Part shown: one piece after another, positions 1 through 56,950 of the stretch
Layout: every line of letters begins with the position of its first letter
Position numbering within the stretch: the first letter of the stretch is position 1
Translations under genes and position numbers: made by a program
Notes under the pieces: generated by a model
Told to the model about the DNA's origin: nothing
Seen by the model: only the letters and a program-made list of their open reading frames with translations
Databases searched by the model: none
Assembly: GCA_030424545.1 (NCBI GenBank)
Contig: JAUHWL010000017.1
Span: 1-56,950, forward strand
From: Bacteroidia bacterium
GTDB lineage: Bacteria; Bacteroidota; Bacteroidia; Flavobacteriales; Schleiferiaceae
DNA length: 56,950 bases
Direction of reading: 5' to 3'

Positions 1-98
1 ACCTCTTTTAGCCTGCGGTAAAAGTTTTCTGGGGGTACGTGTTCACTCAGCTGGAAACTGGTGAATAGTTTTTCGGAATACGATTTTTTGCCTTGCAT
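1..98 (-). CDS. IS1182-family transposase, N-terminal fragment cut by the window edge
   Basis: The minus strand from an ATG at 98 encodes 32 residues that begin MQGKKSYSEKLFTSFQLSE and continue with NFYRRLKE before the window ends. This opening is the typical N-terminus of IS1182-type (DUF772/DDE) transposases in Bacteroidota, recognised by eye. The reading frame is open to the edge, so the gene may be intact outside the window. The ATG is preferred over an upstream start because the family normally begins at MQGKK. The gene reads leftwards, so the end of the element should lie between it and the accessory gene at 326. The catalytic DDE part is not visible, so activity cannot be judged. Confidence 0.8.
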   Translation of the reverse strand, partial: MQGKKSYSEKLFTSFQLSEHVPPENFYRRLKE

Positions 99-157
99 TG
101 CTACAAGTTAATAAGCTTAACCTTTTGCTGCGCAACTTTGATTGGCTAGTTACTAAC

Positions 158-182
158 GGGTATATTTGAAAAGTTGTGCAAC
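158..182 (+). repeat. 25-bp putative IS end, copy 1
   Basis: This motif starts with GGGTA and ends with AAAAGTTGTGCAAC. It matches 50881-50905 at 23 of 25 positions in the same orientation. It lies 60 bases upstream of the transposase start, which is where an IS terminal repeat would sit. Confidence 0.6.
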
Positions 183-191
183 AGGCACAAT

Positions 192-299
192 GGCTATACG
201 TAATGCGGGCGAAAGTGCTAAATTTAAACGAATTGAATATTAACAAACATAAGGTTAAACCGAAAGTGAAGTGCTTCTAATCCCGCACTACGCATAGCC
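192..299 (+). repeat. attC-like imperfect inverted repeat
   Basis: Arms at 192-209 and 282-299 pair at 16 of 18 positions (left arm GGCTATACGTAATGCGGG) and enclose about 72 bases with further AAGTGC/GCACT pairing. A long imperfect hairpin next to a small accessory gene resembles the recombination site of a gene cassette. No integrase is present in the window and no canonical core sites were established. The cassette reading is inference, while the hairpin itself is directly visible. Confidence 0.5.
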
Positions 300-325
300 G
301 AGACCGTCGTGTTTTATTATAAACT

Positions 326-724
326 ATGAACATAAAGGAGTATTTAGGTAAACCTTGGTATAAAGAACCATTTTATTAAGTTACTGCGATTGTTTTTTTA
401 GGACTCGCATTTTTACTAGCTCAAGATATCTATGTTGATATGAATTCTTATGAAATAGGTTTAAACTCTGAGTTTTACGGAGAGGTAAATCAAGTTTATA
501 ATCAAAAAAGCACTTATTATTTACGGTTATCAAATCAGGCAAAATGGATAAGGCTTGAAAACTTTTACAATAACTCTGAACCAAGATTGAATACTTCTGG
601 CTGGTTCGTGAATCTGTTTTACAAAGGAGACATTGTGTACAAAAACAAAAACTCTAGTCAAATGCACTTAATAAGAAATAATGAAAAATATTCGTTTGTT
701 CTAGAAAACCTAAATCAACCATAA
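326..724 (+). pseudogene. Small membrane protein gene broken by one in-frame stop
   Basis: From the ATG at 326 the frame reads MNIKEYLGKPWYKEPFY and then meets TAA at 377-379. In the same frame it continues directly with a hydrophobic segment (VTAIVFLGLAFLLA) and about 100 further residues to the stop at 722-724. Removing the single stop gives a 132-residue protein: a short cytoplasmic start, one membrane helix at about residues 19-32, and a soluble domain ending NLNQP. The downstream ATG at 440 could still start a 94-residue product without the membrane helix, but it has no obvious ribosome site. No family was recognised. The gene sits between an attC-like hairpin and REP-like hairpins, which fits decaying accessory DNA. 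A sequencing error is the main alternative. Confidence 0.6.
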
Positions 725-763
725 TTCAAACATTGAATAAACAACACACAATCGAGTTGACGG

Positions 764-787
764 CTCCGTCCCTAAATAGGAACGGAG
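764..787. repeat. GC-rich hairpin, REP-like
   Basis: The arms CTCCGTCCCTA and TAGGAACGGAG pair with one mismatch around a 2-base loop. GC content is much higher than in the surrounding spacer. No T-tract follows directly, so it is not a simple terminator. Confidence 0.55.
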
Positions 788-1015
788 CGCGCCTGCTGAC
801 CCAGCTCGCGCAGATTTGCAATCCGTGCGCACTAAGCAAGGGAGCGGTCTAGTACATTATGTAGGAGAAAAGAAAGGATGATTAAGCTTGTTAGACTGCC
901 AATAGAAAAAAAAACATTTTGGCTCTTATTACAACCTAGTTTATGAGCTCACAAAAGGTAAATCTACGCCACACTTTGTGCAGAATGATTTTTAAAAACT
1001 AAATGATAAAATCAT

Positions 1016-1046
1016 AAAAACACCCGTTATTTGGACGGTGTTTTTT
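1016..1046 (+). terminator. Rho-independent terminator just before the 1059 gene
   Basis: The stem AAAAACACC (1016-1024) pairs with GGTGTTTTT (1037-1045) and the run of T ends at 1046. It lies only 12 bases before the next start codon, so it probably ends transcription from the left. It could also attenuate the downstream gene. Confidence 0.6.
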
Positions 1047-1058
1047 CATTTTTGCACC

Positions 1059-2261
1059 ATGAGTATTCCGTTTAAAACTATTGTGGCCTTTTTTGCTTTT
1101 TCACTCACGCTAATGTTGGTGGTTTTGAGCGTGCATTTATGGCCTGGTAACAACAGCATGCTTAATTTACACACGTGGCCGCATGAAGTTGATGCAAATG
1201 GAATTTCAGAAAAATACGTAGAAGAAGTTTTAGTCTATCATGAAACAGAACCCACTTTTGCACGGAGAGTAATTACCACAAAATTTGTGCGTTTTTTCTC
1301 AAATGCATTTGGGCTTTCGTTGGGAATTAGCTTTACGCTTTTTAATTTCGGCATGCTTTTGCTCACCGGGTTTTGCATCTGTTTGTTGGCATTAAAAACC
1401 ACCCAAAATGTACGCTTTGCATTTTTGTCGGGGCTGCTTTTTTGGTTGAGTTTCCCCATCATGTTTGCCTTCTTCCCCACCATTTATAGCTACGATGATC
1501 CGCTGCAATACCTTTTTATCACGCTTACGCTGCTTGCCTTTATAGACAAAAATTACACGTTTGCCGCAGGCTTTTTTACTTTGTCTTTATTTGTTCGCGA
1601 AAGCGGATTGCTGCTTTTGCCGGGTATTTTTATTCTATTAAATTCAGATTTTACTATTCAATCCATAAAAGAAAACGCAAGGAAATGGGCGCCCTTTTTT
1701 GTGCTGTCATTTATTTTTATTGTCGGTAAAATTGTTGCGCAATATTTTATACAAGACGGCAATTTTACCAGCGATGCTGAAGATCGGTTTGCCGTATTCG
1801 CCTTCAATTTTCAAGACAAACAATTTGCCATAGAAACGCTTTTTTCTTTTACGCTTGTATCTCTTTTGGCGTTAATCACATTTCTAAAAGAACCACCCAG
1901 CAAGTGGAAAAACGCATTCTTCGCCACATTAATTCTCAACACCATCATTGTTGTTTTATTTACGCAAGCGCGAGAAAGCAGGCTGTTTTTACTGCCGTTG
2001 TTTTTCTGGTTTCCGTTGGCCGGAAAATATTTTTGGAATGCTCTTTCTCAGGTTAAAAATGCTTTTGCTGCCTCTACTCTAAAAATGAGTTTTTCTGCAG
2101 GAGCCGCCATATTTATTGCATACGCATTGGCGTACAATGTGTATGTGCCCACGGCCATGCAATTACACGAAAACTGGCACAATGAATATCTTTTCATACT
2201 CCTTACTTTTGTTCTCGTTTTACACTCACCTTTTTTAAAAACATCCTCAAAAAATGGCTAA
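1059..2261 (+). CDS. Polytopic membrane protein, possible GT-C-type glycosyltransferase
   Basis: The protein has 400 residues and about ten hydrophobic helices spread over its whole length. It starts MSIPFKTIVAF at the ATG at 1059; an earlier in-frame ATG at 1038 lies inside the terminator and is rejected. After the first helix comes a roughly 55-residue non-membrane loop. Near residue 185 the sequence RESGLLLLPG resembles the (K/R)E-x-LLLLP pattern of GT-C mannosyltransferase-like proteins, but I see no decisive catalytic motif. The final codons overlap rpe by 8 bases, so the two genes are co-transcribed. Function is unproven; a membrane enzyme for polyprenyl-linked sugars is the best guess. 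Confidence 0.55.
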   Translation: MSIPFKTIVAFFAFSLTLMLVVLSVHLWPGNNSMLNLHTWPHEVDANGISEKYVEEVLVYHETEPTFARRVITTKFVRFFSNAFGLSLGISFTLFNFGMLLLTGFCICLLALKTTQNVRFAFLSGLLFWLSFPIMFAFFPTIYSYDDPLQYLFITLTLLAFIDKNYTFAAGFFTLSLFVRESGLLLLPGIFILLNSDFTIQSIKENARKWAPFFVLSFIFIVGKIVAQYFIQDGNFTSDAEDRFAVFAFNFQDKQFAIETLFSFTLVSLLALITFLKEPPSKWKNAFFATLILNTIIVVLFTQARESRLFLLPLFFWFPLAGKYFWNALSQVKNAFAASTLKMSFSAGAAIFIAYALAYNVYVPTAMQLHENWHNEYLFILLTFVLVLHSPFLKTSSKNG

Positions 2262-2907
2262 ACTTTTAATTGCACCTTCCCTCCTTTCGGCAGATTTTGG
2301 CAACATCCAGCGCGATTGCGAAATGCTAAATGCAAGTAAAACCGATTGGTATCACATTGACGTGATGGACGGTGTTTTTGTACCCAACATCAGCTACGGT
2401 ATGCCTGTAATTGCGGCCATGACCAAACACAGCAAACGCCCTATGGATGTGCATTTAATGATTGTGCAACCCGAGCGTTACATCGAAGATTTTAAAAAAG
2501 TAGGGGCCGATATCTTAACGGTACATTACGAAGCATGTACACATTTGCACCGTACCCTTCAGCAGATTAAAGCGGCCGGAATGCAAGCTGGCGTAGCGCT
2601 AAATCCGCATACACCTGTGTCGGTTTTGCAAGATGTTATTGAAGATATTGACTTGGTGTTAATCATGAGTGTGAACCCCGGTTTTGGCGGACAAAATTTT
2701 ATTCGTCAGGCGATAAAAAAAGTAGCCGATGCGCGCAAAATGATTGACAGCAGCAATTCAAAAGCATTGATTGAAGTGGATGGAGGTGTAAATTTAGAAA
2801 CAGGTGCCGAGTTGGTTGCAGCCGGTGCCGATGTTTTAGTAGCAGGAAGTTTTGTATTTAAATCAGACAATCCATCCGAAACAATTGCAAAGTTAAAAGC
2901 GCTATAA
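2254..2907 (+). CDS. rpe: Ribulose-phosphate 3-epimerase
   Basis: This cytosolic enzyme interconverts ribulose 5-phosphate and xylulose 5-phosphate in the pentose phosphate pathway. It is a 217-residue single TIM barrel of normal family length. The metal and catalytic residues are all visible: H34 and D36 in HIDVMDG, H67 in DVHLMI and D176 in EVDGGVN, with the phosphate loop NPGFGGQNF at 141-149. The start MAKLLIAPSLLSADF is canonical and overlaps the preceding membrane-protein gene by 8 bases, so translation is probably coupled. Nothing is unusual. Confidence 0.97.
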   Translation: MAKLLIAPSLLSADFGNIQRDCEMLNASKTDWYHIDVMDGVFVPNISYGMPVIAAMTKHSKRPMDVHLMIVQPERYIEDFKKVGADILTVHYEACTHLHRTLQQIKAAGMQAGVALNPHTPVSVLQDVIEDIDLVLIMSVNPGFGGQNFIRQAIKKVADARKMIDSSNSKALIEVDGGVNLETGAELVAAGADVLVAGSFVFKSDNPSETIAKLKAL

Positions 2908-2991
2908 GCCTTGCAACGTATGACAAAAATCTTTTCCCCGTATTCAACATCCATAATATCGCTTCTGTTGCTTAGCATTTAATTCAAAAAA

Positions 2992-4110
2992 ATGGCTATC
3001 GAAATCAAAGAAGTCCAATCCAAACGCGACTTTAAAAGTTTTATTTACTTCCCTTTTTGGTTGTACCGCAAAAACAAGTATTGGGTACCGCCCATGATTA
3101 AAGACGAAAAAATGGCTTTTAATCGGGATAAAAACCCCATGTTTGAAACGGGCGATGCCAAGTTATTCTTGGTATTTAAAGACCGAAGAATTGCAGGACG
3201 TGTAGCGGTTTTAGCAAACCGCAGCGAATTAGAAAACGAAAAGAAAATACGTTTTGGTTGGCTCGATTTTGAAGATGACCGCGAAGTAACCGATTTGCTT
3301 TTTGAGGCCGTTGAAGAAGCTGCCAAAGAATTAGGTGCAACACAAATAGAAGGCCCGTTAGGCTTTACCGATTTAGACAAAGCTGGTTTGCTGATTGAAG
3401 GTTTTCAAGAAGAAAACAACATGACCACGTGGTACAATTTCTCGTATTACCAAAAGCATTTAGAACGGTTGGGGTATGAAAAAAAACAAGATTGGGTAGA
3501 ATATTTATTCACCGTTCCGGATGCCGTTCCTGCGCGTGTTGCTAAGCTTTCGGCCTTAATAAAAGAACGGTACAAGTTGGTAGATCGGCCCATAAAAAAC
3601 AAAGCCGACATGCGTAAAATTTCGGTAGATGTTTTAAAGTTGATGTCGGAAACATATAAAAACTTATACAATTTTGTGCCGCTGCAAGATCATCAAATGG
3701 CATTTTATGCCGAGCAATTTTTAAATTTTCTGCCCACAAAAAATGTGGTGGTGCTAGAAGATGCTTCGGGCAAATTTGTAGCGTTTGCGGTAACCATGCC
3801 CAGTTTGGTTAAGGCGGCCAAAAAAACGAAAGGACATTTATTTCCTTTTGGTTTTTTAAGCTTTTTGCGCGCCATGAAAAAGAACAACAAAGTAGAATTG
3901 TTACTGATTGGTGTGCACCCAGATTTTCAGAACAAGGGCATAACGGCAGTAATTTTTGAGAAATTAATCAACGTATTTATAGAACAAGGCATAAAAACAG
4001 TAGAGAGCAATCCAGAGCAAGAAGAAAACCAAGAGGTACAAACGCTGTGGAAAGATTATGACTCTCGCCAGCATAAAAGAAGAAGAGTTTTTCAAAAATC
4101 GATTGCATAA
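2992..4110 (+). CDS. YghO/GNAT-like N-acyltransferase, candidate bacterial ceramide synthase
   Basis: This 372-residue protein has an N-terminal part with conserved aromatic and basic positions (FPFWLYRKNKYWVPPM, EGPLGFTD) and a GNAT-like fold at the C-terminus. There IGVHPDFQNKGIT (about 306-318) matches the acyl-CoA loop, and YDSRQHKRRRVFQK closes the protein. Such proteins are often labelled hypothetical, GTP cyclohydrolase (wrongly) or YghO-like. In Caulobacter a GNAT-like N-acyltransferase acts as ceramide synthase together with serine palmitoyltransferase and a reductase. Here the gene converges on exactly those partners (spt at 4165 and an SDR at 5461). The proposed role, acylating the sphingoid base, is inference from fold and neighbours. 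A bidirectional terminator follows at once. Confidence 0.65.
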   Translation: MAIEIKEVQSKRDFKSFIYFPFWLYRKNKYWVPPMIKDEKMAFNRDKNPMFETGDAKLFLVFKDRRIAGRVAVLANRSELENEKKIRFGWLDFEDDREVTDLLFEAVEEAAKELGATQIEGPLGFTDLDKAGLLIEGFQEENNMTTWYNFSYYQKHLERLGYEKKQDWVEYLFTVPDAVPARVAKLSALIKERYKLVDRPIKNKADMRKISVDVLKLMSETYKNLYNFVPLQDHQMAFYAEQFLNFLPTKNVVVLEDASGKFVAFAVTMPSLVKAAKKTKGHLFPFGFLSFLRAMKKNNKVELLLIGVHPDFQNKGITAVIFEKLINVFIEQGIKTVESNPEQEENQEVQTLWKDYDSRQHKRRRVFQKSIA

Positions 4111-4137
4111 AAAAAGGAGCTTTTCAGCTCCTTTTTT
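4111..4137. terminator. Bidirectional terminator between convergent genes
   Basis: The stem AAAAAGGAGC pairs with GCTCCTTTTT around a 6-base loop, with A-runs on the left and T-runs on the right. It serves the plus-strand gene ending at 4110 and the minus-strand gene ending at 4165. Confidence 0.85.
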
Positions 4138-4164
4138 AAAATGATATAGTAAATCTATAATGTA

Positions 4165-5430
4165 TTAATCTATCCCTCTTGTTTCTACAGGAGCTGTTTC
4201 ATTGCTTTTATACATACCACTTTCTAGCTTGTTTTTAATGGCCGAGAAAGCTTCTAGCGTTTCGTTAATATCATCTGCATTGTGCATTGCAGTAGGTATT
4301 AATCTAAGTAAAATTATACCTCGCGGTATTACCGGATAAATTACAATTGAACAGAAAATACCATAATTCTCTCTTAAATCGCGTACTAAACCAGTTGCTT
4401 CAGAAAGGTCTCCTTTTAAGAATACGGGCGTTACGCAAGTATTTGTATCTCCAATGTTAAAACCTCTGGCCTTTAAACCATTTTGCAAAAGATTTACATT
4501 TTCCCACAATTTATCTTTTAATTCTGGGTGTTTGCGAATCATGTCTAAACGCTTTAAGTTACCAATAACCAAAGGCATGGGCATACTCTTCGCAAAAATT
4601 TGAGAACGCATATTGTAGCGTAAGAAATCTATTATTTCTTTATCACCGGCAATAAAACCACCAATGCTTGCAAACGCTTTGGCAAACGTTCCAAAGTAAA
4701 CGTCAATTTTATCTTGAACGCCTTGTTCTTCACCTGCTCCTGCACCAGTTTTACCCAAGGTACCTAATCCGTGAGCATCATCTACAAGAATGCGGAAGTT
4801 ATATTTTTCTTTAAATGCTAAAATTTCTTTTAGTTTTCCTTGTTGGCCGCGCATCCCAAATACACCTTCGGTAATAACAAGAATACCACCACCCGTTTGT
4901 TCTGCTTTTATAGAAGCACGTTCTATATTTTTAGCAAAACTTTCTATATCATTATGATCATAGGCGTATCTTTTGGCTTGTTGCATGCGTAAACCATCCA
5001 AAATACAGGCATGGCAATCGGCATCATAAACAACTACATCTCTTCTGCTTAGCAAAGAATCAATTGCGCTCATCACACCTTGATATCCATAATTAACCAA
5101 AACACCAGCTTCTTTTTGCACAAATTCCGCAAGTTCGTTCTCCAGTTGTTCATGGTATTTTGTGTTACCACTCATCATACGCGCACCCATCGGATAAGCT
5201 AATCCCCAATCTTTGGCCGCCTGCGCATCAACTTCTCTAACCTCAGGGTGATTCCCTAGGCCCAAATAATTATTAAGGCTCCAAGAAATCATTTCTTTGC
5301 CCATAAACTTCATCCTGCTACTAATTTCACCTTCTAATTTAGGAAAGGTAAAATACCCATCTGCATAATGTTTGTGTTGTCCTAAAGGACCCAAATCATT
5401 TAAAATGCGGTCAAAAAGATCTTTATTCAT
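4165..5430 (-). CDS. spt: Serine palmitoyltransferase (alpha-oxoamine synthase, class I/II PLP enzyme)
   Basis: The enzyme condenses L-serine with an acyl thioester to give 3-ketosphinganine, the first committed step of sphingolipid synthesis, in the cytoplasm. The 421-residue protein carries the family signatures: H140 (stacks on PLP), the DDAH motif at 217-220, and the Schiff-base lysine K251 in GTFAKAF. The long N-terminus (HYADGYFTFPKLEG) is typical of the Bacteroidota enzyme rather than of KBL (2-amino-3-ketobutyrate CoA ligase) or BioF. It lies 30 bases downstream of the SDR gene on the same strand and so is the second gene of a two-gene operon. The KBL/BioF alternative is unlikely given the neighbours. 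Confidence 0.88.
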   Translation of the reverse strand: MNKDLFDRILNDLGPLGQHKHYADGYFTFPKLEGEISSRMKFMGKEMISWSLNNYLGLGNHPEVREVDAQAAKDWGLAYPMGARMMSGNTKYHEQLENELAEFVQKEAGVLVNYGYQGVMSAIDSLLSRRDVVVYDADCHACILDGLRMQQAKRYAYDHNDIESFAKNIERASIKAEQTGGGILVITEGVFGMRGQQGKLKEILAFKEKYNFRILVDDAHGLGTLGKTGAGAGEEQGVQDKIDVYFGTFAKAFASIGGFIAGDKEIIDFLRYNMRSQIFAKSMPMPLVIGNLKRLDMIRKHPELKDKLWENVNLLQNGLKARGFNIGDTNTCVTPVFLKGDLSEATGLVRDLRENYGIFCSIVIYPVIPRGIILLRLIPTAMHNADDINETLEAFSAIKNKLESGMYKSNETAPVETRGID

Positions 5431-5460
5431 ACTACTTTTATAAATCTGGAATCTAGATAG

Positions 5461-6318
5461 TTAATAAATTTTTTGTGCCAATTTGGTACTTTGTTTATGG
5501 AACATTTTATCTACCGAACGGTCTGAGAAAATGTTTAACGCAAACCATGTAAATACGTGATTTGCATTCACCATATAACGGGTTTTAGGTTTTGGCGAAT
5601 GTACTGCTTTGTAAATAATTTTAACAACTCTGTTTGCACAAATTGCACCAGACGACATTTGGTCTATTTGATGGTTAATATGGCTCATTACATCTGCGTA
5701 ATCTGTGTCTTGATATCTTGGTTTTAGATGTTTAGATTTTCCCCAAATGGGTGTTTTAACAGGACCTGGTTCAATAACAATGACATCAATATCATAAGAC
5801 ATAAATTCTCTGCGCAATGCATCGCTTAAGGCTTCTATGGCAAATTTGCTTGCGGCATATGCACCTAAAAATGGCTTGGCTATTAAGCCTGACATTGAAC
5901 TAATGTTAATTAATCTACCTGCCTTTTTATTGCTTTTTTTATCTGCTTTTAACAAGGGTGCAAAAGCTTGGGTAACTCTTAATAAACCCGTTACATTAAC
6001 ATCTAATTGCTGTTGAAATTCATGTATGGGCATATGTAATAATGGCCCCGCTGTTGCTATTCCGGCATTATTTATAACACAATCTAACCCTCTTTCTCCT
6101 ACCCTTTTTTTAACTATATCTGCTGCTGTTAAAATTTCATAGGCATTGCAGACGTCAAAGTGAAGAGTAATAAAATAATTTTTCCCTTCCTCTTCTAACT
6201 GTTTGGCATCATTGGTATTTCTTACAGATCCAAACACAATCCAACCTTCTTTTAAAAATTTTTTAGCTGTTTCTAAGCCAATACCTGAAGATACTCCTGT
6301 AATTAAAATACTCTTCAT
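5461..6318 (-). CDS. Short-chain dehydrogenase/reductase, candidate 3-ketosphinganine reductase
   Basis: This is a classical SDR of 285 residues. It has the glycine-rich cofactor motif GVSSGIG at 8-14, NNAG at 83-86, a catalytic Ser at 141-143, and Y154 and K158 in YAASK. R33 after the second strand suggests NADPH. It is the first gene of an operon with serine palmitoyltransferase and is probably the reductase that converts 3-ketosphinganine to sphinganine. SDRs do this in eukaryotes (KDSR), whereas the Caulobacter CerR belongs to a different reductase branch. The C-terminal 80 residues are basic and somewhat hydrophobic, which may hold the enzyme near the membrane. Specificity is inferred from context. 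Confidence 0.7.
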   Translation of the reverse strand: MKSILITGVSSGIGLETAKKFLKEGWIVFGSVRNTNDAKQLEEEGKNYFITLHFDVCNAYEILTAADIVKKRVGERGLDCVINNAGIATAGPLLHMPIHEFQQQLDVNVTGLLRVTQAFAPLLKADKKSNKKAGRLINISSMSGLIAKPFLGAYAASKFAIEALSDALRREFMSYDIDVIVIEPGPVKTPIWGKSKHLKPRYQDTDYADVMSHINHQIDQMSSGAICANRVVKIIYKAVHSPKPKTRYMVNANHVFTWFALNIFSDRSVDKMFHKQSTKLAQKIY

Positions 6319-6412
6319 ACTTTTTAAAGTTGGTTTTGTTTAATCTACAAGAAACAAGAGCCTTTTAAGAGTGAAATAAACCTTATCATAAAACACCAAA
6401 AGAATGTTATTT

Positions 6413-7072
6413 CTAATTGAATATGCTATATGAATACGTAAACCGTAAACCGTAATACGCATCATTAGGATTGGGTGTGTCTTTTAAATTAAAACCCTCT
6501 AGATTAGAAGCACCCGTGATGTTCCAATGTAAATTTACTCCTATAATGGAGTGATTAGAAACACGCCATTTCCAACCGAACGCAGTTTGAAAATTATAAG
6601 TTGAAAATGTACCCCAATACAATTCATATTCTGGTGGATAGCTGGCATTTGTATTTAATTCTGGCGAATAAAATGTCATACCGAATCCTGCTTTTACGTA
6701 TGGAGTGTTTTGGTTTCTTTTAAAAAACTTTCCAAACTTTTTAAAATTTAATTCAATTACCACATTTGCCTGGGCAATATTGGTATTTACAATGTAGTTT
6801 CTTTCAGGATTATTATGGTTTTTATCGTCTGCAAATAGTTTGCCCCAACCTGCTTCTACTCCTAAATTAAATATTGGATTAAAGTTTCTTTTTAATGACA
6901 AGCCAAATTCCGGCCTCATCTCATTTATCCAAGTGCCTAAATCACCTTCTTCTGTAATTTCACCTGAATAATTTAGACCACCTACGTAGCCGCCAACTTC
7001 CCAAAATGCAGTAGATTTTTGCGCAACAACTGCTAGCGGCAAAAAAAAGAGTATAAATATTATTTGTTTCAT
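6413..7072 (-). CDS. Outer-membrane beta-barrel protein (DUF6089-like)
   Basis: The protein has 219 residues with a clear signal peptide (MKQIIFILFFLPLAVVAQ). It continues with alternating beta-strand sequence rich in Gly and aromatics (GGYVGGLNYSGEI, GVEAGWGKLF, YVKAGFGMTFYSP) and ends in an aromatic-rich strand, YGLRFTYSYSIF. This is the profile of small eight-stranded outer-membrane barrels of the PorT/DUF6089 type in Bacteroidota. It lies 16 bases downstream of yaaA on the same strand. No enzymatic motif is seen, and a structural role in the outer membrane is the safest reading. Confidence 0.7.
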   Translation of the reverse strand: MKQIIFILFFLPLAVVAQKSTAFWEVGGYVGGLNYSGEITEEGDLGTWINEMRPEFGLSLKRNFNPIFNLGVEAGWGKLFADDKNHNNPERNYIVNTNIAQANVVIELNFKKFGKFFKRNQNTPYVKAGFGMTFYSPELNTNASYPPEYELYWGTFSTYNFQTAFGWKWRVSNHSIIGVNLHWNITGASNLEGFNLKDTPNPNDAYYGLRFTYSYSIFN

Positions 7073-7088
7073 CTAATCCAATTTTCCT

Positions 7089-7853
7089 TTAGTGGTCGCG
7101 CAAAAATACAAGTTTATCATCTTCGGAAAGAGGTTGACTAAATGTGTAATTCTCTAGGCTAAATAGCTTTAATTTTTCAACATCCTCAATCTGATATTCT
7201 AGAATATATCTAGCCATCATCCCCCTTGCTTTTTTAGCAAAAAAGCTCATCACTTTATACTCTCCTTTTGCATTTCTGTCTTTAAACTCAAATTCAATTA
7301 CGCGGTTATTCAGCTTTTTAAAATCTATTGCTTTGGCGTATTCTTTACTTGCCAAATTAAAAATTAACTCCTTTTTAAATTCTTTTTCTAGCAAGGCCGT
7401 TATTTTTTTTCGCCAAAACTCATACAGGTTTTTGCTGCGGCCAATATTTATTTTGGTGCCCATTTCTAAGCGGTATGGCTCTATTAAATCCAAGGGTTTT
7501 AGCAGGCCATACAATCCGCTTAAAATACGCAGATGGTCTTGCGCATATTGCAAGGTTTTTTCTTTCATGGTTTCTGCCTCAAGTCCTAAATACGCATCGC
7601 CACTAAACATAAATATGGCCTTTTTGTATTCGGGTTTATCAATCATTGTATTCCAGAGCTGGTTGCGCTGCTGATTTAATCCAGCTAAATCTGCACTAAT
7701 ACCTTGCAGTGCCATTAATTTTTTAGCGCTTAACCGCTTTGTTGATTTGTTAACCTTTACGGCTTCATCAAAAAAATAAGGAGTGTTACTGGGTAATAAA
7801 TTTTCTTTATCAACTTCGTTTAGCCTTTTGGCTGGCGATAACAATATGAGCAT
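7089..7853 (-). CDS. yaaA: Peroxide stress protein YaaA (DUF328/UPF0246)
   Basis: YaaA proteins limit damage from hydrogen peroxide, in E. coli by lowering free iron, and bind DNA. The 254-residue protein matches the family along its length: the start MLILLSPAKRLNE, FSGDAYLGLEA, ILSGLYGLLKPLDLIEPYRLEMG, LASKEYAKAI and KKARGMMARYI. I place the start at 7853 because MLILLSPAK is the canonical N-terminus; the frame is open for 15 more codons upstream but those residues do not belong to the family. It faces the lipoprotein operon at 8189 across a divergent spacer. Confidence 0.93.
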   Translation of the reverse strand: MLILLSPAKRLNEVDKENLLPSNTPYFFDEAVKVNKSTKRLSAKKLMALQGISADLAGLNQQRNQLWNTMIDKPEYKKAIFMFSGDAYLGLEAETMKEKTLQYAQDHLRILSGLYGLLKPLDLIEPYRLEMGTKINIGRSKNLYEFWRKKITALLEKEFKKELIFNLASKEYAKAIDFKKLNNRVIEFEFKDRNAKGEYKVMSFFAKKARGMMARYILEYQIEDVEKLKLFSLENYTFSQPLSEDDKLVFLRDH

Positions 7854-8188
7854 AGTTGTAAAACGTAAAAATTCCTTCTGAATTTTCAGAAGGCTCAAAT
7901 GTATTTTATTTCAAAAACTTTTCAATTTTTTACCGCTCACATTGTGGCACTTATTTTTATCACATCGCAAATAATAGATTAGAACTTAACCTTTATGATA
8001 TATGGTGTATGAAAGCTGGCCTATTATAAAAATGTGGGTGAGGATAAAAATTTATATGAGTACGAAGTGTATAGCTTGTAAAAATTCTGGTAGGATACTT
8101 TCATTAAATATTTGCAAAAGTTTTATTCTATACAATAAATCCATTTGGCACTTTATTTGTTTTGTGGAATGCTAAATTTGGCAAGCTT
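7854..8188. other. 335-bp divergent spacer
   Basis: No coding gene is supported. The right end holds the -24/-12 promoter at 8146-8161. A good TAnnTTTG-like box (TAAATTTG, 8173-8180) also lies here but without a -33 TTTG at a suitable distance. No promoter was recognised for yaaA. Confidence 0.5.
8146..8161 (+). promoter_or_regulatory. Putative sigma-54 (-24/-12) promoter of the lipoprotein operon
   Basis: TGGCAC, 5 bases, then TTGTT reproduces the sigma-54 spacing and differs from the TGGCACG-N4-TTGCW consensus at only two positions. It has the same TGGCAC-N5-TTGTT form as the stronger site at 28010. The predicted transcription start near 8172 leaves a 17-base leader before the ATG at 8189. 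Confidence 0.55.
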
Positions 8189-9592
8189 ATGAAAAATAAA
8201 ATACAGATACTCTTTTTAGTTGTTGCCATTGGGTTTGGATTGGCCAATTGCTCTGGAAGTAAATCTTATTATAAAAAAGGAAAGAAGCTAGAGAAAAACG
8301 GCCTTACCATAGAAGCTGCTAATTTTTATATTGAATCATTACGCAGAAAAAAATCGAACGAAGACGCCATTATTGCATTAAAAGGTTTAGGGCAACGTGT
8401 GTTAGACGAAAAGTATGCAACCTTTTATAAATTTTATGCCGATGAAAGGTACAAGAATGCCGTGTATGCTTTTATTGATGCCGAAGAGTTTAAAAGCAAA
8501 GCAGCAGCCGTTGGCGTAATTTTATCTTCTTCTCCCTATTATATAGATTATTTTAAAGAATCTAGAGACATCTACGTTACCTCTTTATATGATGATGCTC
8601 AGGAATACTTAAACAACGAGGCATTTACTGATGCCGAAAGAAATTTAAACGAAATTAAAAAGCTAGACCCTAGCTATAAAAACGTAAATGCCCTAAGCGA
8701 TTTTGCTTTTATTGAACCAAAATATAGACAAGGGTTACGTGCTTATGATGCCCAAGAATACAGAAAGGCATACTATCTGTTTCAAGAAATAAACAAGCGA
8801 GCCAAAGAAGGCTATAAAGAAAGCATAGACTATCAGGCACTTGCTCTAGAAAGCGCAACCTATACCATTGCCGTATTAGGGATAGAAGACAAACAAAACT
8901 CAACTTTGGCAACCGGCATAAGCGGTGGCATTATTAGCTCGGTTAAAAGCTTAAACGATCCTTTTTTAAGGCTGATAGACAGAACTACAAGCACATTGGT
9001 AAGAGAGGAGCAGTTTATAAACATGAGCACAGAATCTAGCCAAAGTCAATTTATACAAACCAGCGAAAACCTTGGCTCTGACGCTATACTTATTGGCAAA
9101 ATTGTAAGTGCAAAAAGTTACAATGGAAACCTAATTAAAAGTAGCCGAACGGGTTGGATTGGAAAAGAAGTTAGATACATAGATCCTGTAACAAAAGATA
9201 AAAAAACGCGCATTACCTACAGCAAAGTTTACTATTACGAATACGAACAAACCAATTGGGTAAACTGCACGTTTCAGTACCAACTAATATCTACCAAAAC
9301 TGGCGAAGTTTTGCTGAGCGACATAGTTGAGACCAAAAAAGAAGATCAAATCCATTATGCCACTTTTAATGGCGATACTAAATTGCTAATACCGGGGTTT
9401 TGGAAAAACCAGTACAGAAACGATCAGGCCGACAGGCGCTACGATAGCTATTCAAACAAGCGCGCTTTAGATGCATTGTTACGATCTAGAACAACCATAA
9501 AATCGCTTAGCGAACTGCAAAACAACGTTTTTGATGAATTGGGCGTACGCGTAGCAACAAATATTGGAGCCTTTAATCCAGAAAAAAAATGA
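8189..9592 (+). CDS. Lipoprotein with N-terminal helical repeats and CsgG/FlgO-like C-terminal domain
   Basis: The 467-residue product starts MKNKIQILFLVVAIGFG with a lipobox LANC (Cys21), so it is lipid-anchored. I chose the ATG at 8189 because it gives this signal peptide; an earlier in-frame ATG at 8162 would overlap the promoter. Residues 30-230 are helical and TPR-like (YKKGKKLEKNGLTIEAANFY, AQEYLNNEAFTDAERNLNEI). From about 235 the segment TIAVLGIEDKQNS starts a mixed alpha/beta domain (GSDAILIGKIVSAKSY, FQYQLISTKTGEVLLSD) resembling CsgG/TolB-N/FlgO domains. The next gene overlaps by 4 bases and encodes an LPP20-type lipoprotein. A joint role at the outer membrane is inferred; the exact function is unknown. 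Confidence 0.6.
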   Translation: MKNKIQILFLVVAIGFGLANCSGSKSYYKKGKKLEKNGLTIEAANFYIESLRRKKSNEDAIIALKGLGQRVLDEKYATFYKFYADERYKNAVYAFIDAEEFKSKAAAVGVILSSSPYYIDYFKESRDIYVTSLYDDAQEYLNNEAFTDAERNLNEIKKLDPSYKNVNALSDFAFIEPKYRQGLRAYDAQEYRKAYYLFQEINKRAKEGYKESIDYQALALESATYTIAVLGIEDKQNSTLATGISGGIISSVKSLNDPFLRLIDRTTSTLVREEQFINMSTESSQSQFIQTSENLGSDAILIGKIVSAKSYNGNLIKSSRTGWIGKEVRYIDPVTKDKKTRITYSKVYYYEYEQTNWVNCTFQYQLISTKTGEVLLSDIVETKKEDQIHYATFNGDTKLLIPGFWKNQYRNDQADRRYDSYSNKRALDALLRSRTTIKSLSELQNNVFDELGVRVATNIGAFNPEKK

Positions 9593-10956
9593 AATATATA
9601 CTCTACGTTTTAACCCTATTGTTGATGCTGGGTTGCGGCTCGCAAAAAAAAACGGTTGTTGCCGAGCCTGAACCAAGACCAAGCTGGGTGAGCAGCAAAC
9701 CCGTAGAGGGAAATGCTTACTCGGGCATTGGCATGGCCTATAAATCTAGTGGATCAGATTTTATTGCAATTGCCAAAAACAATGCACTAAACGATTTAGC
9801 TAGCGAAATTTCGGTTAATATTTCTAGTAACAGTTTATTTTACCAAATAGAACAAGACGATAATTTACGTGCCGAATTTCAGGCAAATACACGCCTAAAA
9901 AGCAAAGAAAATTTAGAGGGATACGAGCTGGTTGCGAGCTACGAAAACGCAAATGAATATTGGGTTTACTATAAACTTAATAAGGCCCAGTTTTTAACAC
10001 TAAAAGAAAAACGCTTGCAAAATGCCATAGGCTTAGCGAAGCAATTTTATACAAACTCAGTACAATTTAAGGAGCAAGGGTTATTTGCCGAAAGCATTAA
10101 GTTTAACATTAAAGCATTGGCCGCACTTAAAGATTATTTGGCAGACCCAATTACCACAACTTGGAATGACCAAGAAGTTTTTATCATTCCAGAACTCTAT
10201 TCTAATCTGCAAGAAACGGTAAGCAGCATCAAATTAATTCCTCCGCAAACAAGTATTGCAACCAAAAGAGGACAAGCAATTTCTAGCAGCCAGCTATACT
10301 TTTTAGCTACCAATAAAAATGGCGATAAGCTTGCCGGATTGCCCGTGTATTTTTTCTATAGCGGACAACGCATTACAAACAATCAGCTATATACAAATGC
10401 AAACGGGGTTGTTGGGTTTACCATTAATAAGGTAACCAGCACCAACAATAAAGAATATTTTCAGGCGAACATAAATATGGTAGCGCTGGTATCAGAATCT
10501 ACAGACGATCCGTTTATTCGGAAACTTGTGGCTAAAATTTCTGCACCCGAAGCGCGCATAGAAATTACCATAGAAAAACCTCAAATTTATATTGAAAGTA
10601 CTGAGCTAAATTTAGACAAAACAATGGCTAACAAATACCTGGCAAATGCATTTAAACAAAACTTTATTGCCGAAGGATTTGACATTGCCAACTCTAAAAA
10701 ACAAGCCGATTATTTTTTAAAAATAGAGGCCAACACCCAAGCCGATGGCATGCAGCAAAAACTTGTTTCTGCCTCTCTTTACGCTACCATTACGTTTACA
10801 GACCATAACGAAAGTTTGCTGTACGAAAAACCAATTAGCAATTTTAAAGGCGTGCAGCTTACCACAGAAAAAGCAGGCGAAGATGCCTATAGAAAACTTG
10901 CCTCAGAAATTGACAAGCGCTACTTTAGAGAAATGCGCAGAAAAGTTTTTGATTAA
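9589..10956 (+). CDS. LPP20-type lipoprotein
   Basis: This 455-residue protein has a lipobox at LGC (Cys16) after MKYILYVLTLLLM. Residues 30-130 match the LPP20/FlgP pattern: PSWVSSKPVEGNAYSGIGMA, then a helix with NALNDLASEISVNI and a strand YWVYYKLNK. A middle helical part (about 135-200) is followed by an Ig-like beta region near 230-310 (LYFLATNKNGDKLAGLPVYF). The last 130 residues contain a second mixed domain (NFIAEGFDIANSKKQADYFLKIEA) that again looks TolB/FlgO-like. The start codon overlaps the previous stop (ATGA), so the two lipoproteins are translationally coupled. Related FlgO/FlgP/FlgT proteins surround the flagellar base in Vibrio, but no flagellar genes are present here. Confidence 0.6.
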   Translation: MKYILYVLTLLLMLGCGSQKKTVVAEPEPRPSWVSSKPVEGNAYSGIGMAYKSSGSDFIAIAKNNALNDLASEISVNISSNSLFYQIEQDDNLRAEFQANTRLKSKENLEGYELVASYENANEYWVYYKLNKAQFLTLKEKRLQNAIGLAKQFYTNSVQFKEQGLFAESIKFNIKALAALKDYLADPITTTWNDQEVFIIPELYSNLQETVSSIKLIPPQTSIATKRGQAISSSQLYFLATNKNGDKLAGLPVYFFYSGQRITNNQLYTNANGVVGFTINKVTSTNNKEYFQANINMVALVSESTDDPFIRKLVAKISAPEARIEITIEKPQIYIESTELNLDKTMANKYLANAFKQNFIAEGFDIANSKKQADYFLKIEANTQADGMQQKLVSASLYATITFTDHNESLLYEKPISNFKGVQLTTEKAGEDAYRKLASEIDKRYFREMRRKVFD

Positions 10957-10963
10957 AAAACAT

Positions 10964-11704
10964 ATGTTTCGAATCACACTAATCGCAAACAGTATTTTAA
11001 TCCTTTTGGCTTTTAGCCGATGTGGCGAAACAACTAAATCGAGCGCGGAAACTTCTATTGAAGTTCTTCCCGAGGAAATTAAAACGGAAGCCATCAAACA
11101 CTTTAAAAACTTCCAAACAATAACAGGAATTGCTTTAGACAGTGTTATTCTAAATACTTCAGAATTAAAAGTAGAGGAACTTTTAGCCTTTGTGGCGGAC
11201 ATTGAAGAACCATTCCCAAATGCCTTTTTTGAAACTGAGCAATGGAATATGATGTACAAAACTCCTAAGCTTTTCCTTGACGAGTACCCGATTTTAGTTT
11301 TTGATTCATTGCAAATCTCCTTCACCCCAACTTCTGTTGATGCTTGTACAAACTGCCTAAAAACGAAAACAACTATCCGGGATACCTTAAACTATTTTAA
11401 TGCAAGACCATTTTTTGCCGGAGAAGATCCTGAGTACGAATCGTGGTACGAAAAGCAGTCCATCCCATGCTCCTTTGGCCAATTAATTATTGAAACCAGA
11501 GCGGCCCATTGCTATGATACCGGGAGTCACACTTTTACACTGACTACCAAATCTGGTGAAGTAAAAACCTTAGAAGAAAGGCAAAACCTTATTTTCTTTG
11601 AAGCCGATGTTGACAAGGATACAAAAACCGAAGGCTACTTAATTGTCTATGGCGCTTGTAGCGTTTGGATTAACATCTATCGCATTTTGGACTCAGAATT
11701 TTAA
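10964..11704 (+). CDS. Putative lipoprotein of unknown function
   Basis: The product has 246 residues. I chose the ATG at 10964, 7 bases after the previous stop, because MFRITLIANSILILLAFSRCG looks like a lipoprotein signal with Cys20. The Arg before the Cys is atypical, so lipidation is uncertain. The mature part is acidic, with a CTNC pair near residue 123 and further Cys residues in PCSFGQ, AHCYD and YGACSVW. Several of these could form disulphides in the periplasm. It is the third gene of the lipoprotein operon. No family was recognised. Confidence 0.6.
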   Translation: MFRITLIANSILILLAFSRCGETTKSSAETSIEVLPEEIKTEAIKHFKNFQTITGIALDSVILNTSELKVEELLAFVADIEEPFPNAFFETEQWNMMYKTPKLFLDEYPILVFDSLQISFTPTSVDACTNCLKTKTTIRDTLNYFNARPFFAGEDPEYESWYEKQSIPCSFGQLIIETRAAHCYDTGSHTFTLTTKSGEVKTLEERQNLIFFEADVDKDTKTEGYLIVYGACSVWINIYRILDSEF

Positions 11705-11810
11705 ACCCCTGAGACCTAACCATATTTTATCACTCCTATTTTTTCCCAGCTTCTTTTTCTATTATCAACTTATCACCCTTTTATCCCCATTTTCAAACTT
11801 TAACAATTTT

Positions 11811-11841
11811 ATTATGCAAACATATATTATGCGTGCATAAT
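11811..11841 (+). promoter_or_regulatory. Operator of the marR-fad operon
   Basis: ATTATGC occurs at 11811-11817 and again at 11826-11832, where it pairs with GCATAAT at 11835-11841 around GT. This gives a 16-base palindrome plus one extra half-site. It lies 6 bases upstream of the -7 box, where a bound MarR dimer would block RNA polymerase. Assignment to this MarR is inference from position. Confidence 0.6.
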
Positions 11842-11846
11842 ATTTT

Positions 11847-11854
11847 TATATTTG
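11847..11854 (+). promoter_or_regulatory. -7 box (TAnnTTTG) of the marR-fad operon
   Basis: TATATTTG matches the Bacteroidota -7 consensus exactly. It lies 17 bases before the marR start and directly beside the palindromic operator. I see no clear -33 TTTG. Confidence 0.6.
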
Positions 11855-11870
11855 GGCAAATGTTAAGGCC

Positions 11871-12317
11871 ATGCGCCCAGAAGAAACTATTGACTTCCAC
11901 ATAAAATTTACCTGGCAGAACATCACCAAGATGTACAATGCCATTGCTGCAAGTTTTGGCGGAAGCATGGCCGTTGGTTATATCTTATTAAATATAGATT
12001 TAGAAAATGGCACGCCCAGCACGGCACTCGGCCCAAAAATGGGCATGGAAGCTACCAGCCTTAGTCGCATTTTAAAAAGCATGGAAGAAAAAGGTTTGAT
12101 AGAACGCAAACCTAATCCGCAAGACGGCCGCGGGGTGTTTATCTGCCTTACGCCTTTTGGTTTAGAAAAGCGCGAAGACGCCAAAGAAGCCGTAATTACG
12201 TTTAACGAAACGCTGTACCAAAACATAGATAAAGAAGATTTGGCTGCGTTTTTCCGCGTAACGCAAAGCATTAACGAATTGATTGACAACAAAGAAATTT
12301 ATACAGAAAAAGCATGA
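11871..12317 (+). CDS. MarR-family transcriptional regulator
   Basis: This 148-residue protein has the MarR winged-helix layout: an N-terminal dimerisation helix, the recognition region GMEATSLSRILKSMEEKGLIER (about 63-84), the wing NPQDGRGVFICLTPFG, and C-terminal helices that complete the dimer. It overlaps the following fadN-like gene by 4 bases and has a palindromic site overlapping its own promoter. It is therefore probably an autorepressor of the beta-oxidation operon. The inducer is not visible in the sequence; fatty acyl-CoA is a reasonable inference, as for other regulators of fad operons. Confidence 0.9.
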   Translation: MRPEETIDFHIKFTWQNITKMYNAIAASFGGSMAVGYILLNIDLENGTPSTALGPKMGMEATSLSRILKSMEEKGLIERKPNPQDGRGVFICLTPFGLEKREDAKEAVITFNETLYQNIDKEDLAAFFRVTQSINELIDNKEIYTEKA

Positions 12318-14719
12318 AACGAATCATTAATAAAGTAGCCGTTTTAGGCTCTGGAATTATGGGCAGCCGCATTGCTTGCCACTTTGCCAACAAAGGTGTG
12401 CAAGTGCTTTTGCTGGATATTGTTCCGCGAGAACTTAGCGATGTTGAAGCCAAAAAAGGTCTTACCCTTGACGATAAAAACGTACGAAACCGAATTGTAA
12501 ACGAGAGCTTGGCCAGTACGCTAAAAGCAAACCCCTCGCCTATTTACGACCGCAAATTTGCAAGCCGCATAAGTACCGGAAACTTTGAAGACGACATGTC
12601 TAAAATTGCCGATTGCGACTGGGTGATGGAAGTTGTTGTGGAACGCCTCGACATTAAAAAAATAATTTTTGAGCAGGTTGAAAAATACCGCAAACCCGGC
12701 ACGCTAGTAACCAGCAACACTTCGGGTATCCCAATTAATTTAATGGCCGAGGGACGTAGCGATGACTTTAAAAAGCATTTCTGCGGATCGCATTTTTTCA
12801 ATCCACCGCGCTATTTAAAGTTGCTGGAGATTATCCCCACAAAACATACAGACCCCGCCATTGTCAATTTTTTAATGAATTATGGTGACCAATATTTGGG
12901 CAAAACCACCGTGCTTGCCAAAGACACGCCCGCCTTCATTGCGAACCGCGTGGGCATTTATGGCATCATGGATTTGTTCCATTATATAGATAAAGAAGGT
13001 TTTACGGTGGAAGAAGTAGATCGCCTCACCGGACCGGTAATCGGCCGACCAAAATCGGCAACCTTTAGAACGTGCGATGTGGTTGGATTAGACACGCTGG
13101 TTCATGTGGCAAACGGTCTGCACGCGGCTGTTCCAGATGATGAAAAGAACGCGGTTTTCGCGCTTCCCGCGTTTGTTCAATATATGATTGACAACAAACT
13201 TTTTGGCGATAAAACCAAAAAAGGTTTTTACCAAAAAGTACGCAAGCCAGATAGCAGCAGCGAGATTTTGGCCATGGACCTAAAAACCAAAGAATACAAA
13301 GCGCAAGAAAAACCAAAGTTTGCCAGCCTCGGCCAAGCCAAACAAATAGACGATTTAAAAGACCGCATTAAATTTTTGGTGAGCGCCAAAGACCGCGCAG
13401 GCGATTTTTATCGCGCCAGCTACAGCGGCCTTTTTGAATATGTAAGCAACCGCATCCCCGAAATTGCAGACGACCTCTATAAAATTGACCAAGGCATGAA
13501 AGCCGGTTTCGGTTGGGATCTTGGTCCGTTTGAAACCTGGGATGCCATTGGCCTAGAAAAAGGACTAAAAATTATGGAAGCAGCAGGCAAAAAACCTGCA
13601 GCTTGGGTAACCGAAATGGTGGCGGCTGGCCACACAAGTTTCTACAAAACAGAAAACGGCACACTCCTTTATTATAACATCGGCAAGAAGGATTTTGAGA
13701 AAGTTCCCGGCATGGAGAACTTCATCATCCTCGACCATATTCGCCCGAGCAAAACCGTTTGGAGCAACAGCGAATGCGCCATAGAAGATTTGGGCGATGG
13801 CATCATCAACGTGGAATTCCGCAGCAAAATGAACAGCCTTGGCAGTGGCGTTTTGGCCGGAGTAAACAAAGCCATCGAGCTTGCCGAAAAAGATTACCGC
13901 GGATTGGTCATCGGCAACCAAGCGCCCAACTTTACCGTTGGCGCAAACCTTGCCATGGTGCTCATGATGGGCATTGAGCAAGAGTGGGACGAGCTGAATT
14001 TCGCCATTAAATATTTCCAAGATACCGTGATGAAGTTGCGCTACAGCAGCATTCCGGTAATTGTTGCGCCCCACGGCATGACGCTGGGTGGTGGTTGCGA
14101 AATGACGCTTCATGCCGATGCCGTACAAGCCGCTGCCGAAACCTACATCGGACTTGTTGAGTTTGGCGTTGGCCTTATTCCCGCGGGAGCCGGAACAAAA
14201 GAAATGACCCTTCGCGCTAGCGACCGCTATTTAAAAGATGATGTGGAATTGAACGCGTACCGCGAATATTACCTCAACATCGGCATGGCCAAAGTAGCAA
14301 CATCTGCTTCCGAAGCCTTTACTATGGACATTTTAAAACACGGCCGAGACCACATCAGCATGAACAAAGACCGCCAAATACAAGATGCAAAACGCCAAGC
14401 CATTTTGTTGGCCGAGCAAGGCTATCAGCAGCCCATCCGCAGAAACGACATAAAAGTTCTGGGCAAGCAAGCCTTGGCCATGTTTGAAGTAGGCGCATTC
14501 CAGATGGTTGAAGGAAGATACATCAGCGAGCACGACAAAAAAATCAGCTCAAAACTGGCCTACGTTATGTCTGGTGGCGATTTATCTGCCCCAACCGAAG
14601 TGAGCGAACAATATCTGCTAGACCTAGAACGCGAAGCATTTTTAAGCCTCTGCGGAGAACGAAAAACGTTAGAAAGAATCCAATTTATGTTGAAGACGGG
14701 GAAACCGCTGCGGAATTAG
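12314..14719 (+). CDS. fadN: 3-hydroxyacyl-CoA dehydrogenase / enoyl-CoA hydratase fusion (FadN type)
   Basis: This bifunctional beta-oxidation enzyme has 801 residues. The dehydrogenase domain comes first, with the NAD motif VLGSGIMGSRIACHFANKG near residues 9-27 and GSHFFNPPRYLKLLEIIP near 157-174. It is followed by the dehydrogenase C-terminal domains and then the crotonase (hydratase) domain, with NQAPNFTVGANLAMV and HGMTLGGGCEMTLHAD at about 535-610. This order is that of FadN in Bacillus and the reverse of E. coli FadB. It overlaps marR by 4 bases, and thiolase and acyl-CoA dehydrogenase follow, so the operon carries a full degradation cycle. Codon use is noticeably more GC-rich than in the accessory regions. 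Confidence 0.93.
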   Translation: MKRIINKVAVLGSGIMGSRIACHFANKGVQVLLLDIVPRELSDVEAKKGLTLDDKNVRNRIVNESLASTLKANPSPIYDRKFASRISTGNFEDDMSKIADCDWVMEVVVERLDIKKIIFEQVEKYRKPGTLVTSNTSGIPINLMAEGRSDDFKKHFCGSHFFNPPRYLKLLEIIPTKHTDPAIVNFLMNYGDQYLGKTTVLAKDTPAFIANRVGIYGIMDLFHYIDKEGFTVEEVDRLTGPVIGRPKSATFRTCDVVGLDTLVHVANGLHAAVPDDEKNAVFALPAFVQYMIDNKLFGDKTKKGFYQKVRKPDSSSEILAMDLKTKEYKAQEKPKFASLGQAKQIDDLKDRIKFLVSAKDRAGDFYRASYSGLFEYVSNRIPEIADDLYKIDQGMKAGFGWDLGPFETWDAIGLEKGLKIMEAAGKKPAAWVTEMVAAGHTSFYKTENGTLLYYNIGKKDFEKVPGMENFIILDHIRPSKTVWSNSECAIEDLGDGIINVEFRSKMNSLGSGVLAGVNKAIELAEKDYRGLVIGNQAPNFTVGANLAMVLMMGIEQEWDELNFAIKYFQDTVMKLRYSSIPVIVAPHGMTLGGGCEMTLHADAVQAAAETYIGLVEFGVGLIPAGAGTKEMTLRASDRYLKDDVELNAYREYYLNIGMAKVATSASEAFTMDILKHGRDHISMNKDRQIQDAKRQAILLAEQGYQQPIRRNDIKVLGKQALAMFEVGAFQMVEGRYISEHDKKISSKLAYVMSGGDLSAPTEVSEQYLLDLEREAFLSLCGERKTLERIQFMLKTGKPLRN

Positions 14720-14721
14720 AC

Positions 14722-14781
14722 TTCTAGACGTTAGATTGTTAGACCCTACACAGCAGACAATTAGAAGTTAGACGTCTAGAA
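14722..14781. repeat. TAGA-rich repeats with a 10-bp inverted repeat
   Basis: Degenerate 7-8 base units of the form TTAGACn are packed after the fadN stop. TTCTAGACGT at 14722-14731 is a perfect inverted match to ACGTCTAGAA at 14772-14781. Related units occur at 15191-15246 and 16424-16514, only in this operon's spacers. Confidence 0.75.
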
Positions 14782-14818
14782 AGCGGAGAAAATGATTCAT
14801 AATTAAAAAGCTAAAAAT

Positions 14819-15178
14819 ATGAGCAAGCACAACTTTAAAGAATTATTGGTTTGGCAAAAGTCAATTGATTTTGCAGTGCAGATTTATAAGGAAACGGCAT
14901 CTTTTCCAAAAGAAGAAATGTTTGGATTGACTTCTCAAATCAGACGTGCAGCTGTTTCGATGGCATCCAATATTGCCGAAGGTTGTGGCCGAAATCACGA
15001 AAAAGAATTGATTCAATTTCTAGGCATCACGCAGGGCTCATCTAACGAAGTTGAAACGCAACTAATTATCGCCAACAGAATCAACATGATTGGCCAAAAT
15101 TCTTTCGACCAATTAATTCAAAACATAAATGAAATACAAAAGATGAATGCTGCATTTCAGCGTCATCTTATAAAGTAA
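14819..15178 (+). CDS. Four-helix-bundle protein (23S rRNA intervening-sequence type, bAvd-like fold)
   Basis: This 119-residue protein belongs to the S23/IVP family (PF05635). It has the opening FKELLVWQKSIDFAVQIY, the central SQIRRAAVSMASNIAEGCGR and a last helix ending AAFQRHL. Family members fold as four helices and form pentamers. They occur inside 23S rRNA intervening sequences, as Avd partners of diversity-generating retroelements, and as orphans. No reverse transcriptase or rRNA is in the window, so this copy is an orphan. It is inserted between two beta-oxidation genes and bounded on both sides by TAGA-rich repeats, suggesting recent mobility. Its cellular role is unknown. Confidence 0.9.
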   Translation: MSKHNFKELLVWQKSIDFAVQIYKETASFPKEEMFGLTSQIRRAAVSMASNIAEGCGRNHEKELIQFLGITQGSSNEVETQLIIANRINMIGQNSFDQLIQNINEIQKMNAAFQRHLIK

Positions 15179-15190
15179 GACTCTCGCATC

Positions 15191-15246
15191 TAGGTTCTAA
15201 CATCTAGTAGTCTAAAGTCTAGTATCTAAAAATCTAAAGTCTAAAA
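15191..15246. repeat. TAGA-rich repeats, opposite orientation
   Basis: Units of the form TCTAAAGTCTA run up to the thiolase start. ATCTAGTAGTCTAAAGTC at 15202-15219 is a perfect 18-base inverted match to 16424-16441 on the far side of the thiolase gene. Confidence 0.75.
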
Positions 15247-15248
15247 AA

Positions 15249-16424
15249 ATGAACGCATACATAGTTTCAGGATACCGCACCGCAGTAGGAAAGGCCAACA
15301 GAGGCGGATTTCGGTTTACGCGACCCGATGATTTGGCGGCTGCCGTGATTAAAAAATTAATGGCCGATTTGCCGCAACTCGACCCAAATCGCATTGACGA
15401 CCTCATTGTTGGAAATGCGATGCCCGAGGCCGAGCAAGGGCTCAACATGGCGCGACTTATTTCGCTGATGAGCTTTGACACCGTGAAAGTTCCGGGCGTA
15501 ACGGTGAACCGCTATTGCGCTTCGGGATTGGAAACCATTGCCACCGCTGCAGCAAAAATTAATGCAGGCATGGCCGATGTGATTATTGCAGGCGGTGCTG
15601 AGAGCATGAGCTTCATACCCATGGGCGGATTTAAGGTTACGCCAAATCCGAAGTTGATTAAAGAGCATGCCGATTATTACAACAATATGGGCCTAACGGC
15701 CGAAGCTGTTGCGCATGACTATAAAGTGAGCCGCGAAGACCAAGATGCCTTTGCCTACAACAGCCACATGAAGGCTTTGGCGGCACAAAAAGAAGGCAAG
15801 TTCGACAGCGGCATTTTGCCTTTTGAGGTGGACGAAACGTTCATCAACGCCAAAGGAAAACGCGAAACAAAAGCATTTACGGTAGCGGCCGATGAAGGTC
15901 CTCGACCCGACACAAGTTTAGAAGGCTTAGCCAGATTGCGTCCCGTGTTTGCAAACAACGGAACTGTAACAGCCGGCAACAGCAGCCAAACCAGCGATGG
16001 CGCTGCCTTTGTAGTAGTGATGAGCGAGAAGATGGTGAACGAACTCAACCTCAAACCCATTGCGCGCATGGTTAGTTATGCGGCTGTTGGCGTTGAGCCG
16101 CGCATCATGGGCATCGGCCCGATAGACGCCATTCCGAAAGCATTAAAATTGGCCGGACTGAAAAAAGAAGACCTCAACCTAATTGAACTGAACGAAGCTT
16201 TTGCCAGCCAAAGTTTGGCCGTGATTCGTGAAACGGGTGTAAACCCAGACATCGTGAACGTAAACGGAGGCGCCATTGCCCTCGGCCACCCGCTGGGTTG
16301 CACCGGTGCAAAACTCACCGTTCAGGTGCTGAATGAATTGCAAGCCAGAAACCAGAAATACGGCATGGTTACCATGTGCGTGGGAACTGGGCAGGGCGCG
16401 GCTGGAATCTTTGAGCTATTATAG
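15249..16424 (+). CDS. fadA: Acetyl-CoA acyltransferase (thiolase)
   Basis: The enzyme cleaves 3-ketoacyl-CoA with CoA in the last step of beta-oxidation. It has 391 residues and all thiolase catalytic residues: nucleophile C90 in [10 protein letters not shown]347 in GHPLGCTGA, and C377 in [11 protein letters not shown]. The gene follows fadN and the four-helix-bundle insertion in the same direction and is bounded by a perfect 18-base inverted repeat. The start [15 protein letters not shown] is canonical. Degradative FadA is preferred over biosynthetic acetoacetyl-CoA thiolase because of the neighbours. Confidence 0.93.
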
Positions 16425-16514
16425 ACTTTAGACTACTAGATTTTAGACATTAGATTGCTTCGAAAAAACATTTTGGTTTCCCTTCTAATGTCTAGCGTCT
16501 AAAAATCTAATGTC
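16424..16514. repeat. TAGA-rich repeats with inverted copies
   Basis: GACTTTAGACTACTAGAT at 16424-16441 begins on the last base of the thiolase stop codon. GACATTAGA at 16446-16454 is inverted twice as TCTAATGTC at 16484-16492 and 16506-16514. The spacer could fold into a long hairpin in the operon mRNA. Confidence 0.75.
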
Positions 16515-16559
16515 CTTTCTCTTAAAAAAGAAAACTTTACATATTAAAAACACATAAAA

Positions 16560-18353
16560 ATGAAAAACAAAACATTCTTAAAAGGAGGAGAATTCCTAAT
16601 CAAGAACACAAAACTGGAAGACGTTTTTATTCCGGAAGAGTTTAGTGAAGAGCACAAAATGATGGCTGATGCCACCGAAGAATTTATAGACCGAGAAGTG
16701 TGGCCCAACAAGCAGCGCTTTGAAACTCATGACTATGATTTTACGTTTGAGCTGATGCGAAAACTTGGCGAAATGGGCATGCTGGGTATTTCGGTTCCCG
16801 AACAATATGGCGGACTAGGCATGGGTTTTAACACCTCTATGTTGATTGCCGACAGAATTTCTGGCGCTTCTGGAAGCCTTTCTACCGCCTATGGCGCGCA
16901 CACAGGCATCGGCACCATGCCCATTTTACTTTATGGCACCGAAGCACAAAAACAAAAATATTTACCTGGACTTGCTAGTGGTGAACTAATTGGCTGCTAC
17001 TGCCTTACCGAGCCTGGCGCGGGCAGCGATGCCAACAGCGGACGCACAAAAGCAGAGCTAAGCACAGACGGTAAACAATACAAAATTAACGGTCAGAAAA
17101 TGTGGATAAGCAATGCCGGCTACGCGGATGTTTTCATCGTGTTTGCACGCATTGCCGATGACAAAAACATCACCGGATTTATTATAGAAAAAGGCACCGA
17201 AGGCTTAACTCTAGGCGAAGAAGAACACAAAATGGGCATCAACGCTTCATCTACGCGCCAAGTGTTTTTTAACGATGTTACCATTCCCGCAGAAAATTTA
17301 TTGGGCGAGCGTAACGGAGGATTTAAAATTGCCATGAACGCTTTAAATATTGGCCGTATTAAATTGTCTGCAGCTACCTTAGATGCAAACCGCAGAAGCT
17401 TAAACGAAGCTATAAACTACGCCAACGAGCGCGTGCAATTTGGTGTAAACATTGGCCGCTTTGGCGCCATAAAACACAAGTTGGGCGAAATGGCCACCAA
17501 GCACTACGCCAGCGAAAGCGCCACATACCGTTATGGCCAGTTGATTGAAGAAAACATTGCTCGCCTAGAAGCCGAAGGCATGAGCCCACAAGAATCGAAA
17601 CTAAAAGGTGTAGAAGAATATGCCATTGAATGTGCCCTTTTAAAAGTATACGGCTCAGAAAGCAACAGCGAAATTATAGACGATGCCGTGCAAATTTTTG
17701 GAGGCATGGGTTACAGTGCCGAGAGCAATGTAGAAAGTGCCTACCGCGATTGCCGCATTACTCGCATTTACGAAGGAACCAACGAGATTAATAGGATGCT
17801 GAGCATTGGCATGTTGCTTAAAAAAGCGCTTAAAGGCGAAATGGATTTGATGACGCCTGCCATGGCCGTGGCCAACGATTTAATGGCAATACCAAGTTTC
17901 GATACGCCTGACTATACCGCACACCTAGCACAAGAGCTAGAAATGGTAGATAAAATGAAAAAGGCGGTTTTAATGGTGGCCGGAAAGGCTGTAGAAAGCT
18001 TGGGCATGGAAGTAGAAAAACACCAAGAAATCCTCATGCAAATTAGCGATATGCTTTGTGCTGTTTTAACTGCCGAAAGTGTGGTTTTACGTACCCTGAA
18101 GCTCGGCCAAAAAAATGGCGAAGCAGCAGTAAAACACCAAACCATGATGGCTCAATTGCACGTACACAATGCCGTAGAACATTTAGGCAAAGGTGCCCGT
18201 GAGGCCATTTATGCGTTCGCAGAAGGAGACGACCAACGCCTTTTATTAATGGGTTTAAAACGTTTTACCAAATACAGCCAACCCTTAAACCCCATGCGTT
18301 TGCGCAGAGATATTGCTGTAAAAATGCTAGAAGAGAATAAATATTGTTTTTAA
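16560..18353 (+). CDS. Acyl-CoA dehydrogenase
   Basis: This FAD enzyme catalyses the first oxidation step of beta-oxidation and probably passes electrons to electron-transfer flavoprotein. It has 597 residues, about 200 more than the minimal family, and the extra sequence forms a C-terminal helical extension (from about 430) as in long-chain or VLCAD-like enzymes. Visible motifs are YCLTEPGAGSDANS near 140-155, KMWISNAGYAD, and RIYEGTNEINRML near 403-415. It is the last gene of the marR-fad operon and is followed by two hairpins. Chain-length preference cannot be read from the sequence. Confidence 0.93.
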   Translation: MKNKTFLKGGEFLIKNTKLEDVFIPEEFSEEHKMMADATEEFIDREVWPNKQRFETHDYDFTFELMRKLGEMGMLGISVPEQYGGLGMGFNTSMLIADRISGASGSLSTAYGAHTGIGTMPILLYGTEAQKQKYLPGLASGELIGCYCLTEPGAGSDANSGRTKAELSTDGKQYKINGQKMWISNAGYADVFIVFARIADDKNITGFIIEKGTEGLTLGEEEHKMGINASSTRQVFFNDVTIPAENLLGERNGGFKIAMNALNIGRIKLSAATLDANRRSLNEAINYANERVQFGVNIGRFGAIKHKLGEMATKHYASESATYRYGQLIEENIARLEAEGMSPQESKLKGVEEYAIECALLKVYGSESNSEIIDDAVQIFGGMGYSAESNVESAYRDCRITRIYEGTNEINRMLSIGMLLKKALKGEMDLMTPAMAVANDLMAIPSFDTPDYTAHLAQELEMVDKMKKAVLMVAGKAVESLGMEVEKHQEILMQISDMLCAVLTAESVVLRTLKLGQKNGEAAVKHQTMMAQLHVHNAVEHLGKGAREAIYAFAEGDDQRLLLMGLKRFTKYSQPLNPMRLRRDIAVKMLEENKYCF

Positions 18354-18369
18354 GCGCAATTAAAACTAT

Positions 18370-18402
18370 AACCCTGACAGGGTTTAGAACCCTGTCAGGG
18401 TT
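18370..18402. repeat. Double-palindrome repeat (AACCCTGACAGGGTT family)
   Basis: AACCCTGACAGGGTT at 18370-18384 is repeated as its perfect 15-base complement AACCCTGTCAGGGTT at 18388-18402 around TAG. Each half is itself a palindrome (AACCCTG/CAGGGTT). Repeats of this form are widespread between genes in Bacteroidota as far as I recall. It can also act as a transcription barrier. Confidence 0.8.
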
Positions 18403-18410
18403 GTGTTACT

Positions 18411-18446
18411 AATCCCAGCTTGTTGTATTATAGGCTGGGATTTTTG
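18411..18446 (+). terminator. Rho-independent terminator of the fad operon
   Basis: AATCCCAGC pairs with GCTGGGATT at 18434-18442 and a T-run follows. It separates the operon from the convergent LuxR-type gene. Confidence 0.75.
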
Positions 18447-18451
18447 TATAA

Positions 18452-19453
18452 CTAAACCTCCATCAAGTCCTTTCTCGACTTTACATTCATTTTAGAAAGG
18501 ATGCTGCTAACGTGCGATTTTACCGTACTCAGCCCAATGCTAAATTCTTCCGAAATTTCTTTGTTTGATTTGCCTTCTTTTAAAAGATTGTAAATCTTTT
18601 TTTCTTGTACACTTAAATTTTCTAGCGGATGTTTTTGTTGCTTTTTATAGAAAAAGACTACATAAGCAACTGCTAAGCCCAGTACAAAACAGCCCATACA
18701 GTAGATTAGTAAATAATTTCTTTCTGTTGCGGCAGGCGATTTAAAATGAGAGTTAAACTCTGCGAAATAAGTAGATTTTTCGTCTTTCCATTTTTCTCTA
18801 AAACCGTTGTAATACAGCGCAATTTCGTTGTGGTTTTGCTCAAAATCACTTTGGTACAAAGCAAAAAGTGCCACTAGCGGATGCTGGCTGGTGTCGGCAA
18901 TTTGGCGCATTTTTTCATTGTATGCATCAGCAATTAAATCTGCTTTAAATGTTGAAGGCGCAAAATCTACACTATCAAAAACAGCTGCCCAACGGATAAT
19001 AGCTGCAACGGATTGGTTGGGACCGTAACCCGTAATCTTAAAATCTTTTATGCCGGGCTGTTGTGCATTGTTTGTAATGTTGATAGGCGTATTTCTGTTG
19101 GCGATGAGAAAACAAAAATTCTCGTTTGGGCCACCTAAAATTAAGGTGGCTGCCGGGTCTCCCTTTTTGGTTATGTGCATTCGGAACAGCGCGTCTTCTT
19201 TGGGGAAATAAGTAGAACCAAACGAAAAATTCCCATCTTCGTCAACACGCGCTTTGTCTATTACATATTTGTTTGAGAGCGTGTAACGCTCGCTAAAATT
19301 CGGAATTAACGAAAGGTAAACAACACGTTTCCAGCTAGAATCTAAAGAAATTTTACCCGTAATGCCGCGCTCTTGCTTTGCCAAAAGAGCGGCACTATAG
19401 GTAACGCACATCAAAAAAATAAGTGCGAAGGTTTTCGGTTTAGCAATTGCCAT
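18452..19453 (-). CDS. Membrane-tethered LuxR-type regulator with periplasmic sensor domain
   Basis: The 333-residue protein has an N-terminal hydrophobic signal (about 8-24) and a roughly 220-residue extracytoplasmic domain whose start (ISLDSSWKRVVYLSLI, FSFGSTYFP) resembles DUF4369-like beta domains. One transmembrane helix follows at about 249-271 (LLIYCMGCFVLGLAVAYVVFFY). The C-terminal GerE/LuxR helix-turn-helix (about 282-333) includes LLKEGKSNKEISEEFSIGLSTVKSH. This is a one-component transmembrane transcription factor that would sense outside the membrane and bind DNA from the inner face. It lies 3 bases downstream of a small secreted-protein gene, its likely partner or ligand carrier. 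Target genes are unknown. Confidence 0.8.
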   Translation of the reverse strand: MAIAKPKTFALIFLMCVTYSAALLAKQERGITGKISLDSSWKRVVYLSLIPNFSERYTLSNKYVIDKARVDEDGNFSFGSTYFPKEDALFRMHITKKGDPAATLILGGPNENFCFLIANRNTPINITNNAQQPGIKDFKITGYGPNQSVAAIIRWAAVFDSVDFAPSTFKADLIADAYNEKMRQIADTSQHPLVALFALYQSDFEQNHNEIALYYNGFREKWKDEKSTYFAEFNSHFKSPAATERNYLLIYCMGCFVLGLAVAYVVFFYKKQQKHPLENLSVQEKKIYNLLKEGKSNKEISEEFSIGLSTVKSHVSSILSKMNVKSRKDLMEV

Positions 19454-19456
19454 GCA

Positions 19457-19870
19457 CTAATTGTTGGTTATTTGCGAGGTATAAACGCGAACATCGGCTT
19501 TACTTTTGGTGGGTACAATTTTAACGGTCCATATACCCTTGGCCGGTTTTTCTACCTCTTGCATAAGTTTTCCATCTTCCTTCTGGCCATTATTCTCTGC
19601 CGTATTTGTTTCGCCTAAGGTTAATCGGCCTTTTCGTTTTCCATCGGGGCTGTACACCTCAACAATAATTTTTCCTGTTGTTAATTGGCAATTAACATTT
19701 AGTTTAAGTTGAGAAACCCCTTCTTCCACTTCTACTGTAACCGTTTGTTCGGTAGATTTTTCGGTAATCGAAATATCTTTCATGATGGAAGTTTCACATC
19801 GTTGTGCAAAAGCAGATGCTCCGGCAAACAAAAAAAACAAGGTGATTAATACTGCAAATGGCTTTTTCAT
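19457..19870 (-). CDS. Small secreted beta-rich protein, partner of the LuxR-type regulator
   Basis: The product has 137 residues, with a clear signal peptide (MKKPFAVLITLFFLFAGASAFAQ) and one or two exported Cys residues (RCETS and NVNCQL). The rest is a predicted beta-sandwich with the strands KIIVEVYSPDGKRKGRL and GIWTVKIVPTKSKADVRVY, the pattern of small PPC-like or Ig-like modules. It is the first gene of a two-gene operon and ends 3 bases before the membrane LuxR gene. That linkage suggests it presents a signal to, or is regulated together with, the sensor. No family was recognised with confidence. Confidence 0.6.
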   Translation of the reverse strand: MKKPFAVLITLFFLFAGASAFAQRCETSIMKDISITEKSTEQTVTVEVEEGVSQLKLNVNCQLTTGKIIVEVYSPDGKRKGRLTLGETNTAENNGQKEDGKLMQEVEKPAKGIWTVKIVPTKSKADVRVYTSQITNN

Positions 19871-20180
19871 AATCGTTTTATTTTATGATTTATACGATTC
19901 AAATCTATCTACCCTCCCTTAAAAACGGCTTTAATTTTAGGATGAAAAGTTGACGAAATAAGAACGATAAAAGTTTGAAAATGGTCTGTTCGCCATAAAG
20001 CACAGTAAAATTAAAAGCCAAATCCGTTTTGATTTTTTGCCTACCTCCACCAAAATTGATAGAAATATGCGTCTATTTATTTATACTTTTTTAAAACTAT
20101 TGTAATCTCTGGCCTACGGTAAATGTGAATTGTATATTTTCATCACCAAATTTTTATAAAAACAAACACGCCCAAGAAAC
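19871..20180. other. 310-bp divergent spacer
   Basis: Apart from the minus-strand -7 box at 19900-19907, I see no gene, hairpin or clear promoter for the antiporter gene at 20181. Confidence 0.5.
19900..19907 (-). promoter_or_regulatory. -7 box (TAGATTTG) for the secreted protein/LuxR operon
   Basis: On the minus strand TAGATTTG matches TAnnTTTG exactly, 30 bases upstream of the ATG at 19870. No good -33 TTTG is seen. Confidence 0.55.
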
Positions 20181-21407
20181 ATGACAGCAGCCATCATCAT
20201 TACCCTTTGCATTTTGCTACTGTTTGCTTACTCTTTCGACCTTACCTCTGCTGTAACTAAAATTCCTTCGGTAATTTTACTCTTGCTACTTGGCTGGGTT
20301 GTAAAACAAATTACCATCCTTTTTGGCATAGATGTACCCAACCTAGAAACAATATTACCCGTATTGGCCACCATCGGCTTGGTGTTAATTGTGCTGGAAG
20401 GATCTTTAGAATTAGAGCTAAACAAGAGTAAGGTTAAGCTCATTGCAAAATCTTTTGTTGGTGCGTTGTTACCTATTTTAATTCTATCCTTTTCGCTTGC
20501 ATTTTTGTTTCAATACCTAAACGGAATTAATTTAAAAACAAACCTGATTAATGCGATACCCCTTGGCATTATAAGCAGTGCAATTGCCATACCTAGCGTA
20601 CGAAATTTATCTGCGGAAAACCGCGATTTCGTAACCTATGAAAGCAGCCTAAGCGACATTATTGGCGTAATTCTTTTTAATTTTTTTGCTCTAAATACCG
20701 TTTTAAACGAAGGTTCCTACATAGAATTTTGCCTGAACATATTGATCATTCTCATCATATCTATCATAGCCACTTTTGGTTTAGCGTTGCTTTTAAGCAA
20801 AATAGAGCATCATATAAAATTTGTACCTATCATTCTTATTGTGATTTTGCTTTACGAAGTTTTAAAAGTTTACCACTTACCCGCTTTGGTCTTTATTCTA
20901 CTCTTTGGTTTGGCCATTGGTAATCTAGACGAGTTAAAACACAAAAAATGGATTCAGATTTTCAAGCCGGAAGAATTAGATAAAGAAGTGCATAAATTCA
21001 AAGAAATTACCGTGGAAGGCGCCTTCCTCATCCGTTCTTTATTTTTTATTTTATTCGGATTCTTGCTAGAAACTAGCGAAATTTTTAACCCAAAAACTTT
21101 TATGTGGTCTGTTGGTATTGTGCTTGCTATTTTAGTAGTTAGAGCACTTCAATTAAAACTTTCTGGCTTACCTCTAATACCATTGCTTTTTGTAGCACCA
21201 CGCGGCCTAATTACCATTTTACTCTTTCTTAGCATAATCCCAGAGCAGCGCATAGAATTGGTTAATGATTCTTTGATTATTCAGGTTATTGTTCTCAGTG
21301 CCTTGTTTATGATGTTTGGGTTAATGATTAACAAGAAAGAAGACGAATTAGAAGAGGAAGAACAAATGGATAACGAAGAAGTTAGTCCGTTGGCAGGAGA
21401 TGATTAA
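20181..21407 (+). CDS. CPA1-type cation:proton antiporter
   Basis: The protein has 408 residues with about twelve membrane helices. It shows the monovalent cation/proton antiporter fold: the early motif PSVILLLLLGW, IVLEGSLELEL, the acidic site SSLSDIIGVILF in the place of the usual ND pair, and APRGLITILLFLSI near residue 338. The Ser-Asp in place of Asn-Asp or Asp-Asp points to an electroneutral CPA1-like member. The last 30 residues are strongly acidic and cytoplasmic. A Crp/Fnr regulator follows 41 bases downstream. Na+ or K+ specificity cannot be told. Confidence 0.85.
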   Translation: MTAAIIITLCILLLFAYSFDLTSAVTKIPSVILLLLLGWVVKQITILFGIDVPNLETILPVLATIGLVLIVLEGSLELELNKSKVKLIAKSFVGALLPILILSFSLAFLFQYLNGINLKTNLINAIPLGIISSAIAIPSVRNLSAENRDFVTYESSLSDIIGVILFNFFALNTVLNEGSYIEFCLNILIILIISIIATFGLALLLSKIEHHIKFVPIILIVILLYEVLKVYHLPALVFILLFGLAIGNLDELKHKKWIQIFKPEELDKEVHKFKEITVEGAFLIRSLFFILFGFLLETSEIFNPKTFMWSVGIVLAILVVRALQLKLSGLPLIPLLFVAPRGLITILLFLSIIPEQRIELVNDSLIIQVIVLSALFMMFGLMINKKEDELEEEEQMDNEEVSPLAGDD

Positions 21408-21448
21408 ACCCTGTTCCCTTTGCTAAAAAGCTACTTCATACACAAACC

Positions 21449-21991
21449 ATGACGGATTCAAAAAACCTTATTGAAACCATTTATAATCCGAACTCGGAGT
21501 TATGGAGCGCACCCAAGGATTTTAAGAGACACCAATTTCTGCTCGAAGCTGGCCAAATAGAAACCCAATTGTATTATATCTTAGATGGTGCCGTACGCGT
21601 ATTTTTTGTTGCAGAAGAACAAGAACACACCATACGATTAGGTTATACCAACAATGTGATTAACGCATTACCCTCCTTTTTATCAGGTAAACCCTCTACG
21701 CTATACATCCAAGCATTAAAAAAAACTACAGTTAAAATTGCCCAAAAAGAAGATTTATTACGCCTTAAAGATGCAACGAATCAAAATCTAATAATGTGGA
21801 GCAAAATGCTTGAAGATGTATTTTTACAACAATTTGATCGCGAAAAGGATTTGCTAACTTCATCTCCAGAAGAGCGCTATAACCGTGTTCTAAAACGCAG
21901 CCCACAGTTGTTTCAAGAAATACCAGCAAAATACATTGCCGATTATTTACGGATGACCCCCGAAACCTTGAGTCGTTTAAAAAAATCTTGA
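21449..21991 (+). CDS. Crp/Fnr-family transcriptional regulator with FNR-like recognition helix
   Basis: The 180-residue protein has a cyclic-nucleotide-type beta-barrel (about 20-120), a long dimer helix, and a helix-turn-helix at the end. The final helix reads TPETLSRLKKS with E172, S175 and R176. This is the E-x-x-S-R pattern that E. coli FNR uses to read TTGAT. There is no N-terminal Cys cluster, so it is not an oxygen-sensing Fe-S FNR. A perfect TTGAT-N4-ATCAA box overlaps its stop codon and lies in front of the next gene. It therefore probably controls that gene; its ligand is unknown. Confidence 0.88.
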   Translation: MTDSKNLIETIYNPNSELWSAPKDFKRHQFLLEAGQIETQLYYILDGAVRVFFVAEEQEHTIRLGYTNNVINALPSFLSGKPSTLYIQALKKTTVKIAQKEDLLRLKDATNQNLIMWSKMLEDVFLQQFDREKDLLTSSPEERYNRVLKRSPQLFQEIPAKYIADYLRMTPETLSRLKKS

Positions 21992-22001
21992 TTTCAATCA
22001 A
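21988..22001 (+). promoter_or_regulatory. Perfect FNR-type box TTGAT-TTCA-ATCAA
   Basis: The site is fully symmetric, and flanking bases extend it to 11-base arms (21983-21993 and 21996-22006). Its centre lies about 43 bases upstream of the start site predicted from the -7-like box CAAATTTG at 22024-22031. That is the class II activator position for the DinB-family gene at 22052. The palindrome could also serve as a weak hairpin for the preceding gene. Confidence 0.65.
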
Positions 22002-22051
22002 GATTTAGCCATTTTGAATACTCCAAATTTGCGCTTTAAAATGGATGTAAA

Positions 22052-22597
22052 ATGAAAACAACCACCACCGCATTGCTTGCCGATTTAACCCAACGTACAC
22101 AACAGGTTTTAGATGATGCCCGTAAGTTGAAAACTTTAGACTCTAAAGCTTTAAACAAAAAAGCCAATGCCGATAGTTGGAATGCGCTAGAATGCCTTGA
22201 ACACCTATGCCGTTATGGCGATTTTTACATCCCCGAAATAACCAAGTGTTTGGATGCTGCCTCTAAAAAAACTGCTGATAATTTTAACTCTGGCTTATTA
22301 GGTAATTATTTCGCAAAAACAATGTTGCCGGGCGCCAAAGGCATGAAAACATTTAAAGCCATGAACCCTGCGGGCACCACTGTTCGCGAAAATGTAATTG
22401 AAACTTTTATTAAACAACAAGAAGCAATACTAGACATTATTGCGCGATGTAGCTACTATGATTTAACCAAAATCAAGACTTCAATATCCATCTCAAATTT
22501 GATAAAACTCCGCCTTGGAGATACACTGCGCGTGGTTGTATATCACAATCAAAGACACATGGTACAGGCGAAACGAGCTAGTTCTACAGCACGTTAA
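22052..22597 (+). CDS. DinB-family protein
   Basis: This 181-residue four-helix-bundle protein has the metal-binding histidine triad of the DinB/YfiT superfamily: H51 (CLEHLC), H165 and H169 (YHNQRH). Members include metal-dependent thiol transferases and many uncharacterised stress proteins. It lies 60 bases after a Crp/Fnr gene with an FNR-type box in the spacer, so it is likely the regulated target. The substrate is unknown. The name comes from a DNA-damage-inducible gene and does not mean polymerase IV. Confidence 0.85.
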   Translation: MKTTTTALLADLTQRTQQVLDDARKLKTLDSKALNKKANADSWNALECLEHLCRYGDFYIPEITKCLDAASKKTADNFNSGLLGNYFAKTMLPGAKGMKTFKAMNPAGTTVRENVIETFIKQQEAILDIIARCSYYDLTKIKTSISISNLIKLRLGDTLRVVVYHNQRHMVQAKRASSTAR

Positions 22598-22604
22598 TAG
22601 GAAA

Positions 22605-23267
22605 CTAATTGTTTTTTAAATAGGGCATTATTCGTTTTTCTATTCGGCTTTCGTCAATAATACCTTCGGCCACCAAACGTTTAAACTCTGCCTCAACCAT
22701 ACATGCAGCGCGTGGCTGATTCCAAGGGCTACTGCCGTATATCTTGCCTTTTTCAACTCTAAAGCAAGTAAAATCTATGGCTTCGTAATGGGTGCTATCG
22801 CCTACCGGAAATTGCAATGCGCCACGTCCATATTGGTTCAAGGCGTTGCTGATATCTTCATCGCCTTGTAACAATTTTACCTCAACATCTTGCCGTGGGT
22901 TGTAATACCCCATGCCGTTTTCATCCACAAAAAGTTCATCACTTTTCTCTTTGGCGGGAAAGAGACTCACCTCCCCCTCAAAATTTTCCGGGATGTGGAT
23001 GACGTAAGTCGGTTTGTACCGATCTACTGCGATTACAACCAACAATCCAGCAAAAAAAACGGCATTTGTTGAGTTAAAGATGGCCCACCAATGGCCTTTC
23101 CATCTGTTTTTTAGCATAGCAACAAAAGCAATATTAGCCGAAACAAGCCATACAATGGGTACGGCATATACGCCAAGGCTATATATTGTGTACCGCAGCG
23201 CACATATATAATATGCAATGCCCAACACAAGCATAGCAGCAGCAGATATTACACTAGATTTTTTCAT
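22605..23267 (-). CDS. Membrane protein of unknown function
   Basis: The 220-residue protein has three hydrophobic helices in the first 90 residues (about 7-25, 33-51 and 64-82) and a soluble C-terminal domain. That domain contains IHIPENFEGEVSLFPAKEKS and YYNPRQDVEVKLLQG, which read as beta-rich. It has no detectable family signature. It stands alone between the convergent DinB gene, 7 bases away, and the divergent acetyl-CoA synthetase gene. Confidence 0.65.
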   Translation of the reverse strand: MKKSSVISAAAMLVLGIAYYICALRYTIYSLGVYAVPIVWLVSANIAFVAMLKNRWKGHWWAIFNSTNAVFFAGLLVVIAVDRYKPTYVIHIPENFEGEVSLFPAKEKSDELFVDENGMGYYNPRQDVEVKLLQGDEDISNALNQYGRGALQFPVGDSTHYEAIDFTCFRVEKGKIYGSSPWNQPRAACMVEAEFKRLVAEGIIDESRIEKRIMPYLKNN

Positions 23268-23369
23268 TGGGTAAAAGTTATTCTATTTTAGGCTTGTCGT
23301 GCTGAATTTAGTAAACTTGTCAGGCCATAAAAATTTGCTAGGCCTTTTCAAAAAAACACAATTTCTAAT

Positions 23370-25271
23370 ATGAGTAATAAAATTCAAACCCTTTCTGGTT
23401 ATTTTCACGAGTATCAAAAAAGCATCACCAACCCAAATGAGTTTTGGGCGCGTATTGCCGAGAGTTTTCACTGGCGAAAAATGTGGACCAAAGTGCAAAG
23501 CGGAGATTTTAAAAAGCTTGACGTGAAATTTTTTGAGGATGCCCAACTAAACATTACCGAAAACATTTTAGACCGACACCTTTTTACCAAAGGCAAAGAC
23601 ACGGCCATACTTTGGGAACCCAACGATCCTACTGAAGATAGCCGTGCCATAAGCTACCAAGATCTTTACGAAATGGTGAGCCAATTGTCTCACACCCTAC
23701 AAAAACAAGGCGTAACCAAAGGCGACCGCGTAATTATTTACATGCCTATGGTGCCCGAAGCTGCCGTGGCCATGTTGGCCTGTGCACGCATTGGCGCAGT
23801 ACACTCTGTGGTTTTTGCCGGATTCTCTTCTACCTCTTTGGCCGATAGGATTGATGATTGCCAAGCAAAAATGGTGCTTACATCTGACGGAAACTTTCGC
23901 GGAGAAAAACAAATACCTGTAAAAGCAGTAGTAGACGAAGCACTGGAAAAGGCCACCCATAACGTGGAAAAAGTGCTTGTTTTAAAACGCACTAACCAAG
24001 AAATAATCATGCAACCCGGCCGTGATTTATGGTGGCACGATGCTATTTCTGGCATGCCAAAAACCCACGAAGCAGTTATCACCAATGCAGAAGATATGCT
24101 GTTTATATTGTACACATCGGGCAGCACCGGCAAACCCAAAGGGGTGGTTCATACCGTTGGTGGCTATATGGTTTACACGCACTATTCTTTCGAAAATGTT
24201 TTCCAATACACACAAGGCGATGTGTATTGGTGTAGTGCCGATGTTGGCTGGATTACGGGCCATAGCTACATTGTTTACGGCCCATTGCTGGCCGGAGCTA
24301 CAACGGTTATGTTCGAAGGCGTGCCTACGTGGCCACATGCCGGCAGGTTTTGGGAGGTAATAGACAAGCACAATGTAAATCAGTTTTACACTGCACCAAC
24401 GGCCATACGTAGCCTGCAAGCCCACGGACTGGAACCGATAGAACCATATCATTTAGAAAGTCTAAAAGTTATTGGCTCAGTAGGCGAGCCTATTAACGAA
24501 GAGGCTTGGCATTGGTACCATGAACACATAGGCAAACGCAAATGCCCCTTGGTTGATACATGGTGGCAAACCGAAACTGGTGGTATTATGGTAAGCGCCA
24601 TTGCAGGAGTTACTCCCAATAAACCAGCACATGCAAGTCTCCCTCTACCGGGTGTTTTACCTGTAATTGTAGATGCTGATGGAAACGTACTAAACGGAAA
24701 CAATGTAGAAGGAAATCTCTGCATTAAAAATCCATGGCCGGGCATGATTCGTACCATATATGGCGACCATGAGCGATGCAAGCAAACGTATTTCTCTACC
24801 TACGAAAACCTTTATTTTACGGGAGATGGCGCCCGCAGAGACCATGACGGATACCTACGCATTTTAGGTAGAGTAGATGATGTAATTAACGTTAGTGGCC
24901 ACCGCATGGGCACTGCCGAAGTAGAAAACGCCATTAACGAACATCCTAAAGTAATTGAATCTGCTGTGGTTGGGTTTCCGCATGCTATTAAAGGCCAAGG
25001 CATTTACGCCTATGTAATTTGCGATATGGAAGGCAGAACTGCTGCCAGCCTGAAATCGGAAATACAAGAAATGGTGCGCAACATCATTGGCCCAATTGCC
25101 AAGCCCGATAAAATTCAGATTGTGCCAGGGTTACCCAAAACCCGCAGTGGTAAAATTATGCGTAGAATATTGCGCAAAATTGCCGAAGGTGAAACCAGCA
25201 ACTTAGGGGACACCTCTACCCTGTTAGACCCCGATGTTGTACACGAAATTATTGCAAGTGTTGAAAATTAA
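23370..25271 (+). CDS. acsA: Acetyl-CoA synthetase (AMP-forming)
   Basis: The enzyme activates acetate to acetyl-CoA through an acetyl-adenylate. It is 633 residues long, normal for the family. Visible signatures are the AMP loop YTSGSTGKPKG near 249-259, WWQTETGG, FTGDGARRDHDGY, GRVDDVINVSGHRMG, and the regulatory acetylation lysine in PKTRSGKIMRR near residue 598. The start MSNKIQTLSGYFHEYQ is typical. It is a single-gene unit. It links to the beta-oxidation operon metabolically by feeding acetyl-CoA, but no shared regulation is seen. Confidence 0.96.
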   Translation: MSNKIQTLSGYFHEYQKSITNPNEFWARIAESFHWRKMWTKVQSGDFKKLDVKFFEDAQLNITENILDRHLFTKGKDTAILWEPNDPTEDSRAISYQDLYEMVSQLSHTLQKQGVTKGDRVIIYMPMVPEAAVAMLACARIGAVHSVVFAGFSSTSLADRIDDCQAKMVLTSDGNFRGEKQIPVKAVVDEALEKATHNVEKVLVLKRTNQEIIMQPGRDLWWHDAISGMPKTHEAVITNAEDMLFILYTSGSTGKPKGVVHTVGGYMVYTHYSFENVFQYTQGDVYWCSADVGWITGHSYIVYGPLLAGATTVMFEGVPTWPHAGRFWEVIDKHNVNQFYTAPTAIRSLQAHGLEPIEPYHLESLKVIGSVGEPINEEAWHWYHEHIGKRKCPLVDTWWQTETGGIMVSAIAGVTPNKPAHASLPLPGVLPVIVDADGNVLNGNNVEGNLCIKNPWPGMIRTIYGDHERCKQTYFSTYENLYFTGDGARRDHDGYLRILGRVDDVINVSGHRMGTAEVENAINEHPKVIESAVVGFPHAIKGQGIYAYVICDMEGRTAASLKSEIQEMVRNIIGPIAKPDKIQIVPGLPKTRSGKIMRRILRKIAEGETSNLGDTSTLLDPDVVHEIIASVEN

Positions 25272-25447
25272 CTGATTCGTTCTGGAAAATTCTTTTTTAG
25301 CAATTCCATAAAACCCTAATTGGTCTATATTTCAAAATGTGAACCGAAAACGGTTAGCGATTTTTCTACGCAATCGAATTTCGTTAGTTTTCCTTCTAAA
25401 ATTAGTATCGCCATCAAGCTATCCAACTAACACCAAGCAATTGCATT

Positions 25448-25455
25448 TACCTTTG
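25448..25455 (+). promoter_or_regulatory. -7 box (TACCTTTG) for the histidine kinase/NtrC-type operon
   Basis: This is an exact TAnnTTTG match 22 bases before the TTG start at 25478. It supports a short leader and hence the TTG start. I see no convincing -33 element. Confidence 0.6.
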
Positions 25456-25477
25456 TACCCTTATAAAGCCCTAAATT

Positions 25478-26557
25478 TTGAGTTACCAAGATTCATTAAA
25501 AGAACGCATTAAAGAACTAGAATGCCTGTATGACATTTCTACGCTTCTTTCTAAAAGCATAAGTGTAACCCCCGTTTTACCAGAGGTTTGCAAACGTTTA
25601 GAAAAGGCTTTTCAGTACCCAGATTTTGCCCGAGCCAAAATTACTTTATTAGACCAAGTGTTTGGTTATGATGAGTTTTTAAACAATGATCTGGGCATTA
25701 AACAAAACATCTATTTCCAAGACGAAATTATAGGTTTTATCAGGGTTGGTTATGTGAACACTGGGGGCAATCCAAAAGACTTTTTAACCGAAGAAAAAAA
25801 GCTATTGAATAAAGTTGCTGAGGAAATAGCCATACTTTACGAAAGGCAAGAGCGAACCAAAAACGAAGAGCTGCTCAATGAAATTGTTCAGAGAAAAGAT
25901 AGGCTTACTTTTTTGGGAGAAATGACGGCAGGTGTTGCGCATGAATTAAACACTCCTCTTGGTAATATTCTAGGTTTTTCAGAATTTATAATAAACTCAT
26001 CTACAGAAAAAGTAACCATTGGCGATGCGAAAAAAATTAGGCAATCTGCACTTCACGCACGCGAAGTTGTAAAAAAACTCATGCTTTTTAGCAGTGATGT
26101 TCCTCAGAAGCTCACAAAAACCAATCTTAAACTTGTTATAGAAGAAGCGTTAGACTTGCTCTCTCCTATTCTTAAACAAAACCAAATTAAAGCAGAGTTT
26201 ACAGACCAAAGCACAAACGCCTTTGCGCTTATAGATAAGGTACAATTAACCCAAGTGTTGTTTAACTTACTCAATAACGCTATACAAGCTTCAGAAAAAA
26301 AGAACAAGGTGATTATTAAACTCAACAATATAAATGGATTTATCTCCATCTTAGTTCAAGATTTTGGCAAGGGAATACCAGCAGAAGTTCAAGAAAAAAT
26401 ATTCGATCCGTTTTTTACATATAACAAAAAGGGCCACGGTAACGGCTTAGGTTTAAGCGTTGTACATGGCATTATTAAAAAACATAAAGGGCGCATTCAA
26501 TTTAGTTCAGAAGTAGATAAAGGAACAACATTCGTTATTTCAATTCCGCAAAAATGA
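25478..26557 (+). CDS. NtrB-like sensor histidine kinase (GAF-like input domain)
   Basis: This soluble 359-residue kinase has a GAF-like input domain at about 1-130 and a coiled linker (YERQERTKNEELLNEIVQ). The HisKA domain has the phospho-accepting H155 in AGVAHELNTPLGN. The ATPase domain has the N-box LFNLLNNAIQAS, the G1 box DFGKGIP and the G2 box GHGNGLGLSVVHG. It has no membrane helix, so it senses a cytoplasmic signal. The start is a TTG at 25478; no in-frame ATG precedes the input domain, and the -7 box just upstream supports it. Its stop overlaps the response regulator start (ATGA), so the two are partners. The ligand is unknown. Confidence 0.9.
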   Translation: MSYQDSLKERIKELECLYDISTLLSKSISVTPVLPEVCKRLEKAFQYPDFARAKITLLDQVFGYDEFLNNDLGIKQNIYFQDEIIGFIRVGYVNTGGNPKDFLTEEKKLLNKVAEEIAILYERQERTKNEELLNEIVQRKDRLTFLGEMTAGVAHELNTPLGNILGFSEFIINSSTEKVTIGDAKKIRQSALHAREVVKKLMLFSSDVPQKLTKTNLKLVIEEALDLLSPILKQNQIKAEFTDQSTNAFALIDKVQLTQVLFNLLNNAIQASEKKNKVIIKLNNINGFISILVQDFGKGIPAEVQEKIFDPFFTYNKKGHGNGLGLSVVHGIIKKHKGRIQFSSEVDKGTTFVISIPQK

Positions 26558-27891
26558 TGAAAGCAGACATACTTATTGTAGATGACTCTAAAGACATGCT
26601 TGAGGTATTGAGTCGCCAATTAAAGGCAAAAGGCTTTAATACTTTTCAGGCTACAAATGTCTTAGATGCGGTAGATTTATTAAAACTAAACATACCCAAG
26701 CTTTTAATCACAGATATACAAATGCCCGGTGTAGATGGTGGAAAATTAATTAAATATGCCAGCAAGCATTTTCCTAACCTGCCCATTTTAGTAATCACAG
26801 GCTACCCTTCTATTGACGTTGCCGTAGAAGTATTACAAGATGGCACAATAGATTATTTAACCAAACCATTTACGCAAGCGGAGCTATATCAAGCCATTAA
26901 TAAAATTTTTAGCGATGGCCAAGAGGAGACCAATAAAAACGAAGACACCGAAACAATTTCGAAAAGTTTACCGAGCATAAAAGGTATTATTGGCCAAGCA
27001 CATAGCTTAGAACAAACTTTTCATTTAATTAATCGTACCAAAAACAATAAAGTAACCGTACTTATTACAGGAGAAAGCGGTACCGGTAAAGAACTTGTAG
27101 CTCGGGCTATACACTACGAAGGAGCTTTTAAAGACAATCCATTTGTAGCTGTTAATTGTGGTGCTATACCAGAAAACCTACTTGAAGCCGAACTATTTGG
27201 TTATGAAAAAGGAGCATTTACTGGTGCAACTGTTGCGCGAGAAGGTTTTTTTCTTGCGGCAAATTCCGGTACCATTTTTTTAGATGAAATAGGCAATGCC
27301 CCACCTCACGTACAACAAAGCTTACTTAGGGCCATTCAAGAAAAAGAAATTGTACCCGTTGGTGCTAGGGAAACAAAGAAAATAGATGTTAGAATTATTG
27401 CCGCTACCAACAGCGACCTGCGCACAATGGTAGAAAAAGGCACATTTAGAGAAGACCTTTATTACAGGCTAAATGTGGTAAATATTCAGGTGCCGCCTTT
27501 AAGAAACAGAAAATCTGACATCAAACAACTGGTGCGCTTTTTTATAGATAAACATGGCAATGAGCTTGGAAAAAGCAAAGTTGGCATTGAGAATGAAGCA
27601 TTGAATATTTTAAAAAATTACAATTGGCCAGGAAACATTAGAGAACTGGAAAACATAATCCATCAATCATTGGTAATGTGCGATAGTGAAATAGAAGCCA
27701 AGCATTTGCCAGAATACCTCCATTATTTACCAAAAACAACAAGCAACAGCCGAACAGCCGAATTAAAAACATTAAGAGAAGCTGAGCTTGACCATATTAA
27801 ATATGTACTTGCCCATTGCAATAACAATAAAACAAAAGCTGCCGAAATTTTAGGCATTACACGAAAAACCTTAGCACAAAAGTTACAATAG
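26554..27891 (+). CDS. Sigma-54-dependent response regulator (NtrC class)
   Basis: The 445-residue protein has a receiver domain with phospho-acceptor D54 (LLITDIQMPG) and the switch lysine in LTKPF. The AAA+ domain has Walker A GESGTGKE at 173-180 and GAFTGA at 220-225, the loop that contacts sigma-54. A Fis-type helix-turn-helix ends the protein (KTKAAEILGITRKTLAQKL). It is cotranscribed with the kinase. Immediately downstream lie two matching 15-base dyads and a -24/-12 promoter ahead of the glutamate dehydrogenase/transhydrogenase genes, which is the expected arrangement for its own target operon. Confidence 0.95.
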   Translation: MMKADILIVDDSKDMLEVLSRQLKAKGFNTFQATNVLDAVDLLKLNIPKLLITDIQMPGVDGGKLIKYASKHFPNLPILVITGYPSIDVAVEVLQDGTIDYLTKPFTQAELYQAINKIFSDGQEETNKNEDTETISKSLPSIKGIIGQAHSLEQTFHLINRTKNNKVTVLITGESGTGKELVARAIHYEGAFKDNPFVAVNCGAIPENLLEAELFGYEKGAFTGATVAREGFFLAANSGTIFLDEIGNAPPHVQQSLLRAIQEKEIVPVGARETKKIDVRIIAATNSDLRTMVEKGTFREDLYYRLNVVNIQVPPLRNRKSDIKQLVRFFIDKHGNELGKSKVGIENEALNILKNYNWPGNIRELENIIHQSLVMCDSEIEAKHLPEYLHYLPKTTSNSRTAELKTLREAELDHIKYVLAHCNNNKTKAAEILGITRKTLAQKLQ

Positions 27892-27896
27892 TACCC

Positions 27897-27930
27897 GGGT
27901 ATATTTTACCCTATTGAGTAATAAATACTC
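27897..27930 (+). promoter_or_regulatory. Tandem enhancer-like dyads for the NtrC-type regulator
   Basis: GGGTA-N5-TACCC (27897-27911) and GAGTA-N5-TACTC (27916-27930) share the form GRGTA-N5-TACYC. Their centres are 19 bases apart, about two helical turns. They lie about 132 and 113 bases upstream of the start predicted from the sigma-54 promoter, the usual enhancer distance. A palindrome TACCCGGGTA overlaps the first. Confidence 0.6.
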
Positions 27931-28009
27931 GCTTTAATTTTTACTCACACAGTTACTAAACCCCTGTTAATCAAATACATAATACTCTTTTTTGTGTACT
28001 TTATTTTCA

Positions 28010-28025
28010 TGGCACGCCACTTGTT
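28010..28025 (+). promoter_or_regulatory. Sigma-54 (-24/-12) promoter of the gdh-pnt operon
   Basis: TGGCACGCCACTTGTT matches TGGCACG-N4-TTGCW at all but one core position, with exact spacing. The predicted start near 28036 gives a 29-base leader before the ATG at 28065. An NtrC-class regulator gene lies directly upstream. Confidence 0.78.
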
Positions 28026-28064
28026 AAAGCAACCCACGAAAAACAAATGTAACAGGAAATACGA

Positions 28065-28310
28065 ATGCAAACCTTATGTGTAAATTGTGTAAACAGATAC
28101 CATTGCTCGTGGAAGAACGACAACGTAACATTTTGTAATGAACATGTTGTAGAAACAAAACCTAATCCGTTTACTTTAGTAAAAACACCAAAAATTCTTA
28201 ACGGTTTTAAGCATGAAAACAGCTTGTGCAATCATTGTACGGCTGCACCAAACTGCGTATTTAAACAAAATAACTTTAAAACAATATTCTGTGAAGAATA
28301 TGAAAATTAA
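28065..28310 (+). CDS. Mini-protein with two Cys4 motifs
   Basis: This 81-residue protein is an internal duplication. The first copy has C5-x2-C8-x5-C14-x9-C24 and the second, near residues 55-76, has C-x2-C-x5-C-x11-C. Both are preceded by Leu and followed by an acidic or aromatic tail (FCNEH, FCEEY). Each set of four Cys could bind Zn2+ or an Fe-S cluster. It has no signal peptide, so it acts in the cytoplasm. AGGA lies 13 bases before the ATG. It is the first gene behind the sigma-54 promoter and ends 13 bases before glutamate dehydrogenase. A redox or metal-sensing accessory of that operon is plausible but unproven. Confidence 0.7.
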   Translation: MQTLCVNCVNRYHCSWKNDNVTFCNEHVVETKPNPFTLVKTPKILNGFKHENSLCNHCTAAPNCVFKQNNFKTIFCEEYEN

Positions 28311-28323
28311 CCCCGCAAAAAAA

Positions 28324-29604
28324 ATGAAAGTGATAAAAAAGAACCAAAAAATGGGCATGTACGAAAACGTGATGCAACAGTTTAATCGTGCAGCCGACTT
28401 GATGGAACTAAACCCATCTGTACGAAAAATCCTGGCTATTCCGAATACCGAAATCGTGGTGAACTTTCCTGTAAAACGTGATGACGGTACCGTAGAAATT
28501 TTTAAAGGATACCGTGTACAGCACAACAACGCACTTGGCCCATACAAAGGCGGATTAAGATACCATGAAACAGTTGATATAGATGCTGCTCGCGCTTTGG
28601 CTACTTGGATGACTTGGAAAACTTCTTTAGCCGGCTTGCCTTATGGTGGTGGTAAAGGTGGTGTACAGATTAACCCAAAGCTTTATACCAATTCTGAGCT
28701 AGAAAGAATTACGCGAAGATTTACCTATGCTTTAGGTGATAACATTGGCCCTGAGCACGATATTCCTGCACCAGATGTAAATACAACGCCACAGATGATG
28801 GCCTGGATTGCAGACACGTATATGAGCACTAAATCTACTAGCGAACGCTCTAAACACGCACATGTTGTAACAGGTAAACCAGTAGGTGCTGGCGGTTTAG
28901 AAGGAAGAGATAGAGCAACAGGATTTGGTGTTGTAATAGCGCTTAAAGAGTGGGCAAGCCACAAAAACACAACCCTAAAAGGCAAAAAATACATCCTACA
29001 AGGTATTGGAAATGTTGGCTACTGGGCTTCTATATTTATGCAAGAAAACGGAGCCATTTTAGTAGGTGTACAAGATGCTAGCGGTAGTATTTACAATGCA
29101 GAGGGTATAAACCCAGATAATCTGTTTACGTACATGACAGACAACCGTGGTTTTATTAAAGACTTTGCCCATGCCGAAGCTTTGCCTAACGAATTTTTCT
29201 TTGGCTTAGAATGCGACATTGTAATACCCGCTGCTTTAGGCAACCAAATTAACGAAGACAACGCCTACGAAATAAAAGCCGAAGTGATTGCAGAAGGTGC
29301 AAACGGCCCTGTTGATGGTGCAGCGAATGATATTTTACTGGAAAGAAACATAGACATCATTCCCGATATTTTCTGCAACTCCGGAGGTGTAATTGCAAGT
29401 TACTTTGAGTGGCTACAAAACAGAAATGGAGAAATGTGGACGATGGAAGAAGTACTTGAAAAACTTGAGTCTAAAATGAAAATCTCGTTTAAAAAATTAC
29501 TTAAAGCTTCCGTTAAATACAATACAGATTGGAGAACAGCTGCCTTTATTGAGGCTATATCTAGAGTAGAACAAGCCTACTTACAAAGAGGGATTTTCCC
29601 ATAA
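28324..29604 (+). CDS. gdhA: Glutamate dehydrogenase (Glu/Leu/Phe/Val family)
   Basis: The enzyme interconverts glutamate with 2-oxoglutarate and ammonia. From the ATG at 28324 it has 426 residues, the usual length of hexameric GDH. An in-frame start at 28213 would overlap the upstream Cys-rich gene and is rejected. K75 (GPYKGG), K99 (WMTWKTS) and the catalytic K111 (GGGKGG) keep the 24 and 12 residue spacing of the clostridial enzyme. The cofactor fold GIGNVGYWASIF is followed by VQDASG, an Asp that favours NAD. It is controlled with transhydrogenase, which would tie nitrogen turnover to NADH/NADPH balance. Confidence 0.93.
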   Translation: MKVIKKNQKMGMYENVMQQFNRAADLMELNPSVRKILAIPNTEIVVNFPVKRDDGTVEIFKGYRVQHNNALGPYKGGLRYHETVDIDAARALATWMTWKTSLAGLPYGGGKGGVQINPKLYTNSELERITRRFTYALGDNIGPEHDIPAPDVNTTPQMMAWIADTYMSTKSTSERSKHAHVVTGKPVGAGGLEGRDRATGFGVVIALKEWASHKNTTLKGKKYILQGIGNVGYWASIFMQENGAILVGVQDASGSIYNAEGINPDNLFTYMTDNRGFIKDFAHAEALPNEFFFGLECDIVIPAALGNQINEDNAYEIKAEVIAEGANGPVDGAANDILLERNIDIIPDIFCNSGGVIASYFEWLQNRNGEMWTMEEVLEKLESKMKISFKKLLKASVKYNTDWRTAAFIEAISRVEQAYLQRGIFP

Positions 29605-29615
29605 AAACAGCATTG

Positions 29616-30731
29616 ATGAAAATTATTGGAATATTAAAAGAGCCTCTTTACGACAATCGGGTGTGCATGCTCCCGTTTGCCGTTGCTAAGCTTGTGGCCA
29701 AAGGCCATAAAGTTTTAATTGAGTCTGGGGCTGGAAGTGAATTAGGTATTGACAACAAAGAGTATGAAAATGCAGGAGGTACACTATGTACCTCAGCAAA
29801 AGAAATATTTGCACAAGCAGATTTGGTTTGCTCTATTAACCATATGTACAATGGCGAAGAGTTAACTAAAGAAACTGGTTTCTTGGGAATTTTCAATCCG
29901 CTGTACCATACTAGCGAATTAAAAAGATACGCCCAGAATAGCACTGTTTATTCTCTTGATTTGTTGCCAAGAAGCACCATTGCACAAAACATGGATGTTT
30001 TATCTAGCATGGCATCGCTTGCTGGATATAAAGCCGTGCTGGTTGCCGCTAATTATTTCAACAACGGACTGCCCATGTTTACCACAGCAGCGGGTACGTT
30101 AAAGCCTGCCAAGATATTAGTACTTGGCGCAGGTGTAGCAGGGCTTCAGGCCATTGCAACGGCCAAAAGGCTTGGCGCAGTAATAGAAGCCTTTGATGTG
30201 AGAAGCTCTGCCGCAGAAGAAGTTAGAAGTTTGGGAGCCAAATTTATTGAAGTAGAGGGCTACAAAGAATCTCAGTCTTCGGGTGGATATGCCATAGAAC
30301 AAACGGAAGAGTATAAATTAAAACAACAAGAACTTATTCATCAATACGGTTTAAATGCCGACATCATTATTTGCACGGCCAATATTCCGGGCAAAAAAGC
30401 TCCTGTGTTAATCAAGAAAAAAACAGCCGAGATGATGAAAACGGGATCTGTAATTGTTGATATAGCTAGCGAGCAAGGAGGAAACTGCGAGCTCTCTCAA
30501 AACAATAAAATTATTAAGCACAACGGAGTAACCATTATTGGAAATTCACATTTCTCCAAATCGGTTCCGGCTGCTGCATCAATGCTGCTTTCTAATAATT
30601 ATTTAAACTATATCAATCTCTTTTTACAAGAGCCTGAGCACGATTTAATAGAAACAAGCCAGGTTGTTAAAAACGGAGAAATTACACACCCTAGGCTGCA
30701 AGAACTAACCTTACAACAAACGGCAACATGA
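29616..30731 (+). CDS. pntAA: NAD(P) transhydrogenase, alpha subunit part 1 (NAD-binding)
   Basis: This soluble domain I binds NAD(H) and works with the proton-translocating membrane subunits to reduce NADP+. It has 371 residues from the ATG at 29616; a TTG one codon upstream is less likely. It has an N-terminal alanine-dehydrogenase-like domain (MKIIGILKEPLYDNRV), the NAD motif VLGAGVAGLQAIATAKRLGA near residue 168, and the mobile loop region near GGYAIEQTEEYK. The alpha subunit is split into two genes as in Rhodospirillum, and the next gene overlaps by 4 bases. It lies 11 bases after glutamate dehydrogenase. Confidence 0.93.
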   Translation: MKIIGILKEPLYDNRVCMLPFAVAKLVAKGHKVLIESGAGSELGIDNKEYENAGGTLCTSAKEIFAQADLVCSINHMYNGEELTKETGFLGIFNPLYHTSELKRYAQNSTVYSLDLLPRSTIAQNMDVLSSMASLAGYKAVLVAANYFNNGLPMFTTAAGTLKPAKILVLGAGVAGLQAIATAKRLGAVIEAFDVRSSAAEEVRSLGAKFIEVEGYKESQSSGGYAIEQTEEYKLKQQELIHQYGLNADIIICTANIPGKKAPVLIKKKTAEMMKTGSVIVDIASEQGGNCELSQNNKIIKHNGVTIIGNSHFSKSVPAAASMLLSNNYLNYINLFLQEPEHDLIETSQVVKNGEITHPRLQELTLQQTAT

Positions 30732-31027
30732 ACATGATATTAGAAAACCTGGATTACGTGTACTTTATATGCTTTTGCATCCTTATTGGTGTAGAAGTAA
30801 TAACAAACGTGCCGGCAATTTTGCATACACCACTAATGTCTGGCGCAAACGCCATTAGCGGCATTATAACAGTAGGTGCCGTAATTGTTTTGTTAAATGT
30901 ACGTGCAGATGATTATGTAAACCTTGCTATTGCAAGCCTTGCCGTACTACTTGGTACACTCAATATTTCAGGAGGATTTTTTGTTACTCACCGCATGCTT
31001 GCCATGTTTAAAGCAAAGAAAAAATAG
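30728..31027 (+). CDS. pntAB: NAD(P) transhydrogenase, alpha subunit part 2 (membrane)
   Basis: This 99-residue protein forms the small membrane part of the transhydrogenase. It has three to four helices and the conserved PAILHTPLMSGANAISGI segment. It overlaps pntAA by ATGA and abuts pntB. Its size and position are exactly those of the split-alpha type. Confidence 0.92.
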   Translation: MNMILENLDYVYFICFCILIGVEVITNVPAILHTPLMSGANAISGIITVGAVIVLLNVRADDYVNLAIASLAVLLGTLNISGGFFVTHRMLAMFKAKKK

Positions 31028-32413
31028 ATGACTGCATTATTAGAAACTACTTACTTTTTCTCAATCATTTCCTTTTTAGGAGGACTTAAATTTTTAAGTA
31101 ATCCGCAAAAAGCAAAGCTTGGTAACACCGTTGCTGCAATAGGAATGATTGGCGCTTTGGCGGTAAGCATATTTGCGTTTCAAACCAATAACACAACGGG
31201 TATAAACTATGTGCTCATCACATTAATGCTTATTGCGGGAACCATTTTAGGCAAGTACATGTCTAAAAAAGTGGAGATGACAGAAATGCCGCAATTGGTA
31301 TCGTTCTTTAACGCAACAGGTGGTGCGTGTGCATTCTTACTGGGTATTGTAGAGGCCAACCAAGCAACTAGCTTTTCTGCACTAGAAAAGATTATTTTAA
31401 TGATTGGCATTGCTACAGGGGCCATTGCTGCTTCGGGTAGTATTGTAGCCTTGAGAAAACTTGCGGGTAAAATAAAAGACAAAAGAACACTTTGGGTAAA
31501 CATCACATCCAAGCTATCTGTAGTACTTATACTAGCCATAACAATAGCCAGCGCGTTTGAATGGTTCAATTTTACATTCCTTGAATACACCATTACACTA
31601 GTAACCATTGCACTAATCTATGGGGTGCTTTTTGTATTGCCTATTGGCGGTGCCGATATGCCCGTTGTTATTTCGCTGTTAAATGCCGTAACAGGTATTG
31701 CCACAGCACTAGCTGGTGCACTGTATGATAACAAGGTAATGCTTGCCGGAGGTATTATAGTTGGTGCCGCAGGTATTTTGCTCACCATTATGATGTGCAA
31801 CGCTATGAATCGCTCATTGCTTAAAGTGCTAACTGGTTCTTTTAAACAACACACACCTGCTGTGGGTGGCGAAAAAGCGCAAGAAATAATAGAAGCAAGC
31901 ATCTCAGAAACCGCGCTAAAATTGGCACACTCTAAAAAAGTAGCCATTATACCTGGTTATGGTTTGGCGGTTGCACAGGCACAACACCTTTGTAAACAAA
32001 TAGAAAAACTCCTTACGGAAAAAGATATAGAGGTGCATTACATCATACACCCTGTTGCAGGTAGAATGCCAGGGCACATGAATGTTTTATTGGCAGAAGC
32101 ATCTGTTGATTATGCCTCACTAAAAGAGATGGATGATGTAAATGATGAAATGAGCAGCTATGACCTTGCGCTGATTATTGGGGCCAATGATGTTGTAAAT
32201 CCTGCAGCAGAAAACAATCCTGATAGCCCAATTTACGGGATGCCCATTATAAAAGCACATGAATGCGCCAACACCATTGTACTAAAACGCGGCATGAGTA
32301 ACGGTTATGCGGGCGTGCAAAACGACCTTTTTGAAGTTACAGGCTGCAAATTGTTGTTTGGCGATGCAAAAGATAGTCTACAAAAAATTATTAACGAACT
32401 TAAATTGGTTTAG
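31028..32413 (+). CDS. pntB: NAD(P) transhydrogenase, beta subunit
   Basis: The 461-residue beta subunit has about nine membrane helices (1-260) that form the proton channel, and a C-terminal NADP(H)-binding domain. Motifs include GGADMPVVISLLNAVTGIA in the membrane part and IIPGYGLAVAQAQH, HPVAGRMPGHMNVLLAEA and GANDVVNPAAENNPDSPIYG in the NADP domain. It directly follows pntAB with no gap. The complex normally uses the proton gradient to make NADPH from NADH, complementing the glutamate dehydrogenase in the operon. Confidence 0.95.
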   Translation: MTALLETTYFFSIISFLGGLKFLSNPQKAKLGNTVAAIGMIGALAVSIFAFQTNNTTGINYVLITLMLIAGTILGKYMSKKVEMTEMPQLVSFFNATGGACAFLLGIVEANQATSFSALEKIILMIGIATGAIAASGSIVALRKLAGKIKDKRTLWVNITSKLSVVLILAITIASAFEWFNFTFLEYTITLVTIALIYGVLFVLPIGGADMPVVISLLNAVTGIATALAGALYDNKVMLAGGIIVGAAGILLTIMMCNAMNRSLLKVLTGSFKQHTPAVGGEKAQEIIEASISETALKLAHSKKVAIIPGYGLAVAQAQHLCKQIEKLLTEKDIEVHYIIHPVAGRMPGHMNVLLAEASVDYASLKEMDDVNDEMSSYDLALIIGANDVVNPAAENNPDSPIYGMPIIKAHECANTIVLKRGMSNGYAGVQNDLFEVTGCKLLFGDAKDSLQKIINELKLV

Positions 32414-32414
32414 C

Positions 32415-32807
32415 ATGAAATACGGAAAACTGGTTTTTGCCAAAAAAGATCACGAACTGCTAGAAACTATTCTGATTAACAGAACTAGCTCTACAGAACT
32501 TACGCGTGAAAATTATGAATTACTACTTTCAGAATTAAATGATGTATTAATTTTTGATGATCACACAAAACCAAAAGATGTTGTTGGGTTTCACTCGTAC
32601 GTAGATATAGAAACTCCTTTTGGTATGTACAAAGATTATGAGGTAGTTGTGCCTTTTAAACGCGACCCTGTAAACAAGAAACTTTCTGTTCTCTCACCCA
32701 TTGGCTCGGCCATTATTGGCTATGCCGAAGGCGATGAAGTAAGTTGGAATTTCCCTGCAGGAAAGCAAAAAATAAAAATACTCCGAGTAAAAAACGAGAC
32801 ATCGTAA
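32415..32807 (+). CDS. Rnk/GreA-type protein (GreA/GreB C-terminal domain)
   Basis: The protein has 130 residues from the ATG at 32415, one base after the pntB stop; a longer in-frame reading inside pntB is rejected. Residues 1-45 form a short helical pair (NRTSSTELTRENYELLLSEL). Residues 50-130 match the GreA/GreB FKBP-like C-terminal domain, with ETPFGMYKDYEVVVPFK, SVLSPIGSAIIGYAEGDEVSW and PAGKQKIKILRV. This is the layout of Rnk, which binds RNA polymerase near the secondary channel without cleavage activity. Placement last in a sigma-54 operon hints at tuning transcription in the same response. Confidence 0.8.
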   Translation: MKYGKLVFAKKDHELLETILINRTSSTELTRENYELLLSELNDVLIFDDHTKPKDVVGFHSYVDIETPFGMYKDYEVVVPFKRDPVNKKLSVLSPIGSAIIGYAEGDEVSWNFPAGKQKIKILRVKNETS

Positions 32808-33146
32808 TTTAAGGAAACCGGGTGTTTAGCGGCCACCTTTTGCAACTTGAAAATCCTCCGATCTTGGGCGATAAGAGGAATACCCTTCACGTTGCTGGGG
32901 TGGCCATTTTTTTTCTGACTTCACCACAAAACGTAACCAATTCTAACATCTTATTCAACAAAAGCTCTTGCATTAATAAAATAAAAAAGTGGCTTGCTTT
33001 TACGTTTAAACCATTCTACCCTGTAAACATAAAAATATCGCAAAGGTGTTTTTCATGTTATAATTGCACCTTATTGTTAAATTTACTTAGCGTGTTTTTA
33101 ATGCTGCTGATGTAAAAAATATTTCAAAGTCGTTTAAACGCATTTT
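32808..33146. other. 339-bp spacer with a structured RNA
   Basis: The left third holds the nested hairpin element at 32831-32914. The remaining AT-rich 230 bases show no gene I can support; a GTG-started frame at 32822-33115 has no family resemblance. Confidence 0.5.
32831..32914 (+). ncRNA. Structured RNA ending in a terminator, unknown class
   Basis: Three nested stems are visible: GGCCACC (32831-32837) with GGTGGCC (32899-32905), GCAAC (32842-32846) with GTTGC (32891-32895), and TCCTC (32854-32858) with GAGGA (32875-32879). A run of eight T follows at 32907-32914. It is more elaborate than a plain terminator. It could be a small RNA, a 3' processed RNA of the gdh-pnt operon, or a regulatory leader for the outer-membrane gene at 33147. 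The conserved SRP RNA tetraloop region (GGAAG...AGCAG) is absent, so it is not 4.5S RNA. Confidence 0.5.
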
Positions 33147-33983
33147 ATGATTCGCATCCATCAATTGGCCTTTATAATGTTGTTTGTTTTTGCGCCCATT
33201 TTAAGCTGGAGCCAGGACAACACAGAATCAAATCAACACACTTCTTCTAAACTATCTCAACAGGTAATAAACCCAACCACCTTGGCTTGGCAACTTCAGT
33301 TAGAAGAGTTTTCTGTTTTTGACACCGAAAAACAAGATGGTATTGCACAAAACTTTCGTCTTCGCGGCATTATTCCACTTAAAAAAGGGTTGGTCTTAAA
33401 CGTGCCACAATTATGGCGGGTTATTGGGTTTGTAAACACAGCTCCAGATGGCACCACAGGTTTGGGAGATGTAATCCTCAATCAGTTTTTTATTCTTTCC
33501 AAAAAAAAATGGGGCCAATTTGGTGCAGGGTGGAATTTGCAGATACCCACCTCTACAGACCCACAATTGGGCAGCCCCCAATGGCAGATTGGCCCAGCAT
33601 TTACCGTAACATTTACTGACCTTGGCAATTGGCAGATGTACTGGATCATGGAAAATTTTTTCTCGGTTAGCCAAAACGATAAATATGGCAAAACCGCATA
33701 TATGGTATTGCAACCCAACATTTTTTACACATGGGAAAACGGTATATATGCCGGCCTAGAGCCTGAATGGCAATACGATTATTACTCAGGAGAAGTGGCC
33801 ATTCCCATTAATTTTAGAATAGGTTACGTATGGAGCGGAAAATTAAAATACAACGCCTATATAGAGCCTGAAGTGATGGCTTATCGTTCAGAAAACTACA
33901 CCCGTAACCTCAACAACTTCGGCATTCGCATTGGGTTTAGGTGGTGTCTGCCAATGAAAACCAATACAAATACACAGAAATAA
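33147..33983 (+). CDS. Outer-membrane beta-barrel protein, transporter-like
   Basis: The 278-residue protein has a signal peptide (about 1-22, ending SWSQ). It then shows alternating strands with periodic aromatics: GWNLQIPTST, MYWIMENFFSV, YAGLEPEWQYDYYSG, FGIRIGFRWCL. A GTTGLGDVILNQFF motif and a long strand series resemble the channel-like or MetA-pathway-of-phenol-degradation barrel family. It is a single gene. The substrate is unknown. Confidence 0.65.
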   Translation: MIRIHQLAFIMLFVFAPILSWSQDNTESNQHTSSKLSQQVINPTTLAWQLQLEEFSVFDTEKQDGIAQNFRLRGIIPLKKGLVLNVPQLWRVIGFVNTAPDGTTGLGDVILNQFFILSKKKWGQFGAGWNLQIPTSTDPQLGSPQWQIGPAFTVTFTDLGNWQMYWIMENFFSVSQNDKYGKTAYMVLQPNIFYTWENGIYAGLEPEWQYDYYSGEVAIPINFRIGYVWSGKLKYNAYIEPEVMAYRSENYTRNLNNFGIRIGFRWCLPMKTNTNTQK

Positions 33984-34110
33984 AAACACATTTTTCAAGA
34001 ATCAATAAGCCTTAAAAGTTTCATCCTCTATTTTTACTTTTTGGTAAAACTTTTATGCTGCTTTTCATCATTGCAGAAAATAAAATGATGTAAACTTTAA
34101 ATGTTCATGT

Positions 34111-34986
34111 GTGAAACGTATTCTGATAACAGGGGCAACAGGAAACATTGGTACTGAAGTAATACGATTTTTAATCAAGCTAAATGCGGATGTTGAAATC
34201 ATTGCTGGAGTTCGCTCAATAGAAAAAGCTAAAACGAAACAATCCGAATTTACGCCTCTTTCGTTCCGGACATTCGACTTTGAAAACCCCTCTACATTTA
34301 ACTCTGCCTTTAAGGATGTTGATGTTATATTTCTGTTAAGGCCACCGCACATATCAGATGTTGAAACTTTTTTTAGCCCATTATTAAACGCGGCCAAAGC
34401 AAATGGCATTAAAAATATTGTCTTTTTATCTGTACAAGGCGCAGACAAAAGCAAGGTTATACCCCATAACAAAATAGAACGCTTAATAAAGGCACTTGGC
34501 TTTAACTTCATTTTTGTTAGGCCCAGCTATTTTATGCAAAACCTTACAACCACTTTATTGCCAGAAATCATACATCACCAAAGTATTTCTTTGCCTGCCA
34601 AGAATGCCAAATTTAATTGGGTAGATGTGCAAAATATAGGCGAAGCATGCGCTAAGCTGATTGCCGATTTTGAGCCCCTGCAAAACAAGGCGTATGATAT
34701 TACAGGGACAGAAAACATGAATTTTGGCGCGGTTGTCCGGATATTATCTGAAGTAATTGGAAAAAAAATAACGTTTAAAAACATGAACCCTATCAGCTTT
34801 TATATAAAAAAACGTAAGGAAGGCCTAAACAATGGGTTTGCTGTTGTCATGACGATGCTTCATTTTTTACCAAGATTACAAGAAGAACCTGAAATATCTC
34901 AGAACTATAAAAATCTTACGGGTAAAACACCAACAACGGTTAATGCATTTATACTTAGAGAAAAGAAAACATTTATAGGCGATTAG
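34111..34986 (+). CDS. NmrA-like NAD(P)-binding oxidoreductase (atypical SDR)
   Basis: The 291-residue protein starts at a GTG at 34111 that gives the canonical N-terminus MKRILITGATGNIGTEVI with the glycine-rich motif at 8-14. R36 and K39 (GVRSIEKAKTK) suggest NADPH. The rest (VIFLLRPPHISD, FLSVQGADKS, IFVRPSYFMQN) follows NmrA/YtfG-type atypical SDRs, which lack the YxxxK triad and act as redox sensors or quinone reductases. It is a single gene with a methyltransferase 32 bases downstream on the same strand. Confidence 0.85.
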   Translation: MKRILITGATGNIGTEVIRFLIKLNADVEIIAGVRSIEKAKTKQSEFTPLSFRTFDFENPSTFNSAFKDVDVIFLLRPPHISDVETFFSPLLNAAKANGIKNIVFLSVQGADKSKVIPHNKIERLIKALGFNFIFVRPSYFMQNLTTTLLPEIIHHQSISLPAKNAKFNWVDVQNIGEACAKLIADFEPLQNKAYDITGTENMNFGAVVRILSEVIGKKITFKNMNPISFYIKKRKEGLNNGFAVVMTMLHFLPRLQEEPEISQNYKNLTGKTPTTVNAFILREKKTFIGD

Positions 34987-35018
34987 GCAGTTGTAAGAAT
35001 CATGTAAAAAAACAACCC

Positions 35019-35585
35019 ATGACAACACCTTATGACAAATACTACCAGAAAGAAAAATTATTTGGAGACCCCTTTGGGGAAGTGATTGCTTTCTTTTCGC
35101 AACAATCTAAAAAGGGCAAAGTGCTAGATTTAGGTTGTGGACAAGGAAGAAACGCAATTGCCCTGGCAAGACTTGGGTATTCTGTTCTTGGATTAGATAT
35201 TTCTAGAGTTGGTATTGAACAACTCAACAAAATTGCTCAATTAGAAAACATAAACCTTACCGGCAAGGTAGAAGACATTTATTCGTTGAGAGATTTTACC
35301 GGTTTTGATTTCCTTTTACTAGACAGTATGTTTCATTTCAACAAGAAAGATCTGGCTAAAGAAACACGTTTTATCAATAACATTATGGAAAGTATTAATC
35401 CGGGCACAAGAGTGATTTTTTGCCTACCTGATACCGGACGAAAAGTTGAAATACTAAACCAAATAATCAAGATAATCCAAAGCGCACATTGCATTGCCAA
35501 TAAAAAAATGAACTATATTTTTAACGATAATCTAAGCGGGCATCAATCAGAAACAGATTATAGAATGATCATTTTTAAAAAATAA
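35019..35585 (+). CDS. Class I SAM-dependent methyltransferase (TehB-like)
   Basis: The protein has 188 residues with the SAM-binding motif VLDLGCGQGRNAIALARLGYS near 35-55, an acidic post-I residue (GLDISRVGI), and FDFLLLDSMFHF in the motif II/III region. The compact size and the opening YDKYYQKEKLFGDPF resemble TehB-like and small-molecule methyltransferases. The substrate is unknown. It sits between the NmrA-like gene and a TraB/GumN gene on the same strand with 14-32 base gaps, so the three may be cotranscribed. Confidence 0.8.
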   Translation: MTTPYDKYYQKEKLFGDPFGEVIAFFSQQSKKGKVLDLGCGQGRNAIALARLGYSVLGLDISRVGIEQLNKIAQLENINLTGKVEDIYSLRDFTGFDFLLLDSMFHFNKKDLAKETRFINNIMESINPGTRVIFCLPDTGRKVEILNQIIKIIQSAHCIANKKMNYIFNDNLSGHQSETDYRMIIFKK

Positions 35586-35599
35586 ATAATCAAACTAAA

Positions 35600-36484
35600 A
35601 TGCGGTTTAAAACTTTGCTCTTTACGCTTTTTACTTTTCTATGCGCCACGCTCATGTTGGCTGCAAACCCATCAGACACGCTACCATACGGCACCGTTTT
35701 ATTTAAAATCACACATCCTCATTCAACTAAAACTTCATACCTATTCGGCACCCACCACGCATTCGGAAAACCTTTTTTTGATTCGCTTACAAGCGCAAAT
35801 AATTTGCTTGCTGCATCTGATGTATTGATTTTAGAAAACGTAAAAATGGCAGGACACACCGCAGAAGACATTATTAACAAGCGCGAAACACGTACAGCAT
35901 GGCACAAGTATCTAAGTAAAAAAGATTGGCATTTTGTAAATGATTTATTTGCCAGCAGTCCAACTGATTATAAAAAAATCACCCCCACAGAAATGTTTGT
36001 TTTCTTAAACAGATATTACAATCAACACATTTGTTTAGAAAAAAGCAGTACCGACACATTATTTTCACTTGATGATTATATCGGCTTGATAGGCCAGCGT
36101 AAAAACTTGAAAATTGTAGGCCTTGAAACAACCGAAGAGCAAATTGACTTGATTAACAAAGATGTGGAAGGAATGCCGCGAAAAGTGCACAAAAAAAGGT
36201 TGGCTAACATGATTAAAAAAATAGCGTCTAAAGATGCTCGCAATTGCGAAGAAACCTCATGGTATAGCAACATGAAAATAGATTATCAGCTCTCAAAACA
36301 ATGTGGCAATACGCTTATGCTAACCAACAGAAACAATTTGTGGATGGAAACAATTACCGTGCAGCTAAAGAAACACAACTGCTTTATTGCGGTAGGTTTA
36401 AGCCATTTAATGTACCAATGCGGATTAATTGCACAACTGAGAGCATTAAATTTTACCGTAGAACCCATTCCTGTGATTGATTGA
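35600..36484 (+). CDS. TraB/GumN family protein
   Basis: This 294-residue exported protein has a signal peptide (about 1-22) and the Tiki-type metalloprotease fold signature: GTHH at 50-53 and the C-terminal FIAVGLSHL. A mid-protein segment ends LKIVGLETTEEQIDLIN. Bacterial TraB/GumN proteins are mostly uncharacterised; the animal relative Tiki cleaves Wnt using the same GxxH pattern. It lies 14 bases after the methyltransferase gene. The localisation is probably periplasmic. Confidence 0.85.
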   Translation: MRFKTLLFTLFTFLCATLMLAANPSDTLPYGTVLFKITHPHSTKTSYLFGTHHAFGKPFFDSLTSANNLLAASDVLILENVKMAGHTAEDIINKRETRTAWHKYLSKKDWHFVNDLFASSPTDYKKITPTEMFVFLNRYYNQHICLEKSSTDTLFSLDDYIGLIGQRKNLKIVGLETTEEQIDLINKDVEGMPRKVHKKRLANMIKKIASKDARNCEETSWYSNMKIDYQLSKQCGNTLMLTNRNNLWMETITVQLKKHNCFIAVGLSHLMYQCGLIAQLRALNFTVEPIPVID

Positions 36485-36630
36485 AAAATCAGGCAATTCC
36501 CGCTGCGCAAAGACGGCCTTAATGCAGGCAAACGCAGCACGCAGAAACAAATAAATATAGCATGGAGATTTAGTGCATTTAAAGTTTGTAGGCTTAATTA
36601 TTATTGATATTATGCCGCAAAACGATTTTT

Positions 36631-37071
36631 ATGCTAGAAATACACATATTTGATACCATTAACAAACCAACACTTCATGAAAAAAATGAAGTTGCCGATT
36701 TTTTATTCGAGCATTTAGAACAATATGGAGACCCAAAACAACACATCTTAAAAGCCATCGACTTCTCCATTAAAGAAATTAGCTCTTTTGGTGGTTTTAC
36801 ATTAAAACTTACTGAAGACGGCAAAATAAAAGGTGTTGTTGTCATCAATCAAACAGGCATGGGCGGTTACATTCCTGAAAACATATTGGTTTACATTGCC
36901 ATTCATAAAGACCACCGTGGCGAGGGGCTGGGCAAAAAACTCATGCAAAAAGCCATAGAACACAGCAAAGGCGATATTGCCCTACACGTTGAAGCCAACA
37001 ATCCAGCAAAATTTCTTTACGAAAAATTGGGTTTTACAAATCCATATTTAGAAATGAGGCTGAAAAAATAA
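36631..37071 (+). CDS. GNAT N-acetyltransferase, first gene of the amino acid/racemase operon
   Basis: The 146-residue protein starts at the ATG at 36631 (MLEIHIFDT); a TTG 9 codons earlier is less likely. Its acetyl-CoA loop is IHKDHRGEGLGKKLMQKAIEH and the final strand-helix LHVEANNPAKFLYEKLGF is typical of GNATs. It ends 3 bases before the symporter gene and heads a tightly packed five-gene operon with an amidohydrolase and two amino acid racemases. An N-acetyltransferase for a small amine or amino acid would fit that company, but the substrate is inferred only. Confidence 0.85.
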   Translation: MLEIHIFDTINKPTLHEKNEVADFLFEHLEQYGDPKQHILKAIDFSIKEISSFGGFTLKLTEDGKIKGVVVINQTGMGGYIPENILVYIAIHKDHRGEGLGKKLMQKAIEHSKGDIALHVEANNPAKFLYEKLGFTNPYLEMRLKK

Positions 37072-37074
37072 TTC

Positions 37075-38526
37075 ATGGACATTCATATAATCGATGTATC
37101 GATTTTTGTTTTTTACCTCGTTTTTATGCTTGGCGTGGGGTTTTACTTTCTCCGCAAAAACAAATCAAAAGAAGATTATTTTGTTGGCGGCCGCAACATG
37201 TCAGCAGGGCACATTGGCCTTTCTGTAGTTGCCACCGATGTTGGAGGCGGCTTTTCTATAGGTCTTGGCGGTTTAGGCTTTGCCATGGGTATTTCGGGTA
37301 GTTGGATGCTTTTTACAGGCCTGCTTGGCGCATGGCTAAGTGCAGTTTTGCTTATTCCAAAAATCTACCCAATTGCCGCAAAACACAATTTTTTAACCTT
37401 TCCGCAAACACTCTCTTTTCACTACAATAAAAAAGTAGCATTAGTAGCCGGCATCATTTCTTTTATAGGATATGTAGGGTTTACAAGCTCACAAATTCTT
37501 GCTGGGGCCAAGTTGGCTTCGGCAACCTTTCCGGCAATCACCATAACAAACGCGGCCTTACTTATGGGCGTTATTGCAGTGGTTTACACCGTAATTGGCG
37601 GAATAAAAGCGGTAATCTATACCGACACCATTCAGTGGATTATCCTCATGGTGGGGTTAATTTTTATCGGCTTGCCCATTGGCTATTACCACATTGGCGG
37701 ATGGCAGGCACTGCAAAGCTATGTGCCTACTAGTTTTACTTCGCTTCAGAACATCAGCTTTATACAACTCTTTAATTGGGCTATAACCATAGTGCCCATA
37801 TGGTTTGTAGGCATGACGCTTTACCAACGCATTTATGCCTGCAAAGATGTAAAAACAGCCAAAAAAGCATGGCTCATTGCCGGTGTGTTTGAGTGGCCCG
37901 TAATGGCTTTTATGGGAGTTGCACTTGGATTGTTTTCTAGAGTTGCGTTTGAGCAAGGGTTGTTTACCTCATTAGGTTTTGCACCAGGTACTGCTATGGA
38001 TGCGGAGTTGGGTTTACCTCTGTTACTCAGCAATATTTTACCCGTTGGATTGATGGGCCTCATGATGTCTGCATATTTTTCGGCCATTATGAGTACAGCA
38101 GATAGCTGCTTAATGGCCGCCAGCGGAAATTTAATTACCGATGTATTGGAGCATTTTAAAACAGCCAAAGAAAACCACGCCATTAGAAACTCCCAACTTA
38201 TAACTTTAGCCATTGGTGCTGTAGCCATAGCGTTAGCAACTGTTATAACAAGCGTTTTAGACCTTATGCTCTACTCCTACGCCTTTATGGTTTCTGGCTT
38301 GCTCATCCCGGTGTTGGGCACTTTATTTTATAAAAACCCAAGTTCGTTGGCTGCCATGGTGTCGATGATTCTTGGTGGATCAACAACATTGGTCTTAATC
38401 CTACTCAATTTAAATTTACCTTTTGGCCTTGATGAAAACTTTTTCGGCATCAGTCTTTCGGCCATTACATTTTTGCTCATTCAAAACACCACAAAAACAA
38501 ATGCTAAATCCGTTGCAATTAAATAA
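37075..38526 (+). CDS. Sodium:solute symporter (SSS family)
   Basis: The 483-residue membrane protein has about thirteen helices. It shows the SSS (LeuT-fold) features: an opening helix then KNKSKEDYFVGGRNMSAGHIG, VVATDVGGGFSIG in helix 1, FIGYVGFTSSQILAGAK, and YTVIGGIKAVIYTDTIQW. SSS members import sugars, amino acids or other organic solutes with Na+. In this operon, followed by an M20 amidohydrolase and two amino acid racemases, uptake of an amino acid or acyl-amino acid is the best inference. Its last 26 bases overlap the amidohydrolase start. Confidence 0.9.
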   Translation: MDIHIIDVSIFVFYLVFMLGVGFYFLRKNKSKEDYFVGGRNMSAGHIGLSVVATDVGGGFSIGLGGLGFAMGISGSWMLFTGLLGAWLSAVLLIPKIYPIAAKHNFLTFPQTLSFHYNKKVALVAGIISFIGYVGFTSSQILAGAKLASATFPAITITNAALLMGVIAVVYTVIGGIKAVIYTDTIQWIILMVGLIFIGLPIGYYHIGGWQALQSYVPTSFTSLQNISFIQLFNWAITIVPIWFVGMTLYQRIYACKDVKTAKKAWLIAGVFEWPVMAFMGVALGLFSRVAFEQGLFTSLGFAPGTAMDAELGLPLLLSNILPVGLMGLMMSAYFSAIMSTADSCLMAASGNLITDVLEHFKTAKENHAIRNSQLITLAIGAVAIALATVITSVLDLMLYSYAFMVSGLLIPVLGTLFYKNPSSLAAMVSMILGGSTTLVLILLNLNLPFGLDENFFGISLSAITFLLIQNTTKTNAKSVAIK

Positions 38527-39640
38527 GCTCACAGAAATAAGACAAGAATTTCACGCGCATCCCGAAGTTTCTGAACATGAATTTGAAACCCAAAAAAGGA
38601 TTTTAGATTTATTAAAAAATACGGGTCAAACCAACGTAGCTAAAATTGGCAATACAGGCGTACTGGTAACTTTTAATAGCAACAAGCCGGGGCCAACAGT
38701 TATGATTAGAGGTGATATAGATGCCTTGCCCATTGAAGAAATAAACACCTTTGAACATAAATCTACAGTTAAGGGGATATCGCACAAATGCGGCCATGAC
38801 GGCCACACTACCATATTAATTGGCTTGGCACAACTGCTTACCGAAAACCCCATTGCTACGGGAAAAGTGCTGTTATTGTTTCAGCCAGCCGAAGAAAATG
38901 GCATGGGGGCAGAAGCTGTTTTAGCAGATGAACAATTTGCTGCACATACCATAGATTATGCATTTGCTTTACACAATTTACCCGGCTACCCTACCCACCA
39001 AATTGTTGTAAAAGACCATGAGTTTACGGGCAACGTTAAAAGCATTATTTTAAACATGGAAGGAAAAACAGCGCATGCTGCCGAACCCGAAAAGGGCTAC
39101 AACCCTAGCATGGCCATCGCTGAGATTTTTGACTTTGCAAACAATATTACCCACAACAAACCAGCAGAAGACAACTTCTTTTTGATGACCCCCGTTTATG
39201 CCACTTTGGGAGATCTGGCCTATGGCATTTCTGCAGGATATGGTGAAGTGCATTTTACCATTCGCAGTTGGGATACCGATTTAATGGCACAACGCAGCGA
39301 AGAGATCATTGCATTTATGGAGAAAACCTGCAAAAAACACCGTCTTAAACCAAACATTTCTTGGACACAAGTTTTTCATGCGAACATCAACCACCCGAAA
39401 GCCGTTAACTTTATACGAAGCGCGGCAGTAAATTGTAATTTAACATTGACGGAAAGAGAATATCCTTTTAGGTGGGGCGAAGATTTCGGCCTGTTTACCC
39501 AACAAATTAAAGGGGCCATGTTTGGCCTAGGGGCGGGTATAAACACCCCAGCATTGCACAATCCAGATTACGATTATCCTGATGAAATTACCGAAACAGG
39601 AATCCGTATGTTTTATCAAATCATCAAACAAATTGTATAA
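38501..39640 (+). CDS. M20-family amidohydrolase (N-acyl-amino acid deacylase type)
   Basis: From the ATG at 38501, inside the end of the symporter gene, the protein has 379 residues, the normal length of M20D enzymes. The dinuclear metal ligands are visible: C97 and H99 (CGHDGHT), E131/E132 (FQPAEEN) and H158 (LHNLPG). The insertion or dimer domain begins near VKDHEFTGNVKSI. Such enzymes hydrolyse N-acyl-amino acids, hippurate or peptide-like amides. Coupled to a symporter upstream and racemases downstream, it may release an amino acid from an acyl or peptide conjugate. A longer start inside the symporter at 38423 is rejected. Confidence 0.9.
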   Translation: MLNPLQLNKLTEIRQEFHAHPEVSEHEFETQKRILDLLKNTGQTNVAKIGNTGVLVTFNSNKPGPTVMIRGDIDALPIEEINTFEHKSTVKGISHKCGHDGHTTILIGLAQLLTENPIATGKVLLLFQPAEENGMGAEAVLADEQFAAHTIDYAFALHNLPGYPTHQIVVKDHEFTGNVKSIILNMEGKTAHAAEPEKGYNPSMAIAEIFDFANNITHNKPAEDNFFLMTPVYATLGDLAYGISAGYGEVHFTIRSWDTDLMAQRSEEIIAFMEKTCKKHRLKPNISWTQVFHANINHPKAVNFIRSAAVNCNLTLTEREYPFRWGEDFGLFTQQIKGAMFGLGAGINTPALHNPDYDYPDEITETGIRMFYQIIKQIV

Positions 39641-39642
39641 TC

Positions 39643-40797
39643 GTGTTTCAAACTTCGTACATAGAGTTATCTGAACAAGCCGTAAAAAACAACATTGATT
39701 TTATTAAACGTTTTTTAGGCGAAGGTGTTACGTTTTCTAGCGTTGTAAAAGGAAATGCTTACGGCCATGGCATTGCGCATTATTGTCCGTTAGCATATAA
39801 ATATGGCATAAATCACTTTAGTGTTTTTAGTGCAGGAGAAGCGCTTAACGTTACCAAAGCCTTGCCCGAGAAAGATTTTACGCTGATGATTATGGGCCAA
39901 ATAGAAAACAGTGAATTAGACTGGGCCATAGAAAACAATGTTGAGTTTTACGTTTTTGAGCAAAACAGGTTGGATGCCGCCATTTCTTATGCGCAAAAAT
40001 TGGGTAAAAAAGCACGCATCCACATAGACATAGAAACTGGCATGAACAGAACCGGTTTTGCCCAAAAAGAAATTACTTCTGCCCTTAAAAAGATAGAAGC
40101 AAATTTAGATTTTGTAGAGGTTAAGGGCATTTGCACGCATTTTGCAGGAGCGGAAAGTATTGCCAATTACAAGCGGGTAAAAGACCAATTTAATCGGTTT
40201 AAGCGTTTTCAAACCAAAGTAAAAAACTATCCATGGTTGCAGGCCAAAAGCCACATTGCTAGCTCATCGGCAACGCTGCGCTACCCTAACTCCCAACTAG
40301 ACATGGTACGCATCGGTATACTACAGTTTGGATTTTTTCCTACCCAAGAAATCTTTGTGCACTATGCTACCAAATACAAAACGGGTGAAAATCCGTTAAA
40401 ACCCATTTTGAGTTGGAAAACCAAAGTAATGGACGTGAAAACGGTAAAGGCCGGAGAGTTTGTAGGATATGGCACATCATATTTTACCAACCGTACCACA
40501 AAAATTGCATTACTCCCGGTGGGCTACTCGTTTGGCTACAGCCGCTCCTTAAGCAACCAAGGCAAAGTGCTTATAAATGGTGCTCGTTTTGATGTTGTAG
40601 GTACGGTAAACATGAGCATGTTGGCCGTAGATGTATCTACAGACGAGTCAATTAAAAAAGGTGATGAAGTGGTATTAATAGGAAGCCAAGGAAATCAAGA
40701 ACTCTCGGTTTCATCGTTTAGCGATTTTAGTCAACTCATCAACTATGAATTATTAACCCGATTACCCCAAGACATTCCTAGAATAATTACAAAATAG
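39643..40797 (+). CDS. alr: Alanine racemase-like PLP enzyme with an unusual active-site segment
   Basis: The 384-residue protein has the alanine racemase fold: PLP lysine K36 in SSVVKGNAYGHG, then a TIM barrel and a C-terminal beta domain. The catalytic Tyr segment reads VGYSFGYSR where most enzymes have GYxDGY. The usual VxMDQ segment reads VNMSMLAVD, so the Asp after Met is replaced by Ser. These changes suggest altered substrate preference, judged by eye without an alignment. It starts with GTG at 39643, 2 bases after the amidohydrolase stop, and is followed 2 bases later by a second racemase. It could be a broad-specificity racemase and need not be the cell-wall Alr. Confidence 0.85.
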   Translation: MFQTSYIELSEQAVKNNIDFIKRFLGEGVTFSSVVKGNAYGHGIAHYCPLAYKYGINHFSVFSAGEALNVTKALPEKDFTLMIMGQIENSELDWAIENNVEFYVFEQNRLDAAISYAQKLGKKARIHIDIETGMNRTGFAQKEITSALKKIEANLDFVEVKGICTHFAGAESIANYKRVKDQFNRFKRFQTKVKNYPWLQAKSHIASSSATLRYPNSQLDMVRIGILQFGFFPTQEIFVHYATKYKTGENPLKPILSWKTKVMDVKTVKAGEFVGYGTSYFTNRTTKIALLPVGYSFGYSRSLSNQGKVLINGARFDVVGTVNMSMLAVDVSTDESIKKGDEVVLIGSQGNQELSVSSFSDFSQLINYELLTRLPQDIPRIITK

Positions 40798-40799
40798 TT

Positions 40800-41897
40800 A
40801 TGGCAGAATTAATCATTCAAACAAAAAAAATACAAGAAAACATTAAGTTTTTAAGCAATTACTTCAATAAACAAAACATCCATTGGAGCTTAATAACCAA
40901 AGTTTTTTCTGGCGATAAAGAATTTTTAAAGCATGTACTTACGCCAGATACTATTGAAAAAATAGATTCTGTAGGCGACTCTAGAATTACAAGCTTAAAA
41001 AACTTAAAAGAGGTAAACCCCAACATGCGCACCATCTACATAAAGCCACCGGCAAAAATTTATGCAGATGATTTGGTAAAGTATGCAGATGTATCGTTAA
41101 ATAGCTCTTTCACCACCATAAAGGCGCTAGACGAAGCAGCAAAAAAAGCTGGCAAAACGCACCAAATCATTATAATGATAGAGCTTGGCGAGTTACGAGA
41201 AGGTGTAAATCGCGCAGATATTATGTCGTTTTACGAGAAAGTTTTTAAACTCCCCCACATAGAGGTTATTGGTATTGGTTCTAACTTGGGGTGCATGTAC
41301 GGTGTAGAACCCAGCTACGATAAGTTGCTACAATTAACCCTATATAAAGAGTTGATTTCGGCCAAATTCAAAAAAGAACTAAAATATATTTCTGGCGGAA
41401 CTTCAATTACACTTCCGCTGATAGAAATGGGCACTGTGCCTAAAGAAGTAAATCATTTTCGCATTGGCGAAGCCGCCTTTTTTGGTTTAAGTCCGCTTGA
41501 GAATAAGCGTTTTAAAACCTTGCACACAGATACGTTTGAGTTTACCGCAAACATTATTGAGCTTGAAGAGAAAAAGCTTGTTCCCGAAGGCATTATTAGT
41601 GATGCCAACATTGGCCATACGGTAGATTTTGACCATGTAGATATTAGCGAAACCTCTGTAAAAGCCATTTTAGATTTTGGTTTGCTAGATGTTGCTAAAG
41701 AAGATATAGAATCTAGCGACCCCGATTTATCTTTTGTTGGAATTACATCTGACATGCTTGTGGTAGACCTAGGCACCAACCGAACAAAAGACGGAAAGAA
41801 AAAGTATAAAATTGGAGATCAGCTATATTTTACACCCAACTACATGGGTGTGGCGCGTTTGTTAAACTCTAAGTTTATCGCCAAGCGGTTTGAGTAG
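40800..41897 (+). CDS. Alanine/ornithine racemase-family PLP enzyme (Orr/YhfX-like)
   Basis: This 365-residue protein belongs to the second racemase branch with a fold-III barrel. The PLP lysine is K34 in WSLITKVFSGD, followed by DSVGDSRITSLKNL and the substrate/PLP phosphate region IGIGSNLGCMYG and YISGGTSITLPL. Ornithine racemase of Clostridium is the characterised relative. It is the last gene of the five-gene operon and lies 2 bases after the alr-like gene. Tandem racemases of two families behind a symporter and a deacylase are unusual. The actual substrate is unknown. Confidence 0.82.
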   Translation: MAELIIQTKKIQENIKFLSNYFNKQNIHWSLITKVFSGDKEFLKHVLTPDTIEKIDSVGDSRITSLKNLKEVNPNMRTIYIKPPAKIYADDLVKYADVSLNSSFTTIKALDEAAKKAGKTHQIIIMIELGELREGVNRADIMSFYEKVFKLPHIEVIGIGSNLGCMYGVEPSYDKLLQLTLYKELISAKFKKELKYISGGTSITLPLIEMGTVPKEVNHFRIGEAAFFGLSPLENKRFKTLHTDTFEFTANIIELEEKKLVPEGIISDANIGHTVDFDHVDISETSVKAILDFGLLDVAKEDIESSDPDLSFVGITSDMLVVDLGTNRTKDGKKKYKIGDQLYFTPNYMGVARLLNSKFIAKRFE

Positions 41898-41925
41898 TTA
41901 ACAACTTCTCCCGTTTTAAAGGTTT

Positions 41926-42058
41926 GTTGTACAACATTGCGACAAAACAATAATTCACTTTTAATAAGGGTAAGCCAAGAAAACCCTCGTTGTAAAACAG
42001 CTTGTACAAAAAGCGTAACAAACTCAGCCAGCGTTTAGCCCAACATTGACAACAAGCT
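41926..42058. repeat. Hairpin-rich cassette-like spacer before an accessory GNAT gene
   Basis: Three inverted repeats are visible: the palindrome GTTGTACAAC (41926-41935), AGGGT/ACCCT (41967-41987), and AGCTTGT/ACAAGCT (41999-42005 and 42052-42058) enclosing GCGTTTAGCCCAAC. The arrangement resembles cassette recombination sites but no core site is proven. Confidence 0.4.
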
Positions 42059-42079
42059 ATAAAAACTAAACAACAAAGA

Positions 42080-42538
42080 ATGAAATTTAGAAAAGCTACA
42101 AGAAATGATGTTCCTATAATTGTGGAAATGCTTGCTGATGACGAACTCGGAAAAACTAGAGAAAATTTTCAACTACCATTACCAGCGGAATATCTTAATG
42201 CTTTTGAAAATATTATTGCTGACCAAAATCAAGAACTTATTGTAATTGAAAATGAAACTTCTGAAGTTATCGGAACCTTACAATTATCATTTATTCAATA
42301 CCTCACATATCGTGGCGGAATTAGGGCACAAATAGAAGCCGTGAGAATTAGAAAAGACCAAAGAGGACTTGGAATTGGAAAAACAATGTTTGAATGGGCT
42401 ATTGAAAGAGCCAAAAAAAGAAATGCACATTTATTACAACTTACCACGGACAAAAAAAGACCAAAGGCCATCAAATTCTATGAAGATTTGGGATTTAAAG
42501 CCACGCATGAGGGCATGAAAATGCATTTTAAAAAGTGA
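42080..42538 (+). CDS. GNAT acetyltransferase in an accessory region
   Basis: The 152-residue GNAT has the acetyl-CoA loop RIRKDQRGLGIGKTMFEWAIERA near residues 92-112, preceded by IEAV and followed by LLQLTTDKKRPKAIKFYEDLGF. This pattern occurs in many amino-acid or antibiotic-like small-molecule acetyltransferases (PhnO/YpeA type). It is AT-rich and flanked on both sides by hairpin-rich, gene-free spacers, which suggests a mobile cassette-like unit. The substrate is not known. Confidence 0.88.
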   Translation: MKFRKATRNDVPIIVEMLADDELGKTRENFQLPLPAEYLNAFENIIADQNQELIVIENETSEVIGTLQLSFIQYLTYRGGIRAQIEAVRIRKDQRGLGIGKTMFEWAIERAKKRNAHLLQLTTDKKRPKAIKFYEDLGFKATHEGMKMHFKK

Positions 42539-42850
42539 TTGAATTGAAAAACAGAGAAAGCCCGTTGCCAACAGTACCTATGTAATAATAATAATTAGAG
42601 CGCCATTTGTGGTGGGTTTGCGCTGTACAAAGTTTCGGATATAATAAAAATAAATGGGTTAACACGGCCAGAAAACATGCTCGGTTTTATCGGCAAAAGT
42701 TTATTTTCGTTTACCAACAAAAAATATTGCCCACAAAAAAAACCAGCTTCGTCATGTTACTCGGTTTTTAGCTGGGTGCGTTGGTTCTAGCTACCGGAGA
42801 CAGCTATAAAAAAGTAGTTCTATTTATATCAAACCCATATATCTATTCTC
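42539..42850. other. 312-bp non-coding spacer, cassette-like
   Basis: No gene is supported. The segment starts with CCCGTTGCCAACAGTACC, then GTGGTGGGTTTGCGCTGTAC, and contains CCAGC/GCTGG pairing at about 42750-42775. Such segments accompany small accessory genes in Bacteroidota, as far as I can recall. No recombinase is near. Confidence 0.4.
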
Positions 42851-44149
42851 ATGAAAAAAATCACAGGATTCATTATTTTTTTCTTTTTAACAAGTTCGCT
42901 AATTGGTCAAGACATTGAATTAATATGTTCTTTCACACCAAAACTTGAATATGAAAGAATTGAAAATATTCAAATATTGCCTGAAGCCATTTATTGCTTA
43001 AATGCTCATACAAGCGGAGGTGTGTATAAACAGACGTTTGACCATTTTATACTTTATAAATTCGAAAACAAGAATTCAAAAGTTACAGTACAGGTTTTAG
43101 ATATGCCCATGGAAAAAGATGAAGGGCTACAATTTGTTAGCTTTTTTAATAACACCTGGTATTACCTCACAGAAAAGGTGGTTAATTCATATACCTTCGA
43201 ATATGCTTTGTTAAGTATAAACACAGAAGGCGAGGTTGACAAAAAAATATTTAAAACAATTGAGCTACCAAAATCTTCTAAGAAGCATGTAGACAAAGAT
43301 AGACCAGGGCTAATAGGTCATGGAGATTGGATTGTGCCATTTGGTAGTGTAAGGTTTGCAGAAAATAAAAAATCTTTTTTAGTAAGCATAAGAATTAGTC
43401 ACACAAGTTTATTGGCTTTTGTTTTTAATAATGACGGCACTTTAAAATTCGAAAAAGAAATCTATTTTGTTAATAAAGGAGAAGAGGTTAAAACTTCTGA
43501 AGTACCTGATATAGAAGCTGCGCTAATGGATGATTATGACAACCTTTATTTTGTGCTCAGCAAATTTGGCAAAAAATATTCTAGATATTGTTCCGTTATG
43601 GATGACCAAGTTACTAGCACCATAGAACCCCACACTAAAAAGCGAATTAATTCAGCTTTATATTCTAACGATGGCCAAATCTCTGCCATTACACTTAGTA
43701 ATAATATTAAAGATGTAACAGTACTAACTAACACTTTTGATGAGCACAAAATAAAGGTTGATAACAAGTATAATTACGATTTTGGTGATTACATCATTCT
43801 TAGTAAAGAAAGTATTGCCAAAAAAAATAAGCAAGTATTTCTGTCTACATCAACCAAACGAAAAGGTAATTATCAATTTCTAGCCGATTTGGTGGTTTTT
43901 TCAGTATCGAATAATGGTATTGAAGACTTTGTAAGTATTAATCGGTTGCTTCCCAGCTCAACACAAACTGACATGAATGCCCAATTTTGGACTTTTGAAG
44001 ATGATTATTATGTGCTATATAATAGTTACACTAAAAGACCACAAGGATCTATGGATTTGTTCTCAACAAATTCTAGCATGTATTTAACAAAACTAGACGC
44101 TCAATTAAATGAAATTAAAACAAACGAGTTGAGTTTTATTTCCGTGTAA
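42851..44149 (+). CDS. Secreted protein of unknown function
   Basis: This 432-residue protein has a signal peptide (MKKITGFIIFFFLTSSLIGQ). It continues with repeated beta-strand stretches carrying aromatic and charged residues (FILYKFENKNSKVTVQVLDMP, SFFNNTWYYLTEK, LFSTNSSMYLTKLDAQLNE). The spacing suggests a beta-propeller-like or all-beta fold, but no known repeat signature is clear. It lacks a T9SS sorting domain, so it is probably periplasmic. It lies alone between two degenerate spacers. Confidence 0.55.
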   Translation: MKKITGFIIFFFLTSSLIGQDIELICSFTPKLEYERIENIQILPEAIYCLNAHTSGGVYKQTFDHFILYKFENKNSKVTVQVLDMPMEKDEGLQFVSFFNNTWYYLTEKVVNSYTFEYALLSINTEGEVDKKIFKTIELPKSSKKHVDKDRPGLIGHGDWIVPFGSVRFAENKKSFLVSIRISHTSLLAFVFNNDGTLKFEKEIYFVNKGEEVKTSEVPDIEAALMDDYDNLYFVLSKFGKKYSRYCSVMDDQVTSTIEPHTKKRINSALYSNDGQISAITLSNNIKDVTVLTNTFDEHKIKVDNKYNYDFGDYIILSKESIAKKNKQVFLSTSTKRKGNYQFLADLVVFSVSNNGIEDFVSINRLLPSSTQTDMNAQFWTFEDDYYVLYNSYTKRPQGSMDLFSTNSSMYLTKLDAQLNEIKTNELSFISV

Positions 44150-44423
44150 TACATACAAAGCAAGTAGACAATAAAATTTATATCATTTTAAGAAACAAGG
44201 AATTTTTTAGAATCGTATCGCTCGATTTATCCACGATGTAAAAAACCAAAGGTTTTAAAAATGAATAGAGCTCCACGCGATTAAATTCACCACCAACAAG
44301 GTTTTACCTTCAGTGAGTTCGTGAACTTAGTTGTAATCCGCGCCTGAATGAATATTAAAAAATAACGTAGATTAAGAACAAACTTGCGCGCTATGCGAAG
44401 CTAGATACTATAATTTAGACAAA
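44150..44423. other. Degenerate spacer with a possible minus-strand gene remnant
   Basis: On the minus strand at about 44179-44303 one frame reads GGEFNRVELYSFLKPLVFYI and continues about 18 residues to a stop, while a neighbouring frame just upstream reads VHELTEGKTLLVVNLI. Together they look like the frameshifted end of a gene. On the plus strand there is no gene. The right end runs straight into the 44424 reading frame. Confidence 0.3.
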
Positions 44424-46226
44424 TTGATTTCTGCTTCTTACATATTTGACAAAACCATTGCTGTTCTCCCTTTCGTGAATATGAGTGCGAGTGAGGAAAA
44501 TGAATATTTCAGTGATGGTATTACCGAAGAAATAATCAATGCTTTGGCGAAGATTGATGGTTTGAAAGTTACTTCTAGAACTTCATCATTCTCATTTAAA
44601 GGAACGAACAAAACCATAGCAGAAATAGCCAAACAACTAAATGTTTCTATCATTTTAGAGGGCAGCGTTCGACTATCGGGGACATCTGCTAGAATTACAA
44701 TTCAATTGATTGAAGCTGAAAACGATTTTCATTTTTGGTCAGAAACGTTCGATCGTGATCTAAAAGATGTTTTTGTTGTTCAAGATGAAATAAGTTTGAT
44801 TGTTGCTGATAAACTCAGGGAGCATCTCGGTCACTTTGAACTGGGCGATCATTTGGTAGACACATACAATGTTCCTTTTTACACCTATAAAAAATACCTT
44901 TGGGGCCGATTTCTTTTAATGAAACTTGATTACGAAAACACATGCAAAGCAATCTCTGTTTTTGAAGAAGTCATTCAGGAGTCACCAGATTTTCCACTAC
45001 CCTACTTAGATATAAACCAAGGATATACTTACATGGGAACCATGGGGATTATATCGGCCTACGAAGGGTTTACCAAAGCACAGCCATTCTTACAGAAAGC
45101 CATTGAATTAAAAGAAGATTTACCTGAAACACAATTAAACTTGGCATGGATTTCCTGCTGGCAAAAATGGGATTTGAAGCAAGCTTATATTCATCTAAAC
45201 AATGCCATTAGCTTAAGGCCTTCAGACAATATGTATCTAACAATGGCCAATTTTCTTACGGTAGAAGGTAAACTTGAATTGGCTATGAAATACTTGGATA
45301 AAGCCTTAGAATTATCTCCTTTTTCTTCTACAAACGTCAATTACAAAGGGTTCCTGTATTACTTGATGGAGCAATACGACAAGGCGATTCCATTTTTCAA
45401 GCAAAGTTTAGATCTTCAACCTGAATTACCTTTTCCAGTCGTTTATATGGGTACTTGCCACCTATTATCCGGACGACATGACGAAGGCCTAGCCTACTTC
45501 AACAATCTTGTTGAAGACAACAATGGCTATCTAGCAAAATTAGGAGGCACAACCATTGCACATGCAATGATGGGCAATACTAGCAAAGCTGAAGAAGGTA
45601 TTTCTATACTAGAATCATATCTTGAAACACCTTCCTCTGGCAATGCATTGAACTTTCTAATTCTTTGCCATGCACAATTAAATAACATAGAACGGGCGCT
45701 AGAATATCTGAATATTGCGAAAGAAAATCATTTTCCTTTGGTCTTATTACTCCCAAGAGAACCGCTTGCGAAACCCTTGCATAGCATACCTGAGTTCAAT
45801 AAGATGATTACCAATATTGTTTCCGAAAACGCTCGGAATGAGGCTTCACGCAAATACAAAAAATCCCTTTTCAGTCATCAAGAATTAAAAAGCTATAAAA
45901 AAAGACTTGAAAATTTAATGAAGGAAGATGAAGTCTTTTTAAACCCAGAGCTTACCTTAAGGTTGCTTGCTGAGTATATGAATCTTCCTGCAAATCATAT
46001 GTCGCAATTGTTAAATGAAGGGTTCCAACAAAATTTTGCAAACTATGTAAATACCTATCGCCTAGAGCACTTCAAAACTAAATTGCAAGATTCTAGCTCT
46101 AGTGACTTAACTCTTCTTGCCTTGGCTTATGACAGTGGCTTTAATTCAAAAACAGTTTTCAACACCTTTTTTAAAAACAAACTCGGTGTTACTCCAAAAG
46201 CATATTGGAATCAACTGAAGAAGTAA
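44424..46226 (+). CDS. TolB-like/TPR/AraC-type transcriptional regulator, 5' end uncertain
   Basis: The 600-residue product has three parts. A TolB-like N-terminal domain covers about 10-130 (IAVLPFVNMSASEENEYFSD, VTSRTSSFSFKGTN). TPR repeats follow (about 150-440, for example AMKYLDKALELSPFSSTNVNYKG). The C-terminal AraC helix-turn-helix covers about 500-600 (LLAEYMNLPANHMSQLLNEG and LALAYDSGFNSKTVFNTFFK). This architecture is common in Bacteroidota as a cytoplasmic regulator. The start is odd: the frame is open to 44376 with no ATG, and TTG at 44424 gives the shortest leader before the TolB domain. It may have lost its original 5' end. The oxidoreductase and hydrolase genes downstream are likely targets. 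Confidence 0.8.
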   Translation: MISASYIFDKTIAVLPFVNMSASEENEYFSDGITEEIINALAKIDGLKVTSRTSSFSFKGTNKTIAEIAKQLNVSIILEGSVRLSGTSARITIQLIEAENDFHFWSETFDRDLKDVFVVQDEISLIVADKLREHLGHFELGDHLVDTYNVPFYTYKKYLWGRFLLMKLDYENTCKAISVFEEVIQESPDFPLPYLDINQGYTYMGTMGIISAYEGFTKAQPFLQKAIELKEDLPETQLNLAWISCWQKWDLKQAYIHLNNAISLRPSDNMYLTMANFLTVEGKLELAMKYLDKALELSPFSSTNVNYKGFLYYLMEQYDKAIPFFKQSLDLQPELPFPVVYMGTCHLLSGRHDEGLAYFNNLVEDNNGYLAKLGGTTIAHAMMGNTSKAEEGISILESYLETPSSGNALNFLILCHAQLNNIERALEYLNIAKENHFPLVLLLPREPLAKPLHSIPEFNKMITNIVSENARNEASRKYKKSLFSHQELKSYKKRLENLMKEDEVFLNPELTLRLLAEYMNLPANHMSQLLNEGFQQNFANYVNTYRLEHFKTKLQDSSSSDLTLLALAYDSGFNSKTVFNTFFKNKLGVTPKAYWNQLKK

Positions 46227-46320
46227 GTTCTGATTCTCAAACTTGTTCCGATTTATAATCCAGAACGACTGAAGGATTCAATCTCTTCACCTTTGCCTTG
46301 TAATTTAAAAAATCAAAATT

Positions 46321-47292
46321 ATGAGAGCAGTAATCGCAGAACGATATGGAAAACCAGAAGTTCTTCAAATCAAAAACGTGGAGAAGTTAACTCCAAAATC
46401 AAACGAAGTGCTTATTAAAATTAAAGCTACTTCAATAACCGCAGCAAGCACGTTTATGCGAGAAGGCAAACCATACTTTGGTAGATTGTTTGTGGGGTTG
46501 ACAAAACCAAACGTTAAAACTCCTGGAACAGACTTGTCTGGTGTAATTGAAGCAGTGGGTTCTGATGTTAAAAATTTTAATGCAGGAGATCAGGTTATGG
46601 CGCAAACAGGATTGAATTGTGGGGCATATGCCGAGTACATCTGTTTATCATCTGATGAACTTATTGTGAAAAAACCAGAGAAGGTTAGTCACGAAGAAGC
46701 TACAGGCATACAGGATGGAGCATGCACAGCACTTGCTTTTTTCACAGACCAGGTAAAGATTAATGCTGGTCAAAAAGTATTAATCAATGGAGCATCAGGT
46801 AGCATTGGTACAGCCGCCATTCAACTGGCTAAGCAGTTTGGCGCAGAAGTAACCGCAGTTTGTAGCACTAAAAACAAAGCCCTTGTAAAAGATTTAGGAG
46901 CTGATAACGTACTTGATTACACGAAAAGTGAATGGCAAAATTGCAGCGAAACATTTGATGTGATTTTTGACACAGTTGGTAAACTATCATATTCAAAAGC
47001 AAAAAGAAACCTTAATCCCAAAGGCGTTTACCTTACGCCTGTTCTTACTTTATCTGCACTGATGTATATGTTGTTCGTAACTCCTTTTACCAAAAAGAAA
47101 TTAAAATTCGCTGCAACAGGAATGCGTAAGCATGAGCCGCGCATGAGAGATTTTATTCAGATTAGAGACATGTTGGCTTCAGGGAAAATAACAACCATTA
47201 TTGATCGAGTATATCCATTTGAGCAAATTCAAGAAGCTCATGCATATGTAGATACTGGACGAAAGAGAGGTAATGTCGTTGTCCGTTTTTAA
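46321..47292 (+). CDS. Zinc-free MDR-family NAD(P)H-dependent oxidoreductase
   Basis: The 323-residue medium-chain dehydrogenase/reductase has the GroES-like N-terminal domain (MRAVIAERYGKPEVLQIKNV) and the NADPH motif INGASGSIGTAAIQLAKQFGA near residues 156-176. The substrate loop includes QDGACTALAFF. The zinc-binding Cys and His residues of alcohol dehydrogenases are absent, as in quinone oxidoreductases and enoyl reductases. It lies 95 bases after the AraC-type regulator gene and is probably under its control. The substrate is unknown. Confidence 0.88.
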   Translation: MRAVIAERYGKPEVLQIKNVEKLTPKSNEVLIKIKATSITAASTFMREGKPYFGRLFVGLTKPNVKTPGTDLSGVIEAVGSDVKNFNAGDQVMAQTGLNCGAYAEYICLSSDELIVKKPEKVSHEEATGIQDGACTALAFFTDQVKINAGQKVLINGASGSIGTAAIQLAKQFGAEVTAVCSTKNKALVKDLGADNVLDYTKSEWQNCSETFDVIFDTVGKLSYSKAKRNLNPKGVYLTPVLTLSALMYMLFVTPFTKKKLKFAATGMRKHEPRMRDFIQIRDMLASGKITTIIDRVYPFEQIQEAHAYVDTGRKRGNVVVRF

Positions 47293-47436
47293 CATCACTC
47301 TCCTTTTGTCAATTTTAAAAGGAACCTGTATTTCCTATATCTACCTAGTTTCATCTCTTATTGTTTTACATGGACTAGGTTTCGTTGAAATGAATCACTT
47401 TACTCTTTATTATGATTAATTCGTTTGCACAAAAAC

Positions 47437-48309
47437 ATGAAATCACTATTTAAATCAAAGCAAGGAAAACATGAAATTCTTGAACTTTACGACCAAAAAT
47501 TAAAAGAGCTACATATTGAACATCAATATGAGCAAGTGTTAACGAGTTTTGGAAACACAAATATTATTGTGAGTGGTGACCCCCAAAACCCTCCACTAAT
47601 ATTGGTGCATGGATCAAATGGATGTGCCCCCATTTCCTATGAAACATATCCAAATCTGAACAAGTTTTATAGAGTGTATGCAGTTGATGTTCTTGCGCAA
47701 CCAAACAAAAGTGCCGAAACAAGATTGAGCATGAAAGATGATTCCTATGGCAAATGGATGAACGAAATTATTGAAAGCTTTACGATTGAAAGTGTAACAA
47801 TGGTAGGTTTTTCATTTGGTGGATTAGTAATCTTAAAAACACTGGAATGTGATGAATCCAACATCAAAGAAGTTTTTTTATCTGCTCCAGCATATATTGC
47901 AAATGGAAATCCTGTAAAAGCACTTTTTAAAATTTTCATTCCGATGAAAAAATACATGAGAACGAAAAAACTAAAATATGTAGATAAATTCCTATCAGAA
48001 GTATTTACAGATCGGGACAACTTTGCTGTGAAATACCTTTCAAAAGTATTCTTGCATTTCAAGATGGATTTTACAGCTATACCAATTATTTCAGCGGAAA
48101 AAGCAAAACGGATAAAAACCCCAATAACACTAATAGCCGCAAAAAACGATGTTTTGTTTCCAGGTAAGAAAATGTTGAAAAGAGCATCTCAACTATTTCC
48201 ATCCATAAAGAAGAGTATACTACTTGAAAACTCAAAACACGTACCGTCTAAAACAGATAATCTATTCATTGAAACCCTGATTTTGGGCGATAATATGCAC
48301 TCAAAGTAA
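47437..48309 (+). CDS. Alpha/beta hydrolase
   Basis: The protein has 290 residues from the ATG at 47437; a TTG 4 codons upstream is rejected. The catalytic triad is visible: S126 in VGFSFGG, D238 in AAKNDVLFPG and H268 in ENSKHVPS. The oxyanion-hole motif is VHGSNGCAP. It has no signal peptide, so it is cytoplasmic. It follows the oxidoreductase gene by 144 bases on the same strand and, with the TolB/TPR/AraC regulator, forms a small catabolic-looking set. The substrate is unknown. Confidence 0.88.
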   Translation: MKSLFKSKQGKHEILELYDQKLKELHIEHQYEQVLTSFGNTNIIVSGDPQNPPLILVHGSNGCAPISYETYPNLNKFYRVYAVDVLAQPNKSAETRLSMKDDSYGKWMNEIIESFTIESVTMVGFSFGGLVILKTLECDESNIKEVFLSAPAYIANGNPVKALFKIFIPMKKYMRTKKLKYVDKFLSEVFTDRDNFAVKYLSKVFLHFKMDFTAIPIISAEKAKRIKTPITLIAAKNDVLFPGKKMLKRASQLFPSIKKSILLENSKHVPSKTDNLFIETLILGDNMHSK

Positions 48310-48332
48310 ACCCTAAACATTAAAAAATTATT

Positions 48333-49910
48333 ATGAAAAAAACGTTAATAGTAGCAATAGGGCTATTCTTTTGTCTAAGTACGCATGCCCAAAACCAGAG
48401 CGAATTTCGGGTGTATTTAAAAGACAAAGGTTCTAGCATCAATCTCATGGAAACTCCTGAGAGCTTCCTTTCTCCTGCAGCTCTTTACAGGCGAGCCTTG
48501 CAAAATATACACGTAGATGAAAATGATTTGCCCATTGCAAGAGAATACAAAAACAGTTTAGCAGCATTGGGCGCCAAAACCATGGCCCAATCAAAATGGT
48601 TGAACTACCTCTATGTTAGCCACCCTAATCCTGAATTGATACAGTCTCTCCCCTTTGTAGAACGTATCGAATACCCAAAGAATTACCATTGCTTTTTAAG
48701 CAAGACTAGCAGCAGCGACACCTTGGATTACGGTTTTGCCCGAGGCCAAATAGAAATGCTGAACGGACATCTTCTTCACCAAAGTGGGTTTACCGGAACG
48801 GGAATCAATATTGCTTTAATCGATGCGGGTTTTGAAGGTTTTTACCTAGGCAATGCGTTTGATAGCCTTCGGAATTCTAAACGATTATTAGGCAGTTATA
48901 ATTTCATTTCTCAAGACACAAATGTTTTTGTTGGTTGGGGAGACCATGGAAACAAGGTGCTATCAACCATGGCAGCAAATATTCCTGATACCATTGTGGG
49001 AACCGCCCCAGACGCCAATTATTGGCTTTTTACCAGTGAAAACATATTTTATGAAGCGCCTATAGAAATGGATTATTGGCTGATGGCCGCAGAGTTTGCA
49101 GACAGTGTAGGCGTCCACTTAATTTCAACGTCTTTGTCTTACCGCACATTCGATAATCCACTTGATAACTACAGCTATAATGATATGGATGGAAATACCA
49201 CAATCATTACCAAAGCTGCTGATTGGGCCGCTTCAAAAGGCATCTTGGTAGTTGCTTCGGCCGGAAATGATGGTGATAACTCTAAACTTTACATCGCTGC
49301 TCCAGCAGATGGTGATTCTGTACTCACAGTAGGAGCCGTAACTTGGCAAGGTGATTATGCGTCATTCTCAAGTATTGGTCCGAGCGCTGACGGACGCATT
49401 AAACCTGATGTTGTTGCACAGGGCTCACCTGCAACACTCATTGACGGTCTGGGACAAGTAAATATTGATTTTGGCACTTCATTTTCGGCACCAATTATTG
49501 CGGGTCTTGCGGCATGTTTAATAGAAGCTTATCCTGCAAAGCATAGTGAAGAGCTTGCTGGTTTTATTCGTCAATCTGCGCATCTGTATGCAAACCCAAA
49601 TGATTCCCTTGGCTATGGCATCCCAGATTTTCAAAAGGCTTTTCAGCTTTCCACTCCACAATATGTTGTACAAGAAATGGCTTACCAAATCTACCCCAAC
49701 CCAATAAGCGACCATATTATTATTGACGCAATGGCTCAGAAAAACTGGAGAACAGCCCTTAAGATTTATGATTTGCAAGGGAATTGTGTTTATGAAGAAA
49801 AAATAGAAGCATATAATGCGTATCGTGTCAATCTACAATTGGACCCCGGATTATATTTATTGCATCTTGCTGGCGACTATAATGGTGTTTATAAAATTCT
49901 AAGCTTGTAA
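48333..49910 (+). CDS. Secreted subtilisin-like serine protease (S8) with T9SS type A sorting domain
   Basis: The 525-residue protein has a signal peptide (1-20), a pro-region, and an S8 catalytic domain with D164 (IALIDAGF), H205 (WGDHGNKV), the oxyanion N312 (ASAGNDGD) and S383 (GTSFSAP). The last 75 residues (YQIYPNPISDHIII and onward to YKILSL) are a T9SS type A sorting domain. It is therefore exported by type IX secretion to the surface or medium. Pro-domain features resemble those of other Bacteroidota S8 peptidases. It is a single gene between a hydrolase and an accessory GNAT gene. Confidence 0.92.
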   Translation: MKKTLIVAIGLFFCLSTHAQNQSEFRVYLKDKGSSINLMETPESFLSPAALYRRALQNIHVDENDLPIAREYKNSLAALGAKTMAQSKWLNYLYVSHPNPELIQSLPFVERIEYPKNYHCFLSKTSSSDTLDYGFARGQIEMLNGHLLHQSGFTGTGINIALIDAGFEGFYLGNAFDSLRNSKRLLGSYNFISQDTNVFVGWGDHGNKVLSTMAANIPDTIVGTAPDANYWLFTSENIFYEAPIEMDYWLMAAEFADSVGVHLISTSLSYRTFDNPLDNYSYNDMDGNTTIITKAADWAASKGILVVASAGNDGDNSKLYIAAPADGDSVLTVGAVTWQGDYASFSSIGPSADGRIKPDVVAQGSPATLIDGLGQVNIDFGTSFSAPIIAGLAACLIEAYPAKHSEELAGFIRQSAHLYANPNDSLGYGIPDFQKAFQLSTPQYVVQEMAYQIYPNPISDHIIIDAMAQKNWRTALKIYDLQGNCVYEEKIEAYNAYRVNLQLDPGLYLLHLAGDYNGVYKILSL

Positions 49911-50028
49911 ATCCAGTTTTGCTGTGGGAGGAGTTCTCCATGTTTACAAAAAACTTGAATTTAAAATAACAAAGGAAATTGAGCCGAGATTTGGAAAATT
50001 ATTAGTTTTCAAAAAGAGACTAAAGCTT

Positions 50029-50436
50029 ATGATAAAATATCAAATAGAAAAGGAATTGAGCATAGGGGAGTTTACAGAAGTTCTTATAAACTCAACATTG
50101 GGAGAGCGAAGACCAGTTTCTGAACCCGACAGAATTGCTAAAATGCTTGAACATGGAAATTTGATTATTACGGCCAGACATAACGAAAAACTAGTTGGCG
50201 TTGCAAGGTCTTTAACTGACTTTTTGTATTGCACATACCTTTCAGACCTTGCCATTGACGAAAAATATCAAAAACAAGGAATTGGCAAAGAGTTAATCAG
50301 ACAAACCAAACTTGCTTCACCCAAAGCAAAGCTCATACTTCTTTCGGCACCCAAAGCAGTTCATTATTACCCAAAAATTGGCTTAAAACAATGGGAACAA
50401 TGTTATGTTTTAGACCATGTAGAAGACTTAAAATAA
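50029..50436 (+). CDS. GNAT acetyltransferase (accessory)
   Basis: The protein has 135 residues from the ATG at 50029; the frame is open upstream to 49924 but those residues are not GNAT-like. The acetyl-CoA loop is IDEKYQKQGIGKELIRQTK near residues 77-95, followed by LILLSAPKAVHYYPKIGL. This is the small-GNAT pattern with a Tyr near the end of the last helix. It is AT-rich and followed 6 bases later by a small gene of unknown function, likely one accessory unit. Confidence 0.85.
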   Translation: MIKYQIEKELSIGEFTEVLINSTLGERRPVSEPDRIAKMLEHGNLIITARHNEKLVGVARSLTDFLYCTYLSDLAIDEKYQKQGIGKELIRQTKLASPKAKLILLSAPKAVHYYPKIGLKQWEQCYVLDHVEDLK

Positions 50437-50442
50437 AAATGG

Positions 50443-50781
50443 ATGATTGATTATAATGGAAAAATTTTTAGACCTATTTCAAATTCAGAAAATGGAGAAA
50501 CATCAAACGAAACTGTTTTCATGTATAAGCAAACAAGAAACATTCTCACATCTGAATATTGGGGCGGTAAGGTTAAAATGGGACATTTAATTGGTATTGT
50601 AGATGAAAACGGCAATATAGATATGCGTTACCATCAAGTAAACAAGAAAGACCAAATCATGACAGGAAAATGTAAATCAAAACCTGAAGTTCTTGAAAAT
50701 GGCAAAATTCGCCTTCACGAAAGTTGGGAATGGACTTCAGGCGACAAATCTAAAGGAGAATCAATAATAGAAGAGCAATAA
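50443..50781 (+). CDS. Small conserved protein, unknown function
   Basis: The 112-residue protein starts MIDYNGKIFRPISNSENGE. It is predicted to be beta-rich, with paired strands VFMYKQTRNILTSEYWGGKV, LIGIVDENGNIDMRYHQVN and ENGKIRLHESWEWTSGDKS. Similar proteins in databases are sometimes labelled N-acetylglutamate synthase, for which I see no basis in the sequence. It lies 6 bases after a GNAT gene and before a terminator and a solo IS-end repeat. Confidence 0.65.
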   Translation: MIDYNGKIFRPISNSENGETSNETVFMYKQTRNILTSEYWGGKVKMGHLIGIVDENGNIDMRYHQVNKKDQIMTGKCKSKPEVLENGKIRLHESWEWTSGDKSKGESIIEEQ

Positions 50782-50825
50782 ACGCCTAGGCACAACTCTA
50801 AATTCGGTATAAATTCTACCTAATG

Positions 50826-50850
50826 AAGACCGTTTAACACGGTCTTTTTT
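50826..50850 (+). terminator. Rho-independent terminator
   Basis: AAGACCG (50826-50832) pairs with CGGTCTT (50840-50846) and is followed by a T-run. It closes the GNAT/unknown gene pair. Confidence 0.85.
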
Positions 50851-50880
50851 ATGTGTATTTCGTTGAAGTACGCTCTAAAA

Positions 50881-50905
50881 GGGTAAATTTAAAAAGTTGT
50901 GCAAC
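50881..50905 (+). repeat. 25-bp putative IS end, solo copy 2
   Basis: This segment matches 158-182 at 23 of 25 positions in the same orientation, including AAAAGTTGTGCAAC. No transposase lies beside it. It may be a scar of an IS1182-type element or part of a cassette-associated repeat. Confidence 0.6.
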
Positions 50906-50943
50906 CTTCGGGAAATGCACCAAATCTGTTATGCGCTGCGGCC

Positions 50944-51597
50944 TTACAAATTGCGTTGTTTTTGCTGCACGGCAACAGAAATAAAATGCTTTATACGCAA
51001 GGCAATAAAATCAATACCTGTTCGCGCAAGAATGATAGCCACCGCTACCCACACATTTTGATGTTCTGCGCCAAAATAATCGCTGTTAGGAAAAACAACA
51101 ACGATTAACAAAACCACAATAGGCAAGGCGTAAAACATGGTAGAAAAAAGCTCACCAATAAAGTTGCTTTGCTTGTATTGGCCATTGGCGAGGTAACCAA
51201 ACAAAAAACCAAAAAGCTGATTGGCCGCCAAAAAATACATGGCTGTTTTTATGGGTTTCATGCCTTCTAAGAGCCCATCTAGGTTAAGGCTGCTCAACGT
51301 AAACGCAACCAAAAGCATCATCATGCCCCCATAAAGCACAAGAAATCCGGCTGTCCAAAAGGCACGCACCAACAACCCTCCGAAAAAAGATTCAAAACCA
51401 GCTTGGGCAAATAGCATTCGTAGTGCAGTTGCTATGCCTATAAAAATCATATCGTAAAAAAACAGAAAAACGATTTCTGCTATTTGCCACTTAAAAAATA
51501 TTACACCTACTAACGATATTAATGACGTAACCAACACCAAACGCCAATCACGACCTTGTGCTGTATTGGGTACGATGAGGGATTGAGATAGATTCAT
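50944..51597 (-). CDS. Membrane protein of unknown function (DUF6498-like)
   Basis: The 217-residue protein has about six hydrophobic helices, for example LVTSLISLVGVIFFKWQIAEI, FLVLYGGMMMLLVAFTLSSL and ALPIVVLLIVVVFP. A polar C-terminal tail ends VQQKQRNL. The helix pattern resembles DUF6498-type proteins, but no functional residue is clear. It lies 2 bases after the T9SS cargo gene on the same strand and is probably in an operon with it. Confidence 0.6.
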   Translation of the reverse strand: MNLSQSLIVPNTAQGRDWRLVLVTSLISLVGVIFFKWQIAEIVFLFFYDMIFIGIATALRMLFAQAGFESFFGGLLVRAFWTAGFLVLYGGMMMLLVAFTLSSLNLDGLLEGMKPIKTAMYFLAANQLFGFLFGYLANGQYKQSNFIGELFSTMFYALPIVVLLIVVVFPNSDYFGAEHQNVWVAVAIILARTGIDFIALRIKHFISVAVQQKQRNL

Positions 51598-51599
51598 TT

Positions 51600-53522
51600 T
51601 TAATTTGCGCTCCTAATAATGGTAACGGGTCCTTTGTAAATAATATCGCCCCCGTTTTGAAGAATAAAATAGTACGTGCCATCAGGCAATTCATCGCCAC
51701 CCTGGCTTAAACCACCCCATGTATTTTGATAGTCATCAATGGAGTACATTTCTTTCCCCCACCTATCAACTACAATAAATTTGCAGGTTAAATCTCCCGT
51801 TAAAGTTGCCAAGTTTAAGACATCATTATGCCCATCTGCATTGGGGGTAATTACGTTCATAATGTTGGTGGGTTCTGCTTTCGGGTTTAAATAAATGGTT
51901 AGTGAGTCTTTTCCTTTACATCCAAATTCGTCAGTTATTTCTACTATATACGTAGTGCTATCGTGCAAAGGCAGTGTTAAGGGGTTTTGTATAAATTGAT
52001 TATTAAAATAGGCCGGTAAATTGGCGTACCAGAAATAATCTACTCCGCCAAACGCACCAAGCTGTGCGGTTTCGCCTTCATCAATATATTGGTCTGGGCC
52101 AGCATCTACGTTTAAACTCAAGCTAGAAACAGAAATTTGCTGCACCAAAGTATCAAAGCAACCGGGCGGCCAGGTTAGCATAAGCTCTACTTGGTGCGTA
52201 CCTGGAGTACCCCATGTAATGGGTGGCGTTTTTTGGCCAGACCATTGCGAAATATTTGCGCCTGGGCTGATAAGCCAACTAAAGGTTGCATTGGCAGGCC
52301 AAAATCCGTCCGGTTCAAACTCAAATCCTTGTACTTCAAAACAGTTTATGCCCGTGTAGATGATGCTGATGTCTACAAGTTTTTTCACGTTAAAATCAAA
52401 CATAGAAGTATCTGAACAAGATGATCCGGGATTGGCAATTAACATTACTGTATAAACCCCATCGTTAGGATACGTATACTGAGTATTGGGGCTAGTGGAA
52501 GTATCTGCTAAGGTGGTAGGGTCACCAAAAACCCATAGTATGCTGGTATTGTTTATACTTTGAGAAATAAACTTTACCGTTAATCCATCGCATAATATTG
52601 TTGGATCATCTGCCGGGGTAACCATATTGCTTATTGGTCTTCCGCAAGAAACCACGTTAAATTGATAATCTAGTCGTACTGTGCTAAGAAACTGCCCGTT
52701 TCTATACTCACTTACACAAATACCAACTACAAATTGCCCTGTTTGGTTGGGCACTCCTGTTAGCAGTCCAGTTTGTCCATCAATAGTTAAAGGGGTTGAT
52801 GTAGGCATTGGGTCGGTTGGTGTATAGGGCGCAATTAGAGGTACGGGTGTATAAGGTGGTGGGCAGGCTGGGTTTGGTATTGTTGATGAGCAACCTCCAC
52901 CTCCTTGGCCTCCACCAGCTAATATTTCGCACAACTCGTAGTATAAAGAGTCACCATCGCCTTCTACAGCAGCCATAGACAAATTGATGTTTTCATCTAA
53001 ACATAAAATGGTTGGTGCCACAAGCCCAATACGTGGCGAATTGTTACAAAGCGTATCCATACTTGGGATTTGCATTGTATAGGTATTTCCGTAAGTGCCA
53101 GAGTTTGCAACATTTGAAATTGTATTGTTTCGACAACATCTCTGCGAGGAAATAACATAACCACCTGCTAATGGCGGAAGTGTAACCTGCGTTATATAAT
53201 CTGCATATTCTGTGCATAAATTAGGAGGCGTAACAATACACGGATCGTTTGTTGGATTTGCTGCCACCGCCACAGTAGGGCCTTTAGGCGCCTGCAATGT
53301 TTGTATTAAATTATTGTTGATGTCATAAATAGACATAACAGCGTTGGCATCAAAACCAGCACCAGAACCACCACAATCTCTATAAACTCGCAAGGTTATT
53401 TCATAGCTATTATTTCCTAAACAGGTATAAGAAATATCTCCTCCAACCAAATGCGCTCCTCTAACTAAAGGAGACGATAGCATTGAGAGGACAAATAGAA
53501 AAACCAATTTTTTAACAACCAC
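51600..53522 (-). CDS. Large secreted PKD-domain protein with T9SS type B (gliding-motility-type) sorting domain
   Basis: The 640-residue protein starts at a GTG with a signal peptide (LVFLFVLSMLSSPLVRGA). The N-terminal region (HLVGGDISYTCLGNNSYEIT) is the opening shared by many Bacteroidota surface proteins. A PKD-like domain near 320-380 includes FISQSINNTSILWVFGDP. The C-terminal 90 residues (NVITPNADGHNDVLNL, then VDRWGKEMY, ending VTIIRSAN) are the CHU_C/type B domain. It is exported by type IX secretion and attached to the surface, possibly as an adhesin. The Cys-rich first third could form disulphides. Confidence 0.88.
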   Translation of the reverse strand: MVVKKLVFLFVLSMLSSPLVRGAHLVGGDISYTCLGNNSYEITLRVYRDCGGSGAGFDANAVMSIYDINNNLIQTLQAPKGPTVAVAANPTNDPCIVTPPNLCTEYADYITQVTLPPLAGGYVISSQRCCRNNTISNVANSGTYGNTYTMQIPSMDTLCNNSPRIGLVAPTILCLDENINLSMAAVEGDGDSLYYELCEILAGGGQGGGGCSSTIPNPACPPPYTPVPLIAPYTPTDPMPTSTPLTIDGQTGLLTGVPNQTGQFVVGICVSEYRNGQFLSTVRLDYQFNVVSCGRPISNMVTPADDPTILCDGLTVKFISQSINNTSILWVFGDPTTLADTSTSPNTQYTYPNDGVYTVMLIANPGSSCSDTSMFDFNVKKLVDISIIYTGINCFEVQGFEFEPDGFWPANATFSWLISPGANISQWSGQKTPPITWGTPGTHQVELMLTWPPGCFDTLVQQISVSSLSLNVDAGPDQYIDEGETAQLGAFGGVDYFWYANLPAYFNNQFIQNPLTLPLHDSTTYIVEITDEFGCKGKDSLTIYLNPKAEPTNIMNVITPNADGHNDVLNLATLTGDLTCKFIVVDRWGKEMYSIDDYQNTWGGLSQGGDELPDGTYYFILQNGGDIIYKGPVTIIRSAN

Positions 53523-53654
53523 GCACTTAAGTTTTAAAATTTTTAAGGTGTGCTAAGGTAAAAATAAGGCCAATGCAATGCGCTTAAAATTTGCTAGGGG
53601 CTACCTTTGCTTACTCTGTGAAAAACCAACTAACCACTTTGTTATATACAATTC

Positions 53655-53678
53655 ATTTTGTTATTTTAATAACAAAAT
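53655..53678. promoter_or_regulatory. Perfect 11-base dyad upstream of lysA
   Basis: ATTTTGTTATT (53655-53665) pairs exactly with AATAACAAAAT (53668-53678) around TT. It lies about 85 bases before the lysA start and inside the spacer shared with the divergent T9SS gene. It could be a transcription factor site or a hairpin. Confidence 0.45.
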
Positions 53679-53762
53679 ATTATTTATTAGTCAAATACAT
53701 TGTTATCTTACTCAGCATATGCATTATAACTATTTCTTTGCCAGCCTAATTTTAACCCGAAC

Positions 53763-54995
53763 ATGCAAAACTTAGATTTGGTTAAACTCACCGAACAATA
53801 TGGATCGCCACTATTTGTGTACGATGCAACTGTTATCGAACGCCAATACAACAGGCTTACAAATGCTTTTAGTCAAGTTGATTTAAAACTACACTATGCG
53901 TGTAAGGCGCTAAACAACCAAGCCATATTAAAACTGATGCGCAGTTTTGGCGCTGGCCTAGATACTGTTTCTATAGAAGAAGTGCATTTGGGTTTAAAAG
54001 CCGGATTTACGCCAGAAGAAATTATGTACACCCCCAACGGTGTAAGCTTTGAAGAAATTAAGCAAGCCGTAGAACTTGGCGCACAGATTAACATTGACAA
54101 TTTGGTAATGCTTGAGAAATTTGGACACGAATACGGGCATTCTTATCCGGTTTGTGTGCGCCTAAACCCGCATATACTTGCAGGCGGCAACCACAAAATT
54201 TCAGTTGGGCACATCGATTCTAAATTCGGGGTTTCCATCCATCAAGTTCGCCATTTAAAACGCCTAATTGAAGCCTACAACTTGCACGTAAACGGTGTAC
54301 ACATGCACACCGGTAGCGACATACTAGACATTGAAGCGTTTTTAAGAGGTGCAGAGCTTTTGATGGACATTGCCCTTGATTTCCCGGAATTAGAGTACAT
54401 TGATTTTGGCAGCGGTTTTAAAGTTCCTTATAAACCAAGCGATGCCGAAACAAACATTGAAGAACTAGGAGAAAAAATGAGCGCTTTGTTTGCTGATTTT
54501 TGCAAGCAATATGGCAAACAACTCACCTTAGTTTTTGAACCCGGAAAATATCTTGTGAGCCAGGCGGGCGTTTTTCTTGCCTCTGTAAACGTGGTAAAGC
54601 AAACCACCGCCACTGTATTTGCGCAAATAAATAGCGGGTTTAACCACTTTATTCGCCCTATGTTTTATGATGCCTATCACCACATTACCAATGCCAGTAA
54701 TCCAAATGGGCAACCTAGAATTTATACCGTTACCGGCTACATTTGTGAAACAGATACTTTTGGTTGGGACCGTAGTATAAATGAAATTCGCGAAGGCGAT
54801 ATACTGTGCTTTAACAATGCGGGAGCTTATGTATTTACCATGGCCAGCAACTATAATAGCAGAATAAAACCCGCAGAGGTTTTGTTGGTTGATGGACAAG
54901 CACATCTCATCTCCAGAAGACAAAATATAGACGATATTTTAGCTACCCAAGTAGATGTTGGAAATCTCTTTGATAAACCCGTTGAATCCATCTAA
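53763..54995 (+). CDS. lysA: Diaminopimelate decarboxylase
   Basis: The enzyme makes L-lysine from meso-diaminopimelate. It has 410 residues, with PLP lysine K48 in YACKALNNQ, the conserved GHIDSKFGV and HTGSDI segments, the dimer-site motif near EPGKYLV, and CETDTFGWDR. The C-terminal beta domain ends VDVGNLF. The start MQNLDLVKLTEQYGSPLFVYD is canonical. A GNAT gene and aspartate kinase follow on the same strand, giving both the first and the last step of the lysine/diaminopimelate branch in one operon. Confidence 0.95.
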   Translation: MQNLDLVKLTEQYGSPLFVYDATVIERQYNRLTNAFSQVDLKLHYACKALNNQAILKLMRSFGAGLDTVSIEEVHLGLKAGFTPEEIMYTPNGVSFEEIKQAVELGAQINIDNLVMLEKFGHEYGHSYPVCVRLNPHILAGGNHKISVGHIDSKFGVSIHQVRHLKRLIEAYNLHVNGVHMHTGSDILDIEAFLRGAELLMDIALDFPELEYIDFGSGFKVPYKPSDAETNIEELGEKMSALFADFCKQYGKQLTLVFEPGKYLVSQAGVFLASVNVVKQTTATVFAQINSGFNHFIRPMFYDAYHHITNASNPNGQPRIYTVTGYICETDTFGWDRSINEIREGDILCFNNAGAYVFTMASNYNSRIKPAEVLLVDGQAHLISRRQNIDDILATQVDVGNLFDKPVESI

Positions 54996-55024
54996 CTTTA
55001 CAAATTCACAAACAATTCATTTCC

Positions 55025-55522
55025 ATGAATAACTCAATCATTCGTTTTGCTACTAAAAAGGATATGCGTGGCGTACTTGTCCTCATCCATGAGTTAGCCG
55101 AATATGAGCATGCTTCACAAGAAGTTACAGTAACAGAAGAAGACTTAATTAGAGACGGATTTACATCCAATTTATTTAAATGTATTGTTGCCGAATACGA
55201 GGGTAAAATTGTGGGCATGGCCCTCTATTACCCTAGATATTCTACCTGGAAAGGAAAAACAATTCACCTAGAAGATTTTGTAGTAACAGAAGATTTTAGG
55301 CGATTTGGTTTAGGCAAAAGATTGTTTGACGAAGTGGTACTGGAAGCGCAAAAATTTGGAGCTAAAAGATTGGAATGGGCTGTGCTTAATTGGAACGACC
55401 CTGCTATTGATTTTTACACCAAAATTGGTGTGGAATATGAAAAGGATTGGTACTTGGTAAAATTAAGAGAAGACCAACTAAATGAATATGCCTTTACAAC
55501 CAAACATGCTTTATTTGAATAA
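55025..55522 (+). CDS. GNAT acetyltransferase (spermidine/diamine acetyltransferase-like)
   Basis: The 165-residue protein shows the SAT-type pattern: EYEHASQEVTVTEEDLIRDG, ALYYPRYSTWKGKTIHLEDF, the acetyl-CoA loop VTEDFRRFGLGKRLFDEVV and LEWAVLNWNDPAIDFYTKIG. These features match the spermidine/spermine or thialysine N-acetyltransferase branch. It lies between lysA (29-base gap) and aspartate kinase (40-base gap). A substrate with a lysine-like side chain would fit that location, but this is inference. Confidence 0.88.
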   Translation: MNNSIIRFATKKDMRGVLVLIHELAEYEHASQEVTVTEEDLIRDGFTSNLFKCIVAEYEGKIVGMALYYPRYSTWKGKTIHLEDFVVTEDFRRFGLGKRLFDEVVLEAQKFGAKRLEWAVLNWNDPAIDFYTKIGVEYEKDWYLVKLREDQLNEYAFTTKHALFE

Positions 55523-55562
55523 GGCTCAACATCAAAATCATATATAATTTTTCAATTTAGAT

Positions 55563-56816
55563 ATGCGCGTTTTTAAATTTGGTGGTGCATCTGTAAAAAA
55601 TGCTGATGCTGTGCGCAATGTTGCCCACATTATTTCTTTATACACCGATAGGCCTCTTGTTGTGGTAGTTTCTGCCATGGCAAAAACCACAAGCAGTTTA
55701 GAAAATGTTGTTCAATCTTGGCTAAGCCAAAACGAAAATGCAATTCCGCTATTTAAGGATATTATTGAATTCCATCATCAAATAGCGTTGGAGCTTTTTC
55801 CAAATAATAACCCAGAATTAGACCAAAGCATTCAAGATATTTTTGATTACGGCAAAACGCTAATTACATCTTCCGTACCAGAAAACTATAGCCAAGCTTA
55901 TGATGCTCTTGTGCATGTTGGCGAAATATTATCTACCAAAATCATTCATTATTATTTGCTTGAGTTGGGCCATAAAAGCGAGTGGCTAGACACTAAAAAA
56001 ATTGTAACAACCAACAATGCCCATAGAAGGGCCACTGTAGATTGGGAAGAAACATCTGCACAGATAAAAGCCGCCATTAATGAGCCTAACATTTACTTGG
56101 TACAAGGATTTATTGGCAGCACAAAATGCGGAGTACCCACTACATTAGGCAGAGAAGGGTCTGATTATACAGCCAGTGTTTTTGCCAATATTTTGCAAGC
56201 CGAAGAGGTAACCATTTGGAAAGATGTGCCGGGCGTACTAACCGGAGACCCTAAAGTATTCTCTAGCCCCATTTTATTAGAAGAAATTAGTTACAGAGAG
56301 GCTATTGAGTTGGCATATTATGGCGCCTCTGTTATACATCCAAAAACTATACAGCCACTGCAAGAAAAAAACATACCGCTGTTTGTGCGTAGCTTTATGA
56401 ACCCTGAGTTGCCGGGCACTGTAATTGGGAGAGGACTTACGTTAAAACCATTTGCACCCTGTTATATTCTAAAGAAAAACCAGGCCTTACTATCTGTGGC
56501 TACTAGAGATTTAGCCTTTATTGTAGAGGAGCATTTACAGCTTATTTATAAACTATTTCATGAGCATGGACTTACGGTAAATACCATGCAGAATTCTGCT
56601 ATTTCCACTTCATTTTGCGTAAACAATGACCCCAACATTTTACCTAAAGTTGTAGCTGAATTAAACCCATATTTTTCGGTGAAACTTAATGAAGAAGTAG
56701 AGCTATACACCATCAGACACCACAACCCACAAACAAGAGAAGCCATACGAGCGGGCAAAAACCCGTTGCTGGAGCAAATTACAAGAGAAACGTATCAGGT
56801 GGTATTGCATTCTTAA
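55563..56816 (+). CDS. lysC: Aspartate kinase, monofunctional
   Basis: The enzyme phosphorylates L-aspartate, the first step toward lysine, threonine and methionine. It has 417 residues and lacks a homoserine dehydrogenase domain. Visible motifs are KFGGASVKN (4-12), LVQGFIGSTKCGVPTTLGREGSDYTAS with the catalytic loop near 190-206, and VTIWKDVPGVLTGDP near 218-232. The C-terminal ACT-like region follows (AFIVEEHLQLIYKLFHEHG). Placement with lysA suggests a lysine-oriented isoform. A minus-strand gene converges on it with only 7 bases between. Confidence 0.93.
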   Translation: MRVFKFGGASVKNADAVRNVAHIISLYTDRPLVVVVSAMAKTTSSLENVVQSWLSQNENAIPLFKDIIEFHHQIALELFPNNNPELDQSIQDIFDYGKTLITSSVPENYSQAYDALVHVGEILSTKIIHYYLLELGHKSEWLDTKKIVTTNNAHRRATVDWEETSAQIKAAINEPNIYLVQGFIGSTKCGVPTTLGREGSDYTASVFANILQAEEVTIWKDVPGVLTGDPKVFSSPILLEEISYREAIELAYYGASVIHPKTIQPLQEKNIPLFVRSFMNPELPGTVIGRGLTLKPFAPCYILKKNQALLSVATRDLAFIVEEHLQLIYKLFHEHGLTVNTMQNSAISTSFCVNNDPNILPKVVAELNPYFSVKLNEEVELYTIRHHNPQTREAIRAGKNPLLEQITRETYQVVLHS

Positions 56817-56823
56817 ACTGTAC

Positions 56824-56950
56824 TTATCTTAAAATACTAACCGTACCATAAAGCTCATAGTTTTTTGGGCCGTCTTTCAGTTTTGCATAAATAATGCGGT
56901 AACTGTAAACGCCTGCTGGCAATGCTTGACCTTGGCTAGTGCCATCCCAA
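56824..56950 (-). CDS. C-terminal end of a T9SS type B cargo protein (partial)
   Basis: On the minus strand the frame entering from the right edge reads WDGTSQGQALPAGVYSYRII and continues to the end GTVSILR before TAA at 56824-56826. W-DG-x(6)-LPAGxYxYxI is the end of CHU_C/type B sorting domains, as in the protein at 51600-53522. Only the last 41 residues are in the window. The gene ends 7 bases after aspartate kinase and is convergent to it. Confidence 0.75.
   Translation of the reverse strand, partial: WDGTSQGQALPAGVYSYRIIYAKLKDGPKNYELYGTVSILR

Follow-up and report, generated by a model that had tools for sequence, protein, structure and literature searches.

A conserved acetyltransferase–racemase gene pair of Bacteroidota and its symporter, deacylase and second racemase partners

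What joint task could hold together five tightly packed genes of a Schleiferiaceae genome, two of them for amino acid racemases? They lie in the window, by which we mean the whole 56,950-nucleotide stretch analysed here (contig JAUHWL010000017.1 of assembly GCA_030424545.1). The original prediction read them as a co-selected operon able to import a solute, split an amide, change amino acid stereochemistry and acetylate a product. Direct reading of the open reading frames and their junctions places the five genes contiguously on the plus strand between positions 36631 and 41897:

36631-37071, plus strand, ATG start: GNAT-family N-acetyltransferase (GNAT; PF00583, PF13508), the core partner of ORR
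37075-38526, plus strand: sodium:solute symporter (SSF; PF00474), PutP-like, under the PutP cutoff
38501-39640, plus strand, ATG start: M20 amidohydrolase (M20; TIGR01891), probably an N-acyl amino acid deacylase
39643-40797, plus strand, GTG start: second alanine-racemase-type PLP enzyme (ALR; TIGR00492)
40800-41897, plus strand, ATG start: alanine/ornithine racemase-family PLP enzyme (ORR; PF01168)

The intergenic gaps are 3 (GNAT/SSF), −26 (SSF/M20), 2 (M20/ALR) and 2 bases (ALR/ORR), the start of M20 overlapping the end of SSF by 26 bases. Earlier TTG starts are available for GNAT (36604) and M20 (38423); the starts listed are our choice, and the longer frames were scanned when families were assigned with Pfam and NCBIfam, the M20 frame from 38501 scoring the same as the longer one. 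Frame reading and both databases bear out the predicted families and spacing, and the proposed import, amide cleavage, racemisation and acetylation are consistent with the protein families. The description of the two racemase branches as unrelated has to be corrected, as ALR and ORR both match PF01168 (Ala_racemase_N), with Ala_racemase_C found in ALR only. A second GNAT gene (42080-42538) and a TraB-type gene were considered as cluster members and dropped, neither being the best match of any reading frame in 81 related loci.

In these 81 loci we compared gene content, order and block membership. GNAT and ORR share a block in 76, SSF lies in the ORR block in 51, and all five genes form a single block in 32. 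Gene orders are permuted among loci in many families, and the exact order of the window is found in 1 of 81. The predicted co-selection is thus strongly upheld, by conserved content and co-occurrence rather than by order. The GNAT–ORR pair is alone in its block at 20 loci, and after three of these comes a divergent SSF (~25% identity), as if another symporter had taken over the position.

Co-occurrence was scored in 394 other genomes of the phylum. Both ORR and GNAT are present in 60, and only three genomes are discordant (ORR only in two, GNAT only in one). The ALR type occurs in 42 genomes, every one with ORR and GNAT, including 15 in which ALR is not within 15 kb of ORR; when 11 of these 15 were searched for M20, it directly adjoined ALR in seven. 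Fisher tests, which ignore kinship, gave p ~2e-67 for ORR/GNAT and ~1e-41 for ALR/ORR. In a chosen set of 77 genomes, a close SSF (E up to 1e-60) was present in 17 of the 30 that have ORR and GNAT versus 2 of the 44 that have neither; for a close M20 (E up to 1e-40) the counts were 16 of 30 and 4 of 44. No close SSF, M20 or ALR was found anywhere in 9 of the 30. Four of the proteins diverge in a correlated manner (pairwise r 0.44 to 0.79, uncorrected for species divergence), M20 versus ORR giving the lowest value (r 0.44). Based on the block counts and co-occurrence, GNAT–ORR is the core, SSF a frequent partner and M20–ALR an optional module, and functional coupling of the gene set is very likely. 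A Persicobacter plasmid stretch carries GNAT and ORR only, and the other four genes were absent from Orr-family neighbourhoods in a Vibrio and an Ilyobacter plasmid record.

ORR exceeds the cutoff of PF01168 (45.6 bits), and the sole NCBIfam model that it matches is ornithine racemase (NF040742, racem_Orr), almost the whole of which is aligned at a score below the cutoff (272.1 versus 480 bits). The homologue in a locus of another family (L086, family f38) also falls short (318.4 bits). Lys34 is invariant in the 15 rows of alignment A1. In the ORR tree, a branch with 100/100 support separates two rows (L117 and L118) from the other 77, the window's among them; these two putatively Orr-type copies are the ones whose genomes lack this GNAT. 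A MutL gene neighbours L117. AlphaFold2 gave a model of modest quality for ORR (pLDDT 67.7), with D-threonine aldolase-type enzymes and alanine racemases as the best fold matches (TM ~0.5), and no solved structure was similar by sequence at E up to 0.01.

ALR matches TIGR00492 over its full length (292.6 bits, cutoff 168), contains both PF01168 and PF00842 and retains the catalytic-type residues Lys36, Tyr276, Arg136 and Arg223. The Asp following the active-site Met is replaced by Ser in the window ALR; at this position Asn occupies 36 of 38 rows and Ser two, the window included. Met-Asp is found in the three solved alanine racemase chains shown and in the genome's own MurF-Alr fusion, which is encoded elsewhere (NF008897, 998 bits versus cutoff 804). 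ALR is additional to this fusion and, given a separate MurF-Alr above cutoff, need not supply cell-wall D-Ala. One study describes a helix-10 Tyr that restricts alanine racemases (PMC3485190). This Tyr is absent from the window ALR and likewise from the genome's MurF-Alr; it is therefore not diagnostic, and we dropped it as a guide to ALR specificity.

GNAT, scanned as the frame from 36604, scores above cutoff for PF00583 (50.5 bits) and PF13508 (51.9 bits) and below that of every NCBIfam model it touches; a fold search returned general GNATs with GCN5/PCAF on top and gave no hint of substrate. SSF matches PF00474 (156.5 bits) and stays under the cutoff for the sodium/proline symporter PutP (TIGR02121, 146.7 versus 515.5 bits). 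M20 exceeds TIGR01891 (223.8 bits, cutoff 153.75), falls below the cutoff for the N2-acetyl-diaminobutanoate deacetylase DoeB2 (NF038260, 188.1 versus 550 bits) and has YxeP (1ysj) as the closest solved chain by sequence. At least 95% of the 44 aligned rows, the window included, keep residues H99, D100, H102, E131, E132, H158 and H353, among which we take the metal ligands to be. To judge from its family, M20 is probably an N-acyl amino acid deacylase.

The families, the layout of the operon and the coupling across genomes are computed results; which reactions take place, in which direction and on what kind of substrate is inferred from them. We tentatively regard it as the likeliest role of the set to salvage amino acids, free or N-acylated and perhaps dibasic, or to invert their stereochemistry. 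SSF would take up an amino-acid-like solute coupled to Na+, and ORR, as a PLP enzyme of the Orr branch, would racemise a free amino acid in either direction, most likely a dibasic one of the ornithine/lysine type. GNAT may acetylate an amino group of the same compound, trapping one enantiomer or protecting the side-chain amine. In genomes with M20 and ALR, the deacylase could free an N-acyl amino acid and ALR flip the product, so that D- or N-acylated amino acids are predicted to end up as usable L forms. The originally suggested route for D-amino acids or N-acyl amino acids is plausible. PLP racemases require a free alpha-amine, and TIGR01891-type M20 enzymes release it. GNAT and M20 together would amount to a futile cycle unless the enantiomer or the amine used differs. 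M20 correlates least with ORR and is present in four genomes lacking ORR and GNAT, so it may serve a side route, and the salvage set is incomplete in the nine pair genomes without close SSF, M20 and ALR. An undescribed pathway is an unlikely variant: ORR, as a racemase of a new Orr subfamily, and its dedicated GNAT would form a two-enzyme stereo-inversion unit in which acetylation traps one (dibasic) enantiomer, the optional M20–ALR returns the L form and acetyl-CoA pays for one-way D-to-L conversion.

Beyond the five genes, nine further neighbour families are common to at least six loci; among them, searches identified M23 and an aminotransferase group, and visual inspection a TonB-type receptor. 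In 12 f38 loci, a divergent upstream gene encodes an ornithine aminotransferase (RocD; above cutoff in L086, the sole one scored), and in eight f38 loci a lysine 6-transaminase (LAT) gene lies near the cluster. All 20 genes are on the opposite strand, and this neighbourhood is confined to the one family. RocD is also encoded in the window genome (655.8 bits). A dibasic substrate would agree with the single NCBIfam match of ORR and with RocD; against it stand the score of ORR below the Orr cutoff, the one-family, opposite-strand setting of RocD and LAT, and the lack of association of LAT. The latter was present in 16 of 40 chosen genomes with ORR versus 19 of 40 without, and missing from the window genome, so that this one test of a lysine link was negative.

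Several alternatives to salvage draw on the same genes. The cluster could make an N-acetylated diamino acid, possibly in the D form, that serves as a compatible solute or is released, with ORR setting the stereochemistry, GNAT capping the side-chain amine, SSF retrieving leakage and M20 and ALR recycling. Because GNAT–ORR is the smallest conserved unit, alone in its block at 20 of 81 loci and in nine of 30 genomes without the other close partners, two-step synthesis suits it better than salvage does. In family f6 the pair is directly preceded by a gene for a universal stress protein (tested with Pfam in L091, by eye in L115), which points the same way but is limited to that family; no exporter or osmotic regulator is among the identified recurrent neighbour families, and a symporter and deacylase indicate uptake and use at least as well. 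We consider biosynthesis unlikely. Slightly less probable still is recycling of peptidoglycan or other D-amino-acid peptides, a route for peptidoglycan fragments having been part of the original prediction. M23 and M20 would hydrolyse peptides, the two racemases would invert the D-amino acids set free, and GNAT would detoxify the surplus. Indirect support comes from a small M23-type gene that is present in 29 of 81 loci, on the strand of ORR in 26 of these, and adjoins an ORR-unlinked M20–ALR or ALR in two genomes (G328 and G126). However, it is missing from the window cluster, the window genome offers a weak generic M23 match (47 bits), and the transporter is an SSF rather than a peptide permease. 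In all three copies scored, moreover, the M23-type gene is nearer the middle part of the kinase-M23-aminotransferase model NF004799 than peptidoglycan hydrolase models, and it occurs in two genomes without an ORR match (G038 and G053). In that fusion, the kinase and the aminotransferase have a hydroxylysine role, for which a search of the open-licence literature gave nothing relevant. A hydroxylysine link was dropped, since full or near-full fusion proteins are found in genomes that have the cluster (G085, G340, G379) and also in genomes that lack it (G071, G086, G090, G093).

In the manner of the Bacillus scm (yxe) cluster, where acetylation comes before processing and deacetylation after it, the genes might degrade an amino acid that is chemically damaged or modified, with an N-acetylated intermediate. 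The symporter, GNAT and an M20 with YxeP as closest solved relative would suit this, yet no monooxygenase or lyase is among the five genes, and the racemases would go unexplained, as an alpha-N-acetylated compound is no substrate for a PLP racemase; this strikes us as very doubtful. That unrelated genes were united by chance or by one transfer appears extremely improbable. In the tree, the window ORR sits among rows from families other than its own (f1) and apart from all 14 remaining f1 rows, a placement that suggests transfer, perhaps as a block. Hitch-hiking does not explain the permuted orders in many families or the 15 genomes that keep ORR and GNAT with ALR located away from ORR, and both contradict it.

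The enzyme families of the cluster are thus known ones, and their conserved combination was not found in a limited search of the open-licence literature: no title among the matches listed presents the five-gene set or its racemases as a described pathway, in agreement with the original prediction. Roughly every sixth or seventh species sampled from the phylum carries the core pair, whose genes are almost never apart and should therefore define a real pathway, where annotation now offers merely 'alanine racemase', 'acetyltransferase' and 'amidohydrolase'. If true, the salvage reading would reveal the way in which many Bacteroidota exploit D-amino acids or N-acyl amino acids, and the names 'ornithine racemase' and 'alanine racemase', which ORR and ALR would otherwise be given, would be corrected.

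Among known systems, ALR resembles alanine racemase (TIGR00492) and the Lyr/Bar lysine or broad-specificity racemases in its full length and catalytic Lys, Tyr and Arg, and differs from alanine racemase in the replacement of Met-Asp by Met-Ser (window) or Met-Asn. ORR belongs to the same PLP racemase branch as Orr of the clostridial D-ornithine pathway, which is linked to a D-ornithine mutase, but scores well below the Orr cutoff, forms a clade apart from L117 and L118 and has other partners, namely GNAT, SSF, M20 and ALR. The yxe cluster has a transporter of a different type from SSF. The scm pathway for S-(2-succino)cysteine relies on an acetyltransferase, an enzyme for the cleavage step and YxeP/ScmP as deacetylase (PMC9706529, PMC12757645). 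It shares with our cluster a dedicated acetyltransferase and a deacetylase that is the closest solved relative of M20, whereas the window set lacks the monooxygenase YxeK and the S-(2-succino) lyase and adds two racemases. The Geobacillus D-to-L route, which uses an N-acylamino acid racemase and not a PLP enzyme, follows a similar logic of acylation, racemisation and L-specific deacylation. In the NSAR/L-succinylase tandem, the racemase acts on the N-acyl compound (PMC7431475), whereas ALR and ORR are both PF01168 PLP types that need the free amine.

The cluster comprises five plus-strand genes, whose predicted positions and gaps of 3, -26, 2 and 2 bp were reproduced by direct reading of the frames; families were assigned with Pfam and NCBIfam.

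36631-37071, plus strand: N-acetyltransferase (GNAT)
37075-38526, plus strand: Na+/solute symporter (SSF), gap 3 after GNAT
38501-39640, plus strand: amidohydrolase/deacylase (M20), gap -26 relative to SSF
39643-40797, plus strand: alanine-racemase-type PLP enzyme (ALR), GTG start, gap 2 after M20
40800-41897, plus strand: alanine/ornithine racemase-family PLP enzyme (ORR), gap 2 after ALR

Both GNAT and M20 could begin further upstream, at TTG codons in positions 36604 and 38423, respectively. The racemases, originally described as unrelated, are both branches of one Pfam family, PF01168. GNAT and SSF reached no named subfamily in NCBIfam. A promoter/terminator scan found fewer promoter-like sites than the shuffled mean (11 versus 15.3) and more terminator-like ones (10 versus 6.7), and thus neither bounds nor splits the operon. 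The upstream TraB/GumN-type gene and a second GNAT gene (42080-42538, 182 bp 3' of ORR) were the best match of no ORF in 81 related loci, and we therefore place both outside the gene set. Beside the cluster, a long frame (44424-46226) appears by eye TPR-repeat-like with an AraC-type C-terminus.

With the window genome counted, the ORR search found matches in 17 of 60 relatives and in 63 of 395 genomes of the phylum, which six named contigs indicate to be Bacteroidota. The 81 loci are stretches around 75 ORR matches plus these six contigs, and DNA-level matches with gaps below 700 bases were joined into blocks. As some loci stop at a contig edge, block counts are lower bounds: the ORR block held GNAT in at least 76 of 81 loci, SSF in 51, M20 in 42, ALR in 36 and an additional M23-type gene in 24, with all five window genes in a single block in 32. 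Gene orders were permuted, among them GNAT-ORR only (20/81), SSF-GNAT-ORR-M23-M20-ALR (14/81), SSF-GNAT-M20-ALR-ORR (11/81) and SSF-GNAT-ORR (8/81). The original prediction was to fall if the gene order proved unconserved in other genomes. Taken literally this is so, the window's order recurring in one locus of 81 (L011), but in substance the prediction stands, as content and adjacency are kept. In L011 (6845-9081), ALR and ORR each match as two overlapping or abutting pieces whose frames look shifted in the draft contig, which could be an assembly error. A divergent SSF (~25% identity) lies 3' of ORR in three of the 20 GNAT-ORR loci, and in family f6 genomes a universal stress protein gene sits 9-14 bp 5' of GNAT-ORR (identified by Pfam in L091, by eye in L115).

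Among 394 other genomes, 60 carried both GNAT and ORR, two ORR without GNAT (G211, G400) and one GNAT without ORR (G132). G132 also has M20 and M23-type matches. ALR of the cluster type (E up to 1e-60) was present in 42 genomes, all with ORR and GNAT (Fisher p ~2e-67 for ORR/GNAT and ~1e-41 for ALR/ORR, uncorrected for relatedness). At genus level (n = 171, own genome counted) the numbers were 31 for ORR, 29 for GNAT and 20 for ALR. In 15 of the 42 genomes ALR was more than 15 kb from ORR or unlinked, mostly on separate draft contigs, although G167 and G444 have both far apart on one contig; M20 directly adjoined ALR in seven of the 11 such genomes searched. We also compared a chosen subset of 77 genomes, comprising 30 with ORR and GNAT (picked mostly for M20-ALR not beside ORR), 44 with neither and three with one. 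Close SSF occurred in 17/30 versus 2/44 and close M20 in 16/30 versus 4/44, and nine of the 30 had no close SSF, M20 or ALR. Thus the GNAT-ORR pair can occur by itself, and of its partners M20 is the least specific.

The M23-type gene (~200 residues) was found in 29 of 81 loci (28 by ORFs), on the ORR strand in 26 of the 29. Three of three copies scored with Pfam exceeded the M23 cutoff, and three of three scored with NCBIfam best matched, at 115 to 159 bits, the middle part of model NF004799, a kinase-M23-aminotransferase protein. The window cluster does not contain this gene, the best match in its genome being a generic one of 47 bits. The gene also occurs outside the cluster, as G038 and G053, neither of which has an ORR match, carry it at >200 bits. 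At G340:C8 and G379:C13 (L139, L140), the kinase part of NF004799 is fused to its class III aminotransferase part, with the M23 part missing; both genomes carry an M23 gene of the cluster type elsewhere.

ORR scored 272 bits against the ornithine racemase model, short of the 480 cutoff. In the tree, a 100/100 branch splits 77 rows from loci L117 and L118, whose genomes lack cluster-type GNAT; in L117 a MutL gene adjoins the ORR copy, reminiscent of the clostridial mutase cluster. The window ORR clusters with L011 and rows of families f3, f31 and f47, apart from all 14 other rows of f1, and was thus probably acquired or belongs to an old parallel lineage. A sequence search of solved structures gave no match to ORR. 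Its AF2 model (pLDDT 67.7, built on 6 sequences) matched D-threonine aldolase-type enzymes and alanine racemases in fold (TM ~0.5). On the conjugative Vibrio lentus plasmid p1 (L165, 7787-10125), an Orr-family racemase gene overlaps a DUF1611 gene, a different partner for this branch.

The window genome has five PF01168 matches, one of them in a MurF-Alr fusion (822-residue frame; NF008897, 998 bits, cutoff 804) whose racemase part compares with ALR at 29%. This fusion, by its sequence the genome's own cell-wall racemase, lies elsewhere, making ALR an additional racemase. ALR retains Lys, Tyr and Arg at the catalytic-type positions. Its active-site Met is followed by Asn in 36 of 38 family rows and by Ser in the other two, including the window, versus Asp in MurF-Alr and the three solved chains compared; this clade-wide replacement suggests a different substrate range. 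A helix-10 Tyr restricts alanine racemases (PMC3485190), but its absence from ALR is not diagnostic, since MurF-Alr lacks it too. M20 conserves its metal-type residues; among solved structures, the nearest to it by sequence is YxeP, now ScmP, a Bacillus N-acetylcysteine deacetylase (PMC9706529, PMC12757645).

In family f38, RocD (ornithine aminotransferase; 673.8 bits, cutoff 378.4) and LAT (lysine 6-transaminase; 686.8 bits, cutoff 520.8), with both scores taken in locus L086, lie divergently 5' of the cluster. Similarity matches place RocD near the cluster in 12 f38 loci and LAT in eight, and the window genome has RocD above cutoff. LAT showed no association with the cluster among chosen genomes (16/40 with ORR versus 19/40 without); a dibasic substrate is therefore a lead rather than a result.

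Because PLP racemases require an unblocked alpha-amine, alpha-N-acetyl compounds cannot be substrates of ORR or ALR. M20 would free the amino acid, which ALR could then flip, and GNAT would either acetylate a diamino acid on its side-chain amine or draw one enantiomer from the ORR equilibrium. As judged from sequence, we consider the likeliest of the candidate roles to be salvage of amino acids in D- or N-acylated form, which would link these deacylation, racemisation and acetylation steps with the importer. Its main rival is synthesis of an acetylated solute, since the minimal unit to be conserved is GNAT-ORR by itself.

The original prediction knew of no described pathway with this gene set, and no title describing one was among the matches listed in our search of open-licence papers. 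In a Flavobacteriales study (PMC12838360), an ornithine racemase gene appears among the automatic annotations, and the racemase characterised there is another one, RacX. From the putative catalytic residues of RacX, we infer that it is cofactor-independent. The enzyme families are already known; what seems undescribed is the combination in which they are conserved, together with the subfamily of ORR and the signature of ALR.
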